Below, one piece after another: positions 1 through 45,015 of a stretch of 45,015 nt of DNA. The notes under the pieces were generated by a model, which was not told the origin of the DNA, ran no database searches, and was given only the letters and a program-made list of their open reading frames with translations. The DNA lies in contig JAGLTB010000018.1 in the NCBI GenBank assembly GCA_023270155.1, forward strand, positions 1 through 45,015, written 5' to 3'. The position numbers were made by a program, and so were the translations under genes. Position 1 is the first letter of the stretch. The number at the start of each line of letters is the position of its first letter. This stretch comes from Candidatus Heimdallarchaeota archaeon. Lineage in GTDB: Archaea; Asgardarchaeota; Heimdallarchaeia; Heimdallarchaeales; Heimdallarchaeaceae.

Positions 1-27
1 CGTAAAAGATTAAGGTAAAATCAGTTA

Positions 28-37
28 GTTTAAAAAC
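28..37 (+). promoter_or_regulatory. TATA-like promoter of the HAD gene
   Basis: An AT-rich TTTAAAA-type element lies about 25-30 bases before the ATG at 61, the spacing expected for an archaeal TATA box feeding a short or absent leader. A long T-run (about 42-58) sits between it and the start codon. I see no clear Shine-Dalgarno sequence. Confidence 0.3.
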
Positions 38-60
38 CTCTATTTTTCTTTTTTTTTGTT

Positions 61-786
61 ATGAAAGACACGTCTAGTTGGAAGAATTATTGTATATTAT
101 TCGATATGGATGGTGTACTTATCAGTCTTAAAGCTAGATGGATTGACCCTGTAGAGCAAGTTATTGAGAAAATCAATCCTAATTTTGATAAAAACAAAAT
201 CGCTCAACATGCTCCTTCTCTTCTACTTATCCATGGAGGAAGAAGTGCGAATATCATGTTTAAAGGCATTCTGGAGATTTGCAAAATTGGAGGACTCTCA
301 AAATTTCAAACATTTCGAGTATTAGTGAATTTATTCTTTTCAATCCTTTCAAAAAAGAAATGGCCAATTGTTCCATTTGAAGAAACAATAGGAACTTTGC
401 AGCAATTAAGAGAGATGGACATCAATTTAGCATTGATTACTTCTGCTTCAAAACATACTCTCAGAAGAGTAAGAAAGGAATATCCTAAAATATACGATGT
501 ATTTGATTGCATTGTTACAAGAAATGATGTTCGTTATACAAAGCCATCACCTGAACAAATTCTCCTTGCCCTTGAAAAGCTTAACATCCAAAATGAAAAA
601 TCTGTAGTCATTGGTGATTTCATGAGTGATATACAAGCAGGTAAAAATGCTGGGACAAAAACTATAGGGGTATTAAGTGAATTTGCTGAAATAAGTCAAT
701 CATATATAGAAAGTACAAATCCAGATTTGATCATATCCAGCATAACTGAAATTCCTAATCTCTTACCTAGGGTCTTTTCAGTTTAG
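61..786 (+). CDS. HAD-superfamily hydrolase (phosphoglycolate phosphatase/PpaX-like)
   Basis: This 241-residue protein has all four haloacid dehalogenase motifs. Motif I is FDMDGV, with nucleophile Asp15 and acid/base Asp17. Motif II is the Ser/Thr in LITSAS near residue 127. Motif III is the Lys in TKPSPEQ, and motif IV is VIGDFMSD, whose acidic residues bind Mg2+. Residues 20-95 form the helical cap of the phosphoglycolate phosphatase/beta-phosphoglucomutase group, so a small cytosolic phosphomonoester is the likely substrate; which one cannot be read from sequence. It is followed after about 70 bases by a GcvH-like gene on the same strand, with no obvious functional tie. The family call is firm; the substrate is unknown. 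Confidence 0.85.
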   Translation: MKDTSSWKNYCILFDMDGVLISLKARWIDPVEQVIEKINPNFDKNKIAQHAPSLLLIHGGRSANIMFKGILEICKIGGLSKFQTFRVLVNLFFSILSKKKWPIVPFEETIGTLQQLREMDINLALITSASKHTLRRVRKEYPKIYDVFDCIVTRNDVRYTKPSPEQILLALEKLNIQNEKSVVIGDFMSDIQAGKNAGTKTIGVLSEFAEISQSYIESTNPDLIISSITEIPNLLPRVFSV

Positions 787-858
787 TAGGTAAAATAAAA
801 AGAAAAAGATTAAGAAGGAAAACTTCAAAAAGATATTAGAAAGGATGAATTGACTAAC

Positions 859-1329
859 ATGAAGAAACAATTTAGATTTCCCGAAAAATGCCTTTACCAT
901 TCTACATACGTTTGGCTAGAAGAAATGGGTAGAGGTGTCATTCGTATGGGAATTACAGACTATGCTCAATTCTCACTTGACGATATTATCGCTATAACTC
1001 TTCCTGAGAAGGGAATCTATATAGAAAAAGATGAAGAGATAATATCAATTGACTCCATTGAAGAAACATTCGTCATCACAGCTCCTATTAGTGGTACTAT
1101 AGATGAAATTAATGAAGAATTAAGACAATCACCTGAGCTTCTCAATGAAAGTCCATATAAAGAGGGTTGGCTTCTTGAAATGGAAATTGGAGATAACGAT
1201 GATCTTGATTTATTAATGGATGCGGATGAAGTTCTAGACACATATCAAGAAGAAATCGAAGATGAAGAATCAGAAGACGAAGATTTCGAAAAAAACATTG
1301 GTGAACACGACCTCGAAAGCGAATTTTAA
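859..1329 (+). CDS. GcvH-like (glycine cleavage H) protein without the lipoyl lysine
   Basis: The central part (about residues 20-110) follows the lipoyl/biotinyl-type fold of glycine cleavage H protein, including the typical stretches TAPISGTI, SPELLNESPY and GWLLEM. In H proteins the lipoylated lysine sits in ESVK, 11 residues before the G of PVSG. The gapless match here reads DSIE, so Glu68 occupies the lysine position and classical lipoylation is not possible. About 45 residues of Asp/Glu-rich tail follow the domain, which normal GcvH lacks. I chose ATG 859 because an AAGGATGA Shine-Dalgarno-like sequence (841-848) is well spaced for it. An in-frame TTG at 850 would add three residues but is too close to that site. 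No gcvT, gcvP or lipoate ligase is nearby. It could be a binding or scaffold protein that reuses the fold; its function is unknown. Confidence 0.75.
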   Translation: MKKQFRFPEKCLYHSTYVWLEEMGRGVIRMGITDYAQFSLDDIIAITLPEKGIYIEKDEEIISIDSIEETFVITAPISGTIDEINEELRQSPELLNESPYKEGWLLEMEIGDNDDLDLLMDADEVLDTYQEEIEDEESEDEDFEKNIGEHDLESEF

Positions 1330-1391
1330 GGTTGATAGTCTCATTTTTTGATTTTGTTTATTCTAGAAAGTTTTAAATATTTTACAAAATA

Positions 1392-1401
1392 CTTTATAAT
1401 A
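1392..1401 (+). promoter_or_regulatory. TATA-box candidate for the pheS-pheT operon
   Basis: A CTTTATAATA element stands about 115 bases before the pheS ATG. A second AT-rich element (about 1368-1382) lies further upstream. Either one implies an unusually long leader of roughly 90-115 bases for this window, where most TATA boxes are 25-40 bases from the start codon. The leader contains a GGGC(1412-1415)/GCCC(1454-1457) pairing, described under findings. Confidence 0.4.
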
Positions 1402-1516
1402 CCGTAAAATGGGGCGTATCGTGACTTGGAATTTCATTAACTCTTTCTAAAGTGCCCGACTACAACAACTTAAAGGTAATTAGTTTTTTATATCAATATT
1501 TTAGGAGTGTTAGACA

Positions 1517-3007
1517 ATGAGTAGTGTAAAGAAGAAAATTTCGTTAGCACCGGAAGTAGTAAAACTCTATAAAGAAATTAGCATGAAAGACGAAATATCA
1601 ATTGATGAATTGAAGGACGTCACAAAGCTAGATCATGGGAAACTCGAATATCTACTTGGAGCTCTAACTTCAAATAATCTTGTTGAAAGGATTATAGAGG
1701 TTAAGAAAAAAGTTCTCTTAACTGAAGCAGGTGAAATTGCTGCAGTAAATCAATTAGTAGAACGAAGAATCCTATCTGTTTTAAAAGAAAATCAACCAAT
1801 TAATTCTTCTGAACTTTCAAAATTATTAGATACTGATAATAGAGAAATGAATGCTGGGATTGGTTATCTGAAAAAACAGGGACTTATTGACATTGTTCAA
1901 GGACAGATCTCTTTATCTCAAAAAGAGGTAGAAGTTAGCAAGGATATACAGGAAATCTTAGTTGAACTTTCCAAAAGAAACAAAGTAGATATTCAGAATT
2001 ATGAAAAAACATTACTTCAAAGAAATTTGATAGCAATTGAAGATGAGAAAAAAATAATCATTAAAGCGATTGTTAAGTTTGAAGAAATGAAAACGAATAT
2101 AGTTGAAACATCTGATATCAGTAGATTAACTCCAGAAATGATTAGAAATGGAACTTGGAGAAAAACAAAATTGCGTGAATATAATCTAGATGTTTCCCCT
2201 CCTGAATTCTTTACAGGTAGAAAACAACCATATGCAAGATTCTTGGATGAGGTTAAACAGAAATTAGTTGCATTTGGATTCCAAGAAATGCGAGGTCCGA
2301 TTGTAGAGCTTGAATATTGGAATTTTGATGCTCTATTTCAAGCTCAAGATCATCCATCAAGGGAATGGTCAGATGTATATAGAATCGCTAAACCTAGTAA
2401 AGGAAAATTACCGGAGGAAGATCATGTTAAGCTTGTTCAGAAAGCTCATGAAAATGGTTATGATACTGGAAGCAAAGGTTGGCGATACAAGTGGGATCCA
2501 ATGAAGAGTGCTCGTCTAGTTCTCAGAGCTCAAGGAACTTCTGTGAGTGCAAGAACTCTCGTAGGTTTACCAATCCCTTCAAAGTATTTTAGCATATCTC
2601 GATGCTTTAGACCAGATACAACAGACACTACCCATCTATCAGAATTTAATCAAGCTGAAGGAATTGTTTGTGATCCGTCTATTACTTTTCGAGATTTATT
2701 GGGTATTCTCGAAACTTTCGCAATTGAAATATCAGAAGCTCCGAATTATACATTCAAGCCTGATTATTATCCATTCACTGAACCATCAGTGGAATTAAGT
2801 GTAAAAGATCCTAAAATAGGACACGTTGAATATGGTGGTGCAGGAATATTCCGACCTGAGGTAACAAGACCATTTGGTATAGATGATCCAGTAATTGCTT
2901 GGGGTTTAGGTGTAGACAGATTGTTTATGGTTAAGTATGGAATAACTGACATTAGAGAACTTTATAGCTATAAACTCGATTGGTTGAGATCAGCTAGGAT
3001 GTCGTGA
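1517..3007 (+). CDS. pheS: Phenylalanyl-tRNA synthetase alpha subunit
   Basis: This is the catalytic alpha subunit of PheRS, which charges tRNA-Phe as an (alpha-beta)2 tetramer in the cytosol. At 496 residues it has the archaeal/eukaryotic length. The N-terminal 150 or so residues hold winged-helix DNA/RNA-binding repeats, typical of this branch and absent in bacteria. The class II catalytic core follows: FTGRKQPYARFLDEV, motif 2 around SRCFRPDTTDTTHLSEF (near residue 370) and motif 3 GLGVDRL close to the C-terminus. TTAGGAGTG (1501-1509) gives a good Shine-Dalgarno site for the ATG. pheT starts 9 bases after the stop, so the two subunits are co-transcribed. Confidence 0.97.
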   Translation: MSSVKKKISLAPEVVKLYKEISMKDEISIDELKDVTKLDHGKLEYLLGALTSNNLVERIIEVKKKVLLTEAGEIAAVNQLVERRILSVLKENQPINSSELSKLLDTDNREMNAGIGYLKKQGLIDIVQGQISLSQKEVEVSKDIQEILVELSKRNKVDIQNYEKTLLQRNLIAIEDEKKIIIKAIVKFEEMKTNIVETSDISRLTPEMIRNGTWRKTKLREYNLDVSPPEFFTGRKQPYARFLDEVKQKLVAFGFQEMRGPIVELEYWNFDALFQAQDHPSREWSDVYRIAKPSKGKLPEEDHVKLVQKAHENGYDTGSKGWRYKWDPMKSARLVLRAQGTSVSARTLVGLPIPSKYFSISRCFRPDTTDTTHLSEFNQAEGIVCDPSITFRDLLGILETFAIEISEAPNYTFKPDYYPFTEPSVELSVKDPKIGHVEYGGAGIFRPEVTRPFGIDDPVIAWGLGVDRLFMVKYGITDIRELYSYKLDWLRSARMS

Positions 3008-3016
3008 GGTGAAAAA

Positions 3017-4711
3017 ATGGTATCTATAAAAGCAAGTTATACAAAAATACTGGAATTTCTAGGTAAAGAACTATCGATGGAAGAGTTAGAAGATCTGTTA
3101 TCATTCACAAAAACAGAGATTGATGATTACGTCAAAGAGGAAGACATGCTTGTCCTTGATATTAAGACGAGTAATCGTCCTGATCTTTGGTGTGTTGAAG
3201 GAATGATTAGAGAAATAAAAGGAATTTTAGATATGGAAAAAGGCATTCCTTCTTATGAAGTGGAACAGAGTGGTTTCAGTGTCAAAGTTGATTCAGCTTT
3301 AGCTTCATCTAGGCCTTATATTGCCTGTGCAATAGCAAAGAAAATCAATTTAGATGATTTCCATATTAAACAGCTAATGCAACATTCGGAGAAAATAGAT
3401 AATTCTTATGGCAGAAAGAGAAAAAGGTCATCTATTGGAATGTATAATCTTTCAATGATTCAAAATCCAGTACTTTACGAAACTGCTCAAAAATCTCATA
3501 AATTCATTCCACTTGGGTATGAAAAAGAAATGTCTTTAGATAAGATACTTGATGAGCATGAAAAAGGATTAGAATTCGGGCAAATAGTTAAAGATTATGG
3601 CATCTATCCTATCTTGCTATCCGCAGATGGAATGACCCTATCCTTACCTCCAGTAATTAATAGTAATGATGTTGGTCGAATTACTGAAGATACAACTGAA
3701 TGTTTAATCGAAGTAACTGGCACCAATTTCGAGACAGTAAATGTAGTTCTCAATATTCTATGTCAAACAATGGCTGACCATGGAGCAGAAATCTATAGTG
3801 TTGTTATTGAATATCCACCTGAAATTCATAAAGAACATGTTATTACTCCATTACTAGAACTTGAAAGCATTACTGTAAAACTAGATACAGTTGAAAAATA
3901 CCTAGATGTAAAAATAAATGCTAAAAAAGCAAAAGAACTAATGCAGAAAAGAAGATTCGAGTGTAAGGAATTAAAAGATAATGAGATTGAAGTATTAATT
4001 CCCCCTTATCGAAAAGATATACTACATTGGGTAGACATAGCAGAAGAGCTTGCAATAGCGTTGGATTATAACAAAATAGGTCCAACAAAATGGACAGTAT
4101 TAACAACTGGAGGTCTCCTTCCAGAAACTGAAAGCGAAAATGTTGTAAGAGAAATTTTAGTAGGAGCTTCTGGTATCGAATTAGTTACCAACATACTTAC
4201 TGATCCAAGTATTCTGACTACTAATGTTAACCTCGACAAGCAAGAATTAGTGATTATTGAAAATCCAGTCAGTCAAACATCCAGTGTTCTTAGAAATCAG
4301 ATATTTCCTAATCTGATAAATGTGGTTTCAAAAAATACTCACGAACCCTATCCTCAGATTATTTTTGAGGTTGGTGAAGTAGTTAAAATGGATAAGAATG
4401 ATGTTTGGACTCAAACCAATGCTGCCTTTTGCATTGCAGATGCAGATGCTAGTTTTGAAGATGCACATAAAAGACTTCATCATCTTATGAAACTGCTAAA
4501 CACCGAATATAAAATCGAAAATACAACTCACCCCTCCTTTACAGATGGACGCTGTGGAATGATAAGTATTGGTGATATCCAATGTGGAATTATAGGAGAG
4601 ATTAACCCACTTATACTTGAGAAGAATCAAATTTGGGTTCCTGTAGTTTGTTTTGAAGTAGAATTACCTAGCATTCCAACACTCAAATGTAAGATAAAGA
4701 AGACTTTCTAG
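3017..4711 (+). CDS. pheT: Phenylalanyl-tRNA synthetase beta subunit
   Basis: This is the structural and editing beta subunit of PheRS. It is 564 residues, the shorter archaeal form without the N-terminal EMAP/OB and C-terminal anticodon-binding domains of bacterial PheT. The N-terminus carries the B1 region (SNRPDLW near residue 55) and the middle has the B3/B4 editing module. A B5 helix-turn-helix domain follows (VKLDTVEKYLDVKI, then IPPYRKDILHWVDIAEE), and the C-terminus is a degenerate class II core. A GAGGTG ribosome site (3006-3011) lies at the pheS stop. The last codons form the left arm of an inverted repeat shared with the convergent kinase gene downstream. Confidence 0.96.
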   Translation: MVSIKASYTKILEFLGKELSMEELEDLLSFTKTEIDDYVKEEDMLVLDIKTSNRPDLWCVEGMIREIKGILDMEKGIPSYEVEQSGFSVKVDSALASSRPYIACAIAKKINLDDFHIKQLMQHSEKIDNSYGRKRKRSSIGMYNLSMIQNPVLYETAQKSHKFIPLGYEKEMSLDKILDEHEKGLEFGQIVKDYGIYPILLSADGMTLSLPPVINSNDVGRITEDTTECLIEVTGTNFETVNVVLNILCQTMADHGAEIYSVVIEYPPEIHKEHVITPLLELESITVKLDTVEKYLDVKINAKKAKELMQKRRFECKELKDNEIEVLIPPYRKDILHWVDIAEELAIALDYNKIGPTKWTVLTTGGLLPETESENVVREILVGASGIELVTNILTDPSILTTNVNLDKQELVIIENPVSQTSSVLRNQIFPNLINVVSKNTHEPYPQIIFEVGEVVKMDKNDVWTQTNAAFCIADADASFEDAHKRLHHLMKLLNTEYKIENTTHPSFTDGRCGMISIGDIQCGIIGEINPLILEKNQIWVPVVCFEVELPSIPTLKCKIKKTF

Positions 4712-4735
4712 TTGTTAATTTAAGAACTAGTTTTT
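4708..4735. terminator. Shared bidirectional terminator hairpin between pheT and the convergent kinase
   Basis: A 9-bp inverted repeat with one mismatch has arms CTAGTTGTT (4708-4716) and AAGAACTAG (4722-4730), a loop of about 5 bases and a T-run at 4731-4735. The left arm contains the TAG of pheT. The right arm contains, on the opposite strand, the TAG of the convergent 2-phosphoglycerate-kinase-like gene. Either transcript would form the same stem-loop at its end. Confidence 0.5.
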
Positions 4736-5680
4736 CTCCTTCCCTTTTTCTGATTTTTCGAGTTCGATGATTCTATCCCAGACTAAATCCATCATTTTAC
4801 TTATTGCTTCGCTGCTATTGGAAGTTTCTATCATATGTAAACCTAATTTTGTAGCTTCTTCCACAAGGTATGTTTGTATATTTCTAATATCAGAAAATGC
4901 TGAAATATATCTATCAGCACTACGTTTTTCTATTGATGAACCTCTAGCTAGAATTCTTGTTGAATGTTCCTCTTCATCTTCCAAATAAAGAAGGAACATC
5001 AAAATGTGTGGTTTTTCAAGAATTGAGGTTTGAAGAATATTCGGTGCTAAATGCACACCCTCTATTATTGTGCTTTCTCTTGAATATAGGGCTGATTGAA
5101 TAGCTGCCTCTACACCTACTATTATGTGTCTACACTGTTCTTCATAACCTACTATTGACTGCCTTAAAATCGGATTTAGTTTTGATTTGAGATGTTTATG
5201 AGCATCATAGCTACTACAATGCAATTCAGGAACTAGTTTTGGAGAAATTGCCTGTCGAAGAATCTCTCTGATCATATCAGTTCCAATAATACTTGATATT
5301 TCCAATCTTTGAGAAAGACGAGATGATATTGTGCTTTTACCTATCCCTGGAACACCTGCAATTAGTATAATGATAGGTTTATAATTTTTCTCTCCTTCAT
5401 GGATTTTGTATCTTTCTGCTAATCGTTTATCAATCTTCTCGATTTCATCAGTTATTGTTTTAATGAGTTTTTTTCGTGAAACAGGCTCATCTAAATCTCC
5501 CATAGTTTGTTCAACATGGTTAGCAATTTCCATTGCTACATTAGCATTCATTCCAATTGAAAATAATGAAGAAGAAAGTATCCCTTTAGAGAAATATTCA
5601 ATTTTATCTTTTCCTCTCCGAATCTTTAGAAAACCATTGGAAACGTTGCTGCTCATTAATAATAGGATAGTATAACTCAT
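4727..5680 (-). CDS. 2-phosphoglycerate kinase-like P-loop kinase (paralogue 1)
   Basis: This 317-residue protein resembles the archaeal 2-phosphoglycerate kinase family (COG2074). An N-terminal region of about 95 residues (ILSSSLFSIGMNANVAMEIA, then VSRKKLIKTI) resembles the ATP-cone-type regulatory domain of that family. A P-loop kinase domain follows, with Walker A GVPGIGKST (109-117), the substrate-region motif IGTDMIREILR, an HCSSYDAH segment and VGVEAAI/IIEGVH. In methanogens the enzyme makes 2,3-bisphosphoglycerate on the way to cyclic diphosphoglycerate, a thermoprotectant. Whether that solute is made here cannot be told, since no cyclase gene is visible. It lies head-to-head, 144 bases apart, with a second copy of the family. 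The family is fairly sure; the substrate is not. Confidence 0.75.
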   Translation of the reverse strand: MSYTILLLMSSNVSNGFLKIRRGKDKIEYFSKGILSSSLFSIGMNANVAMEIANHVEQTMGDLDEPVSRKKLIKTITDEIEKIDKRLAERYKIHEGEKNYKPIIILIAGVPGIGKSTISSRLSQRLEISSIIGTDMIREILRQAISPKLVPELHCSSYDAHKHLKSKLNPILRQSIVGYEEQCRHIIVGVEAAIQSALYSRESTIIEGVHLAPNILQTSILEKPHILMFLLYLEDEEEHSTRILARGSSIEKRSADRYISAFSDIRNIQTYLVEEATKLGLHMIETSNSSEAISKMMDLVWDRIIELEKSEKGKEKN

Positions 5681-5810
5681 CTAAAAATGTAACTTTTGAG
5701 AATGTAAAAGCAATTATGAAGATAAATGAGACAAAATGTTTGATTTATATGATATATCTATTCTTCATTAAAACGCAAAAATTCTTAATAGTGGTATAAC
5801 TAATACACTT

Positions 5811-5818
5811 AAGGTGAT
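5811..5818 (+). promoter_or_regulatory. Strong Shine-Dalgarno site fixing the start of kinase paralogue 2
   Basis: AAGGTGAT sits 6 bases before the ATG at 5825, well matched to the archaeal 16S 3' end, and settles the start. The 144-base divergent gap upstream is AT-rich and must hold promoters for both kinase paralogues. AT-rich TATA candidates lie around 5746-5760 and 5783-5803. Confidence 0.5.
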
Positions 5819-5824
5819 TAACCA

Positions 5825-6718
5825 ATGGGTACTGAACCTCAAATACAAATTAAAGGAAAACCTGATCAGCTTTTTTCTAGAGGTTTATTAGCAAAGAAAT
5901 TGGAATTAGTAGGTTTTAGTCCCTCTGATGGTTACGAATTTTCAATACAGGTTCATAATGAAATATTAAAACAAAAAAAGAACGAAATTACTAAAAAGCA
6001 ATTAGATGAAATTGTGAGTAATCTCTTGAATCAGAATTACACAAAAAGACTTGCTGGACAATATAAGAAAATAGAAAACTGGAGAGATTCAAAAATTCCA
6101 TTGTGGATATTAATCTCTGGTGCTATAGGCGTTGGAAAAAGTACAATTTCAAGACAAATAGCAGGAGATTTAGGTATTCAGCATGTTGTAGGCACTGGAA
6201 TTGTTCGAGATATTCTTCAAAAAGTACTTTCCGCTGATATAATGCCTGAACTTCATTCTTCTTCATATAAGGCTTTTCAGACATTAAGACCAATCTATAG
6301 TAGTAGATTTGAGGAAGTTATTTTAGGTTTCGAAAATCATTCAAAATTTGTTAATATAGGAGTTGAAGCTGTTCTTTCAAGAGCTGAAACTGAATCAGTA
6401 TCAATTTTAGTTGAAGGTGAGCATCTTTTACCTGCCTTTTATGAAGATACTATTCTGAAAAAACCCAATGTGCTCTACATTACAATTGCTACTCCAGATG
6501 AATCACTGCATAAAGAAAATCTAAGTGCTCAATATACAAAAGAAAAAGAGGAATTACTCAGCCATTTTGAGCAAATTAGAAAAATACATGATCATCTAGT
6601 AAACGAAGCCAAAATACGCAAGCTCAATTTAGTACTATCAGAACGAGGAAAGAAACCTATTGGAAGAGTAAGACAGTTGGTTGTGGAAAAGATTACTTCC
6701 TTAATTGCATATGAATAG
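5825..6718 (+). CDS. 2-phosphoglycerate kinase-like P-loop kinase (paralogue 2)
   Basis: This 297-residue paralogue of the divergent neighbour keeps the same order of parts: an N-terminal ATP-cone-like region (FSRGLLAKKLELVGFSPSDG), Walker A GAIGVGKST (99-107), the GTGIVRDILQ segment, the HSSSYKAFQTL segment, and IGVEAVLSRA followed by VEGEHLLP. Where paralogue 1 has GTDMIRE this one has GTGIVRD, so an Asp in the substrate loop is replaced by Gly. That suggests the two differ in substrate or activity. The last third is also shorter and more lysine-rich. It is probably a cytosolic small-molecule kinase; the exact acceptor is unknown. Confidence 0.7.
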   Translation: MGTEPQIQIKGKPDQLFSRGLLAKKLELVGFSPSDGYEFSIQVHNEILKQKKNEITKKQLDEIVSNLLNQNYTKRLAGQYKKIENWRDSKIPLWILISGAIGVGKSTISRQIAGDLGIQHVVGTGIVRDILQKVLSADIMPELHSSSYKAFQTLRPIYSSRFEEVILGFENHSKFVNIGVEAVLSRAETESVSILVEGEHLLPAFYEDTILKKPNVLYITIATPDESLHKENLSAQYTKEKEELLSHFEQIRKIHDHLVNEAKIRKLNLVLSERGKKPIGRVRQLVVEKITSLIAYE

Positions 6719-6823
6719 CAATTCTTTAAAATTGTTACAAGAATCAACCATAGCCAATGATGTAGTTGCAACGATCTGAACCCTGATGATCGACTTTTGG
6801 CTGAGGCACCATTTGTGGTAAAT

Positions 6824-7102
6824 ATGACTAAATACTGCTATATTCACACAACAAAGGAATCTTTCAAGGAATGCGAGAATTGCGGAAATAACATATGTCA
6901 TGATTGCTCTGAAAAGTACTGGCATACTAATGCTATTTCAGCTATGTTCTCTCCTCAGAAACAGACACAACAGGAAATGTCTTATTGTCCAAGCTGTCTA
7001 AGAAAAGCTAAAATCAGAAATGCAATAATTACAGGTTTTCTTCTTGTAGTGATCTTAGGTATAATTATATTTACAATTATATTCGCTAGATTCGGATTTT
7101 AA
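6824..7102 (+). CDS. Small B-box-like zinc-finger membrane protein
   Basis: From the ATG at 6824 the protein is 92 residues; an in-frame TTG at 6797 would add nine. The first 60 residues hold a Cys/His pattern like B-box fingers (CYIHTTKESFKECENCGNNI, then CHDCSEKYW, then YCPSCLRK). These give at least seven Cys and several His able to bind two zinc ions. A single hydrophobic helix (AIITGFLLVVILGIIIFTII) ends the protein, leaving the finger probably on the cytosolic face. I cannot name a function. It converges with another zinc-ribbon membrane protein 44 bases away. Confidence 0.6.
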   Translation: MTKYCYIHTTKESFKECENCGNNICHDCSEKYWHTNAISAMFSPQKQTQQEMSYCPSCLRKAKIRNAIITGFLLVVILGIIIFTIIFARFGF

Positions 7103-7109
7103 AATAGTA

Positions 7110-7139
7110 CAACTAATATTTCTAACCAGTGTTAGTTTT
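7110..7139. terminator. Possible shared terminator hairpin of two convergent zinc-finger membrane genes
   Basis: An AACTAA...TTAGTT inverted repeat with about 14 bases between the arms is followed by TTTT. It lies between the stops at 7102 (plus) and 7147 (minus). The stem is short and AT-rich, so this is a weak call. Confidence 0.25.
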
Positions 7140-7146
7140 ACAATTA

Positions 7147-8049
7147 TTATGTTGATTTTTCTTCTTCTTCTAAATCTTCAGAATCATCAATAATTTCATA
7201 CTCTGCATCTATCGTTTTGATTTCCTTTTCAAAATCTGCTTTACAAATTGGACATTCTGTAAGATTGCTGGATATTAAAGAACCACAAGAAAAACAAGTG
7301 ATAGGAAAAAACTCGTCTTCAGACCAGTCATATGTATATGGTTTTTTACCCCAGGTTCTTGCTCTCCATTTTTCTAAATCTACTTCTCCATCTTCTCCAA
7401 GAAATTCTTTGAAATCAACATCAGATATATGAGTCATGCGTTTTCTTAGATAATATTGGTAAATTGCTAGAATTGATGGAAAAATAATGAAATGCGTAAC
7501 CAGAAACACTGTATAAAAAATACCTAATGATTGTTGCAGATCATTTAGAATGAAGGAAATAATTAAAACAAAAATAAGGGAATAAACTCCCGCTGTAATA
7601 ACTTCTGCAATTGCAAAAGATATTATTGAAAATCCTACTATCTTTAGAATATCAAAGAATACTTGTTTTGAGTTCTCAAACTTAGTAAACCCCTTGAAAT
7701 CTAACTTCAAATACTCTATAAATGTTCTAAACGATCCTATTCTAGTTCTTGTTAAGAGAAATGTTAGTGGGATTATTACTAATAGAGAAAATAGAAAGAT
7801 TAAGAAAATAAACCACCATCGATTTGCAATAAATCCTAGAAAACTAACAATACTGCTCTTATAGCCTAGAAAAGTTAAATCGTAATCTCTAAGGAGCGGA
7901 TATATTCCCCCTGATAAACCAAAAATGAACAATAAGAAATAAAAGAAGATCACAAAGGTTGCAATTATATTAGCGAAATCTTGATTTCTTTTTCGCATTC
8001 TTACTTTCTGAGAATCCCATAGATAAATAGCTTCGACGATAGAAGGCAT
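7147..8049 (-). CDS. Multi-pass membrane protein with C-terminal zinc ribbon
   Basis: This 300-residue protein has a short cytosolic N-terminus and about five hydrophobic segments. They lie near residues 27-48, 72-97, 135-155, 157-172 and 182-200. A soluble tail follows with a zinc ribbon (CFSCGSLISSNLTECPIC, near residues 256-273) and ends in a run of acidic residues. The family is unknown to me; membrane proteins capped by a cytosolic zinc ribbon are common in archaea. It may work with the small zinc-finger membrane protein that converges on it, but position is the only evidence. Confidence 0.7.
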   Translation of the reverse strand: MPSIVEAIYLWDSQKVRMRKRNQDFANIIATFVIFFYFLLFIFGLSGGIYPLLRDYDLTFLGYKSSIVSFLGFIANRWWFIFLIFLFSLLVIIPLTFLLTRTRIGSFRTFIEYLKLDFKGFTKFENSKQVFFDILKIVGFSIISFAIAEVITAGVYSLIFVLIISFILNDLQQSLGIFYTVFLVTHFIIFPSILAIYQYYLRKRMTHISDVDFKEFLGEDGEVDLEKWRARTWGKKPYTYDWSEDEFFPITCFSCGSLISSNLTECPICKADFEKEIKTIDAEYEIIDDSEDLEEEEKST

Positions 8050-8106
8050 TTAGCATTTATAGGAATTATAATATAATAAATCTTATCTAAATAGTTCTGA
8101 AAAAAG

Positions 8107-8118
8107 GGTTTTTAAACA
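8107..8118 (+). promoter_or_regulatory. TATA-like promoter of kae1
   Basis: A GGTTTTTAAACA element lies about 25-35 bases before the kae1 ATG at 8143, so the transcript is probably leaderless or nearly so. Similar TTTTTAAAC elements precede the genes at 17201 and 36859. The opposite-strand gene ending the same gap probably uses the AT-rich stretch around 8060-8085. Confidence 0.45.
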
Positions 8119-8142
8119 AACTTTACGACACTGTTTCATCAA

Positions 8143-9138
8143 ATGATCTCTATAGGAATTGAATGTTCGGCTGACAAATTAGGAATTGGAATCGTAGATG
8201 TAAATGGAAATATTTTAGCAAACATTAGAAAAACCTACAAACCTCCACATGGTAGTGGAATCCATCCAAGAGAAGCTTCAGAGTTTCATTCAAATAATAT
8301 GTCTCAAGCAATTGATGAAGCATTCAAACAGGCATCAATCAAGCCAAGAGAGATTGATCTAGTTTCATTTACAAAAGGTCCTGGTTTAGGACCATGCTTA
8401 CGTATAGGCGCAGTTACTGCAAGAACCCTTTCACTTGCTCTAAACAAACCGTTAATGGCTGTAAACCATCCAATTGCCCATGTAGAAATTGGAAGGTTAG
8501 TTGGGAAACTTAGTGATCCGGTCGTACTTTATGTAAGTGGAGGAAACACACAAATTATTGCTTTTTCGGAAGGAAGATATCGTGTTTTCGGAGAAACGAT
8601 TGATATTCCTGTTGGAAACTGTTTAGATGTTTTTGGTCGTAAAGCTGGATTAAGTGACCAACAAATGCCTATGGGAAGAGTAATTGAACTTAAAGCAAAG
8701 GAAGGTAAAAATTACATCTCGGTTCCCTATGTAATAAAAGGAATGGATGTTTCTTTTTCCGGAATCTTAACTCATGTATCTCGGTTATATGAAAGCAAAG
8801 AATATTCAATAGAAGATCTATCTCACAGTTTACAGGAAACTGTTTTTTCTATGCTGGTAGAAGTGACGGAAAGAGCTCTTGCTCATACAAAGAAATCTGA
8901 AGTATTGGTTACCGGTGGTGTAGCTTCAAACGAACGCTTAAAGGAGATGCTAAATGATATGGCCTTATCTCATGATGCTACTTTTAGGGGTTTAGATGCT
9001 GATTTAGCTTTAGACAACGGTGCAATGATAGCTTGGTTGGGTTTGATAATGAAAGGAGCGGGAGAGAAGACAAATTTTGAAGATACATTAGTTGATCAAC
9101 ACTTTCGTCCAGAAGAAGTCGAAGTAACCTGGAGATAA
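8143..9138 (+). CDS. kae1: Kae1: tRNA N6-threonylcarbamoyladenosine transferase subunit of KEOPS
   Basis: Kae1 (TsaD/OSGEP family) transfers threonylcarbamoyl to A37 of ANN-decoding tRNAs as the catalytic subunit of the KEOPS complex. The 331-residue protein starts with the ASKHA-fold phosphate loop (IGIECSADKLGIGIV) and has PPHGSGIHPREA. The metal-binding HxxxH pair is His109 and His113 (NHPIAH). It also has the VLYVSGGNTQI nucleotide segment and the late VTGGVASNERL loop. Kae1 is often fused to the kinase Bud32 in archaea; here they are separate, with bud32 1.3 kb away on the opposite strand. A radical SAM gene follows after 5 bases, its ribosome site overlapping the last kae1 codons. Confidence 0.95.
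   Translation: MISIGIECSADKLGIGIVDVNGNILANIRKTYKPPHGSGIHPREASEFHSNNMSQAIDEAFKQASIKPREIDLVSFTKGPGLGPCLRIGAVTARTLSLALNKPLMAVNHPIAHVEIGRLVGKLSDPVVLYVSGGNTQIIAFSEGRYRVFGETIDIPVGNCLDVFGRKAGLSDQQMPMGRVIELKAKEGKNYISVPYVIKGMDVSFSGILTHVSRLYESKEYSIEDLSHSLQETVFSMLVEVTERALAHTKKSEVLVTGGVASNERLKEMLNDMALSHDATFRGLDADLALDNGAMIAWLGLIMKGAGEKTNFEDTLVDQHFRPEEVEVTWR
9131..9136 (+). promoter_or_regulatory. Ribosome site overlapping the kae1 stop that selects a TTG start
   Basis: GGAGAT ends at the kae1 stop codon and sits about 8 bases before the TTG at 9144. The next in-frame Met of the radical SAM gene lies 76 codons in, past the start of its conserved N-terminal domain. TTG is therefore the supported initiation codon, and translation is likely coupled to kae1. 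Confidence 0.5.
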
Positions 9139-9143
9139 TCATT

Positions 9144-10463
9144 TTGAAAGACAATTCAAAAGCTTTAATCTTTGATTTCAGCAAGAAGAATTTTTACAGT
9201 CTCACTCCCTTGATATCAACGATTGATGATGATGAAAATCTGGGAGGTTTAGATCTAATTTTAGCTGATAAGCTAGATGTAGGAGTTATAAAAAGAGAAT
9301 TGAAGAAATATGATGAAATCATTATAGGTACTTCTTTTCGAACAGCTCAACTTCCTGACATATATGAGAGAATGAAATTGATTTATTCCAATCTCAAAAC
9401 TTCTGATCTGGAGAAAATAAACTTTATTGCAGGTGGAAGCCATCCTTCAGGAGATCCTTTAAGCACATTGAAAATTGGTTTTGATGCAGCTTTTATTGGT
9501 GAAGCTGAATCATCATTATCCACTTTTTTGGATGCATTTTTGCAACAAAAAGATTTACTCTCTACACCAGGAATTGCATATTTAGATGATAAAAATGATG
9601 AACTGAAGAAAAATCCAAGACCTCCTGCAATAGTTTTAGATGAATACCCCTTTATTTCTGCAAAAAGAGGACTTCACCCTCCTTTAGAGATTTCAAGAGG
9701 GTGTGCTTTTGGATGTACTTTCTGCCAAGTACCAAATTTATTCCAAAGACAAGTACGTCATCGTTCTCCTGATGTTATTATTAACGCTATAAAATGGATG
9801 CTCCCCAGGAGATTGAATGACATCCGATTCATAACTCCTAACTCCTTTGGTTATATGTCATCGAAGCCAAGATATGTTAATGAGGAAGCGATACTATATC
9901 TTCTTTCTTCAATAAGATCAATGGATGGAATCAGAGATATTTTCTTTGGAACTTTTCCAGGGGAAGTAAGACCTGAGACTGTTACTGAAGATTTTATGAA
10001 TAATATCAAACCATATTTATCAAATAGAAGAATCTCTGTTGGTCTTCAATCCGGTAGTGATAAAGTGCTCAAAAAAATCCGCAGAGGACATTCAGTTAGA
10101 GATGGTCTAGACGCAATTAATATTCTCCTTTCCACAGGCTTCACTCCCGTTGTTGATATTATAATAGGAATACCTGGTGCAAGTGAAGAAGATGAGCAAT
10201 TGACTATGGAACTAATGAATAATTTCATTGAAGAAGATGTCGTATTCAGAGCGCATGTGTTTATGCCTTTACCAGGAACTGCTCTTGAGAAAACAGAATA
10301 TTCTCCAGTTTCTTCAAAAATCAAAAAAACATTGGGTAGATTAATCTCACAAGGAAAAATAGAAGGGAGTTGGTCTCAACAGGAAATATATGCAAAAGAC
10401 ACTTGGAGTACAATCAAAAGAATATATGATTTACCCCCAATTAAGAGAGAAGATACTCACTAA
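9144..10463 (+). CDS. B12-binding-type radical SAM protein (MJ1487-like)
   Basis: This 439-residue protein has an N-terminal Rossmann-like region (1-150), with IIIGTSF, FIAGGSHPSGDP and AFIGEAES, typical of cobalamin-binding-type radical SAM proteins. It lacks the DxHxxG base-off B12 motif in a form I can see. The radical SAM barrel begins with the cluster motif CAFGCTFC (Cys187, 191, 194), preceded by EISRG. It continues with GEVRPE, ISVGLQSGS and PGTALEK, the usual barrel strands. It resembles archaeal proteins like M. jannaschii MJ1487; the reaction is not known to me. It is transcribed with kae1 and overlaps the convergent bud32 by 23 bases. TTG start, see the ribosome-site entry. Confidence 0.8.
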   Translation: MKDNSKALIFDFSKKNFYSLTPLISTIDDDENLGGLDLILADKLDVGVIKRELKKYDEIIIGTSFRTAQLPDIYERMKLIYSNLKTSDLEKINFIAGGSHPSGDPLSTLKIGFDAAFIGEAESSLSTFLDAFLQQKDLLSTPGIAYLDDKNDELKKNPRPPAIVLDEYPFISAKRGLHPPLEISRGCAFGCTFCQVPNLFQRQVRHRSPDVIINAIKWMLPRRLNDIRFITPNSFGYMSSKPRYVNEEAILYLLSSIRSMDGIRDIFFGTFPGEVRPETVTEDFMNNIKPYLSNRRISVGLQSGSDKVLKKIRRGHSVRDGLDAINILLSTGFTPVVDIIIGIPGASEEDEQLTMELMNNFIEEDVVFRAHVFMPLPGTALEKTEYSPVSSKIKKTLGRLISQGKIEGSWSQQEIYAKDTWSTIKRIYDLPPIKREDTH

Positions 10464-11133
10464 TAAGTGCTTCTTCTTTTAGGTGTCTCCCACGAGCTTC
10501 GACTTTTACTGCTCTGCGTAGAACACTTTTTGCATTTTTCATAGTTATATAATATCCCATCTGAAAAGACTCAAACAATTCTTTGCTGATTACAGTGTGT
10601 GTGCTTATGAAGCATTTCTTCATAAGTAAAATATCAACTGCTTTATCTTCAACAGCATTAGAGATTTTACCTAATCCAAAATCTATGAAAGTAATTTTTT
10701 TCTCAGTATCGCTCATTATGTTGCTTGTAGTCAAATCACCATGAATTATGTCATTTGAGTGAAGTTTTCCTACTTGCTGTCCTATTTCATTAACTAATTC
10801 TTGTTTTTCTTTGATAGCAATCTGTTGTTTTAGGATTTTCTTGACTAGTTCCCCCTCAATTTCCTCCAATATTATTGTTGTATTAGGGATATCAATCTCA
10901 TATACGTAAGGTGTTCTTACACCTATTTTTTTAGCTTCAATTATTAAACGAGATTCTGAGATTGTTCTACTTTTTCTAAGTTCTTGATCAATTTGAGGTA
11001 TCCTATATTTCTTAGGTATTCTAATTTTCTTAATAACATTGAATCCTAACCAGTTGTCTTTTACAAGAATAGCTTCAGCTCCCCATTCTTCTGCTCTTGA
11101 ATTACTATCCTTTGTTTTTGTTTCTTTATGCAA
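10441..11133 (-). CDS. bud32: Bud32: KEOPS kinase/ATPase subunit
   Basis: Bud32 is the small kinase-fold ATPase of KEOPS and supports Kae1 in t6A synthesis. The 230-residue protein has the shortened N-lobe with GAEA (18-21) and the K..R.P..YR region (36-45). The catalytic loop is HGDLTTSN (Asp133, Asn138), DFGLGK follows with metal-binding Asp151, and the C-terminus is basic (VEARGRHLKEE). Its start overlaps the end of the PurM-like gene by 8 bases, so the two form an operon. Its end overlaps the radical SAM gene on the other strand. It is separate from Kae1, unlike the fusion seen in many euryarchaea. Confidence 0.92.
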   Translation of the reverse strand: MHKETKTKDSNSRAEEWGAEAILVKDNWLGFNVIKKIRIPKKYRIPQIDQELRKSRTISESRLIIEAKKIGVRTPYVYEIDIPNTTIILEEIEGELVKKILKQQIAIKEKQELVNEIGQQVGKLHSNDIIHGDLTTSNIMSDTEKKITFIDFGLGKISNAVEDKAVDILLMKKCFISTHTVISKELFESFQMGYYITMKNAKSVLRRAVKVEARGRHLKEEALISEYLLS

Positions 11134-12166
11134 TCTTCATCCTCTCTAGTTTTTCCAATGCAACTATGATTTGATCACCTTTTGATTTGTCAAGAATTTC
11201 TCCATCCAGTTTAACTATTCCTTTATCTTCAATCACTGAACCAATAACATCAAATGGTATTTCCAATTTTAGAAGAAAAGTTCCCAATTCTTTTATCTTT
11301 GCTTCATCGATACAAATAACTAAAACTCCGGAAGATATGATTCTATAAGGATTGAAATCTAACCATAAGGCTAATTTTTGTAGTATAGACGAAATTGATG
11401 GTTTCTTATCCAATTCTATTCCAAATTTCCTATAAGCAACAATCTCTGTCAATGAACCATAAATCCCTCCCTCTGTAGTATCGTGAATAAGAGAGGGTTT
11501 GAATTGTTTATTAATTTCAAGAGCTAGTTCTGCTACACAAAGAAGTTTTCCTATCTTATCTCCCTGCTTTATCTCTTCTTCAGATAAAACATCTTGAATA
11601 ATATTTCCTGCTTCCGTTAATATTATCCCAATCCCCTCAGCACCTACTTGCCCTACCACAACTATTTTCTCCTTTGCTTTCAACTCACTTAGAACTGCAA
11701 AATCAGATGGAACAAATCCTAGCATATGACCGGAAACTACACATGTTCTAACTGCATTCGAAATTTCAGTATGCCCTCCTAAGACACTAATTTCCAAATC
11801 GTAACACTGTTCATGAATCTGTTTCTGGATATCCGAGATTCTATCAAAAGATGTTCCTGGAGGAACTATAATTGTTGCTAAAAAACCGTAAGGCTTGGCT
11901 CCTGAACATGCAATATCATTAGCATTTACAATTACTGCATATCTACCCGGTTCTGGAGTTGGGAACGTTATAGGGTCTGATTTTTCTACTAACAGTACTT
12001 CAGAATCTGAATTGTAAAATTCTTTTACTCTCATCATTGCTTTATCTAAATCTATAACAGCTGCATCCCCTCCAACCTCCCCTGCTAAAACTATACCTTC
12101 ATTTTCAAAACCTTTAAGCTGCAATATTTTTTCAAGTTGTGAAATTGGTAATTTTCCTTCTTCCAT
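11126..12166 (-). CDS. AIR synthase (PurM)/HypE-superfamily protein
   Basis: This 346-residue protein has the two-domain ATP-binding fold of PurM, HypE, ThiL and SelD. Visible motifs are GGDAAVIDL (N-terminal metal/ATP loop) and NANDIACSGAKPYGFLATI, the usual NDxxxxGA region. GGHTEI comes next, followed by HDTTEGGIYGSLTEI and ISSGVLVICI in the second domain. It ends ALEKLERMKIA, without the C-terminal cysteine of true HypE hydrogenase maturase, and no hyp or hydrogenase genes are near. A HypE/AIR-synthase-related enzyme of unknown substrate is the honest call. It overlaps bud32 by 8 bases downstream and follows the longin/roadblock-like gene on the same strand by 78 bases. Confidence 0.75.
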   Translation of the reverse strand: MEEGKLPISQLEKILQLKGFENEGIVLAGEVGGDAAVIDLDKAMMRVKEFYNSDSEVLLVEKSDPITFPTPEPGRYAVIVNANDIACSGAKPYGFLATIIVPPGTSFDRISDIQKQIHEQCYDLEISVLGGHTEISNAVRTCVVSGHMLGFVPSDFAVLSELKAKEKIVVVGQVGAEGIGIILTEAGNIIQDVLSEEEIKQGDKIGKLLCVAELALEINKQFKPSLIHDTTEGGIYGSLTEIVAYRKFGIELDKKPSISSILQKLALWLDFNPYRIISSGVLVICIDEAKIKELGTFLLKLEIPFDVIGSVIEDKGIVKLDGEILDKSKGDQIIVALEKLERMKIA

Positions 12167-12244
12167 TAAATGTTCTTAGAAAATAAAATTCTAAAGGTTT
12201 TCTGCCTTGAATATCAATTTATTATGTACGATGGGAAAGTAAAA

Positions 12245-13228
12245 CTAGAATCCCATAGTATTCAAAATGTGTTTTACTATCTTGAATTTATATCCTACAT
12301 TAATGACATCGTTAACATTGGTTGTCATGCCAATCAATAATTTACCTTCCGAACAATCCTCAACTATAATTTGCACTACTCCCGCATTAAGTGCTTTTAT
12401 TTCATCCTCTGATCTAATCATTTCATAGATAACTCGTGGAAATTTGGTTATTGTTTCCAGAACGTAGATTATCTTTCTCTCTTCAAGATTTCCAGCGTAC
12501 AACTCTCCCATTACTCCGTCTTCCTTTGGAAAAATATATGCTGAAGCAGCAGATGCGTTACATCCTCTTATCGAAGAGAATAGCAAAGAGGTGATTGCTC
12601 TCTTATTAGCTTCATCAAGTATCTCCTGTGTCATCTCGCTTGCAGGTATTTTAGGTACTGTTTCAAATGGTCTTATTTTCTCATAGGTTTCTAATCTGGT
12701 TTCCATTCTTTCTTGTTCTACAGTCTTTATGGTTGGAACAATCTCTTGTTCTTCAATCTCTCCAGGTGGTACTACTTCTTTTTCTAATTTCTCGATACCA
12801 ACACGTGTAAAGACCTTGTTCAATTCTTCCCTATAAACAGTAACATCCCGGATTTTCTTCATTACGGTTTTTATTAGTTTAGACGGAGTATCGTGTGTTA
12901 AAGTATTAAGAATTGTAGATCCTAGTAATTTTATATATTCAAGAATTCTAGGCCTAACTTCAGCACTTATATTTTCAACTCGTGATACAAACAAAATAGT
13001 TACATCAAAGAATGTGATATAAGTTGCCCTGTACTTTCCTCGAAATATGGTGATCTCATTATACCTTCTCACCCACTGATAGAATTCAATAGGCTGGATG
13101 AAATATCTATGAACCTCTTCTTTTTCAAATTCGTTAATAATTTGCTCTAATTCGAAGATATTAATACCTTCGAGATCATAAACAATTACTGCTACTAAAG
13201 GGCTAATATCAATTTTAGGGAATGGCAT
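12245..13228 (-). CDS. Longin/roadblock-like two-domain protein A
   Basis: This 327-residue protein has two small alpha/beta domains joined by a charged linker (about 150-200). The N-terminal domain (8-115) has paired strands (PLVAVIVYDLEGINIFE), then ITIFRGKYRATYITFFDVTI, then a helix. That order resembles longin domains. The C-terminal domain (about 205-325) has the helix-strand-strand-helix-strands-helix order of roadblock/LC7 domains. It matches the C-terminal parts of the proteins at 13427-14005 and 14740-15840: KFPRVI versus KYPPVI and KYPEVI, LNAGV versus LDTGV and LDAGD. Such folds usually dimerise and dock small GTPases at membranes. Assignment is from pattern and inferred secondary structure, not a database match. 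Confidence 0.55.
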   Translation of the reverse strand: MPFPKIDISPLVAVIVYDLEGINIFELEQIINEFEKEEVHRYFIQPIEFYQWVRRYNEITIFRGKYRATYITFFDVTILFVSRVENISAEVRPRILEYIKLLGSTILNTLTHDTPSKLIKTVMKKIRDVTVYREELNKVFTRVGIEKLEKEVVPPGEIEEQEIVPTIKTVEQERMETRLETYEKIRPFETVPKIPASEMTQEILDEANKRAITSLLFSSIRGCNASAASAYIFPKEDGVMGELYAGNLEERKIIYVLETITKFPRVIYEMIRSEDEIKALNAGVVQIIVEDCSEGKLLIGMTTNVNDVINVGYKFKIVKHILNTMGF

Positions 13229-13338
13229 AAGACCTCAACTAGACATAACTAGGTATTTTTTGCTAATAAATGTTGTTGGACTTTACTTTTTTTTTGATTT
13301 TTGAAGCAGAAGTGGAAAAAAACCGTTCTCCTTCGACT

Positions 13339-13351
13339 TTTTATAACTTTA
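13339..13351 (+). promoter_or_regulatory. TATA-box candidate in the gap between divergent longin/roadblock-like genes
   Basis: The 198-base gap between the two divergent paralogues contains TTTTTATAACTTT, about 75-90 bases before the ATG at 13427. A second element, GATATAAAC (13400-13408), is closer to the gene but may be too close for a leader. The ribosome-site candidate is TGAGGA just before the ATG. I see no operator-like repeat. Confidence 0.35.
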
Positions 13352-13426
13352 TTCCATTAATCTAATGTACGAATACAAAGGAAATATTTTTAGATTTTAG
13401 TGATATAAACAGTTTGAGGATAAACA

Positions 13427-14005
13427 ATGAAAGAGAAGAATTCAGATAAATCTCCATCAAGTAATATAATTACAAGAAAAAGAAAAGTTCCTCCAAAAGA
13501 TCTTTTCGTTGAAATGGAAGATACTGCATATGAAACACTAAATATCTCTAAAAGAAAAATACAAACTGGACAATATCTTAAAGAATTCTTAAAAGAAACT
13601 TCTTCAGCTGAAGCCGTTATAGAAGCTATTCGTGTTACTATTGATGCGCTTCTAGATAGCATATCATCTGATATGAAATCTTTATCAGCAGCTGCCTTAG
13701 TCCCTCATCCAGAAAGCTCTGAAACTAAAGCAATAGTTAGAGGACCATTAAGCAGAGAAATAGTCAAGAAAATACTAGGGATTTTCAGAAAATATCCTCC
13801 TGTAATAAACGATCTACTTGGATCTGATGAAGAAGTAAAATTCTTAGATACTGGTGTAGGATACGTTGTTATGGAAAACTGTCAGAAAGACAATTATCTA
13901 ATTGGAATAGTACAAAAACAAAAGGATGTCGATGAGCTTTCCAGAAAGTTGAGACATGTCCAAAATGTTGTTATAGATAATACACTTATCATTGATGAAT
14001 TGTAA
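13427..14005 (+). CDS. Roadblock-like single-domain protein C
   Basis: At 192 residues this is the shortest of the three paralogues. It has a basic, probably flexible N-terminus (1-50, with TRKRKVPPKD) and then one roadblock-like domain (about 55-190): helix AVIEAIRVTIDALLDS, strands, then helix VKKILGIFRKYPPVINDLL. Strands around VKFLDTGVGYVVMENCQ and YLIGIVQ follow, and a last helix ends the protein. It lacks the N-terminal longin-like domain of its neighbours. It is divergent from protein A and convergent, with a 7-base gap, on the zinc-ribbon membrane protein. A dimerisation partner for A or B is a reasonable guess. Confidence 0.55.
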   Translation: MKEKNSDKSPSSNIITRKRKVPPKDLFVEMEDTAYETLNISKRKIQTGQYLKEFLKETSSAEAVIEAIRVTIDALLDSISSDMKSLSAAALVPHPESSETKAIVRGPLSREIVKKILGIFRKYPPVINDLLGSDEEVKFLDTGVGYVVMENCQKDNYLIGIVQKQKDVDELSRKLRHVQNVVIDNTLIIDEL

Positions 14006-14012
14006 TCTAAAT

Positions 14013-14675
14013 TCAAGGTTTTCCCATTTTTAGAGATACTTCACAATTTGGACATATTTTCTCATTCTCTTTAATACCTGAGAAACAATTCCAACAAATT
14101 GTTCCTGATAACTCTTTTTCTGTATAATTCGAAATCACTTGTTTGATTCGATCTACTAATTCAATAGCTTTGTTTTTTTGATTTAATCTTCTTTTAGTAA
14201 TCAAAGGATTGAGAGCTATATTGAGGATATAAAAGAGTCCAGCACTACAAGTTAGTACTATCCCAAAAACTCTCAACATTAAGAATCTTTCTTGAACATA
14301 ACCTATGACAATAACTGGTATTAGAATAGCCATTACTAAGAAAAGAATTAACCATACACTATTTTTCAATCTTAGAGACCTTTTATCCAACCAATTTCTA
14401 AATAATTCTGGAATTAGCACGATATCTGATGCTATTTCGATACTCATTGAATTAGATTCTACATAATCTTGTATGGATATTATTTCTCGTTTAATGAATT
14501 TTCTTGATGTTAAATGTAACGTGTATTCATTGATTTCTTCAATTACATAGTTTTTTTGCAGGAACTCCTGCTTGATAAAATCGAATAATGCTGTAAGATT
14601 CTTCACCTTGCTTTCAATGTCAATTGTTGCGAGAATATTCCTACCTATCACACTATCTGATATTTTTATCACCAC
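14013..14675 (-). CDS. Two-helix membrane protein with C-terminal zinc ribbon
   Basis: This 220-residue protein begins with a soluble alpha/beta region of about 100 residues. Two membrane helices follow (near 107-127, WLILFLVMAILIPVIVIGY, and 133-155). A cytosolic tail ends in a zinc ribbon: CWNCFSGIKENEKICPNC (near 193-210). I do not recognise a family. It is last in a same-strand run with the acidic protein (15885-17150) and longin/roadblock-like protein B (14740-15840), so it may be the membrane anchor of that group. Confidence 0.65.
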   Translation of the reverse strand: MVIKISDSVIGRNILATIDIESKVKNLTALFDFIKQEFLQKNYVIEEINEYTLHLTSRKFIKREIISIQDYVESNSMSIEIASDIVLIPELFRNWLDKRSLRLKNSVWLILFLVMAILIPVIVIGYVQERFLMLRVFGIVLTCSAGLFYILNIALNPLITKRRLNQKNKAIELVDRIKQVISNYTEKELSGTICWNCFSGIKENEKICPNCEVSLKMGKP

Positions 14676-14739
14676 TATTATTCTAAACAGATACTTTGGA
14701 AATTCTGATTTCTCAGTTTAGAAATTAAGATCTGTTATG

Positions 14740-15840
14740 TTAAAAAGATGATTTCAAAAATTCATCCATCATAGTTTTGACTACTTTGAATCTCTTAGCA
14801 ATTACTGGGATTTCATCTCTATTCTTAGTTATACTTACTAACATCCCGCTTTCTGCCTCTTCAAGAATAACTACTCCATCCCCTGCATCTAATGTTTTTT
14901 CTTCTATATCACTTTCCAATGTTTGTTTGATAACTTCTGGATATTTCGAAAGAATTCCTAAGACAAATTCTGCATGTTTGTCAGTCATCCCAAAGGTTAG
15001 GGTTTCGAGTCTCCCATCTTCTCCTGTATGAACAAAACATACTCCTGTTTTTGTTGACAAACCTTTAACAACAGACGAAAGGACTCTTTCAATAGCTACT
15101 CTCTTGGTTTCTTCCAACATCTGTTGAGTCAATTGAACTTTTTTATCTTCTTTTTTTTCTTCTGGTTTATCTGCTTTAAATCCAATGAATTCAAGAAGTC
15201 CTTCAACTTTCTCTTTTCCTTCAGCTGGTTGAGTACTTACACTAGAAGTCATTGATGACTGACTAGTTGATGGAGTAGAACTAGTAGTATATGGAGAAGG
15301 TGTGGATGTAGGAGATTGTGCAACTGGTCTTTCTGGTTTATCAGGTATAACTGGTTCTTCTTTAACAACAGCAATGGGTTCTGCTTCAACTTGTTGTGGT
15401 TTCTTTGTTGGATAAAAATCATATTTAACTTGACTAGCAGCTCTCTCTGATATTAAATTACCGAGTTTCTTGATGAGAGCAGTTTGGGAACGAGGTTCCA
15501 TTTTATCAATAGCACCATAATCCTGTAGTTGTTCAATTAATTTCTGCTTGATTATATTGATAATTTTCACGGATTCTTGTTCTGGTGAATCAGGTAAGAA
15601 CATGCAACTTAATATGATGTTGTAAAATAGATGATAATCTACTCTGAATACCTCATTGATAAGAGTGATTGTTTGTGATTTTTTCAGCTCTTCTCTTATT
15701 TTTACACTGGTGTCTATCACCTGAAAAATAGTAGAAAACGGAGTTTTTTGATTAATAACTTTATCAAAAACCATATCTTCTTCTAATGTAAATAGACTAA
15801 AGCCAACAAACTTATCCCAGGGCAATTCAAAGTCACTCAT
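14740..15840 (-). CDS. Longin/roadblock-like two-domain protein B
   Basis: This 366-residue protein has the same plan as protein A. The N-terminal domain (about 1-140) begins FVGFSLFTLEEDMVFDKV and has the strand pair ITLINEVFRVDYHLFYNIIL followed by helices, longin-like. The linker (about 150-235) is rich in Pro, Ser and Thr and probably disordered. The C-terminal roadblock-like domain (240-366) has TQQMLEETKR, GILSKYPEVI and KTLDAGDGVVI, and ends in a helix. It is the middle gene of a probable three-gene operon: acidic protein, 44-base gap, this gene, 64-base gap, zinc-ribbon membrane protein. A regulatory or adaptor role is inferred from the fold only. Confidence 0.55.
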   Translation of the reverse strand: MSDFELPWDKFVGFSLFTLEEDMVFDKVINQKTPFSTIFQVIDTSVKIREELKKSQTITLINEVFRVDYHLFYNIILSCMFLPDSPEQESVKIINIIKQKLIEQLQDYGAIDKMEPRSQTALIKKLGNLISERAASQVKYDFYPTKKPQQVEAEPIAVVKEEPVIPDKPERPVAQSPTSTPSPYTTSSTPSTSQSSMTSSVSTQPAEGKEKVEGLLEFIGFKADKPEEKKEDKKVQLTQQMLEETKRVAIERVLSSVVKGLSTKTGVCFVHTGEDGRLETLTFGMTDKHAEFVLGILSKYPEVIKQTLESDIEEKTLDAGDGVVILEEAESGMLVSITKNRDEIPVIAKRFKVVKTMMDEFLKSSF

Positions 15841-15884
15841 TTAATCCCCTTAAACTTCTTACTATATAATAACATATCTAGTAA

Positions 15885-17150
15885 TTACTTCTTCTTGCGT
15901 TGTTCTTTCTTTGCTTCTTTCTTAGCAAGCTTTTTCTCTCTTTTATCTTTATTTCTTTCCCACTGCTTCCATTTCTTTACATTCTTTGATGATTCCTGTC
16001 CGAATACTACGGCTGAATAAGCTCTCCCTTCTGTTTGTCCCATGTCCTTTACATTAAACTCTTCTTCTTTTTCCCTTTGTTTAGTCTCAGCTAACATCTG
16101 TTGAATGATCTCTTCCCTTCTCTTAACTTGCTCATCATCAAGATCTGGTATCACCTCAACTTGTTCTTCAATTTCAATTGCACTGTCAGTACTTACTTCT
16201 GCAGTATCTATTTCTGAAATTTCTTCCGGTTCTGGAACGGAAACAAACTCAGTCTCTGGAAGTGGTTCTGGTTCAATCTCTTTAAGTTCTGTCGTCTCGA
16301 TTATTGGTTCAATACTGGCTTCGGGTTCAAAGGAAACGACTTCCTCGACTTGAGGTTCTTCAATTTGGGAAACTTCTGCAACAACCTCTATTGGAGATGT
16401 TTGTTCAGCAATTAAGTCAACTTTCTCATCAGTTACTGGAGTTTCGATTTCAAGAGGAATTATCTCTTCTTCAGTAATTGGAACGCTCGAGGCTTCATCA
16501 ATAAAAACCATTTTATGAACATCTTCAGGAATGTGTTCAGGTTTAAGAAGTACTTCTTCGTTTATCACTGGTTCAGTAACAATTGGTTGAGACAGATTTA
16601 CAGGTTCAAGGTTTTGAATTTGCTCTTCTAGTTTTATTTCTTCTATCTCTGGTTCTTCCTTTACCTCTTCTACTTGAAATTCTGGTTTTTCAACTTCTTT
16701 TAATATTTCACTTGCAGTAATTATTTCAGGCTTTGATTCAGGAGGTTCCTCCACTGTTACTGCTTCCTCTTTTGGAAGGGGAATTTGCTCCTTTTCAATA
16801 ATCTTTTTTAAATCCTCTTGATCTTTTAAATTTAATTCTTCTTCTATTTCTTCCCCTGATACAGCTTTGGCTAAACCTATTGTAGCTTCTTCTAGACCAA
16901 TTTTTCTTTCAATTTTCTTTGCTTCAACTTCATTTATTGTTTCAGTTATTGGTGCTTCTTTTGTTACTTCATCCACTGCTTTTGCTTTCTCTTTCTCTTC
17001 TAGAACCTTCTCCTTTGCTAGATTATAGAGATATTGAGCAAATCGAGTGATATTCTTCTTATCCCATTCGAGTATATCTTCGCTTTCGTTTGAATTCATG
17101 GGTAACCACTCTATTGAAATTAAGGAATCTCTACTCACAATACAACTCAT
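15885..17150 (-). CDS. Acidic, largely disordered protein with basic tail
   Basis: This 421-residue protein is dominated by Glu, Pro, Val, Ile and Thr in an irregular repeat style (EEP, EIE and VEEV strings), with almost no Cys, Trp or Gly in the middle. That suggests an extended, disordered region about 300 residues long. A short N-terminal helix region (about 25-55, WDKKNITRFAQYLYNLAKEK) and a C-terminal block are better ordered. The C-terminal block includes REEIIQQMLAETKQ, which echoes TQQMLEETKR in the next gene's roadblock-like domain. The protein ends in a lysine-rich tail. ATG 17150 or the internal ATG at 17099 could be the start; neither has a strong ribosome site. It may be a scaffold; no family is recognised. 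Confidence 0.6.
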   Translation of the reverse strand: MSCIVSRDSLISIEWLPMNSNESEDILEWDKKNITRFAQYLYNLAKEKVLEEKEKAKAVDEVTKEAPITETINEVEAKKIERKIGLEEATIGLAKAVSGEEIEEELNLKDQEDLKKIIEKEQIPLPKEEAVTVEEPPESKPEIITASEILKEVEKPEFQVEEVKEEPEIEEIKLEEQIQNLEPVNLSQPIVTEPVINEEVLLKPEHIPEDVHKMVFIDEASSVPITEEEIIPLEIETPVTDEKVDLIAEQTSPIEVVAEVSQIEEPQVEEVVSFEPEASIEPIIETTELKEIEPEPLPETEFVSVPEPEEISEIDTAEVSTDSAIEIEEQVEVIPDLDDEQVKRREEIIQQMLAETKQREKEEEFNVKDMGQTEGRAYSAVVFGQESSKNVKKWKQWERNKDKREKKLAKKEAKKEQRKKK

Positions 17151-17161
17151 ATGTTATTAAA

Positions 17162-17173
17162 TTTTTTTAAACC
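17162..17173 (+). promoter_or_regulatory. TATA-like element of the kinase-fold gene
   Basis: TTTTTTTAAACC lies about 28-40 bases before the GTG at 17201. An AAGGTGTC ribosome site (about 17190-17197) follows close to that GTG, which supports the GTG start over later Met codons. The same 50-base gap must also hold the promoter of the divergent acidic-protein gene. Confidence 0.4.
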
Positions 17174-17200
17174 CTAAGTGAATTCTTTTAAGGTGTCATT

Positions 17201-18346
17201 GTGAATGAAAATTCATCTACAAGTTCTATTATTGTTGTTTATCTAATTTCTGCTAATAATAAACTAAACTTTAATAATCTAACAAATTATTATAATTTGA
17301 TGAACTCTTCTGTGAAGCCACTGTTAATCCAACTAGTTAGTTCTTTCTCTTATTACCTAGTAGATGAAGCACGTAAAGAAAAGGGAAGCGAAATTACAGA
17401 AGTTAAAATAGATGATATTGAATACTACAAAGCTAGTGGGAGATTTGGAGAGGTATATGTGGTAGACGTTTTTTATACATCTGTAGTGGGAAAGCACAAA
17501 AGTAAGCTTGCGATTAAGTTTATAGAAAGCTCAAATGATGTAATAACAGAGATAAAAAATTCATCATTTCTTGAAAAAAAATTCTCAACTCGATCATTTG
17601 TTCAAGTACCAAGATACATCTATGTAAATTTGAAACAACCTACATTTATAGCATATGAAGGCATTACTGGAGTAAATTATGAGGATGCTGATAGCGTTCT
17701 TGATAAAAGCTTCTGGGCAGGATATGTTTTATCCATAATTCATGAAGGAAAGCCAAGATCAGTCATCACTGATATTTATGAAGAATTATATCGAAGATTG
17801 ATTTTGACTATTTTTGGAGGAGAAGAAATCGAGCAAGAAATTATGGGAAAATCTAAAGATCTACTTGAAATGGTGGCGAACTCTCAAGGTGGAAGTGATT
17901 CATTCGGAGATTTTCATCAGAGTAATTTAATGATAAGAACAACTCCTCATGGAGAAATCGTCAATATTGCTATTATAGACCCAACATTCTGGATGCAAGG
18001 ATCATTCGACCGATTTGAAGATATTGGTACATTCTTTGGAAGGCAAGCTTTACTCGAATACAGAACTTCAAGAACTCTGATAAGTACTATCTCTGACATT
18101 AAGCAATTTATAGAAGGATATAATGTTCATCTAAAAGAGATAAATAACGTTCCACTCGAACAGTTGTATCCAAAAGGTTATCCAATTGATTTCTTTCTAT
18201 CAATTTGGGCTATGATGGATATTATAGATAAAACTAGCACACTGAATATACCAGTTGACCATCCTGATGTTATTCTATTGAAGGAATTAGCAATTAAATT
18301 CTTAACAGAACACCCAATTAGCAACGAAGTGAATACTTTTCTTTAA
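17201..18346 (+). CDS. Protein-kinase-fold (APH/choline-kinase-like) protein
   Basis: This 381-residue protein has the kinase fold. It has a glycine loop resembling eukaryotic kinases (SGRFGEVYVV, 79-88), a probable ATP-binding Lys106 in LAIKFIE, and the catalytic loop GDFHQSNLM (Asp237, Asn242) of the aminoglycoside phosphotransferase type. The metal-binding Asp260 is in AIIDP. The first 50 residues carry a Ser/Asn-rich, partly hydrophobic stretch before the fold. The substrate, whether protein or small molecule, is unknown. The tail-anchored JAMM gene follows 45 bases downstream on the same strand, so the two may be co-transcribed. Key catalytic residues are intact, so it is probably active. 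Confidence 0.7.
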   Translation: MNENSSTSSIIVVYLISANNKLNFNNLTNYYNLMNSSVKPLLIQLVSSFSYYLVDEARKEKGSEITEVKIDDIEYYKASGRFGEVYVVDVFYTSVVGKHKSKLAIKFIESSNDVITEIKNSSFLEKKFSTRSFVQVPRYIYVNLKQPTFIAYEGITGVNYEDADSVLDKSFWAGYVLSIIHEGKPRSVITDIYEELYRRLILTIFGGEEIEQEIMGKSKDLLEMVANSQGGSDSFGDFHQSNLMIRTTPHGEIVNIAIIDPTFWMQGSFDRFEDIGTFFGRQALLEYRTSRTLISTISDIKQFIEGYNVHLKEINNVPLEQLYPKGYPIDFFLSIWAMMDIIDKTSTLNIPVDHPDVILLKELAIKFLTEHPISNEVNTFL

Positions 18347-18391
18347 CAAGGGGAAAAAATTAAAAGAATCAATGAGATAATTAACTGAAGA

Positions 18392-19234
18392 ATGACTCAA
18401 TATAAAAAAGAAATCTTGATTTCCCCCTACGTATTGGCAAAGATATTGTCAGTAGATTCTATTGATCCGACTAAAGAATCAGCAGGTGTTCTACTAGGGT
18501 ATTTGGATGAGGATGGAGAAACGTTAGTTGTAACAGATTTTGATACAGGTAGTCAAAAACAAACGTCCACATTTGTTGCTTTAGACGATGAAGCTCTTGT
18601 TCAGATAGTTGCAGATTTACAAAAGAGAGATAGAAATGTAACAATAGTTGGATGGGCTCATACTCATCCATCGTTTGGTTGTTTTCTCTCAGGAACTGAT
18701 AAAAATACTCAACGAATATACCAAAACCTTTTCTCACATGCTGTTGCTCTTGTCGTAGACCCATCTAAATATTACAACACTTCACAGCAGAAAGATTTGG
18801 AAATCCAATTTTTCAGATTAATCGATGATCTTGATTACAAAGCAATTCCTTATGGAATATATTTTGATGATCTTACTCAACATCTATCTAATCTAGTAGA
18901 AGTTGATATCAAATGGGATATCCCCCAACTTTCAAAGGAGGAGGTTAGGAAACTTCATCAGAAACTGGAAACTATAGTCTCTCCAAAGCTTCTTGAAAAT
19001 GATAAAAAACTACTTCATGGTTTTGTTGATATACTAAGTGAGACAAGAGAAGAGCTGGTGGATGTTGGAGAAGGTAAGGAGATTTTAGAATCTATTGATA
19101 AGAAATTAAACATGATAAGTGACAATGTTAATCAAATATATAATGAAGAAACATTCAATCTTTACGCAGTTCTCAATATTATTGCTGTTGTAATGATAGC
19201 AATTTCTTGGTTCCTGATTGCGTTTTTAACTTGA
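18392..19234 (+). CDS. Tail-anchored JAMM/MPN metalloprotease, Rpn11/CSN5-like
   Basis: This 280-residue protein starts with an MPN domain bearing a complete JAMM zinc-protease motif: Glu29, then GWAHTHPSFGCFLSGTD, in which His90, His92, Ser100 and Asp103 fit HxHx7SxxD. The motif reads much like eukaryotic Rpn11 and CSN5 (HSHPGFGCWLSGVD), which remove ubiquitin or NEDD8. A helical region follows (150-250). The extreme C-terminus is one hydrophobic helix (about 257-280) with nothing after it, the layout of a tail-anchored protein with the protease in the cytosol. No ubiquitin, E1 or E2 gene is in the window. It is probably transcribed with the kinase-fold gene upstream. The motif is certain; deubiquitinase activity is inferred. 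Confidence 0.85.
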   Translation: MTQYKKEILISPYVLAKILSVDSIDPTKESAGVLLGYLDEDGETLVVTDFDTGSQKQTSTFVALDDEALVQIVADLQKRDRNVTIVGWAHTHPSFGCFLSGTDKNTQRIYQNLFSHAVALVVDPSKYYNTSQQKDLEIQFFRLIDDLDYKAIPYGIYFDDLTQHLSNLVEVDIKWDIPQLSKEEVRKLHQKLETIVSPKLLENDKKLLHGFVDILSETREELVDVGEGKEILESIDKKLNMISDNVNQIYNEETFNLYAVLNIIAVVMIAISWFLIAFLT

Positions 19235-19297
19235 TAGTAGTAAAGAATATTACTAGAGTAGAAGAATTTTTCAAATACTTACTTTCAATACAATATA

Positions 19298-20098
19298 ATG
19301 TTCAATGTAGAGATAATCCCAATCAGGTCTGTTAAAATTATAGAGGAAGAAGACGATTTATTAACTGTACTTGGTCAATCTTTGGAAAATCAAAAAGTTT
19401 CTCTTAAAGATGATGATATTCTAGTTATTGCTAGCAAAGTAATTTCTGTTGCTGAGGGTAGAATTGTTTCATATGATTCAGTAGAGTATGGAGAACTAGC
19501 AGAAAAACTTGGAATAGCAGCTAAAATATCCCCTGAATTTGCTCAGCTTATTCTGAATGAATCAGGTGGTAATTATATTGGAGCTGTTCCTGGAGCTATC
19601 ACAACTCTTAACGCATATGGGTTATTAGCAAATGCGGGAGCAGATCAATCCAACGTTGGGGAAAGACAGGCTATTTTACTTCCTAAAGATTGTAAGCAAT
19701 CAGCAAGAAAACTTCATGGATTTATTCATGAGAAATATGGAAAATATGCAGGGATTATTGTTGCTGATTCCAGAACAATGCCTCTACGTTTAGGAACAGT
19801 AGGTGGAGCTTTAGCAACCTTTGGTTTTAAAGCAGTTTTGGATGTAAGAGGAAAAAAAGATCTATTTGGTAGGCCCATGCATATAACAACTAGAGCAATT
19901 GCTGACCAATTAGCTACAGCAGCTGAGCTTGTGATGGGAGAAACAGATGAACGGATCCCTTTCGTTATTATAAGAGGATATTCCATGTCTAGAATCAATG
20001 CATCAGAGGAAAAAGATCTCAATACCTTGATAACTGCAGAACAATGTATGTTCATTGGGCCTCTTCTTAAATGCCTGGAAGAGAAAAGGGGTTCATAA
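19298..20098 (+). CDS. cofE: Coenzyme F420-0:L-glutamate ligase
   Basis: CofE adds glutamates to F420-0 with GTP, finishing the redox cofactor F420. The 266-residue protein has the family's N-terminal VEIIPIRS, the early DILVIASKVISVAEGR motif, and NYIGAVPGAITTLNAYGLLANAGAD split by SNVGE. The catalytic-region segments GIIVADSRTMPLRLGTVGGA and DLFGRP are also present. Length and motif order are typical. Its end runs 28 bases past an ATG of the next frame, and the following dihydropteroate-synthase-like gene begins within 3 bases of its stop. It is probably co-expressed with that gene, linking F420 and pterin synthesis. Other F420 genes are not in the window. Confidence 0.92.
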   Translation: MFNVEIIPIRSVKIIEEEDDLLTVLGQSLENQKVSLKDDDILVIASKVISVAEGRIVSYDSVEYGELAEKLGIAAKISPEFAQLILNESGGNYIGAVPGAITTLNAYGLLANAGADQSNVGERQAILLPKDCKQSARKLHGFIHEKYGKYAGIIVADSRTMPLRLGTVGGALATFGFKAVLDVRGKKDLFGRPMHITTRAIADQLATAAELVMGETDERIPFVIIRGYSMSRINASEEKDLNTLITAEQCMFIGPLLKCLEEKRGS

Positions 20099-20100
20099 AC

Positions 20101-20958
20101 ATGATAAAAGGCAATTTAGGGAAACTAGAAGTTGGGGATGGAGAACCAATAAGAATTGTTGGAGTAGTTAATCTTTCTTCAACTTCGTTCTTTGAAGAGT
20201 CAATCGCATCTTCATCAGATGAAATCTCTCAAAAGATTCGACATATGATTGAAGAAGGAGTTGATTGCTTAGACATAGGAGCACAATCAACACGTCCAGT
20301 TCAGATATATGGTGGTGAAGGAAGAGTTGATGCTGATACTGAATTAGATATGATCAAGAAATCATCTGCCATTGCTTTGGATATAACCAGTAGTTATGAT
20401 AATATTGAGATCTCAATAGACACGACTCGAAGTATCGTTGCTGAATATGCTCTTAAAAAAGGTGTTCGCATAATAAATGATATTTCCGGTCTCAAGAAAG
20501 ATAGCTTAATGGCCAAAATTATTGGTGATTACAATGGTTGTGCTATACTTATGGCAGCAAAGAAAGAGCCAGGAGACGTTTATAACATACCTGATGTTGT
20601 TGAAGAATTAAAAATCAGCATATCGAAAGGAATTGAAAACGGAATTAATGAAGATAACATCATCGTGGATCCAGGAATCGGTAGTTGGGAAGCAAGAGAT
20701 TATTATCATGATTACTCGTTAATCAAGAATCTTGAAGAATTCCGCACAGCTGAAAAACCAATTTACGTTGGAATTAGTAGGAAAACATCAATAGGGAAAA
20801 TTCTAAACGATGCTCCTCCTGAAGAAAGGCTTTTTGGTTCTATAGGTGCCACAATTGTAGCTGTAATGAATGGAGCACATATAGTTAGAACACATGATGT
20901 TAAACCAACATTAGAAGCAGTAAGGGTTGCTGAAAAAATCATTAATTTTAACAAGTAA
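20101..20958 (+). CDS. Dihydropteroate synthase-like protein
   Basis: This pterin-binding TIM-barrel protein keeps the dihydropteroate synthase signature: VGVVNLSSTSFF, then LDIGAQSTRP, then SIDTTRS and IINDISG, then IIVDPGIG, then GISRKTSIG and VRTHDV at the end. It probably condenses a pterin diphosphate with p-aminobenzoate or a related arylamine toward folate or methanopterin-type C1 carriers. I chose ATG 20101 because GAAAAGGGG (20084-20092) lies the right distance before it, inside the cofE end. The upstream in-frame ATG at 20071 would overlap cofE by 28 bases and has no such site. The 285-residue length is normal. Archaeal members vary in acceptor, so the exact substrate is uncertain. 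Confidence 0.85.
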   Translation: MIKGNLGKLEVGDGEPIRIVGVVNLSSTSFFEESIASSSDEISQKIRHMIEEGVDCLDIGAQSTRPVQIYGGEGRVDADTELDMIKKSSAIALDITSSYDNIEISIDTTRSIVAEYALKKGVRIINDISGLKKDSLMAKIIGDYNGCAILMAAKKEPGDVYNIPDVVEELKISISKGIENGINEDNIIVDPGIGSWEARDYYHDYSLIKNLEEFRTAEKPIYVGISRKTSIGKILNDAPPEERLFGSIGATIVAVMNGAHIVRTHDVKPTLEAVRVAEKIINFNK

Positions 20959-20966
20959 GTAAAATT
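20944..20966. terminator. Possible bidirectional terminator between DHPS-like and GHMP kinase genes
   Basis: An AT-only inverted repeat, AATTTTA (20944-20950) and TAAAATT (20960-20966), encloses the TAA of the DHPS-like gene. It lies at the convergent junction with the GHMP kinase gene. The stem is 7 bp without G or C, so chance cannot be excluded. Confidence 0.25.
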
Positions 20967-20980
20967 GAAGCTTATTGAGT

Positions 20981-22069
20981 TTAACTTTCTTCAAAAATTA
21001 CACCTTTATCTATATTAACAGACCATGTTTGTAATCCAAGTTCTTTTTGCAATTCATGCTTAGTTTTGTTATTATTATCTTCAAAAAGAAGCACAACACT
21101 TCCCCCTAATCCTGCTCCAGTAAGTTTTCCACCTAAAGCTCCCTTGCTCAAACCTTTGGTGATTATTTTATCTAAAATCGGTAAAGATACACCAATATTA
21201 TCTCTCAAGCTTTTGTGCTGAGATGTGAGGAGTTTTCCTAATTTATGAAAATCGGGATTAGATTTCAAAAGCTCTTTTTCAGCAATCTCCGTATCTGTTT
21301 TTATTGATACAACACCTTCTAGTATCTTAAAATCATGCTTGGATAATCTTTGCTCATTACTTCTAACATGATCTAATGAGATATCTTTCAGATTTAGTTC
21401 AGTAGCTTTTTCCAATTCAAGGACCGCTTTCTTAATCTCACTTACTTTTTTTCCATGAACCTCACTAGTTAGTTTTGGCGTATTGCTATCAATTACAATT
21501 AGATTTAATTCAAGCTCAGGCAAAAGAGATAATAATGGCGGTTTAGTACAGATGAGACTAATGATTGAACCAAAAGACGAGGAATACTGATCCATTCTTC
21601 CACAAGGTATCCCTAGAATATTATGTTCAGCATCATAAGCTGTTTCAGCTATTTCACTTTTATCTAATTCCAGTTTGAGGATTCCATCTAAATGCTTTAT
21701 CCAACAAACTAGCAGAGCAGCAGAACTTGATAATCCACTTGCAATCGGGATATCACTTTGAATTTTAACTTTTAAAGGAGGAAAATCTAAGTTTTTGATT
21801 CTTTTTTTCAAAGCTAATAATCCAGATTCAAGATAATTCCGAAAATTCTTCTGGTTGCTACTAAGAGAAGAAATTCCTATTGGTATGTTGACCGCATTAC
21901 CAACATCCATACTTTGTATGTTTATTTTGTTATCATTTTTCTTAGTTGATGAAATATTGAGTCTAAGGTTAATAGCTGCAGGAATTACTTTTAGTTCTAG
22001 ATAATCCTGATGTTCTCCATATAAACACACTCTAGCTGGTGCTGATGAGAAGTACATAAGAGTCAGCAA
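20981..22069 (-). CDS. GHMP-family sugar kinase (galactokinase-like)
   Basis: This 362-residue GHMP kinase most resembles galactokinases. The N-terminal substrate motif PARVCLYGEHQDY (11-23) matches the galactokinase signature GEHTDY. The ATP loop is IPIASGLSSSAAL (about 107-119), and GIPCGRMDQ carries the probable catalytic Asp160. LTGAGLGGSVV is motif 3 near the C-terminus. Galactose is the first guess, but GEHQDY is also found in kinases for other sugars. No Leloir pathway genes are near. It is convergent with the DHPS-like gene. An internal ATG at 22057 could be the start; it would still keep the first motif. Confidence 0.8.
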   Translation of the reverse strand: MLTLMYFSSAPARVCLYGEHQDYLELKVIPAAINLRLNISSTKKNDNKINIQSMDVGNAVNIPIGISSLSSNQKNFRNYLESGLLALKKRIKNLDFPPLKVKIQSDIPIASGLSSSAALLVCWIKHLDGILKLELDKSEIAETAYDAEHNILGIPCGRMDQYSSSFGSIISLICTKPPLLSLLPELELNLIVIDSNTPKLTSEVHGKKVSEIKKAVLELEKATELNLKDISLDHVRSNEQRLSKHDFKILEGVVSIKTDTEIAEKELLKSNPDFHKLGKLLTSQHKSLRDNIGVSLPILDKIITKGLSKGALGGKLTGAGLGGSVVLLFEDNNNKTKHELQKELGLQTWSVNIDKGVIFEES

Positions 22070-22129
22070 ACACTTCCTCTTCCTCTTAATAATACTTTTT
22101 ACTTTTCATTCTCTTTTCCGTCTTGACAA

Positions 22130-22140
22130 AGTATATATAG
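22130..22140 (+). promoter_or_regulatory. TATA box of the P-loop ATPase gene
   Basis: AGTATATATAG is a strong archaeal TATA box, centred about 35 bases before the GTG at 22170. A purine-rich AGGTGGGG ribosome site (22158-22165) follows 4-5 bases before that GTG, which decides the start. The transcript leader would be very short. Confidence 0.6.
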
Positions 22141-22169
22141 AAAAATTACATAAAAAAGGTGGGGATATC

Positions 22170-23417
22170 GTGCCAGATAATCTATTAGACAGAGTATTCA
22201 AAATTTCACAATATCTAAGAGATGGTAGCTACGATATACAGAATCAAGAATTTAGACGAGATCCCTGGACAATGGATTATGTTCCAGAATTATATGTGTC
22301 CTCTGAAAAATTAAATAACCAAATCGCAAGATTGGTTCAGATAATAAAAAATGGTAAAGCTATTTGCTCAATTATGGGTGACATTAAATCAGGAAAATCC
22401 TTCCTTATGAGCCTTCTCGATGAAGGGTTCAAAAATGCATTATGGAAATATACTGATTTTGAAAAAATTCATGTTCTTTTCTTTAACTCTGATGATATGA
22501 AAGAGTATTCTTTAACAATATTCATGCAACAGATTGCAGAACAAATTCTTAACAAATTCTATCACTCAAAAGAGCAAATAATTGTGGAACTGAAGAAATA
22601 TGTTGAAGAGAGTAATTCACTAGTTGTAGTTCTCTTAGATAATTTCAAAAGAGATCAGCTCTTCTCAATCTCAAGAGATTCCGCAAAATTACTAAAGCTT
22701 CTAAAGAATCATTTTTCTTGTATTTTATCAAGTAATCTAGGTGAAATGCAAATAGTTTCTGACGGGCTCAAACAAGGAGGAACTGATCATTTTTCTTATA
22801 CTATTCACATCCCTGAATTATCAATAGACGAAGCTAAAGATCTAATCGATAAAAGGATGCGCTATGCATTAAACAAATCTTCATTACAGATAACAGAGAT
22901 TTTTACTGAAAGAGCTATAGAAGCAGCATGGATAGAATCAAAAGGAAATCCTTGGGTACTAATCTCTATTTTATCAGATGCTTATTCATACGCTGAAAAG
23001 CGGGAATCAAGTATAGTCAATCATAGTGATATTGATTCTGTAGTTAATATGTTCTCTAGAACACCCATTCAAGGATTGTATGAAGATCATGATAAATTCA
23101 TCATACAACAAGCATTGAATAATTTTCCATATAGAGAAAGACAAGTATGTGAGTATTTAATTCACAAGGATGCAACTGCAAAAGAGATTACTATTTATCT
23201 CTATGGAGAATTACCTTCTTCAGAATATCGAAGCAAATACATGGGCACAAAAAGCTTCTTGAAACGATTAAAAGATAAGAATGTTGTTGTTGTTAAAGGA
23301 AACGAAGGAAGATCGTTACTTTTTGGGCTTAATCCTAAAATGAGAGATAGATTGACTCAAACACACAATGATGAAGAATCTCCAATAAAGGATGAATCTG
23401 AAATAATTGTTACTTAA
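22170..23417 (+). CDS. ORC/STAND-type P-loop ATPase with winged-helix C-terminus
   Basis: This 415-residue ATPase has Walker A GDIKSGKS (70-77), a Walker B-like strand LVVVLLDN (151-158) and a sensor-like ILSSN at the end of a later strand (190s). A helical lid follows (IPELSIDEAKDLIDKRM, then ESKGNPWVLISILSDA). The C-terminal third has PYRERQVCEYLIHK and TKSFLKRLKDKNVVVV, a winged-helix fold. This plan fits archaeal ORC-like or STAND ATPases that move between DNA and signalling roles. The Walker A is unusual in lacking a second Gly before GK (normal GxxGxGK). GTG start, supported by the ribosome site. I cannot name its target. Confidence 0.65.
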   Translation: MPDNLLDRVFKISQYLRDGSYDIQNQEFRRDPWTMDYVPELYVSSEKLNNQIARLVQIIKNGKAICSIMGDIKSGKSFLMSLLDEGFKNALWKYTDFEKIHVLFFNSDDMKEYSLTIFMQQIAEQILNKFYHSKEQIIVELKKYVEESNSLVVVLLDNFKRDQLFSISRDSAKLLKLLKNHFSCILSSNLGEMQIVSDGLKQGGTDHFSYTIHIPELSIDEAKDLIDKRMRYALNKSSLQITEIFTERAIEAAWIESKGNPWVLISILSDAYSYAEKRESSIVNHSDIDSVVNMFSRTPIQGLYEDHDKFIIQQALNNFPYRERQVCEYLIHKDATAKEITIYLYGELPSSEYRSKYMGTKSFLKRLKDKNVVVVKGNEGRSLLFGLNPKMRDRLTQTHNDEESPIKDESEIIVT

Positions 23418-23428
23418 AAATAAAGGGA

Positions 23429-23458
23429 AAAAATAGCTGTTATTTGGTCGCTATTTTT
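23429..23458. terminator. Perfect 9-bp inverted repeat spanning a convergent junction
   Basis: AAAAATAGC (23429-23437) and GCTATTTTT (23450-23458) are perfect reverse complements with a 12-base loop. The loop and right arm contain the stop and last codons of the minus-strand membrane protein (stop at 23440-23442). The plus-strand ATPase ends at 23417. Both arms end in runs of T on the transcript side, so each RNA would finish with a stem and U-tract. Confidence 0.55.
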
Positions 23459-24576
23459 CGTATTAAAGTTATTACTAGGAATATAATATAGGCTACAAAC
23501 ATGTTAATTAGCAATAGGTTAGTAAATTCAGTGAAAATGGTAAACCATGTAGATGTTCTAATATAGAAATATGAAGCGAAACCCATTGCATTTTGAAGTA
23601 TAAAGCTATATGCACATATAATCAAGAATGGAGCAACGTTGAGTGTTAGAAAAGTACCCTGATGGTTAAATGTCATAAAATTACTAGTTCCGTTCGCTCT
23701 TTGATAAACAATCAAAGCCATACCTATTCCTATTACAAATCCTACAATTGGAAGGATATAAAAAGCATTCAAGAGCTGAACTGCCATAAATTGCCCATCG
23801 ACCATTTTGGCAAATAATCCGTTTAGATAGTAAGTATTGGTTTCTCCAAATACTGATACTGCTGTTGTACTGGTAAATGTCTTATGTGAGAAGACAATGA
23901 ATAAAAGCGATCCAACAATACCTAAGAATATCAGGATCTGTCCAATTATCTCAAACTTCTTGCTAGAATGTTCTACAGTGACGTTTCTTCTAGATAAAAT
24001 TATAAATACTATCATGTAGATTAAGGAAACGCCCCCTACAATGACGTCATAAAGTGGAAATGTACCCATCCCTCCTCCATGAGCGATTCCGATATTATTA
24101 TCATGAAAATTTGAGACTGCACCTTCCCAGGTAGTAAAGAAACTTACTCCTGCGCCAATCAATCCTTGAAGCCCCATAACTATGCCTATAGTCAATATAG
24201 CTGTTTTTCCTGTGATTCTCATTGTAGAAAAGAAACCAGCAAAAAATGAGGTTACTATGTATATAATGGCTACTGAGACGAATCCATAATCAAGGGTGGA
24301 ATAAGGAGTGTAGAATGAAAGAATCGCTGCAGTTGCAAGTAGAATCGAAGCTGCAACATTCTTTGCCATTGCAGAAGAAACAAGAATTATAGCTATCGTA
24401 AACATGATTGTAACAGGAGTTATCCAATCCCACAAAGATTCACTTTGAAGTATTCCTAACCAAGGAAGAAGGAATTCTGTGATAATTATTAACCCTGCTC
24501 CAAAAAATGTAGATAAGAAAGCCCTTTTTGTTAAAAACTGTCCGATATGGAAGAATTTTGGTTCTGTCATAAACAT
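23440..24576 (-). CDS. Polytopic membrane protein of unknown family (about 10 helices)
   Basis: This 378-residue protein is mostly hydrophobic, with about ten membrane segments near residues 19-40, 50-68, 72-90, 96-117, 122-147, 175-197, 211-230, 268-293, 308-330 and 345-373. There is no large external domain and no motif I recognise, and it lacks the MacB/FtsX layout of four helices with a big outer loop. It is third in a same-strand run after an ABC ATPase (25128-25871) and a four-helix protein (24660-25037). It is therefore probably a permease part of that transporter. The loop around residues 155-172 is Gly/His-rich (NNIGIAHGGGMG). Confidence 0.6.
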   Translation of the reverse strand: MFMTEPKFFHIGQFLTKRAFLSTFFGAGLIIITEFLLPWLGILQSESLWDWITPVTIMFTIAIILVSSAMAKNVAASILLATAAILSFYTPYSTLDYGFVSVAIIYIVTSFFAGFFSTMRITGKTAILTIGIVMGLQGLIGAGVSFFTTWEGAVSNFHDNNIGIAHGGGMGTFPLYDVIVGGVSLIYMIVFIILSRRNVTVEHSSKKFEIIGQILIFLGIVGSLLFIVFSHKTFTSTTAVSVFGETNTYYLNGLFAKMVDGQFMAVQLLNAFYILPIVGFVIGIGMALIVYQRANGTSNFMTFNHQGTFLTLNVAPFLIICAYSFILQNAMGFASYFYIRTSTWFTIFTEFTNLLLINMFVAYIIFLVITLIRKIATK

Positions 24577-24659
24577 CTTTCTCTTTCTATTAATTATCCG
24601 ATTAACAAACTATATGTACTAAGGTAAAAAAAAGATTTTGGGTGTAGGAAGAGAGTAAT

Positions 24660-25037
24660 TTATCTTGGTTTGACAGACATTAACATGCAACCAATGAATG
24701 TTAGCAGACCTGAAGCTGCTGCAATCATGATTACAGGGACACCTGAAAGGACTCCAATGTTTAAATCAGCATGACTGTTCTGCCAAATTGCTAGGTAAAC
24801 TGTATAAAGTATCAAAGCAGCTAGCATAAATCCTGTGAGAACAAGATATGCATTTTTCTCCTCAGTTTTATAGACTCTAGATACAGAGCCTAAACCAAAA
24901 CCACCGATTACTCCAATAGCTATGTAGAATAAAAACCACCAATATTGATTAGTTAGCTGTACAATTGTAATAACTACTCCAAACATTCCAATTGCGAGTA
25001 ATGCTCCTCCTATAAAAGATGAAGGTCTGGCTGTCAT
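24660..25037 (-). CDS. Small four-helix membrane protein
   Basis: This 125-residue protein has four hydrophobic helices: near residues 8-28 (FIGGALLAIGMFGVVITIVQ), 33-52, 65-84 and 97-118. It has short loops and no cysteine or charged motif. It lies between an ABC ATPase gene and a ten-helix membrane protein, all on the minus strand with gaps of about 80-90 bases. A small subunit or assembly partner of that transporter is the likely role, from position only. Confidence 0.55.
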   Translation of the reverse strand: MTARPSSFIGGALLAIGMFGVVITIVQLTNQYWWFLFYIAIGVIGGFGLGSVSRVYKTEEKNAYLVLTGFMLAALILYTVYLAIWQNSHADLNIGVLSGVPVIMIAAASGLLTFIGCMLMSVKPR

Positions 25038-25127
25038 ATTTTCATCTCCATTATTCTTAACAACCAGTTTGCTATATTAATATTTCTAAATACTTTGTTA
25101 GAATTTTCAAATGAAGCGGAATCCATG

Positions 25128-25871
25128 CTATTTTTCATTATTTGAGAAATCCTTAATTATTGTTCCATCATTCATTATTAACTGTCTATAAGCTAGCTTT
25201 GCTTGCTTTATATCATGTGTAACATAAACTAACGTTTTCTTGTGTTTTTTACTTAAATCCAAAAGAAGCTGCAAAATTCTTTCACCTGTTGAGGAATCTA
25301 AATTCCCTGTTGGTTCATCAGCTAAAATTATCTGTGGATCATTTGCTAATGCTCTAGCAATTGCAACTCTTTGTTGTTCCCCCCCTGATAATTGTTCGGG
25401 TTTGTGATCTTTTCTATCAGATAGGTTTACCGCAGCTAAAAGCTTATCGACTTGTTTCTTTCTTTGTTCTTTTGATTTGCGTGAAAGTATCATTGGCATT
25501 TCAATATTTTTTTCAGCATTTATCTCTTCAAGAAGATTGAAGTTTTGAAATACATACCCTATAGTCTCTCTTCTAAGATAGCTTAATTCATTATCATTTT
25601 GGTCACTAAGTTTTTTACCATCGATAGTGATCTCTCCTGAATCTACATAATCCAATGCACCGATGATATTTAGAAGTGTAGTCTTTCCACTTCCACTTGG
25701 ACCAACTATAGATACTATCTCTCCCTTATTAATTGACAAAGAAACGTTGTCAAGAGCTTTTACTTCTACTTCTCCTAGAGAATAAGATTTGGAAACACCT
25801 TTTACTTTAATGAACTCCTTCCTTTCCTTTCTCTTTTTTCGAGCAGTTTCCTTCTTTTGTTCCTTTGCCAT
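25128..25871 (-). CDS. ABC transporter ATPase (LolD/MacB type)
   Basis: This 247-residue ATPase has all the marks of an active ABC subunit: Walker A GPSGSGKTT (57-65), Q-loop Gln109 (YVFQNFNLL) and signature LSGGEQQRVAIARAL (161-175). Walker B is IILADEPTGNLD (181-192) and the switch is His219 (YVTHDIK). NLLEEINAEKNIEMPM is typical of the MacB/LolD group, which normally serves FtsX-type permeases. The first 18 residues are strongly basic (KKETARKKRKERKE), an unusual addition. The downstream membrane proteins are not FtsX-like, so the partner set is odd. The MazG-like gene starts upstream in the same direction, 23 bases before this one. Confidence 0.9.
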   Translation of the reverse strand: MAKEQKKETARKKRKERKEFIKVKGVSKSYSLGEVEVKALDNVSLSINKGEIVSIVGPSGSGKTTLLNIIGALDYVDSGEITIDGKKLSDQNDNELSYLRRETIGYVFQNFNLLEEINAEKNIEMPMILSRKSKEQRKKQVDKLLAAVNLSDRKDHKPEQLSGGEQQRVAIARALANDPQIILADEPTGNLDSSTGERILQLLLDLSKKHKKTLVYVTHDIKQAKLAYRQLIMNDGTIIKDFSNNEK

Positions 25872-25894
25872 TGTTATCTTCTCATATAATTACT

Positions 25895-26218
25895 CTATTT
25901 GTGCTTATCGTTTATTGGAAATCTTGCTTTCATTATGTTTATTTCTTCCAACCAGGCCTTCTCCAAATCTATATTTAGCAATATGCATAACTGCATAAAA
26001 AGAGAGAATACTTGAGCAAATTCTCTTGATAGATTAGCGATAGGTGGTTTTTCATGACCTTGACCTTCTGTTTTATATTCCGATAGAAAAAGGAGATATT
26101 TACCTATCTCACCTAGTTCCTCAATTAAATGTATGAAAACATCATTTGGAGAAAAAGATAACCATCCTCTCTCATCTAAAAAATCTCTTATTTCATCTAT
26201 TATATCATTTATTTCCAC
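25895..26218 (-). CDS. MazG-like nucleotide pyrophosphohydrolase family protein
   Basis: This 107-residue all-helical protein resembles small MazG/RS21-C6-type NTP pyrophosphohydrolases. LIEELGEIGKYL (Glu33, Glu34, Glu37) gives the EExxE half of the Mg2+ site. The second half, usually ExxD, reads REFAQV (Glu66, Gln69), so one metal-binding Asp is replaced by Gln. The final ALxxAWLEEINIMKARFP segment is typical (LEKAWLEEI here). The protein may hydrolyse a non-canonical NTP weakly or serve as a binding protein. It sits between the winged-helix/RING-like gene and the ABC ATPase on the same strand, with gaps of 14 and 23 bases. Confidence 0.6.
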   Translation of the reverse strand: MEINDIIDEIRDFLDERGWLSFSPNDVFIHLIEELGEIGKYLLFLSEYKTEGQGHEKPPIANLSREFAQVFSLFMQLCILLNIDLEKAWLEEINIMKARFPINDKHK

Positions 26219-26232
26219 GTAAAAACCTCAAT

Positions 26233-28308
26233 TTATACCTTATACGATTTAAGATTTCTTTTTGATATCTTTGTTTTACACATGGGACATTCATTCTTTA
26301 TTTTCATCCACTGCTCCATATGATCGTCATGTGCAACATTGGAACAATTTGGACATTCTAGGATGCTATCCCCTCTTTTAATTAAACCTTGACAGACTGA
26401 ACATTTTGAAGGAATTTCTTCACAGTTTTTACATGGTTCATATGCTGATTTGATTATATGTCCACAGTTTAAACAGTGCATTTTTAGTGATGGTAAGATA
26501 AGTTCTCCTTTCCTCTCGAAGTATGTACTAGTAAGACTTCCCTTGTAATATCCATGAGCAAGCAATTGACAGATGGTTCTAAAAATATCATGTTCCATTA
26601 AAGAGAGATCAGCAGCAATAATATTGAGTCTGATTTTTTTCCTTCTTGATTTTTCTATCTCATTAACTATCCGGACATAATTGTCTCCTAACTCTTCCAA
26701 TTCCCTATTAGGCAGAAATTTTTGATAAGATAATACATTTAGAGAATTTCCTCTCATTTCCAGATTAACTAAACCTGAACCTGTTAATTCGTAGATTATA
26801 TTTCTAGATGCATTTAGGGATTTACTCCAGTTTTTCTGAATGCTGCTTAATGATACTTTCTTATTCGCTGTAATAAATCCGAATATTTCTTGATAATGAA
26901 TGGGGAGGTCTTCTAATTGCGTGAGAGGAGGAAAGAAAGGAATCTCATCTGGTTGTAACCGATTCCCCACAATTGTGCCTTTTATCAGACCTTTACCATA
27001 AAAACCATACAGCCTTTCTTTGGCATAGAATTTGTCTACCCCCAGTGCTAAAGCTATATCTCTAACATTAATCTGTTTTTTTGCAATAACCATTCCAAGT
27101 AGGATCTTCTCCCATCTATCAAGAGTTCCTTCTTGAGTTCTACTATATCTACGAATACTTTCAATATAAAGAGTAGCACCTTTTATTGTCCCAGAAATGA
27201 ATCCTTCCAGAAGAAGTGTTATAACACCTTCTAAAATCTCACCAGTTGTTCTATTCATGAGAGCTCCTAGTTTTTTAAGAGGGATTCTGTCTTGGGTAGA
27301 TAACAATCCAAACAAAGCTTCATAATTAAAGAAAGAAAGAGTAGCCATTTCCTCAATGGTTCGTTTTGGTTTTAACTCAGGAATAACAATTGGATTGACA
27401 TAATTTGTTTCTGTAAAAACTACTTGAAAAGTTCCTCTTGCGGTAAGAAAAGCTAAAATTTTCATTACTTCTATAGGTTCCTTGCCTACAAACTTAACTA
27501 ATTCTTTAATTGAGACTTTCTTTCTTAATATTGTGTATCCTGCAATATCTTTCTCAACTCCCTGTAAGGAAGATAGTGGGAGGATTCTAGGTGAAATATG
27601 ATATTTTTTCACGTTAATGAAAACACTTGAAACTCCAACTAATTTTGATCGAATCTCAAACTGGGCTTCTAGTTTTCTATAAAGCATTAGAAAAGACAAT
27701 TTTGTAAATACCTGCTCTCTGGAAAAACCAGTGTGTTTTGCTACGTTTGCCAATTCAGCATTTCTTAGCATCATACAAACACCCACAATAAAAGTATCCT
27801 CTGCGGAAATTGTAACTTTTTCAGGTGGTTTCCATATCCAATTTGAAATGAATTCTTTGTTTTTTATTTGTCCTATTAACAATCCTTTGCTAATAAAGTG
27901 CTTCAGATGATCTAACAGAATGCTGAGTTTTATATTAGCAATCCCAGTTATCTCTTTTAAACTTATTTTCTTTGAATATGCTAATAAACCTAGGATAGCT
28001 TTTCGAATAGAGGTTAAACGACCAGGATTTGTTTGTGGAAATTTATAGATTGATGCTATAACAAATTTATCTTTTCTGTAAAAACCTCTGATAGTTAACG
28101 ATTGTATCAGTAATTGGATATACTCTTTAATTGCTTCTAAATTAATCTCATGTTTCTCGGAGAAATCTGCTAGATTTAAATTACGATAGAGAAATAATTG
28201 TGTTAAAACCAGAGCACGTTTAGCTTTTGATAATTTTGGCTCAGGAAGTTCCAGTTTTTTAAAATTGATGTTATAAACATCTTCTCGCTCGTAACTCAGT
28301 TCAATCAT
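26233..28308 (-). CDS. Winged-helix repeat protein with C-terminal zinc ribbon and RING-like finger
   Basis: This 691-residue protein is mostly a chain of five to seven degenerate winged-helix units, with repeated helix pairs such as RKAILGLLAYSKKISLKEI, ITRWEKILLGMV-type segments and KKVSLSSIQKNW. Two zinc sites end it. The first is a ribbon with Cys612, 615, 626 and 629. The second has Cys636, 639, 652, 655, His660, His663, Cys674 and 677, in the order CSVC...CPNC...H..H...CPMC. That eight-ligand cross-brace order fits a RING/PHD-like finger such as the Nse1-type variant RING, with one Cys replaced by His. RING fingers recruit E2 enzymes. It may be an E3-like or a DNA-binding regulator; neither is proven. 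Confidence 0.6.
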   Translation of the reverse strand: MIELSYEREDVYNINFKKLELPEPKLSKAKRALVLTQLFLYRNLNLADFSEKHEINLEAIKEYIQLLIQSLTIRGFYRKDKFVIASIYKFPQTNPGRLTSIRKAILGLLAYSKKISLKEITGIANIKLSILLDHLKHFISKGLLIGQIKNKEFISNWIWKPPEKVTISAEDTFIVGVCMMLRNAELANVAKHTGFSREQVFTKLSFLMLYRKLEAQFEIRSKLVGVSSVFINVKKYHISPRILPLSSLQGVEKDIAGYTILRKKVSIKELVKFVGKEPIEVMKILAFLTARGTFQVVFTETNYVNPIVIPELKPKRTIEEMATLSFFNYEALFGLLSTQDRIPLKKLGALMNRTTGEILEGVITLLLEGFISGTIKGATLYIESIRRYSRTQEGTLDRWEKILLGMVIAKKQINVRDIALALGVDKFYAKERLYGFYGKGLIKGTIVGNRLQPDEIPFFPPLTQLEDLPIHYQEIFGFITANKKVSLSSIQKNWSKSLNASRNIIYELTGSGLVNLEMRGNSLNVLSYQKFLPNRELEELGDNYVRIVNEIEKSRRKKIRLNIIAADLSLMEHDIFRTICQLLAHGYYKGSLTSTYFERKGELILPSLKMHCLNCGHIIKSAYEPCKNCEEIPSKCSVCQGLIKRGDSILECPNCSNVAHDDHMEQWMKIKNECPMCKTKISKRNLKSYKV

Positions 28309-28409
28309 CCATAAAATGTTAGTTTTATATTGTTAAACAAGATTTATTAACCTTCTCTTATTCAGAAGAAAGATGAGATGTGATTCTTGAAATTGGTCAA
28401 TTCAACTAA

Positions 28410-29714
28410 TCATGCTCTTTCCAAATAAGTTTGATACTCCCAATCCCTTTCCTGTTCTTCACCTTTATTTTTCGCATCAAGATAATCTTTGTACTCTTTA
28501 CGTTTTTTATTCAAGAAAATTTCTAGAATCTCATCATTTAGAACTTCTTTAATAAAAGTGCTTTCTTCTAAAAAGTCTAAAGCTTCACTTAGATTTTCAG
28601 GAAGTTTAGTTATTCCCATTTCTTCTCTTTCTTGAGAAGATAAATCTTCTATGTTTCTAGTTGTTGATGAAATAGGTTCAACTTTTCTTTTAATTCCATC
28701 TAATCCAGCTGCTAATAAGAGCGCAGTAGCAAGGTAAATATTTGTTGCACTATCAGTTGCTCTATATTCCAATCTTGCATTCTTTTCGTAACCAGGAATG
28801 CGAATTAATGCTGTTCTATTAGCTATACCCCAGGATTTGAATACAGGTGCTTCATGACCTGGTACTAGTCTCTTATAGGAGTTTGTTGTCGGATTCAGAA
28901 TTGCAGTCATTGCATCCACATGTTCCAAAATCCCTCCAACGAAATATTTGAGCTCGACGCTTATACCCTTCTCCTTATCAGAGAAAATATTTTTACCGTC
29001 TCTGACTAGATATTGATGGATATGAAATCCATTCCCCGCTTGATCAGGGAATGGTTTAGGCATAAACGTGCCAATAATCTCTTCAAAAGCTGATTCAGCT
29101 TTTATTATCATTTTTGCTGTTTGAACATTATCTGCTTGTTTGAGTGCATCTAAAACTAAAAATTCAATCTCTTGTTGCCCAGCTCCACATTCATGATGGA
29201 TTGTTTTTATTGGTATTCCCATCTTTTTCATATCAGCAGCAATATCTCTTCTTAGGGATCCCATCATATCAAAAGGAAGTGTATCCATATACTGGCCATA
29301 ATCTATCGGGTCGAATTCAAGATCTAAGAAAAACCATTCCAGTTCAGGTCTTGTTTTGTATTCATAACCTAATTTTTTTGCTTGCTCAATTACTCTTTTC
29401 AAAATACTTCGAGGATCAGTTGGATGAGGTTTACCATCATTACCGTAAATATCACAGATGAATCTCGCTACTCTTGGTTCCCAAGGAAGAATAGCTAAAG
29501 TATCAAAATCTGGAATAATTTTCATATCGCTCTGTTCAGTTTTAAGAAAACCTAAAGAAGAACCATCTACTCCAGAACCATTTCTCATTTCTTCCCAAAT
29601 GTCAACAGGAAATTCTACCGATTTTAGTTCCCCAAAAATAGTTGAAAATTGATACTGTATAAATTCTATCCCATTTTCTTTAAAATAATTTTCAAAATCA
29701 ATCATCGCTTTCAT
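28410..29714 (-). CDS. glnA: Glutamine synthetase type I
   Basis: This enzyme makes glutamine from glutamate, ammonia and ATP, the main entry of nitrogen. The 434-residue protein has the N-terminal beta-grasp region with GVDGSSLGF. The catalytic domain contains HHECGAGQQEIEF, NGFHIHQYL and the flap NPTTNSYKRLVPGHEAP. The later motif RLEYRATDSATNIYLA is also there. The length is slightly short of the 440-470 usual for archaeal GlnA, without the adenylylation Tyr region being evident. An internal ATG at 29705 is an alternative start. It is divergent from the pyruvoyl arginine decarboxylase gene, so both nitrogen-metabolism genes share one promoter region. Confidence 0.95.
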   Translation of the reverse strand: MKAMIDFENYFKENGIEFIQYQFSTIFGELKSVEFPVDIWEEMRNGSGVDGSSLGFLKTEQSDMKIIPDFDTLAILPWEPRVARFICDIYGNDGKPHPTDPRSILKRVIEQAKKLGYEYKTRPELEWFFLDLEFDPIDYGQYMDTLPFDMMGSLRRDIAADMKKMGIPIKTIHHECGAGQQEIEFLVLDALKQADNVQTAKMIIKAESAFEEIIGTFMPKPFPDQAGNGFHIHQYLVRDGKNIFSDKEKGISVELKYFVGGILEHVDAMTAILNPTTNSYKRLVPGHEAPVFKSWGIANRTALIRIPGYEKNARLEYRATDSATNIYLATALLLAAGLDGIKRKVEPISSTTRNIEDLSSQEREEMGITKLPENLSEALDFLEESTFIKEVLNDEILEIFLNKKRKEYKDYLDAKNKGEEQERDWEYQTYLERA

Positions 29715-29742
29715 CCTAGAGATATTACTTTAATCATTATCG

Positions 29743-29761
29743 TATATATTCTATATATATG
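29743..29761. promoter_or_regulatory. TATA-rich divergent promoter region for glnA and the arginine decarboxylase
   Basis: A TATATATTCTATATATAT stretch is nearly self-complementary and lies 30-45 bases before the glnA start on the minus strand, the right place for its TATA box. For the plus-strand decarboxylase gene, the AT-rich element near 29770-29786 is better placed. The partial palindrome could also be an operator; no regulator gene is adjacent. Confidence 0.45.
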
Positions 29762-29811
29762 TTTTTTCGATAATTATTTAAGTAGTTCAAAATGAATATG
29801 GATTGTTATTC

Positions 29812-30366
29812 ATGTTACCAACAAGATTTTGGCTCACAACAGGAACCGGGCAATCCAAGAGTTCAGAACTAGAAGCTATAGATTCAGCTTTTATGGAAGC
29901 TGGAATAGGGTACCAGAATCATGTTGCTGTTTCTTCAATACCTCCAAACGAGGAGATTTACCCTAAAATTGATAGTGAGAAAGGAATCACGTATGTTCCT
30001 ATTAATGGTGAACTGAAGTTATTACCGTTCAGCTCCATTATTCATGTAGTTAGATCAATGAACAAAGGAAACAAAGGAGACAAAATAGCATGTAGTATTG
30101 CTTTAACAAAGATTGAAACAGATGTAGATGGTAGTCCCCAAAAATGTGTTTTAGCCTTTGAAGCTCAAAGTCCTTCTCTAAGTAAAGCTGAAGAACGTGC
30201 TCTTGTAGGAGTAAAAAAAATGGTTGAACTGCGAGCAGGACGAGTACAGGAAGATTGGGGAAATTCTGGGTATAAACTAGTTAGTTCATCTCTCCAGGTT
30301 GAGAAGCAATTTGGATGTGTTGTAGCATTTGTTGTTTTTGATCCTTTCACTTACAAACATCTATGA
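29812..30366 (+). CDS. pdaD: Pyruvoyl-dependent arginine decarboxylase
   Basis: This enzyme converts arginine to agmatine, the archaeal entry to polyamines and to agmatidine-modified tRNA-Ile. It is made as a proenzyme that cleaves itself between two serines to form a pyruvoyl group. The site here is AVSSIPP (cleavage expected between Ser41 and Ser42 from this start), followed by NEEIYP. The catalytic Glu region is FEAQSPSLSKAEERA and the C-terminus has KQFGCVVAFVVF, as in the M. jannaschii enzyme. At 184 residues it is typical. I prefer ATG 29812; the in-frame TTG at 29803 adds only three residues. Confidence 0.9.
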   Translation: MLPTRFWLTTGTGQSKSSELEAIDSAFMEAGIGYQNHVAVSSIPPNEEIYPKIDSEKGITYVPINGELKLLPFSSIIHVVRSMNKGNKGDKIACSIALTKIETDVDGSPQKCVLAFEAQSPSLSKAEERALVGVKKMVELRAGRVQEDWGNSGYKLVSSSLQVEKQFGCVVAFVVFDPFTYKHL

Positions 30367-30452
30367 TTTTAATGATTTAAGAAAACGTATGAGACGCAAA
30401 GCATAAAAATAGTACATTTTAAAACTACCAAGCACAAATAAAGTGACGCAAT

Positions 30453-32315
30453 ATGAGACTAAAGAAATCACTTACCTTACTACTATTAACATCAATAATA
30501 GTGAGTGTTGTATTCAGTGTTACAAACACAAATAACGTAATAGCAGAAGATGAAGCTAAACCAAGGCTTGAAAGTTTAACAGCGGAAGGTTTTGAAGGCT
30601 TTCCTGGTAAGAATTACCCAACTGGAACTCTGATTGATGTTGAATATTCTGTTAAGCGCTATGTTGGCGTTGATGGTGTTGTATTAGTTGGTGAAGGTTC
30701 TAATTTTACTCTAGATATAAACCAGGGTTTGGAGCTAAACTTCTCTCATTCTTTAGAAGTACGATCATACTATACAGGTACATTCAATTTGACAGAACAC
30801 ACATATTTCAAAGCATATGGGTGGATTGGGGAAATCACTAATGGAACTTATGAAGAAGTAGATTTCTTTGCTCATCTAGGTCCTTGGCACTATCTTTTTG
30901 TGAATGAAATACTTGCCCCACAATTTGATAAAATCATCAATGCTACCAGTACAGGTGTAGATAAAGTCTATTATTCTCCTGCAAATTACACAAATCACAC
31001 AATTGTTATTCGTTTCAAAGTATTCGGAGGAGGAGAAAATGAAAATATAACCTTAGTAACTTCATTGTATCGTGATAAAATCTCTAACGCATCACTAACT
31101 GTTTTCGATTCTGATGTAACATTCATCAAAATGGATTGGGTGAATGAAACTCATGAAGCTTATCAAATCTATAATACAACAATAACATTTACAACGAGAA
31201 CACTCTTTTTCTCAGCAAATAGTTCATATGGGTGGGACACTTGGGATGGAGGATTGATAAAAGAAAAGCTAAATATCTACAGAATAGATAATGGTTTTCA
31301 TTTTGAATCTAAGACAGTATTGAATGAAAAACATACAGAAGTTGACCCTGTTAGACTGAATATCACATCAATAAATGCAACAGCATTCGAGTCATTCGGT
31401 ATTAGTTATTATGTAGTTGAAAGTTCAGATAATAATACGGAAATAGTTCCATGGACGTTAGTAGAAGCATCACTAAACACAACTTATTTCGATATTGATA
31501 ATGATGGATATAATAGTACAATTAGGAAATTCAATGCAACAATTGGGTCTTTTAATGTTGGTAATATTGTCTACTTTGAAGCTTACAATATTTACAAGGG
31601 AGCACATTATAACGAAACTACAGGTAACCTTCACAGAGTAGAGATCTACGATTCCACACCTGAATTGTATCTCACTCCTAAAGGTGGAATTTACACAAAC
31701 AATAAAACTGTTACATTTTATTATGAGATCGAAATGACTCGAGGAAATATCACTGAAGCAACATTCGATTATGGTGATGGAACACCTTTGGATATTCTAT
31801 CTCTTGAGAGCAATGATACACTTGTTCACGATTATCCAGTTGGTATTACAGCGTTCTACAATTACACTCTATTTGTAAACAATTCACTCGGGACATTCAA
31901 TAATCTAACTCAACTGATTTACTTAGACTTCCAAAACCCTATTCTTGAAGTGACTTCAAGTACAAATCCTTCAAGAGATATAGTGGATGGTTTTGTTGAA
32001 CTTCGCCTCGAGTATTCTGACGCTTATACTGGTATGAAGTACGTATATATTGATTGGGGAGATGGTATTGTTCAAAATGTAACTGATGAGTATTATGCAT
32101 TTCATTACTACGTTGAAAGTGCTACTTACAATATAACAATAACTGCTCAAGATCGTGCAGGAAATAATCAAAGCTTAGTCTTAATCTACAATGTTGTACT
32201 GTCTACAGAGACACCAACAGAACCTACTCCTAATAGCTTTGTTTCAGTACTGATTGCTCTCGTCGCAATGGGTATAGTAATAAGCAGTAATTTGAAACTT
32301 AAAAAAAGAAAATAA
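30453..32315 (+). CDS. Secreted, membrane-anchored surface protein with PKD-like domains
   Basis: This 620-residue protein starts with a Sec signal peptide (MRLKKSLTLLLLTSIIVSVV, then cleavage near residue 31). The mature part is rich in Asn-X-Ser/Thr sites, as expected for archaeal surface glycoproteins. Two PKD-like beta domains lie near residues 405-495 and 500-580, marked by FDYGDGTP and IDWGDGIV, followed by aromatic and Asp-rich strands. A Thr/Pro-rich spacer (TETPTEPTPN) leads to a C-terminal membrane helix (about 593-612) and a basic tail KLKKRK. The role is probably adhesion or surface-layer structure; there is no enzymatic motif. Confidence 0.75.
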   Translation: MRLKKSLTLLLLTSIIVSVVFSVTNTNNVIAEDEAKPRLESLTAEGFEGFPGKNYPTGTLIDVEYSVKRYVGVDGVVLVGEGSNFTLDINQGLELNFSHSLEVRSYYTGTFNLTEHTYFKAYGWIGEITNGTYEEVDFFAHLGPWHYLFVNEILAPQFDKIINATSTGVDKVYYSPANYTNHTIVIRFKVFGGGENENITLVTSLYRDKISNASLTVFDSDVTFIKMDWVNETHEAYQIYNTTITFTTRTLFFSANSSYGWDTWDGGLIKEKLNIYRIDNGFHFESKTVLNEKHTEVDPVRLNITSINATAFESFGISYYVVESSDNNTEIVPWTLVEASLNTTYFDIDNDGYNSTIRKFNATIGSFNVGNIVYFEAYNIYKGAHYNETTGNLHRVEIYDSTPELYLTPKGGIYTNNKTVTFYYEIEMTRGNITEATFDYGDGTPLDILSLESNDTLVHDYPVGITAFYNYTLFVNNSLGTFNNLTQLIYLDFQNPILEVTSSTNPSRDIVDGFVELRLEYSDAYTGMKYVYIDWGDGIVQNVTDEYYAFHYYVESATYNITITAQDRAGNNQSLVLIYNVVLSTETPTEPTPNSFVSVLIALVAMGIVISSNLKLKKRK

Positions 32316-32349
32316 ATCTCTTTTACTTTTCATTTATTTTTGAAGCAAT

Positions 32350-32364
32350 CATTTGTTTTTTTGT
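32350..32364 (+). terminator. T-run terminator after the PKD surface protein gene
   Basis: A run of seven T (32356-32362) stands 40 bases past the stop, in a T-rich stretch. Such runs are enough for archaeal termination. No hairpin is visible. Confidence 0.4.
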
Positions 32365-32455
32365 TCAAACCAAAAAATAATCGTTTCAATTAAGTGTTTA
32401 TAATACATATCAAATTCACGTATCTGGGGGCGTTAAACCACAAAGATTTAGCTAG

Positions 32456-32466
32456 CTTTATATATG
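32456..32466 (+). promoter_or_regulatory. Strong TATA box of the tfb gene
   Basis: CTTTATATATG is centred about 38 bases before the tfb ATG at 32499, predicting a leader of about 10-15 bases. It is one of the clearest TATA boxes in the window, as fits a highly expressed general factor. A GGGGGCG stretch (32426-32432) upstream is unusually GC-rich for this sequence. Confidence 0.65.
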
Positions 32467-32498
32467 TCCATGAGTAACAAAACATAGTGAGACGATAG

Positions 32499-33455
32499 AT
32501 GAGTAGAGATCGCTGTCCTAACTGCAATTCCGAAGAAATAGTATCCGACTTTCAGAGAGGAGAGTCTATTTGTAGTAATTGTGGGCTAGTGGTTTCCAGA
32601 TTAATTGATACAACTCCTGAGTGGAGAGCATTTTCTGGAGAGGAGAAAGCAGCTCGAAGCAGAACTGGTGGTCCTGTTTCAGCTTTGAAATCAGATTATG
32701 GTGTTTCATCCCAGATTAGTTATGGTAACATGGATATACATGGGAAGAAACTTGAACCTAATGTCATGGCTAAAATGCGAAGACTTCGATGGTTAAACAG
32801 AAGAGATTCAAGATCTCAAATTAGGAATCTTAGAATAGCTCTTAGAGAACTTCGAAGGATTGCAAGCCAACTTGAACTTTGTGAAGAAATAGCAGAAGCA
32901 GCAGCAACAACCTACAGAAAAGCTCTGAAAGCAGATCTGATTAGAGGTAGAAGTATTGAATCAATGGTAGCTGCAGCAGTCTATCTAGCAGCAAGACAAT
33001 ACAATAATCCAACAACACTGAAGGATATTGAAAAAACAATTAATGCTGATAGGAAAGTAATTGCAAGATGTTTCAGATTATATGTTCAAGAATTAAGAAT
33101 CAGACCTACACCAATTGATCCAGCTGTTTTATTATCAAGACTTTGCAACGAACTAGAATTAACAACAGCTACACAAAATGAAGCACTAAAAATACTAGAA
33201 GAAAGCAAATCAAGAAGACTTGACATGGGTAAGAATCCATTAAGTGTAGCAGCAGCTGCAATTTATATCGCTGGAATTAGAACTGGTGAAAGAAGAACTC
33301 AACAACAAGTTGCAAAAGCTGCTAAAACAACACCCGTTACTTTGCGAAATCGTTTCAGAGAAATTGTAGATTCTCTAGAATTAGCTAATGTAATTGTTAA
33401 AAGAGGTGCAGCAAGCGCACCCGTATATGTTAGAGATCCTTGGAAATTCGATTAG
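32499..33455 (+). CDS. tfb: Transcription initiation factor TFB (TFIIB homologue)
   Basis: TFB bridges TBP on the TATA box to RNA polymerase. The 318-residue protein has an N-terminal zinc ribbon (Cys6, Cys9, Cys25, Cys28 in CPNC...CSNC) and the B-reader region DTTPEWRAFSGEEK. The two cyclin repeats lie at about 115-205 and 210-305. They include MVAAAVYLAARQYNNPTTL, KNPLSVAAAAIYIAGIRTG and RTQQQVAKAAKTTPVTLRNR. All core parts are intact, so it is probably the main TFB or one of several. Its terminator and the SepF-like gene follow. Confidence 0.96.
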   Translation: MSRDRCPNCNSEEIVSDFQRGESICSNCGLVVSRLIDTTPEWRAFSGEEKAARSRTGGPVSALKSDYGVSSQISYGNMDIHGKKLEPNVMAKMRRLRWLNRRDSRSQIRNLRIALRELRRIASQLELCEEIAEAAATTYRKALKADLIRGRSIESMVAAAVYLAARQYNNPTTLKDIEKTINADRKVIARCFRLYVQELRIRPTPIDPAVLLSRLCNELELTTATQNEALKILEESKSRRLDMGKNPLSVAAAAIYIAGIRTGERRTQQQVAKAAKTTPVTLRNRFREIVDSLELANVIVKRGAASAPVYVRDPWKFD

Positions 33456-33458
33456 TTT

Positions 33459-33489
33459 TTTTTATTACTACTTCACATTTTTTTTTCAA
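33459..33489 (+). terminator. Double T-run terminator after tfb
   Basis: Two T-runs (TTTTTTTT directly after the tfb stop, and a second run of about nine T at 33479-33488) follow within 35 bases. This is a typical archaeal intrinsic terminator arrangement. No stable stem is visible. Confidence 0.5.
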
Positions 33490-33595
33490 TAAAAGACTAA
33501 TCTTATTTTCACTTTTCTAGTATTACCCTCATGTTACTACTGTATTAATCTGCTTTTATTAATAGACAATCATTCTAAATATAGGTGTATAATCT

Positions 33596-33964
33596 ATGGC
33601 AAAGAAAAGAAAGGATATGCGCCAATCTAACACTGGTTCGAAGGATGAGGTTATAACTGTAAATAGTCCTCCAGGTGTGAAGTTTTATTCTTTAATAGAT
33701 GTGGTTCAAACTGAAAGGATATTAAGTGAAGTCGAAAGTGGGAATCTTGTGTTTCTGAACATTGGTCGAATATCTGCTTTTCCAGAAAGAAAGAATGAAT
33801 TCCTCAAAAACCTAAAAAAGTCTTCTGCGATGCTTCATGCAACACTAAAAATGGTATCAGAAGAGACAGTAATGGTTGCCCCATCTACAGTTCCAATAGA
33901 GATACGTTCTTTATCTCCAGAAAAAATTAGCAAAGATAGAACTGATAAACTGAAGATGGAATAA
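33596..33964 (+). CDS. SepF-like (DUF552) cell-division protein candidate
   Basis: This 122-residue protein has a basic N-terminus (first 30 residues) and one small alpha/beta domain (35-103). Its pattern is SLIDVVQTERILSEVESGNL, then VFLNIGRI, then a helix, then TVMVAPSTVPIEI. That matches the SepF/DUF552 layout, in which SepF tethers FtsZ to the membrane during division in many archaea. The usual N-terminal membrane-binding helix is not obvious; the short basic start could do the job weakly. AGGTG (33583-33587) supports the ATG. It lies just downstream of tfb. I call this probable, not certain. Confidence 0.55.
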   Translation: MAKKRKDMRQSNTGSKDEVITVNSPPGVKFYSLIDVVQTERILSEVESGNLVFLNIGRISAFPERKNEFLKNLKKSSAMLHATLKMVSEETVMVAPSTVPIEIRSLSPEKISKDRTDKLKME

Positions 33965-33978
33965 ATTCAGAGATTGGA

Positions 33979-33991
33979 TTTTTGATTTTTT
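33979..33991 (+). terminator. T-run terminator after the SepF-like gene
   Basis: TTTTTGATTTTTT lies 15 bases past the SepF-like stop and just before the convergent alaS stop (33998). It is a plain T-tract without a hairpin. Confidence 0.4.
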
Positions 33992-33997
33992 AACGTC

Positions 33998-36757
33998 TCA
34001 CAATTTTGATGTAATTATTTCTTTAGCCTTGTTAAGTATTTCATCAGTTTTTTTAATATCTGGTCCTCCTCCTATAGCTAAATCACCTTTTCCTCCACCT
34101 GATCCTCCTCCTATGAGAGAGAGTTCCTTTACAATTTCAGAGATATCTGCTTTCGAAAAAGGTGTTTTTACACCTACAATTACAATTTTATTTTGAACAT
34201 TTGATACTAAGATACACATTCCTTTGTCCATGTTTTTTACAGCTTCACTAGCTTGAATAATTAACTCTTTTTGATTTCCTTCAGTTTTTCTGATGATAAC
34301 CTCTTCATCCTTTATTTTCTCTGAAGTAATTTTATTTGAAGAGAATTGAAGCTCAGCGATTTGCTTGTTCAAATTTTCAATTAGTTTTTTCTGTTCTTTC
34401 CACTCTTTGAAGAATCGACTGACAGTTTTGGGGAGAATTTTCGGCTCAACACTTAACTCTGAAGATGATTCTTTAAGAATTGATTCTTGGATCTGAATGT
34501 ATTTGAGTGCAGGTTCTCCTGCTAGAATTTCAATCCTGACAACTCCATCCTGTATTCTTTCACTTCCAGTCAGTTTTATGATCCCTATATCGCCTGTGTT
34601 ATTTAGATGAGTACCACCACATGCTTCTATATCCCAATCATTGATGGCTACAATGTGTAGAGATTTTCCAGGTACAACACCACCTTGATATATCTGAAAA
34701 CCAAAATCTCTCTCTGCATCGTCTCGATCCACATCTTGTTTATCGACTGAACGTTTCTCAAGTACTACTTGATTTGCAAGATACTCTATCTTTTGCAGTT
34801 CTTCAAAACTTATAGATTGAAAATGTGTGACATCTAATCTAGCTTTATACTCGGTTTTATCTGCACCTGCTTGCCAGATGTGCTGTCCTAAGACTTCTCT
34901 TGCAGCATTATTTACAACATGCACTGCAGTGTGATGTCTCATAATATCCATTCTTCTTTTTGCATCAATTTTACCTTTGATTTTCATCCCTTCCTTTAAT
35001 TTATCTGCATTATCTAATTCATGCAAAATGGTAGAAGCTTTTCTAAAAACATTAACCACTTGAAGCTCTGTTCCTTCAACAAAAAACTTGCCTGTGTCAT
35101 GAATTTGTCCTCCACCTGTTGGATAGAATAGAGTTTTGTCTAGAATAGCATATTTGCTATCAATAATAGCAATAATTTCTGCTTCAAATTCAGTTTGATA
35201 TACATCCTCATAAAATAATAAGTGTGTCATATATTCTTTATCCAATTTAATTTCTACTGCTTCCTCCTTCGCTTTTCGTTTAGAAGCTTGTTGAGCAAGA
35301 TATTCTTCGATTTTTACATAGAAATCATCAGGAACATCAACATCTACATCTTTTTCTTTTGCAAGTTCTTTAACCATCAAGGGGTTGATACCACTATTCT
35401 GGTATAAATCAACAAGAGTAGTAAAATTGAATTCTTTCTTTTTCTGGAGAAGTTGACTGACTATTCTTCTACCACTTGTTTTTGTATCTTCATATCTTTT
35501 GGTTTCAATATCAATGATTTTGTGTATAATATCTCTATTTTCTTTTACTCTTGGAAATGAAACAGAGAGATGATCAATTTGGAGATCAAAAATCTTCTCA
35601 ACTGAAAATTGAAGATTGTATAATTCTTTGAGCGCTATTATCCTGCGAAGTAGTACTCGTAAGTTATATCCTCCTCCAACATTTGATGGGATTGCACCAT
35701 CAGCTATTGTCATAGAAAGAGTTCTTGCATGATCTGCGATTGCATAGATTGCTTCTTGTGGTCCAAGTTCTTTCAACATATCTTCATATGTCATTCCAAG
35801 TTTCTTAGCCAGTAATTTTCTCTCTTCTCGAAGATCTTTCACTTCTTCAACAGCAAGTAAACCTGCTAGCCTGTTATATTCAATTAATAACTTATGATCA
35901 GCTTTGTAACCATTTTCTTTTTGCAGATAATCAATTGCTTTTGGAAAAATAGCTTCGTAAATTGAAGGAGTTCCTTGAGTAAACCAAGAGACTCTTTCCA
36001 ATCCCCAGCCTACATCAATTACTTGCATGTCTAGTTTCTTGACAACGTTATTCTCAAAACCATATGCAATGAATACATTATTAACTAGCTCCGACCCGTA
36101 AGCCATAGCTTCAAGATTTGGTCCAAAGTTTCCACCACCTGACCAAATACCTTCAACATACGATATTTCTTCTGGTTTTAGACCAAGTTCCTCTGTAAGA
36201 AATTGGAAATTTAAATCTAAACATCTATCCATCCAATATCCTTGAGTTAATGTTTTGGAATTGAATGAGTGTTGCCCAAACATAACAAAACTGGTAAGAT
36301 GTCTTGCAGTCTTTCCTATGTTATCTATATCCGAGAAATCTCCACCTGTTCTTATACACATCTGAGGAACTACCAGAGGATTTGCTGGAGGATCTATTAC
36401 TCCTTCTAACACCCAGGGTTGGAAATCTGCGATAGAAGCGATTGTGAAATCCATATCTGCTCTCCATCTTGCTACTACTGGATAATCCTTGATTGCTGTA
36501 TGTCCATGTTTTACAAAGAAATCAGTTAATCTGTTCAGGGTTTGATCAAAATCCAAATCTTTTCCTTTCTTATCTAGAAATTGATAGCCACCAGAACATC
36601 TTGTATCACCGCATGTTTCTTGATCTGGTACGAGTGTCCAGAATTGATGATTACAAATTGGGCAATGCTTTCTAACAAATCCTTTCTCTTTGAAGAGATT
36701 AACTTCATAGCTGTCTTTGTTGAATCTCTTCTTTAGTTCATCTTTGGATATAGACAT
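33998..36757 (-). CDS. alaS: Alanyl-tRNA synthetase
   Basis: AlaRS charges tRNA-Ala and hydrolyses Ser- and Gly-tRNA-Ala. The 919-residue protein is of the archaeal form. It has an N-terminal zinc-binding extension (CPICNHQFWTL, CGDTRCSGG) before the class II core with PVVARWRADMDFTIASI and GGGYNLRVLLRR. The editing domain has RHHTAVHVVN and the zinc ligands CGGTH. A coiled-coil region and the Gly-rich C-Ala domain (GGGSGGGKGDLAIGG) follow. All functional parts are intact. It stands alone, convergent with the SepF-like gene and divergent from the Eis-like gene. Confidence 0.97.
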   Translation of the reverse strand: MSISKDELKKRFNKDSYEVNLFKEKGFVRKHCPICNHQFWTLVPDQETCGDTRCSGGYQFLDKKGKDLDFDQTLNRLTDFFVKHGHTAIKDYPVVARWRADMDFTIASIADFQPWVLEGVIDPPANPLVVPQMCIRTGGDFSDIDNIGKTARHLTSFVMFGQHSFNSKTLTQGYWMDRCLDLNFQFLTEELGLKPEEISYVEGIWSGGGNFGPNLEAMAYGSELVNNVFIAYGFENNVVKKLDMQVIDVGWGLERVSWFTQGTPSIYEAIFPKAIDYLQKENGYKADHKLLIEYNRLAGLLAVEEVKDLREERKLLAKKLGMTYEDMLKELGPQEAIYAIADHARTLSMTIADGAIPSNVGGGYNLRVLLRRIIALKELYNLQFSVEKIFDLQIDHLSVSFPRVKENRDIIHKIIDIETKRYEDTKTSGRRIVSQLLQKKKEFNFTTLVDLYQNSGINPLMVKELAKEKDVDVDVPDDFYVKIEEYLAQQASKRKAKEEAVEIKLDKEYMTHLLFYEDVYQTEFEAEIIAIIDSKYAILDKTLFYPTGGGQIHDTGKFFVEGTELQVVNVFRKASTILHELDNADKLKEGMKIKGKIDAKRRMDIMRHHTAVHVVNNAAREVLGQHIWQAGADKTEYKARLDVTHFQSISFEELQKIEYLANQVVLEKRSVDKQDVDRDDAERDFGFQIYQGGVVPGKSLHIVAINDWDIEACGGTHLNNTGDIGIIKLTGSERIQDGVVRIEILAGEPALKYIQIQESILKESSSELSVEPKILPKTVSRFFKEWKEQKKLIENLNKQIAELQFSSNKITSEKIKDEEVIIRKTEGNQKELIIQASEAVKNMDKGMCILVSNVQNKIVIVGVKTPFSKADISEIVKELSLIGGGSGGGKGDLAIGGGPDIKKTDEILNKAKEIITSKL

Positions 36758-36830
36758 TGTACTCTAAAATCAGAATATTTCTGAAATATAAAAATTTGTT
36801 TAAAAAAGGGTGAGTTTCCTTGCAATAGTT

Positions 36831-36841
36831 TTTTAAACGTT
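36831..36841 (+). promoter_or_regulatory. TATA-like element of the Eis-like acetyltransferase gene
   Basis: TTTTTTAAACG lies 18-28 bases before the ATG at 36859, pointing to a leaderless transcript. It has the same TTTTTAAAC form as the elements before kae1 and the kinase-fold gene. alaS, on the other strand, probably uses the AT-rich stretch near 36785-36800. Confidence 0.4.
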
Positions 36842-36858
36842 TTTTCAAGCATTTTTCT

Positions 36859-38046
36859 ATGAATAAGGTTGAAATAAAGGAGTTAAGAGGAGAAGATGTT
36901 GATCCTATTCTTGAGCTCGCTTTTTATGCTTTTTTTCCAACACCTGGAAATATAGAACAGATAATGAAAAGAAAACCATACATGAAAGAAGACACATGTT
37001 TAGTTCTCTACGAAAATGAAAAACCAGTTTCAGGATTAATATGTAAGCCCATTCCCCAGAATGTAAGAGGGGTTATAAAAGATATGTGTGGAATTTCAGA
37101 AGTAGCAACACATCCAGAGGGGAGAAGAAAGGGGTATGCAAAAAAACTAATGAAATCAGCATTTGACAAAATGAAAGAGAATAATCAAGGTTTTTCAACA
37201 CTCTATCCTTTCAAAGAATCCTTTTACGAGAGATTAGGGTATGTTTCTTTTCCACAAATTCGAACAGCAATTATTTCAGCCAAATCTTTGGTTCCCTTAT
37301 TAGATTTGAAACTTGAAGGAACTGTAGAGCGAATGTCTTTTGATGAAGGTTTTGAGACCTATAAGAAATTCCTGAATGAGATCAAATCAAGAATCCATGG
37401 AATGGGCGTTCTTCATGATGCAGAGTTAGAACGTTATAAAGATGAGAAAAAGATGTGGGTTATAACTGCAAAAGGAGGAAACGAAACCATAGGAATCATG
37501 ACATATTCTGTAACTGGTTTTTGGAAAGACATTAAGGTAAGAGATTTTTACTGCAAAAACAGTCTTGCTAGATATTTATTTCTTCAATGGTTTGCTCTCC
37601 ATGCTGATCAAATAAAAAACGTTCATATTCCAATCAAACCAAATGAATATCCAGAAACTTGGTTGAATGATACTTTCTGGGGAGAATATGGAAAAATACA
37701 GAGTAGAGTATGGGTGCCATCGTGTATGGGAAGGATAGTTTCTGTTGAAGATATGTCTGATTTAGAAGTAGGTCATGGGAAAATTTCTGTCAAAATCAAA
37801 GATGATTATTGTGAATGGAACAATAAGATTTACACATTTGAAGGAAAAGAAGGAAAACTTTCTGTTGTAGAATCAAAAGAATATGAATGTGAGCTTAGTA
37901 TTCAAGCACTTTCAGCGATTGTTTATGGTTGCTATAATCTGGATGACTTTGAATTCAAAGGATGGGCTAAACTATCTGAAGAAAACAAAGAAAAAATAAC
38001 TGAATTATTTCCTCAAATACCTCCGCATCTTCATGCTGATTTCTAA
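36859..38046 (+). CDS. Eis-like GNAT N-acetyltransferase with SCP2-like domain
   Basis: This 395-residue protein has the three-part layout of the Eis family (COG4552): an N-terminal GNAT domain, a second GNAT-like domain and a C-terminal sterol-carrier-like domain (about 285-390). The acetyl-CoA loop is THPEGRRKGYAKKLM, with RRKGYA at 89-94. YPFKESFYERLGYV supplies the Tyr that acts as acid in Eis. The protein ends in Phe395; in mycobacterial Eis the C-terminal Phe carboxylate is the base. Eis acetylates amines such as aminoglycosides or lysines; the substrate here is unknown. The family is mainly bacterial, so transfer is possible. Confidence 0.85.
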   Translation: MNKVEIKELRGEDVDPILELAFYAFFPTPGNIEQIMKRKPYMKEDTCLVLYENEKPVSGLICKPIPQNVRGVIKDMCGISEVATHPEGRRKGYAKKLMKSAFDKMKENNQGFSTLYPFKESFYERLGYVSFPQIRTAIISAKSLVPLLDLKLEGTVERMSFDEGFETYKKFLNEIKSRIHGMGVLHDAELERYKDEKKMWVITAKGGNETIGIMTYSVTGFWKDIKVRDFYCKNSLARYLFLQWFALHADQIKNVHIPIKPNEYPETWLNDTFWGEYGKIQSRVWVPSCMGRIVSVEDMSDLEVGHGKISVKIKDDYCEWNNKIYTFEGKEGKLSVVESKEYECELSIQALSAIVYGCYNLDDFEFKGWAKLSEENKEKITELFPQIPPHLHADF

Positions 38047-38053
38047 TCTTATT

Positions 38054-39031
38054 TTACATTAACGACTCCCAAATAGTGGGAGCTGAATCAGGATAGAAGT
38101 TTCTGATATCTTTAATCACAATAGCTATTTGTCCTGTTTTTCCATGAACAGAATAAGGCATTCTACTTACTCTTCGTGTATCCATTGTAACCTTTCTATC
38201 TATCCTAGGGTATCTTCGAAGAACGAACTCGTTTGATAGTTTTCTTCTAACTAATGTGTCATTAGGTATAATAATATTGTATTGATTATGATCGAATTCC
38301 TCACTCAACTGGACACTTTGTATAATCTCTTTAGCTTTGTTCAAGGAGATTCCAAGTTCCTTAAGTTGTTCAGGAGTTGATTTTTCTAAAAATGATTTAG
38401 CTACTAATGAATAGATTCGATTCCTAAGTGGTTTTGCTTCATTAGGAATTTCTTCAATGGATTGTGTTCTTTTCTCATCATGTATAAAAGTCAGATAGTT
38501 TAGAATTGCCACACGTTGTGCTTGATCGAAATCTTGAGTGATCTTATCCATAACCCAGCCATGAACACCTCTTCTTCCAGAAAAAATCCAGATAACATCT
38601 TTAAATCCAAAATCAACTCTCATTGTTTCATCGATGAATATTGCAGCGTCTTGTACAAGTGACCAGCATTCTTTGCAATATTGATCCCCCTTGCATCCAC
38701 ATGTCCGAACTAAATCATACTCATCAATATCAATGTCAAAAATAAATTCTCTTCCTTTCCATTTTATTTTTTGAATTGGACTTTCTCTTGATGGTGGTGT
38801 ATCATATATGGCACCAACATATGCATGTTTAACTGCATTGTTAATCATGTATTCCCGTAAGTGGTCGGTATTCTGAAAAGAAATGTTTCGAACAAACGCA
38901 TCCTTACCAACAACAAATCCAAATTCTCGGTTTGAAAAATTAGAGAGTCCAATAAAAGACATAAAGTAATCCATTGGAAATTTTTTCTCATAATATTCAG
39001 CTAGGAGTTCCGGTGTAAGTTCGTTTTTCAT
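38054..39031 (-). CDS. priS: DNA primase small (catalytic) subunit
   Basis: PriS makes the RNA primers for replication together with PriL. The 325-residue protein has the AEP catalytic motif FDIDIDEYD (Asp99, Asp101). It has a zinc site from CGCKGDQYCKEC (Cys111, 113, 119, 122) and the substrate motif SGRRGVHGW (about 151-159). The C-terminal half carries RRYPRIDRKVTMDTRR, also typical. It starts 3 bases after the end of priL on the same strand, so the two subunits are translated together. A CTCCCA/TGGGAG stem (38066-38082) lies inside the last codons. Confidence 0.95.
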   Translation of the reverse strand: MKNELTPELLAEYYEKKFPMDYFMSFIGLSNFSNREFGFVVGKDAFVRNISFQNTDHLREYMINNAVKHAYVGAIYDTPPSRESPIQKIKWKGREFIFDIDIDEYDLVRTCGCKGDQYCKECWSLVQDAAIFIDETMRVDFGFKDVIWIFSGRRGVHGWVMDKITQDFDQAQRVAILNYLTFIHDEKRTQSIEEIPNEAKPLRNRIYSLVAKSFLEKSTPEQLKELGISLNKAKEIIQSVQLSEEFDHNQYNIIIPNDTLVRRKLSNEFVLRRYPRIDRKVTMDTRRVSRMPYSVHGKTGQIAIVIKDIRNFYPDSAPTIWESLM

Positions 39032-39034
39032 TTA

Positions 39035-40390
39035 TTACCCTTCCTCGGTTTCTTCTTTTTTCTTTTCACCATCTTTTTGTTTCTTACTGTGGAACCGCTT
39101 GTATACTTGTCTGGAATAGTTAACCATATGATTTACTCTATTCCCACCCATCCTCCATCCTGTGAGTAGATTGAAATATCTAGCACAAGCTGTTTGAAAC
39201 CTCTGATTGATAATAAGTCTTGAAATATCCTCTATAGCTTTCTCTACCACATCTGTGTTTCTATCTGCTAAACCAACTCTAATATCCTCAGAAAGATCCT
39301 CTAATTTCTTATGAGCCCAGTAACAGAAATATCCGTCTATGCACGTTTTACAGCTAGGTGGAGAATAATCTATTCCTCCTCCTGCTTTGCCATATATATG
39401 CCTTATTTGATATCCTACTCTATTTACAAATTCATCAAAAGACATTCCTACATTATCTACGGAATTTCTATACCAAAAAGCATATTGTTCCTCTATACTC
39501 ATACCAACTCTCTTGAGATAGGTTCCAAGTTGCCAATTTTCAACATGAGAGAGATGACCTTTTGCTTGTAAAACGGAAATTAAATCTCGAATACAAGGAG
39601 GAAAAGTTTCGGGTTTAGTGAATATTTCTTCTCCTGCGTCTATACCTAATCGTGATAAATCTCCTGACAAACGAGCAGATCTTGCAATCTCATCTATTTT
39701 GTCTTTTATGGGTTTGACAGTAACCTCTAAGCTTGAATCTTTGTCCACAATCATTTTTGATTTCTCAATTACCTCTTTCAAATCTTTCTCAAATTCTCTC
39801 TTCACTGCTAGTCTGATATCCGCTAATCTTACAATTGCCCATCCTTGATATAACAAAACTTTCTTTGCAGAAACTACTGATGGGATTTTGAAGAACTTAA
39901 TCGCTATTCTTTTATCCAAATCTTTTACTTTTCCACCAAATTTACCACTTGAATAGCTTTTTTTCCTTGGAGGAACATCAGCTAGATTGAATTCTTTGTA
40001 GATATCGACTCCAAAAATCTCATCAATTTTATCTATTGTTTTAACACTGTCTTCACCATAGAGATCCATCAAAACTTGAATCTTTTCGTCAAAATTGATG
40101 CTACTTACAAATCTAAATTCAAATAAATCTCCTTCAACTTCTACTAACCAAGAAGTTAATCTGGGATCCTTTGCAACAGCTAGCCGTAATAGGAAATGTC
40201 CACCAATTTCCTGAACTTTTGTTTCTATCCATTCTTCGTTTGACATCCATGTTGGTTTTTGTATAATCCATAAGTCTTCAGATAAAAATCTCTCTAATCT
40301 GGTATCTGCAAACTTGTACCAACTATTTACATCTATTGTGATGTCACCTGGATCTTTTAATATATACCAATCTGGAAGTACGACAGACAT
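39035..40390 (-). CDS. priL: DNA primase large subunit
   Basis: PriL binds PriS and carries the 4Fe-4S C-terminal domain needed for primer initiation. The 451-residue protein has an N-terminal helical part (1-240). The cluster-binding domain contains FPPCIRDL, the nucleotide-facing stretch KGHLSHVENWQLGTYLKRVG, and PPSCKTCIDGYFCYW, giving four candidate cysteine ligands. A basic tail rich in Lys and Glu ends it (about 425-451), beyond the usual archaeal length. It is first of the priL-priS pair, with dpo4 28 bases upstream on the same strand. Confidence 0.92.
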   Translation of the reverse strand: MSVVLPDWYILKDPGDITIDVNSWYKFADTRLERFLSEDLWIIQKPTWMSNEEWIETKVQEIGGHFLLRLAVAKDPRLTSWLVEVEGDLFEFRFVSSINFDEKIQVLMDLYGEDSVKTIDKIDEIFGVDIYKEFNLADVPPRKKSYSSGKFGGKVKDLDKRIAIKFFKIPSVVSAKKVLLYQGWAIVRLADIRLAVKREFEKDLKEVIEKSKMIVDKDSSLEVTVKPIKDKIDEIARSARLSGDLSRLGIDAGEEIFTKPETFPPCIRDLISVLQAKGHLSHVENWQLGTYLKRVGMSIEEQYAFWYRNSVDNVGMSFDEFVNRVGYQIRHIYGKAGGGIDYSPPSCKTCIDGYFCYWAHKKLEDLSEDIRVGLADRNTDVVEKAIEDISRLIINQRFQTACARYFNLLTGWRMGGNRVNHMVNYSRQVYKRFHSKKQKDGEKKKEETEEG

Positions 40391-40418
40391 AGGATTTTCC
40401 TTTACTTCTTTTAAACAC

Positions 40419-41561
40419 TTAATCTGTCTTATTAAAAAATTGTGTTAACGTTTTTTGATTATCATCTATTTTAATGAGATTAGAGATTTTTACACCTACT
40501 AATCTTATATTATTGGGAACCCTATCTGAAAATTCTTCTAATAACAAAGTTACAACTTCTCTTACATGCTTTTCAGAATTGGCATAGCATTGCAAAGAAT
40601 AACTTCTAGTAAAAGTCTCAAAATTCTGAAATCTGATTTTTAAAGTAACAGTCCGAAAATTCATTTTTTTCTCTTTTGCCTTTGTTACTATGGTTTGAAT
40701 TGCAGAATCTAATGTTACCCAAATATCTTTCCAACTTGAATAAGTATGGAAGAAAGTTCTCTCCTCGCTAATGGATTTTCTTTCTCTACTTACAAACTTT
40801 TCATCTGTTTTTTCTGTATTATATCCATTAACTAATTTCCAAGTTTTTAATCCATATTTACCAAATTTTTGATAAACTAATTGAAAGGGTATTTTTGCTA
40901 AATCCCCACAAGTATATACACCATTTCTTATGAAGACTTCTTTGCTTTTTTTTCCTACACCTGGAATAGCTGTAATGTCCAATGGTGCAAGGGTTTCTGC
41001 TATTTCTAGAGGTTTCATAACCACTAGACCATCAGGCTTATCTGTCTCACTAGCTATCTTTGCTAAGATTTTGTTGGGAGCAATCCCTACTGAACAAGTC
41101 AAATGTTCACTTGCATAAATATCATCTTTCAATTCCATAGCTAGTTTTCTAGCTTCCTCATAGTCTGAAACAACATCTGTCAGATCCAGATATGCTTCAT
41201 CATTTCCTGCAACTTTCATTACATTGGAATAGTGCTTTAATATTCCCATGATATTGTTGGATACTTTAGTGTAGAGACTAAATGTTCCTCTAACCATAAG
41301 GACATGAGGACATAGCTTGACAGCTTGAGAAACTGGCATTCCTGAATGAATCCCATATTTCCTTGCTTCGTATGAGCAAGTACTAACAACTCCTCTCTTC
41401 GTTTTTGGGTTACCACCTACAATGAGTGGTTTTCCTACTAAGGAAGGATTTTCTCTGATCTCTACTGAAGCGAAAAATGCATCTAAATCCATATAGAGAA
41501 TTATAGAATCAAATGATTGCTCTTTCTCAGAGAAATAAGCTGTTTGATTGACAAGGGCCAT
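40419..41561 (-). CDS. dpo4: Y-family translesion DNA polymerase IV (Dpo4/DinB)
   Basis: This 380-residue polymerase copies past damaged bases. Asp25 in YMDLDAFFASVE and the Asp121-Glu122 pair in GNDEAYLD form the metal site; the residue before DEA is Asn where Ser is usual (SIDEA). The finger region is RGVVSTCSYEARKYGIHSGM, the helix-hairpin-helix is ITAIPGVGKKS, and a little-finger domain follows. The tail ends with QKTLTQFF (369-376), a perfect PCNA-interacting PIP box, then four residues. It lies upstream of priL on the same strand, and a TATA box 25-30 bases away gives it its own promoter. Confidence 0.95.
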   Translation of the reverse strand: MALVNQTAYFSEKEQSFDSIILYMDLDAFFASVEIRENPSLVGKPLIVGGNPKTKRGVVSTCSYEARKYGIHSGMPVSQAVKLCPHVLMVRGTFSLYTKVSNNIMGILKHYSNVMKVAGNDEAYLDLTDVVSDYEEARKLAMELKDDIYASEHLTCSVGIAPNKILAKIASETDKPDGLVVMKPLEIAETLAPLDITAIPGVGKKSKEVFIRNGVYTCGDLAKIPFQLVYQKFGKYGLKTWKLVNGYNTEKTDEKFVSRERKSISEERTFFHTYSSWKDIWVTLDSAIQTIVTKAKEKKMNFRTVTLKIRFQNFETFTRSYSLQCYANSEKHVREVVTLLLEEFSDRVPNNIRLVGVKISNLIKIDDNQKTLTQFFNKTD

Positions 41562-41584
41562 GTCAAGAGAAAATGGCTTTTTTG

Positions 41585-41593
41585 ATATATAAA
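41585..41593 (-). promoter_or_regulatory. TATA box of dpo4
   Basis: On the minus strand TTTATATAT lies 24-32 bases before the dpo4 ATG (41561), so the transcript would be leaderless or nearly so. T-runs upstream belong to the terminator of the phospholipase gene. Confidence 0.6.
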
Positions 41594-41596
41594 CCT

Positions 41597-41615
41597 AAAA
41601 AAAATGGAAAAAAAA
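41597..41615 (-). terminator. Double T8-run terminator after the phospholipase-D-like gene
   Basis: On the minus strand two runs of eight T (41608-41615 and 41597-41604), split by CCA, follow within 30 bases of the stop. No stem is needed for archaeal termination here. Confidence 0.5.
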
Positions 41616-41621
41616 GAGATA

Positions 41622-43643
41622 TTATCTCTGTACTTTTCTTCTTATGAATATTACAGCTATACCAGCTATGGCTATTATAGGTAATACAAGTAATGTAGTA
41701 AATTCAGGTCCTACTGGTGCTACTTCTCCAGGTGTAGGATTACTTACAACAAAATCTGCATCACAATCATCTGAATCTTCATTAGGTGGACTACGCTGTA
41801 ATGTTTGATCTTCCCCTGTTGAACTTCCTGACCAACTAACTACTCCTGATACAGATCCTGATCCCCATGCAACTGCATCTCTTATAGTTTCATCTGGATC
41901 TTTGAGAATTATTTCATCACCTGTGTTTGCTAATGCAATATCACCTAATCCATAATCAGCTGCTGATACAGTGATTCCTAAAGCTGACATTTCGCTTACA
42001 TACGCTGCACTGCTTTGAGCAAACACTAATACTTCATTTGCATTAATTTGTGCTCCTTCAGGTAATGTATAAGTTCCTTCATTGTCTGTCAGTGTCCATC
42101 CTTCAATTGCTAAAGCAAAACTAAAATCATTATAGATTTCAACGAATTCACCATCAGGTTCAGTGTCGGCATCGTACCTTACTTCCGTTATTAGAAGTTT
42201 CCAATCCACAGTATTCATAATATTGATATTTTTCTCAATTTCTATTGGTGATCCTGCTGTGGGAGTTCCAACAACCTTTACTGTGTGAATACCATCAGTG
42301 TAAGTAGTAGTATCTACAACATGACCAACAGTTCCTGTAGGACTAACCCATGTATGAACTGAAACTGAATCTATGAGTAGTTCTCCAGATGTATAGGTAT
42401 TTATCGAGAATATTGCTTGGAAGTTAAAATTACCATCAGCTATTCCTCCAGCTTTTGGTGATAGAAGATCTACTGGTTGTGCAAATCCTACTGGTGTTTC
42501 ACTTACAGCCCAATCCTCATCAAAAACATCTTTGTAATAAGCTGCGATATTAGAATTCTTAACAATAGCTCCTGATTCTCTGTTAGAGTCAACAGAGTTG
42601 TTAGACCAATTAATACTTGAAATTTGTACAGTTTCACCATCAACTAAAACATACTTGTTGTGATTATGCCCTAATCCTTTGAAGAATTTAACCTGTACTC
42701 CGTGACTGATGAGAGTTTCGGTAACGTTTTCATTTGCTACTCCTGGTTCTGGGATTAAGACTCTTATAGCAACACCTCTTAGTGCAGCAGCTAAAACATC
42801 ATCGAGTAAATCACAGTTAAATTTCATATATTGCAATTCTAGATCGATAGAAGTTGTAGCAGCATCAATGATTCCTGAGAGTAGTTCATAACTATTATCT
42901 GGTGCAAAAATAGGTGTAACTTCTGTATATTCATTAAATGTGTCAATGATAGATACTGGTGTATAAGTACCAGTTGTTTCATTAGCTTGTAAACTACCAC
43001 CACCTGAACCCAGTGTGTATGGAGTAGAGATTAATCCATCAGCAATGAATACGTTTTCAAAATATGTTGCAATACCTGCATGGTTGAATAGAAAACCCAT
43101 TTCTCTATTTTTTCTAGCACCTGAATATTGAGGAATACTTGAAGGAGCCCAATTACCTGAGTAAACAAATGTTTCTATTCCATCAATTATCCAGAATTTT
43201 GCATGAGTAAAGACGAATTCTGTTCCATTAGTCCAATAAACATCGATACCTGCGCTTTTCATTCTATAAGCAGCTTCTTCTGTATAAGCATCCTCAAAAG
43301 AGTTAACTCTGTCATCAGAAAGCTGAACTATAACCTCAACACCTCTCTTATGTGCTTTAATTAATGCATTAACTAAAGGCTCACTAGAAAGTGTATATAC
43401 TTCAAGATGAATCGATGTTTGAGCATGTCTTAACGCTTTATGTATCACATCATAAGCATAATCGGGTCCCACTATTGTAGTTACGTTTATAGTTCCAGTA
43501 AATGTTTGTGTTGTAATAGCTTTTGGAGTAATTTCGGAACTGTCATTAGGCAAAATTATTCCATTTGTTGTGTAAGATGTTTTTATTGCTGTGAATAATA
43601 ACATCCCTAGAATTATAATATTAACAAAATATTTCTTTTTCAT
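41622..43643 (-). CDS. Secreted, membrane-anchored phospholipase D-like protein with lamin-tail domain
   Basis: From ATG 43643 the protein is 673 residues. A KKK start and hydrophobic segment form a signal peptide (1-25). Two PLD-type HKD motifs are intact: THAKFWIID (His147, Lys149, Asp154) and HNHNKYVLVD (His328, Lys330, Asp335), each followed by an SxNW segment. A beta domain follows (about 380-480), then a lamin-tail domain (about 485-600). The end has VGPEFTTLLVL, a membrane helix and RRK, resembling PEF-type anchors. It could be a surface nuclease or phospholipase. An upstream GTG at 43664 is possible, but the TATA-like element 43669-43678 favours ATG 43643 as leaderless. Confidence 0.8.
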   Translation of the reverse strand: MKKKYFVNIIILGMLLFTAIKTSYTTNGIILPNDSSEITPKAITTQTFTGTINVTTIVGPDYAYDVIHKALRHAQTSIHLEVYTLSSEPLVNALIKAHKRGVEVIVQLSDDRVNSFEDAYTEEAAYRMKSAGIDVYWTNGTEFVFTHAKFWIIDGIETFVYSGNWAPSSIPQYSGARKNREMGFLFNHAGIATYFENVFIADGLISTPYTLGSGGGSLQANETTGTYTPVSIIDTFNEYTEVTPIFAPDNSYELLSGIIDAATTSIDLELQYMKFNCDLLDDVLAAALRGVAIRVLIPEPGVANENVTETLISHGVQVKFFKGLGHNHNKYVLVDGETVQISSINWSNNSVDSNRESGAIVKNSNIAAYYKDVFDEDWAVSETPVGFAQPVDLLSPKAGGIADGNFNFQAIFSINTYTSGELLIDSVSVHTWVSPTGTVGHVVDTTTYTDGIHTVKVVGTPTAGSPIEIEKNINIMNTVDWKLLITEVRYDADTEPDGEFVEIYNDFSFALAIEGWTLTDNEGTYTLPEGAQINANEVLVFAQSSAAYVSEMSALGITVSAADYGLGDIALANTGDEIILKDPDETIRDAVAWGSGSVSGVVSWSGSSTGEDQTLQRSPPNEDSDDCDADFVVSNPTPGEVAPVGPEFTTLLVLPIIAIAGIAVIFIRRKVQR

Positions 43644-43710
43644 ATCTATACATAGAAATTTCACTTAATAAATATCTTACTACAAAACAAGAAAGCAGGA
43701 AAAAAGATGA

Positions 43711-44166
43711 TTAAGATAAATTTTCTAGCAGATTATTTGCTTTAACAACATCTGCGGGGGCAGAAGCATTACTTGCAGCCACATTTATGTATCTACAGTA
43801 TTGTTGATAATCACTTTCACTTATTTCCATTATGGCTGTTATATCCTCTATTGTTAATTCTTTCACATTTGGGATTTTTACTATTTCTTTTGCGAATACA
43901 AGTGGTGTCATCTTTTGAACAATTTTCTTAATTGGTTCTCCCCAGAATTGTTTTAGATAATTAACATCTTCATCTTTAGCTCCCCAAACTTGTATTCGAT
44001 GTCTATACTCTCTTACCTTTTCAACGATTTTTAATTTTGATTTAACAAAAATGAAGTTTCCTTCTCCTGTATCTTGTTGTTTTACAGTTGTCCCATATTT
44101 TTCTGCAATTACTTGCAGTTGATCAAATATAGCTTCTTTGTCTTCTGGTTCAAAAACGACTTTCAT
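43711..44166 (-). CDS. Protein of unknown function (XPD-linked)
   Basis: This 151-residue, probably soluble protein has mixed alpha/beta content. It begins MKVVFEPEDKEAIFDQLQVI and continues with IQVWGAKDEDVNYLKQFWGE and FAKEIVKIPNVKELTIEDI. The last 30 residues are Ala/Asn-rich, probably disordered. No motif or family is recognised. It lies 60 bases downstream of the XPD-like helicase on the same strand, so it may be co-transcribed, and 47 bases upstream of the phospholipase-D gene region. Confidence 0.65.
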   Translation of the reverse strand: MKVVFEPEDKEAIFDQLQVIAEKYGTTVKQQDTGEGNFIFVKSKLKIVEKVREYRHRIQVWGAKDEDVNYLKQFWGEPIKKIVQKMTPLVFAKEIVKIPNVKELTIEDITAIMEISESDYQQYCRYINVAASNASAPADVVKANNLLENLS

Positions 44167-44226
44167 GTGATAAATAATGAAAGCGTATTAAATAATCTAT
44201 TTGTCGTTCTAACAACACACAATTAC

Positions 44227-45015
44227 TTACTTATGGTAATCATAAAAACCTTGCATTTTCTTCTCCAGATCCTTTTCTTCTGGTTGTACAACTACAACAT
44301 TTTGCTTTAACCAATTTGGTAAATGCTTCTTATAATAGAATCGTGCAAATCTGTAATCAAGGAGAACAATCACTCCGAAATCCTCCAAACTTCTTATAGG
44401 TCTTCCTGCTGCTTGTGAAGCTCTCGTAAGTGCTGGAATATTATACCCATATTCTCTGCCTTTTGTTGGAAATTGGTCATCAAGATATTCAATTGTTGCA
44501 TTCAATGATGGACTAGGTTTTGCATAAGGAATACCTATGACTATTACACTCTGCATCTCTTCCGCAGGATAATCACTGCCTTCAGAAGATCTACCACCTA
44601 GAACAGAAACAAGCACTCCTCCTGAATTTTTAGCTTCAGCTTTGAAATTATTAACTAAATCATCAGTATCAAAAGAAGACATCCCTCTTTGAGTAATAAA
44701 AACTGGTTTGTCGATTTTGTTTTCTAATCCGTGTTTCAATAATCCATCCATAACTGTGTAACTCGCGCAAAAAACACCTACATTCTTAGGTGTATTCTCA
44801 ATTACAGTTGCAATAACATCTACCATATTTAGGTAATTTGCAGGTATTCTATCTTCTAGTTTTGAAGAAACTTTATCAACTACAATGGTAAGATGATTTT
44901 CTTTTTTGTAAGGTGATGGTAAATCAAGACTCACTACTTTATTCTTATCTAGTCCTATTATTTCTGAATAAGCATTAATAGGTTCCAAAGTCCCAGATAA
45001 TGACACTGAAGCATA
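44227..45015 (-). CDS. XPD/Rad3-family DNA helicase, C-terminal part (cut by the window edge)
   Basis: The reading frame is open to the window end, so only the last 263 or so residues are present. The GTG at 45004-45006 is an internal Val, not a start. Visible motifs are the SVSLSGTLEP region after the first helicase lobe, RSSEGSDYPAEEM (motif V type) and SQAAGRPIRSLEDFGVIVLLDYRF, with motif VI Gln and Arg. These are the pattern of XPD/DinG helicases, which open DNA in repair. The 4Fe-4S and Arch domains that would confirm XPD lie outside the window. The gene is 60 bases upstream of the small unknown gene. Confidence 0.85.
   Translation of the reverse strand, partial: YASVSLSGTLEPINAYSEIIGLDKNKVVSLDLPSPYKKENHLTIVVDKVSSKLEDRIPANYLNMVDVIATVIENTPKNVGVFCASYTVMDGLLKHGLENKIDKPVFITQRGMSSFDTDDLVNNFKAEAKNSGGVLVSVLGGRSSEGSDYPAEEMQSVIVIGIPYAKPSPSLNATIEYLDDQFPTKGREYGYNIPALTRASQAAGRPIRSLEDFGVIVLLDYRFARFYYKKHLPNWLKQNVVVVQPEEKDLEKKMQGFYDYHK

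Follow-up and report, generated by a model that had tools for sequence, protein, structure and literature searches.

Three genes of a Heimdallarchaeota archaeon, here called A, B and C, encode proteins that share a C-terminal domain. Sequence comparison confirms their paralogy through this domain (shuffle z-scores of 17-26 and profile E-values from 1e-11 to 1e-13), as an earlier, sequence-only reading of the locus had proposed, and structure prediction supports a roadblock fold for it. The new observations are that A, B and C form a single-copy, syntenic set in three genera of Ca. Heimdallarchaeaceae, that a fourth gene, D, is tied to B, and that the joining of a longin to a roadblock-type domain by a linker recurs in a fourth paralogue and in order-level relatives. 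We found no description of this linker-joined architecture, or of the A/B/C/D cluster, in the searchable literature, which omits most subscription papers and supplementary tables.

Results

A, B and C occupy a conserved neighbourhood

The window, i.e., the whole 45-kb stretch of DNA analysed, is a contig of a 2.6-Mb assembly of a Heimdallarchaeota archaeon (Ca. Heimdallarchaeaceae), in agreement with the Asgard origin suggested by the earlier reading. In the list of open reading frames, A (12245-13228, 327 aa) and B (14740-15840, 366 aa) are encoded on the minus strand and C (13427-14005, 192 aa) on the plus strand, with A and C divergent and B and C convergent. Because C is on the opposite strand, the idea that A, B and C form one operon was ruled out. 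The gene order is JAB–kinase-like–D–B–(membrane ORF)–C–A–AIRS-related–Bud32–radical SAM–Kae1, and the block from JAB to Kae1 is conserved throughout the genus and, minus the membrane ORF, in Ca. H. endolithica. A, B and C are present once each, in the same order and together with D, in the three genera of the family. Pfam scans of the window ORFs detected no small GTPase in the 45 kb, and no MglA-type GTPase gene adjoining the roadblock genes. Since the GTPase genes of MK-D1 generally lie outside the operons of roadblock or longin genes (PMC10933270), the missing GTPase is weak evidence.

A, B and C are paralogous in their C-terminal domains

The motifs noticed in the sequence-only reading are in place: KFPRVI and LNAG in A, KYPEVI and LDAG in B, and KYPPVI and LDTG in C. 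The C-terminal ~130 residues of the three proteins aligned over their full length, at 26-29% identity. Relative to mean scores of about 30 for shuffled sequences, the Smith-Waterman scores were 164 for A-B (z = 25.8), 129 for A-C (z = 19.6) and 126 for B-C (z = 16.6), with 0/1000 shuffles in each comparison, and profile-profile comparisons gave E-values of 1e-13, 2e-11 and 3e-11. In a phylogenetic tree, A and C each formed a group of one origin, and B was poorly placed near the root of the three. The residues L294, P301, V303, K315 and L317 (B numbering) are invariant or almost so, and are located in the central helix and β3, the elements through which roadblocks dimerise (PMC10933270). In C, single-copy and syntenic, this roadblock-type domain (13610-14002, plus strand), assigned by paralogy, stands behind a basic N-terminal tail and is the only domain, the protein being devoid of an N-terminal domain.

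A roadblock fold is predicted for the shared domain

The AlphaFold2 (AF2) model of B was of a monomer, from an 18-sequence alignment. Within its C-terminal domain (residues 232-366; 14743..15147, minus strand), residues 233-361 were predicted as αββαβββα with a five-stranded sheet, at pLDDT mostly 75-87, i.e., with the topology of the roadblock/LC7 superfamily. Foldseek searches of the PDB matched this domain to LAMTOR2 (6ehr_B, E 5e-4), with a probability of 1.00 to roadblocks. The other matches were to MglB, the thorarchaeal Thor-RB (7f8m), the MK-D1 RB (9jue) and bacterial roadblocks; target TM-scores for single-domain matches were ~0.54-0.66, and all of the 50 PDB matches listed were roadblock-type or were complexes containing roadblock/longin domains. 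The corresponding domain of A (residues 195-327; 12248..12646, minus strand) had pLDDT < 50 in the AF2 model of A itself, and because of this low confidence it is their homology to B that underlies the roadblock call for A and C.

The sequence libraries gave no such match. No A, B or C member exceeded the cut-off of PF03259 (Robl_LC7), with 1/45 at E = 0.16, and a PF03259 search of the genome did not return A, B or C. Scanned against Pfam and NCBIfam, neither A, B and C nor their orthologues gave a credible hit, and searches of PDB sequences with full-length and domain profiles of A, B and the shared domain found nothing significant, with no LAMTOR chain matched by any of them. The best PDB sequence match of the shared domain, sub-threshold at E = 0.17, was CvnB5 (3leq), which we take to be a roadblock protein of the Cvn operons. 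With hhalign, the shared domain showed a probability of 3% to the Pfam-type roadblocks of the same genome. The roadblock assignment put forward in the earlier reading is thus supported by the B model and by Foldseek, but by none of the sequence libraries.

A longin-like N-terminus is predicted for A

A was likewise modelled as a monomer (AF2, 12-sequence alignment). In its N-terminal domain (residues 1-145; 12794..13228, minus strand), residues 11-143 were assigned by DSSP as ββαβββα(α), with no N-terminal helix and pLDDT of about 80. This agrees with the longin order ββαβββαα, which has two C-terminal helices and in which an N-terminal helix is absent, as the pattern is defined in PMC10933270. 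Foldseek matches were to LAMTOR3/MP1, COPZ1, the VAMP7 longin and AP sigma chains. The model therefore supports a longin-like N-terminus for A, for which there was no Pfam match and an hhalign probability of 0.15% to the Asgard longin profile.

The N-terminal domain of B (residues 1-145; 15406..15840, minus strand) is conserved within the family, where mean column identity is 81%, and no homologues were found outside the family. It is possibly longin-like; its AF2 model was mostly helical at pLDDT <= 60, and hhalign against the Asgard longin profile gave 0.5% in this low-confidence region. When the N-terminal profiles of A and B were run against the phylum, only family members were retrieved, the rest being sub-threshold noise. 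The N-termini of A and B had no detectable likeness to each other (z = 1.2, hhalign probability 1.4%), so the two-domain plan common to A and B rests on position and predicted fold. Of the predictions in the sequence-only reading, the monomer models recovered the roadblock fold in B and the longin fold in the N-terminus of A, and were of low confidence for the A C-terminus and the B N-terminus; longin-like N-termini are accordingly supported for A, and strongly for the relatives described below, and are no more than possible for B, with its model at pLDDT <= 60.

Between the domains, the linkers, which the earlier reading had called disordered, diverge faster than the flanking sequences. In A, the linker (about residues 146-194; 12647..12793, minus strand) varies in length, has pLDDT < 50 and is 42% identical among orthologues, vs 55%/82% for the domains. 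The Pro/Ser/Thr-rich linker of B (residues 146-231; 15148..15405, minus strand) is 62-97 aa long in orthologues and 38% identical, vs 77%/76% for the domains.

Longin–linker–roadblock is an order-level architecture

Searches with the C-terminal profile found A, B or C in 21/23 genomes of the family. Beyond the family, it matched one protein strongly, in a sister family of the same order, and one marginally (E = 0.005), in a further family. The same profile identified one more paralogue in the genome to which the window belongs (contig C59). This fourth paralogue, E, is single-copy throughout the family and dispersed, away from the A/B/C cluster. E adjoins a radical-SAM gene, a neighbour that it shares with the sister-family protein (L028), which therefore looks like its orthologue. 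In E, and in its relatives within the order (F), an N-terminal longin is followed by a variable linker and a C-terminal roadblock-type domain. The A/B/C C-terminal profile matched the C-terminal domain of F at an E-value of 1e-10 and that of E at 1e-6; judged by these sequence profiles, A/B/C, E and F have C-terminal domains of a single family.

Profile comparison identified the N-terminus of E/F as an Asgard longin. The E/F profile had matches in 184/228 Asgard genomes, and nearly all of the matches listed from outside the order were to its N-terminal part. Among twenty proteins matching this part that were examined, many were longins fused to Arf- or Ras-like GTPases, and others were longins fused to membrane or unknown parts. 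Several Asgard longins homologous to E/F exceed the cut-off of PF19036, the first longin of FUZ, MON1 and HPS1. The recurrence of the domain order in E and F therefore shows that the longin–linker–roadblock plan is real and exists at the level of the order. Within the family it has expanded into the A/B/C cluster, where the N-termini of A and B can no longer be recognised by sequence and C has none. The sequence-only reading had asked for the same plan elsewhere in Asgard genomes, and it was found in the dispersed E and in other families of the order; the suggestion that the two-domain form is undescribed stands as far as the searchable literature goes, but the form is not confined to the cluster.

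Much has been published on the roadblock and longin domains of Asgards and on their GTPase fusions (PMC10933270, PMC4917890), and a Heimdall longin fused to TRAPPC3 has also been described (PMC10933270). In these accounts, longin and roadblock domains are fused to or flank a GTPase, and are not joined by a bare linker (PMC10933270). The longin–linker–roadblock proteins resemble the longin–GTPase, roadblock–GTPase and longin–GTPase–roadblock fusions of Asgards in that longin and roadblock share one chain, longin first (PMC10933270, PMC4917890), and differ in having a disordered linker where the GTPase domain would be. Given the longin–GTPase–roadblock arrangement described in MK-D1 (PMC10933270), it is attractive to suppose by analogy that the linker may have replaced an earlier intervening GTPase.

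D adjoins B and is largely disordered

D lies upstream of B on the same strand, about 45 bases away; its ORF spans 15885-17150, and the alignment points to a start at 17099, giving a protein of about 404 aa (15885..17099, minus strand). It is present in 17 genomes of the family, always adjoining B, and nowhere else in the class. The protein is acidic (27% Asp + Glu), mostly disordered and variable in length, with four short conserved stretches, of which the C-terminal motif starts RREEIIQQMLAETK. A C-terminal 12-mer of D, EIIQQMLAETKQ, resembles helix α1 of the B roadblock domain, QLTQQMLEETKR, with a score of 37 that was reached by 0/1000 shuffles of the last 100 residues of D and by 7/1000 shuffles of all of D. 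Because this likeness concerns one 12-mer and was spotted afterwards rather than predicted, we treat it as a lead only. D is a candidate strap or scaffold subunit.

Discussion

Eukaryotic membrane identity and nutrient signalling rely on multi-subunit roadblock/longin platforms for small GTPases, in which the roadblock fold builds the docking platform. Asgard archaea possess both the folds and small GTPases, and the Heimdallarchaeaceae are close to the eukaryotic branch; to our knowledge, assembled multi-subunit roadblock/longin complexes have hardly been shown in Asgards. We tentatively read A, B and C as subunits of a single Heimdallarchaeaceae-specific roadblock/longin scaffold, Ragulator-like and strapped by D, for a GTPase encoded elsewhere. 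The C-terminal roadblock domains would pair, probably as heterodimers, via the central helix and β3, and the longin-like domain at the N-terminus of A, perhaps together with a similar one in B, would provide a second interaction layer on flexible linkers. The disordered D may thread along the roadblock pairs by short helices, like LAMTOR1/p18, which wraps two roadblock heterodimers in Ragulator (PMC5680233). The client that such a platform might hold or regulate, a Rag/Arf-type small GTPase, is a guess, because no small GTPase is encoded in the window.

In favour of such a scaffold we counted the AF2 and Foldseek folds, the conserved roadblock residues at the expected dimer interface, and the occurrence of A, B and C, one each and syntenic, in three genera with D confined to B's side. 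To these are added the four motifs of D within a variable acidic chain, its likeness to the B helix, and the longin of E/F, the nearest relatives with two domains, which belongs to a type that occurs across Asgards in fusion with Arf/Ras-like GTPases. Against it we counted the lack of a LAMTOR sequence match, the opposite strand of C, the low-confidence B N-terminus and the post hoc nature of the D-B likeness.

Ragulator (LAMTOR1-5) and EGO consist of two roadblock heterodimers and an extended, membrane-anchored strap. The proteins described here resemble them in their roadblock-fold subunits, for which LAMTOR2 and LAMTOR3 are top Foldseek matches, and in D, which with its length, disorder and short conserved stretches resembles LAMTOR1 in kind. 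Unlike Ragulator/EGO, A/B/C/D have no sequence similarity to any LAMTOR, A (maybe B) adds a longin domain, and D has no demonstrated lipid anchor. The fuller evolutionary claim, that at least one of three roadblock paralogues carries a longin, that all are strapped by a LAMTOR1-like D, and that the set arose by duplication independently of, or in parallel to, the eukaryotic platform, we regard as doubtful in its entirety.

A, B and C may instead be separate homodimeric MglB-like GTPase regulators (GEF/GAP platforms) that diversified by duplication, each with a GTPase of its own, and D functionally unrelated to them. MglB is among the best Foldseek matches, paralogue E is maintained alone, away from the cluster, and the Asgard roadblocks solved so far are homodimers (PMC10933270). 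The shared C-terminal domain has the fold of MglB, Thor-RB (7f8m) and the MK-D1 RB (9jue), but those are single-domain homodimers, whereas here three paralogues missed by Pfam Robl_LC7 are clustered and two of them, A and B, are extended at the N-terminus. The three genes and D stay a single-copy set in all three genera, although nothing would oblige paralogues with separate clients to do so, and there is no GTPase neighbour; we consider separate regulators rather unlikely.

The likelihood is similarly low that the cluster encodes a GTPase-independent adaptor or scaffold, using its folds only for dimerisation and for binding peptides such as D. Dynein roadblock light chains and clathrin-adaptor small chains are adaptors of this kind, and in Foldseek the N-terminus of A matches COPZ1, AP sigma chains and VAMP7 no less than LAMTOR. 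The context is free of GTPases, and longin/roadblock folds also serve outside GTPase regulation, e.g., in SNAREs (PMC10933270). Against this stands the longin of the two-domain relatives, a type known elsewhere from GTPase fusions. With MON1, FUZ and HPS1, the Asgard homologues of the E/F N-termini share the PF19036 match, although A and B themselves do not; we know of no roadblock domain in MON1, FUZ or HPS1.

It is very improbable that the folds are misassigned, i.e., shallow-alignment AF2 lookalikes of a lineage-specific family with another fold: the missing Pfam, NCBIfam and PDB sequence matches, the 3% profile probability and the poor model of the shared domain in A would fit this, but the B domain has the exact roadblock topology at good pLDDT, its listed PDB matches are uniformly of roadblock type or roadblock-longin complexes, CvnB5 is its best sub-threshold sequence match, and its homologous relatives have recognisable Asgard longin N-termini.

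If the proposed scaffold exists, it would be an archaeal multi-subunit GTPase platform, Ragulator-like in design. The locus offers four candidate subunits, A to D, which stay together across the family, go unseen by present domain libraries and are small enough for co-expression.

The sequence-only reading was silent on the conserved neighbour D, just outside the interval it covered, and on an ORF inside that interval, between C and B (14013-14675, minus strand), which encodes two TM segments and a C-terminal zinc ribbon. We dropped this ORF as a core part, given its fast evolution and its absence from Ca. H. endolithica; it probably does not belong to the core of the A/B/C/D set.

Conserved neighbours of the roadblock cluster

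Four short motifs are conserved in D, the acidic and mostly disordered protein encoded directly upstream of B (positions 15885-17150), and D co-occurs with B. The sequence-only reading did not include D, which is possibly the most informative neighbour of the A, B and C paralogue set. Between D and a JAB1/MPN (JAMM) protease-like protein (18392-19234) lies the gene for a conserved protein of 345-381 aa (17201-18346); this protein has no match above the Pfam cut-off, and its motifs GDFHQSNL...IIDP are kinase-like, of the aminoglycoside/choline-kinase type as judged by eye. The JAB1/MPN protein, whose synteny with the cluster is kept, carries a membrane anchor at its C-terminus and is a possible tail-anchored deubiquitinase. 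Synteny is also conserved for a FYVE-like zinc-finger protein of 101 aa (6797-7102; E-value 5e-4, under the Pfam cut-off).

Between C and B, the protein encoded at 14013-14675 has two membrane segments and a C-terminal zinc ribbon (CWNCF...CxxC). It is very fast-evolving, with ~25-30% identity between congeners versus 65-90% for its neighbours. The gene for C is broken into two overlapping frames in the relative G009 (L047:2870-3452), reflecting either a MAG frameshift or a real break.

A dispersed paralogue and other domain proteins

A fourth longin–linker–roadblock paralogue, E, is dispersed on another contig of the genome that contains the window (L073:2694-3608, G000:C59) and is single-copy in the family. 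A radical-SAM gene adjoins E and likewise its sister-family counterpart, L028, which is likely an orthologue of E. In several Asgard lineages, Heimdall among them, longins of the type found in E and its order-level relatives (F) also precede multi-pass membrane regions (e.g., loci L155, L157 and L152).

Elsewhere in the window, one protein (41622-43664) combines two phospholipase-D domains, a lamin tail domain and a TrmB-like match, and a 691-aa protein (26233-28308) ends in a RING-type zinc finger, matched slightly under the Pfam cut-off.

Follow-up and report, generated by a model that had tools for sequence, protein, structure and literature searches.

An Rpn11-type JAMM protein with a predicted C-terminal membrane anchor in many Asgard archaea

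AMSH/STAMBP, a JAMM deubiquitinase whose defining feature is an MIT domain, works with ESCRT at endosomes and reaches membranes through partners; it is not known to carry an anchor of its own. In the JAMM chemistry outlined in PMC6043591, zinc and a glutamate polarize a water molecule, which attacks ubiquitin at the bond that follows its Gly-Gly. CsRpn11 of Caldiarchaeum subterraneum, an archaeal Rpn11 with described structure and activity, matures the CsUb precursor and acts on conjugates according to the same paper; as described, it is tail-less and operon-encoded, and the word "membrane" is absent from the paper's main text. A link between ubiquitin and ESCRT in Asgard archaea has been drawn in the text of PMC9192718 and PMC10936438. 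Our search of open PMC papers found no description of a tail-anchored archaeal JAMM.

We analyzed a stretch of 45,015 nucleotides (the window) from the fragmented, 82% complete genome of a Candidatus Heimdallarchaeota archaeon. It encodes a JAMM protein with a hydrophobic C-terminus. Rpn11-type JAMM proteins are known; judged by its sequence, the tail-anchored archaeal version appears to be new. The features of the locus are as follows.

17201-18346, plus strand: conserved upstream gene, 381 aa, 45 bp before the JAMM gene, kept near tailed loci
18392-19234, plus strand: predicted tail-anchored Rpn11-type JAMM protein, 280 aa plus stop, ATG start
18404-18856, plus strand: MPN+/JAMM catalytic domain, residues 5-155 (Pfam JAB, 5-112; CsRpn11 alignment, 7-155; VIA-align, model residues 6-155)
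18476-18478, plus strand: catalytic E29, invariant in alignments of tailed rows
18659-18700, plus strand: metal site H90-x-H92...S100..D103 (motif rule of PMC7653365)
18857-19156, plus strand: linker into a long helix, residues 156-255, partly helical and of low confidence in places in the AlphaFold model
19157-19231, plus strand: predicted C-terminal membrane anchor, residues 256-280 (hydropathy; helix 227-279 in the AlphaFold model)

Active site and kinship

The metal-site rule given in PMC7653365, E-xN-H-x-H-x10-D, is matched throughout: E29, H90, H92, S100 and D103 are all present, with ten residues between H92 and D103. Pfam JAB (PF01398) matches residues 5-112 (50.7 bits, E 1.9e-13), and motif and modeled MPN fold together point to membership of the JAMM/MPN+ family. 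E29 is unchanged across the 24 tailed rows of one alignment (A1) and the 48 tailed and Caldarchaeal rows of another (A2), and the active-site residues are invariant among the tailed and Caldarchaeal relatives in these alignments.

The best PDB match of the protein is CsRpn11 (92.7 bits), followed by yeast Rpn11 (66), CSN5 (53) and AMSH-like Sst2 (43). A profile of 24 tailed proteins scored 203 bits against CsRpn11, 114 against Rpn11, 97 against CSN5, 75 against an AMSH-like protein and 69 against BRCC36; for the soluble JAMM of the same genome, the score against CsRpn11 is 52.9 bits. Fold comparison with VIA-align gave a tie between CsRpn11 (Z 22.9, rmsd 2.3, 145 aligned) and yeast Rpn11 (Z 22.6, rmsd 1.9, 158 aligned), with PfJAMM1 at Z 17.4-17.6 (rmsd 2.0, 128 aligned). 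In these overlays, residues 5-170 of the model aligned with 24-217 of yeast Rpn11, whose chain is longer by about 28 residues, and 5-165 with 0-158 of CsRpn11. By these scores the protein stands nearer to Rpn11 and CSN5 than to JAMM1, BRCC36 or AMSH, and the MIT model is not among the Pfam matches at E <= 1. Both the complete, Rpn11/CSN5-like active site (E29, H90-x-H92-x10-D103) and the Rpn11 kinship that the original prediction proposed are thus borne out, the latter by sequence, profile and fold scores alike. A bacterial-type JAB is disfavored by the profile and fold scores, though Prok-JAB matches at 26.4 bits, slightly above its cutoff of 25; the tree described below holds no bacterial rows.

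The hydrophobic C-terminus

The last 25 residues of the protein, NLYAVLNIIAVVMIAISWFLIAFLT, form one hydrophobic stretch. Its Kyte-Doolittle 19-residue peak is 2.65, and 2 residues follow it. In the AlphaFold model (mean pLDDT 78.9, pTM 0.58) the helix from 227 to 279 is continuous, and its final two ten-residue blocks have pLDDT 86 and 89; blocks of the catalytic domain are mostly above 90, and values fall below 50 at residues 166-178 and 218-228. A hydrophobic helix at the very C-terminus had been predicted, and peak, position and model agree with it. With one hydrophobic helix near the C-terminus and no other, the protein has the makeup of a tail-anchored protein as judged by hydropathy.

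To define tails strictly, we required a C-terminal peak of at least 1.9, no more than 5 residues from the end, and no peak of at least 1.6 before the last 40 residues. This rule selects 1 of the 41 ORFs in the window, the JAMM ORF itself. It also selects 65 of 1458 complete ORFs (>=100 aa) in L034-L228, a set of loci chosen for their JAMM and ubiquitin genes; 60 of the 65 are JAMM proteins. The JAMM motif occurs in 145 of these 1458 ORFs, leaving a tail background of 5/1313 among motif-free ORFs. Shuffling the protein sequence produced a tail of at least 2.6 once in 2000 trials. Among 200 distinct complete JAMM ORFs in the loci fetched, 63 have a tail peak of at least 2.0 and 137 have one of at most 1.43, with none in between. 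A chance tail is excluded by the ORF control, the shuffles and this two-way split.

A different role for the hydrophobic end would be that of a buried helix docking into a protein complex, as in eukaryotic Rpn11, where further C-terminal helices anchor the protein in the proteasome lid according to PMC6043591; the unbroken modeled helix 227-279 would suit this. However, 0-5 residues follow the peak in 62 of the 63 tailed ORFs (13 in the remaining one), the letters of the helix drift among tailed proteins while hydrophobicity is kept, and the other 137 ORFs have no such end stretch. We therefore consider docking very unlikely and retain the membrane anchor as the preferred reading of the tail.

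Get3/ArsA matches were found in 18 of 18 genomes and 14 of 14 controls, so this ATPase does not discriminate as a marker of tail insertion. In the Odin-like genome G003, the ubiquitin cluster has an ArsA/Get3-type ATPase (L224 2272-3231) roughly 2 kb away from its E1 gene.

Distribution, ancestry and gene neighborhood

Of 195 genomes from the phylum, most of them incomplete, 139 gave a match in a protein search, and tails were read where DNA was fetched. At least 57 of the 195 encode a tailed JAMM, and the lineages concerned include Heimdall, Baldr, Wukong, Jord, Hermod, Sigyn, Hel and Odin-like. In the window's own family the tailed form is present in 20 of 21 sampled genomes, the exception (G139) being an 81% complete assembly. 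The original expectation that a membrane-held form would be unusual is therefore not upheld within Asgard, where it is usual in many lineages. A scan of genome contigs for related loci, covering the best 80 of 565 relatives, returned 47 tailed proteins (29 Heimdallarchaeota, 5 Hermod, 3 Baldr, 3 Jord, 2 Hel, 1 Sigyn, 1 Wukong, 1 "Asgard group" and 2 plain "archaeon") and 33 soluble ones. The soluble set includes Caldarchaeum, Wolframiiraptor, Calditenuis, Terraquivivens and kin, together with six Asgard records (Jord, Frey, Borr, Sif, Hel and Hod).

The tailed form is not universal in Asgard: across all 74 PF01398 places in 14 genomes of families f5, f8, f20 and f27, we found no tailed JAMM. 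The 74 places comprise 30 loci, 46 further places of which four are repeats, and two within L105 and L123. The genomes include the Hod-type (f5) and Loki-type (f8) ones examined, the Loki-type label being our own reading. Hodarchaea thus seem to lack the tailed JAMM, which makes it less likely that the form simply passed down to eukaryotes.

We built a tree of the catalytic core from 121 rows, leaving the tail out; it contains no bacterial rows and no JAMM1, CSN5, AMSH or BRCC36 reference rows. The two JAMM proteins of the genome fall into different supported groups, the window protein in a 19-row, all-tailed Heimdall group (support 97/93) and the protein of the cluster type among 37 soluble rows (support 95/99). 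The tailed label requires 5 changes on the free tree, and holding the tailed rows together with three tail-less relatives was not rejected (AU p 0.223); a single origin of the tail is neither shown nor rejected. Eukaryotic Rpn11 is a long branch in this tree, and because the 121 rows settle neither its place nor the root, gain and loss of the tail cannot be told apart. The tail-less relatives that group with tailed rows are L090/L271 (G004), L080 (G157) and L085 (G185); L080 and L085 have a longer C-terminal part in place of the tail.

As originally predicted, the JAMM gene lies away from ubiquitin genes: none was seen in the window, and ubiquitin, E1 and E2 are encoded on other contigs. In single-contig relatives, the distance from the tailed JAMM to ubiquitin is about 190 kb (G050) or at least 590 kb (G003, taking the contig as a circle). 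We scored four ubiquitin-cluster families (E2/UEV, ThiF-type E1, ubiquitin-like, and membrane or RING-like, with RING below cutoff) within 5 kb of each gene. They were present at 58 of 84 distinct soluble JAMM loci and at none of the 61 distinct tailed loci; at 32 of these 61, at least 3 kb was available on both sides. Neither the window gene nor any of the 61 tailed loci sits in a ubiquitin operon, beside Ub, E1, E2 or RING, so the pairing of the tailed protein with ubiquitin rests on subtraction and co-occurrence.

The setting in the window is otherwise ordinary, with cofE-like and dihydropteroate-synthase genes downstream. On the minus strand, about 7 kb from the JAMM gene, a 691-aa protein (26233-28308) looks winged-helix-like by eye and ends in a RING-like finger; it scores 26.5 bits against zf-RING_2, just below the cutoff of 27.3, and is a possible E3. 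Upstream, three proteins (12245-13228, 13427-14005 and 14740-15840) have a C-terminal domain that looks similar by eye; the one tested (14743-15840) had no Pfam match.

Homologues of the gene directly upstream (17201-18346) occur near 27 of the 61 distinct tailed loci, all in Heimdall relatives, and in 25 of these 27 they lie 5' of the JAMM gene in the same orientation, separated from it by a median of 49 bp. This gene has no Pfam or NCBIfam match; by eye it looks APH/kinase-like. Two other genes precede the tailed JAMM on the same strand at 15 of the 61 loci, in Baldr, Jord, Hermod, Sigyn and an Odin-like family. Such lineage-specific linkage would fit a membrane peptidase that serves its conserved neighbors, with ubiquitin incidental. 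However, the neighbors change between lineages while the JAMM stays, and the three tested (one from Heimdall, two from other lineages) lack a Pfam match and so name no pathway; we give this explanation little credence.

Ubiquitin systems, proposed function and comparison with known enzymes

The reading as a deubiquitinase presupposed a ubiquitin-like protein in the genome, and ubiquitin, E1 and E2 genes were indeed all found. Contig C129 (L218 7219-14475) carries, close together, genes for an 83-aa ubiquitin ending in GGF (...RTKGGF), a ThiF-family E1, a UEV/E2-like plus VPS28 protein, two Snf7 (ESCRT-III) proteins and an MIT-domain AAA protein of the Vps4 type; the genome has three E2 matches, the strongest of them on contig C11. 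There is no PF01398 match on C129, the two in the genome being on contigs C18 and C203. Contig C203 encodes a soluble JAMM (L003 159-908), a 118-aa ubiquitin-like protein, a ThiF-type E1 and membrane proteins. As C129 is without a JAMM and C203 has a soluble one of its own, the tailed JAMM is, by subtraction, the candidate for the C129 ubiquitin.

The membrane proteins of C203 lie at L003 938-3408. That at 2719-3408 has a RING finger above the Pfam cutoff and that at 938-2056 a RING-like end by eye; these proteins are perhaps membrane-embedded E3 ligases. Shortly after this cluster, five genes follow one another in tandem at L003 6704-11139 and, by eye, resemble paralogs.

Co-occurrence points the same way. 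Among the 57 tailed genomes, 54 have a ubiquitin match and 56 an E2 match. Tail and ubiquitin are associated (Fisher p 2.8e-7, phylogeny ignored), and in 83 genomes ubiquitin is present with no tailed JAMM found. In 12 of 18 tested tailed genomes, no PF01398 protein besides the tailed JAMM was found; the 18 were chosen because of a single match, and JAMMs too remote for PF01398 would escape. Of these 12 genomes, 11 have a ubiquitin match. Ubiquitin ends exactly in GG in 10 of the 11, and in the other, G003 (Odin-like; a single contig of 1,418,269 bp in which the tailed JAMM is the only PF01398 candidate), it ends in GGSVKY, so something must trim the precursor there. In the window's family, all five ubiquitins read have one extra residue after GG (GGF, GGS or GGY).

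The tailed JAMM might instead act on another modifier, either SAMP/Urm1-like or the 118-aa protein of C203. Contig C203 does encode this second ubiquitin-like protein with a ThiF-type E1 and a RING protein, and PfJAMM1, which was solved with SAMP2, shares the fold of the window protein. However, the soluble JAMM of C203 belongs to a different supported clade, the JAMM1 desampylase model (NCBIfam NF041370) scores 18.4 bits against a cutoff of 130, and single-contig G050 has one ubiquitin match and, besides the tailed JAMM, only a weak, divergent PF01398 match (32.9 bits). SAMP precursors, moreover, are not processed by CsRpn11 according to PMC6043591. We regard a different modifier as unlikely.

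We favor, with a probability of roughly two in three, a model in which the tail-anchored membrane JAMM is a ubiquitin isopeptidase serving the canonical ubiquitin system. The Rpn11-type enzyme would be held at the cytosolic face of the membrane by its C-terminal anchor, and a zinc-activated water in its MPN domain would cut after the Gly-Gly of canonical ubiquitin. It could trim the ubiquitin precursor (...RTKGGF) and could remove ubiquitin from proteins associated with or embedded in the membrane, a place where it may meet the ESCRT machinery; on C129, ESCRT genes adjoin those for ubiquitin and E1. What we infer for the protein comprises zinc binding and activity, membrane insertion and topology, the choice of ubiquitin, the ESCRT link and membrane-protein substrates. 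Because 10 of the 11 sole-JAMM genomes with a ubiquitin match encode one that already ends in GG, a need to trim the precursor cannot explain why the enzyme is conserved, and deconjugation is likelier than maturation as its conserved task.

A broader reading, which we offer tentatively and hold to be doubtful, is that ubiquitin removal in Asgard archaea has a membrane branch of its own, ancient within the phylum, in which tailed Rpn11, canonical ubiquitin and ESCRT combine an AMSH-like role with an Rpn11-like build; the soluble proteasomal Rpn11 of eukaryotes may then be a descendant or a sister of a membrane-bound form whose tail was lost. The link to the eukaryotic line is weakened because the Hod-type genomes examined showed no tailed JAMM. 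An anchored Rpn11 conserved in many lineages of Asgard archaea would mean that ubiquitin was already being removed at membranes before eukaryotes arose, next to the Asgard link between ubiquitin and ESCRT. It makes the question of whether Asgard ubiquitin acts on membrane proteins open to a direct test that needs a single soluble domain and a reporter tail.

Among known systems, CsRpn11 (PDB 6fju, 6fjv, 6fnn) is the closest to the window protein in sequence and fold and has the same metal site, but it comprises 202 aa and has no tail, compared to 280 aa with a tail here. Eukaryotic Rpn11/PSMD14, which dimerizes with Rpn8 in the lid of the proteasome, has the JAMM core in common, with about 32-34% identity over the aligned domain (yeast crystal structures), and is not known to have a membrane anchor. 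It does possess an insertion, Ins-2, together with the C-terminal helices for the proteasome lid, as PMC6043591 describes, and CsRpn11 is said there to lack Ins-2; the window protein aligns to CsRpn11 with no gap or extra length at that place and likewise shows no Ins-2. The CsRpn11 gene sits with those for ubiquitin, E2, E1 and srfp (Csub1473-1476) in the account of PMC5654768, whereas the window gene does not. The soluble JAMM of the same genome shares the JAMM core but has no tail, is encoded on a contig with ubiquitin-like, E1 and RING genes and belongs to the separate clade noted above (95/99). AMSH/STAMBP is a JAMM enzyme too, and would share a membrane and ESCRT role only if our preferred explanation is true; the match to AMSH-like Sst2 is far weaker (43 bits), and the window protein has no MIT match. 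Eukaryotes also have tail-anchored enzymes of the ubiquitin system, USP19 and UBE2J among them; these carry one C-terminal anchor and a cytosolic catalytic domain that is unrelated to JAMM.
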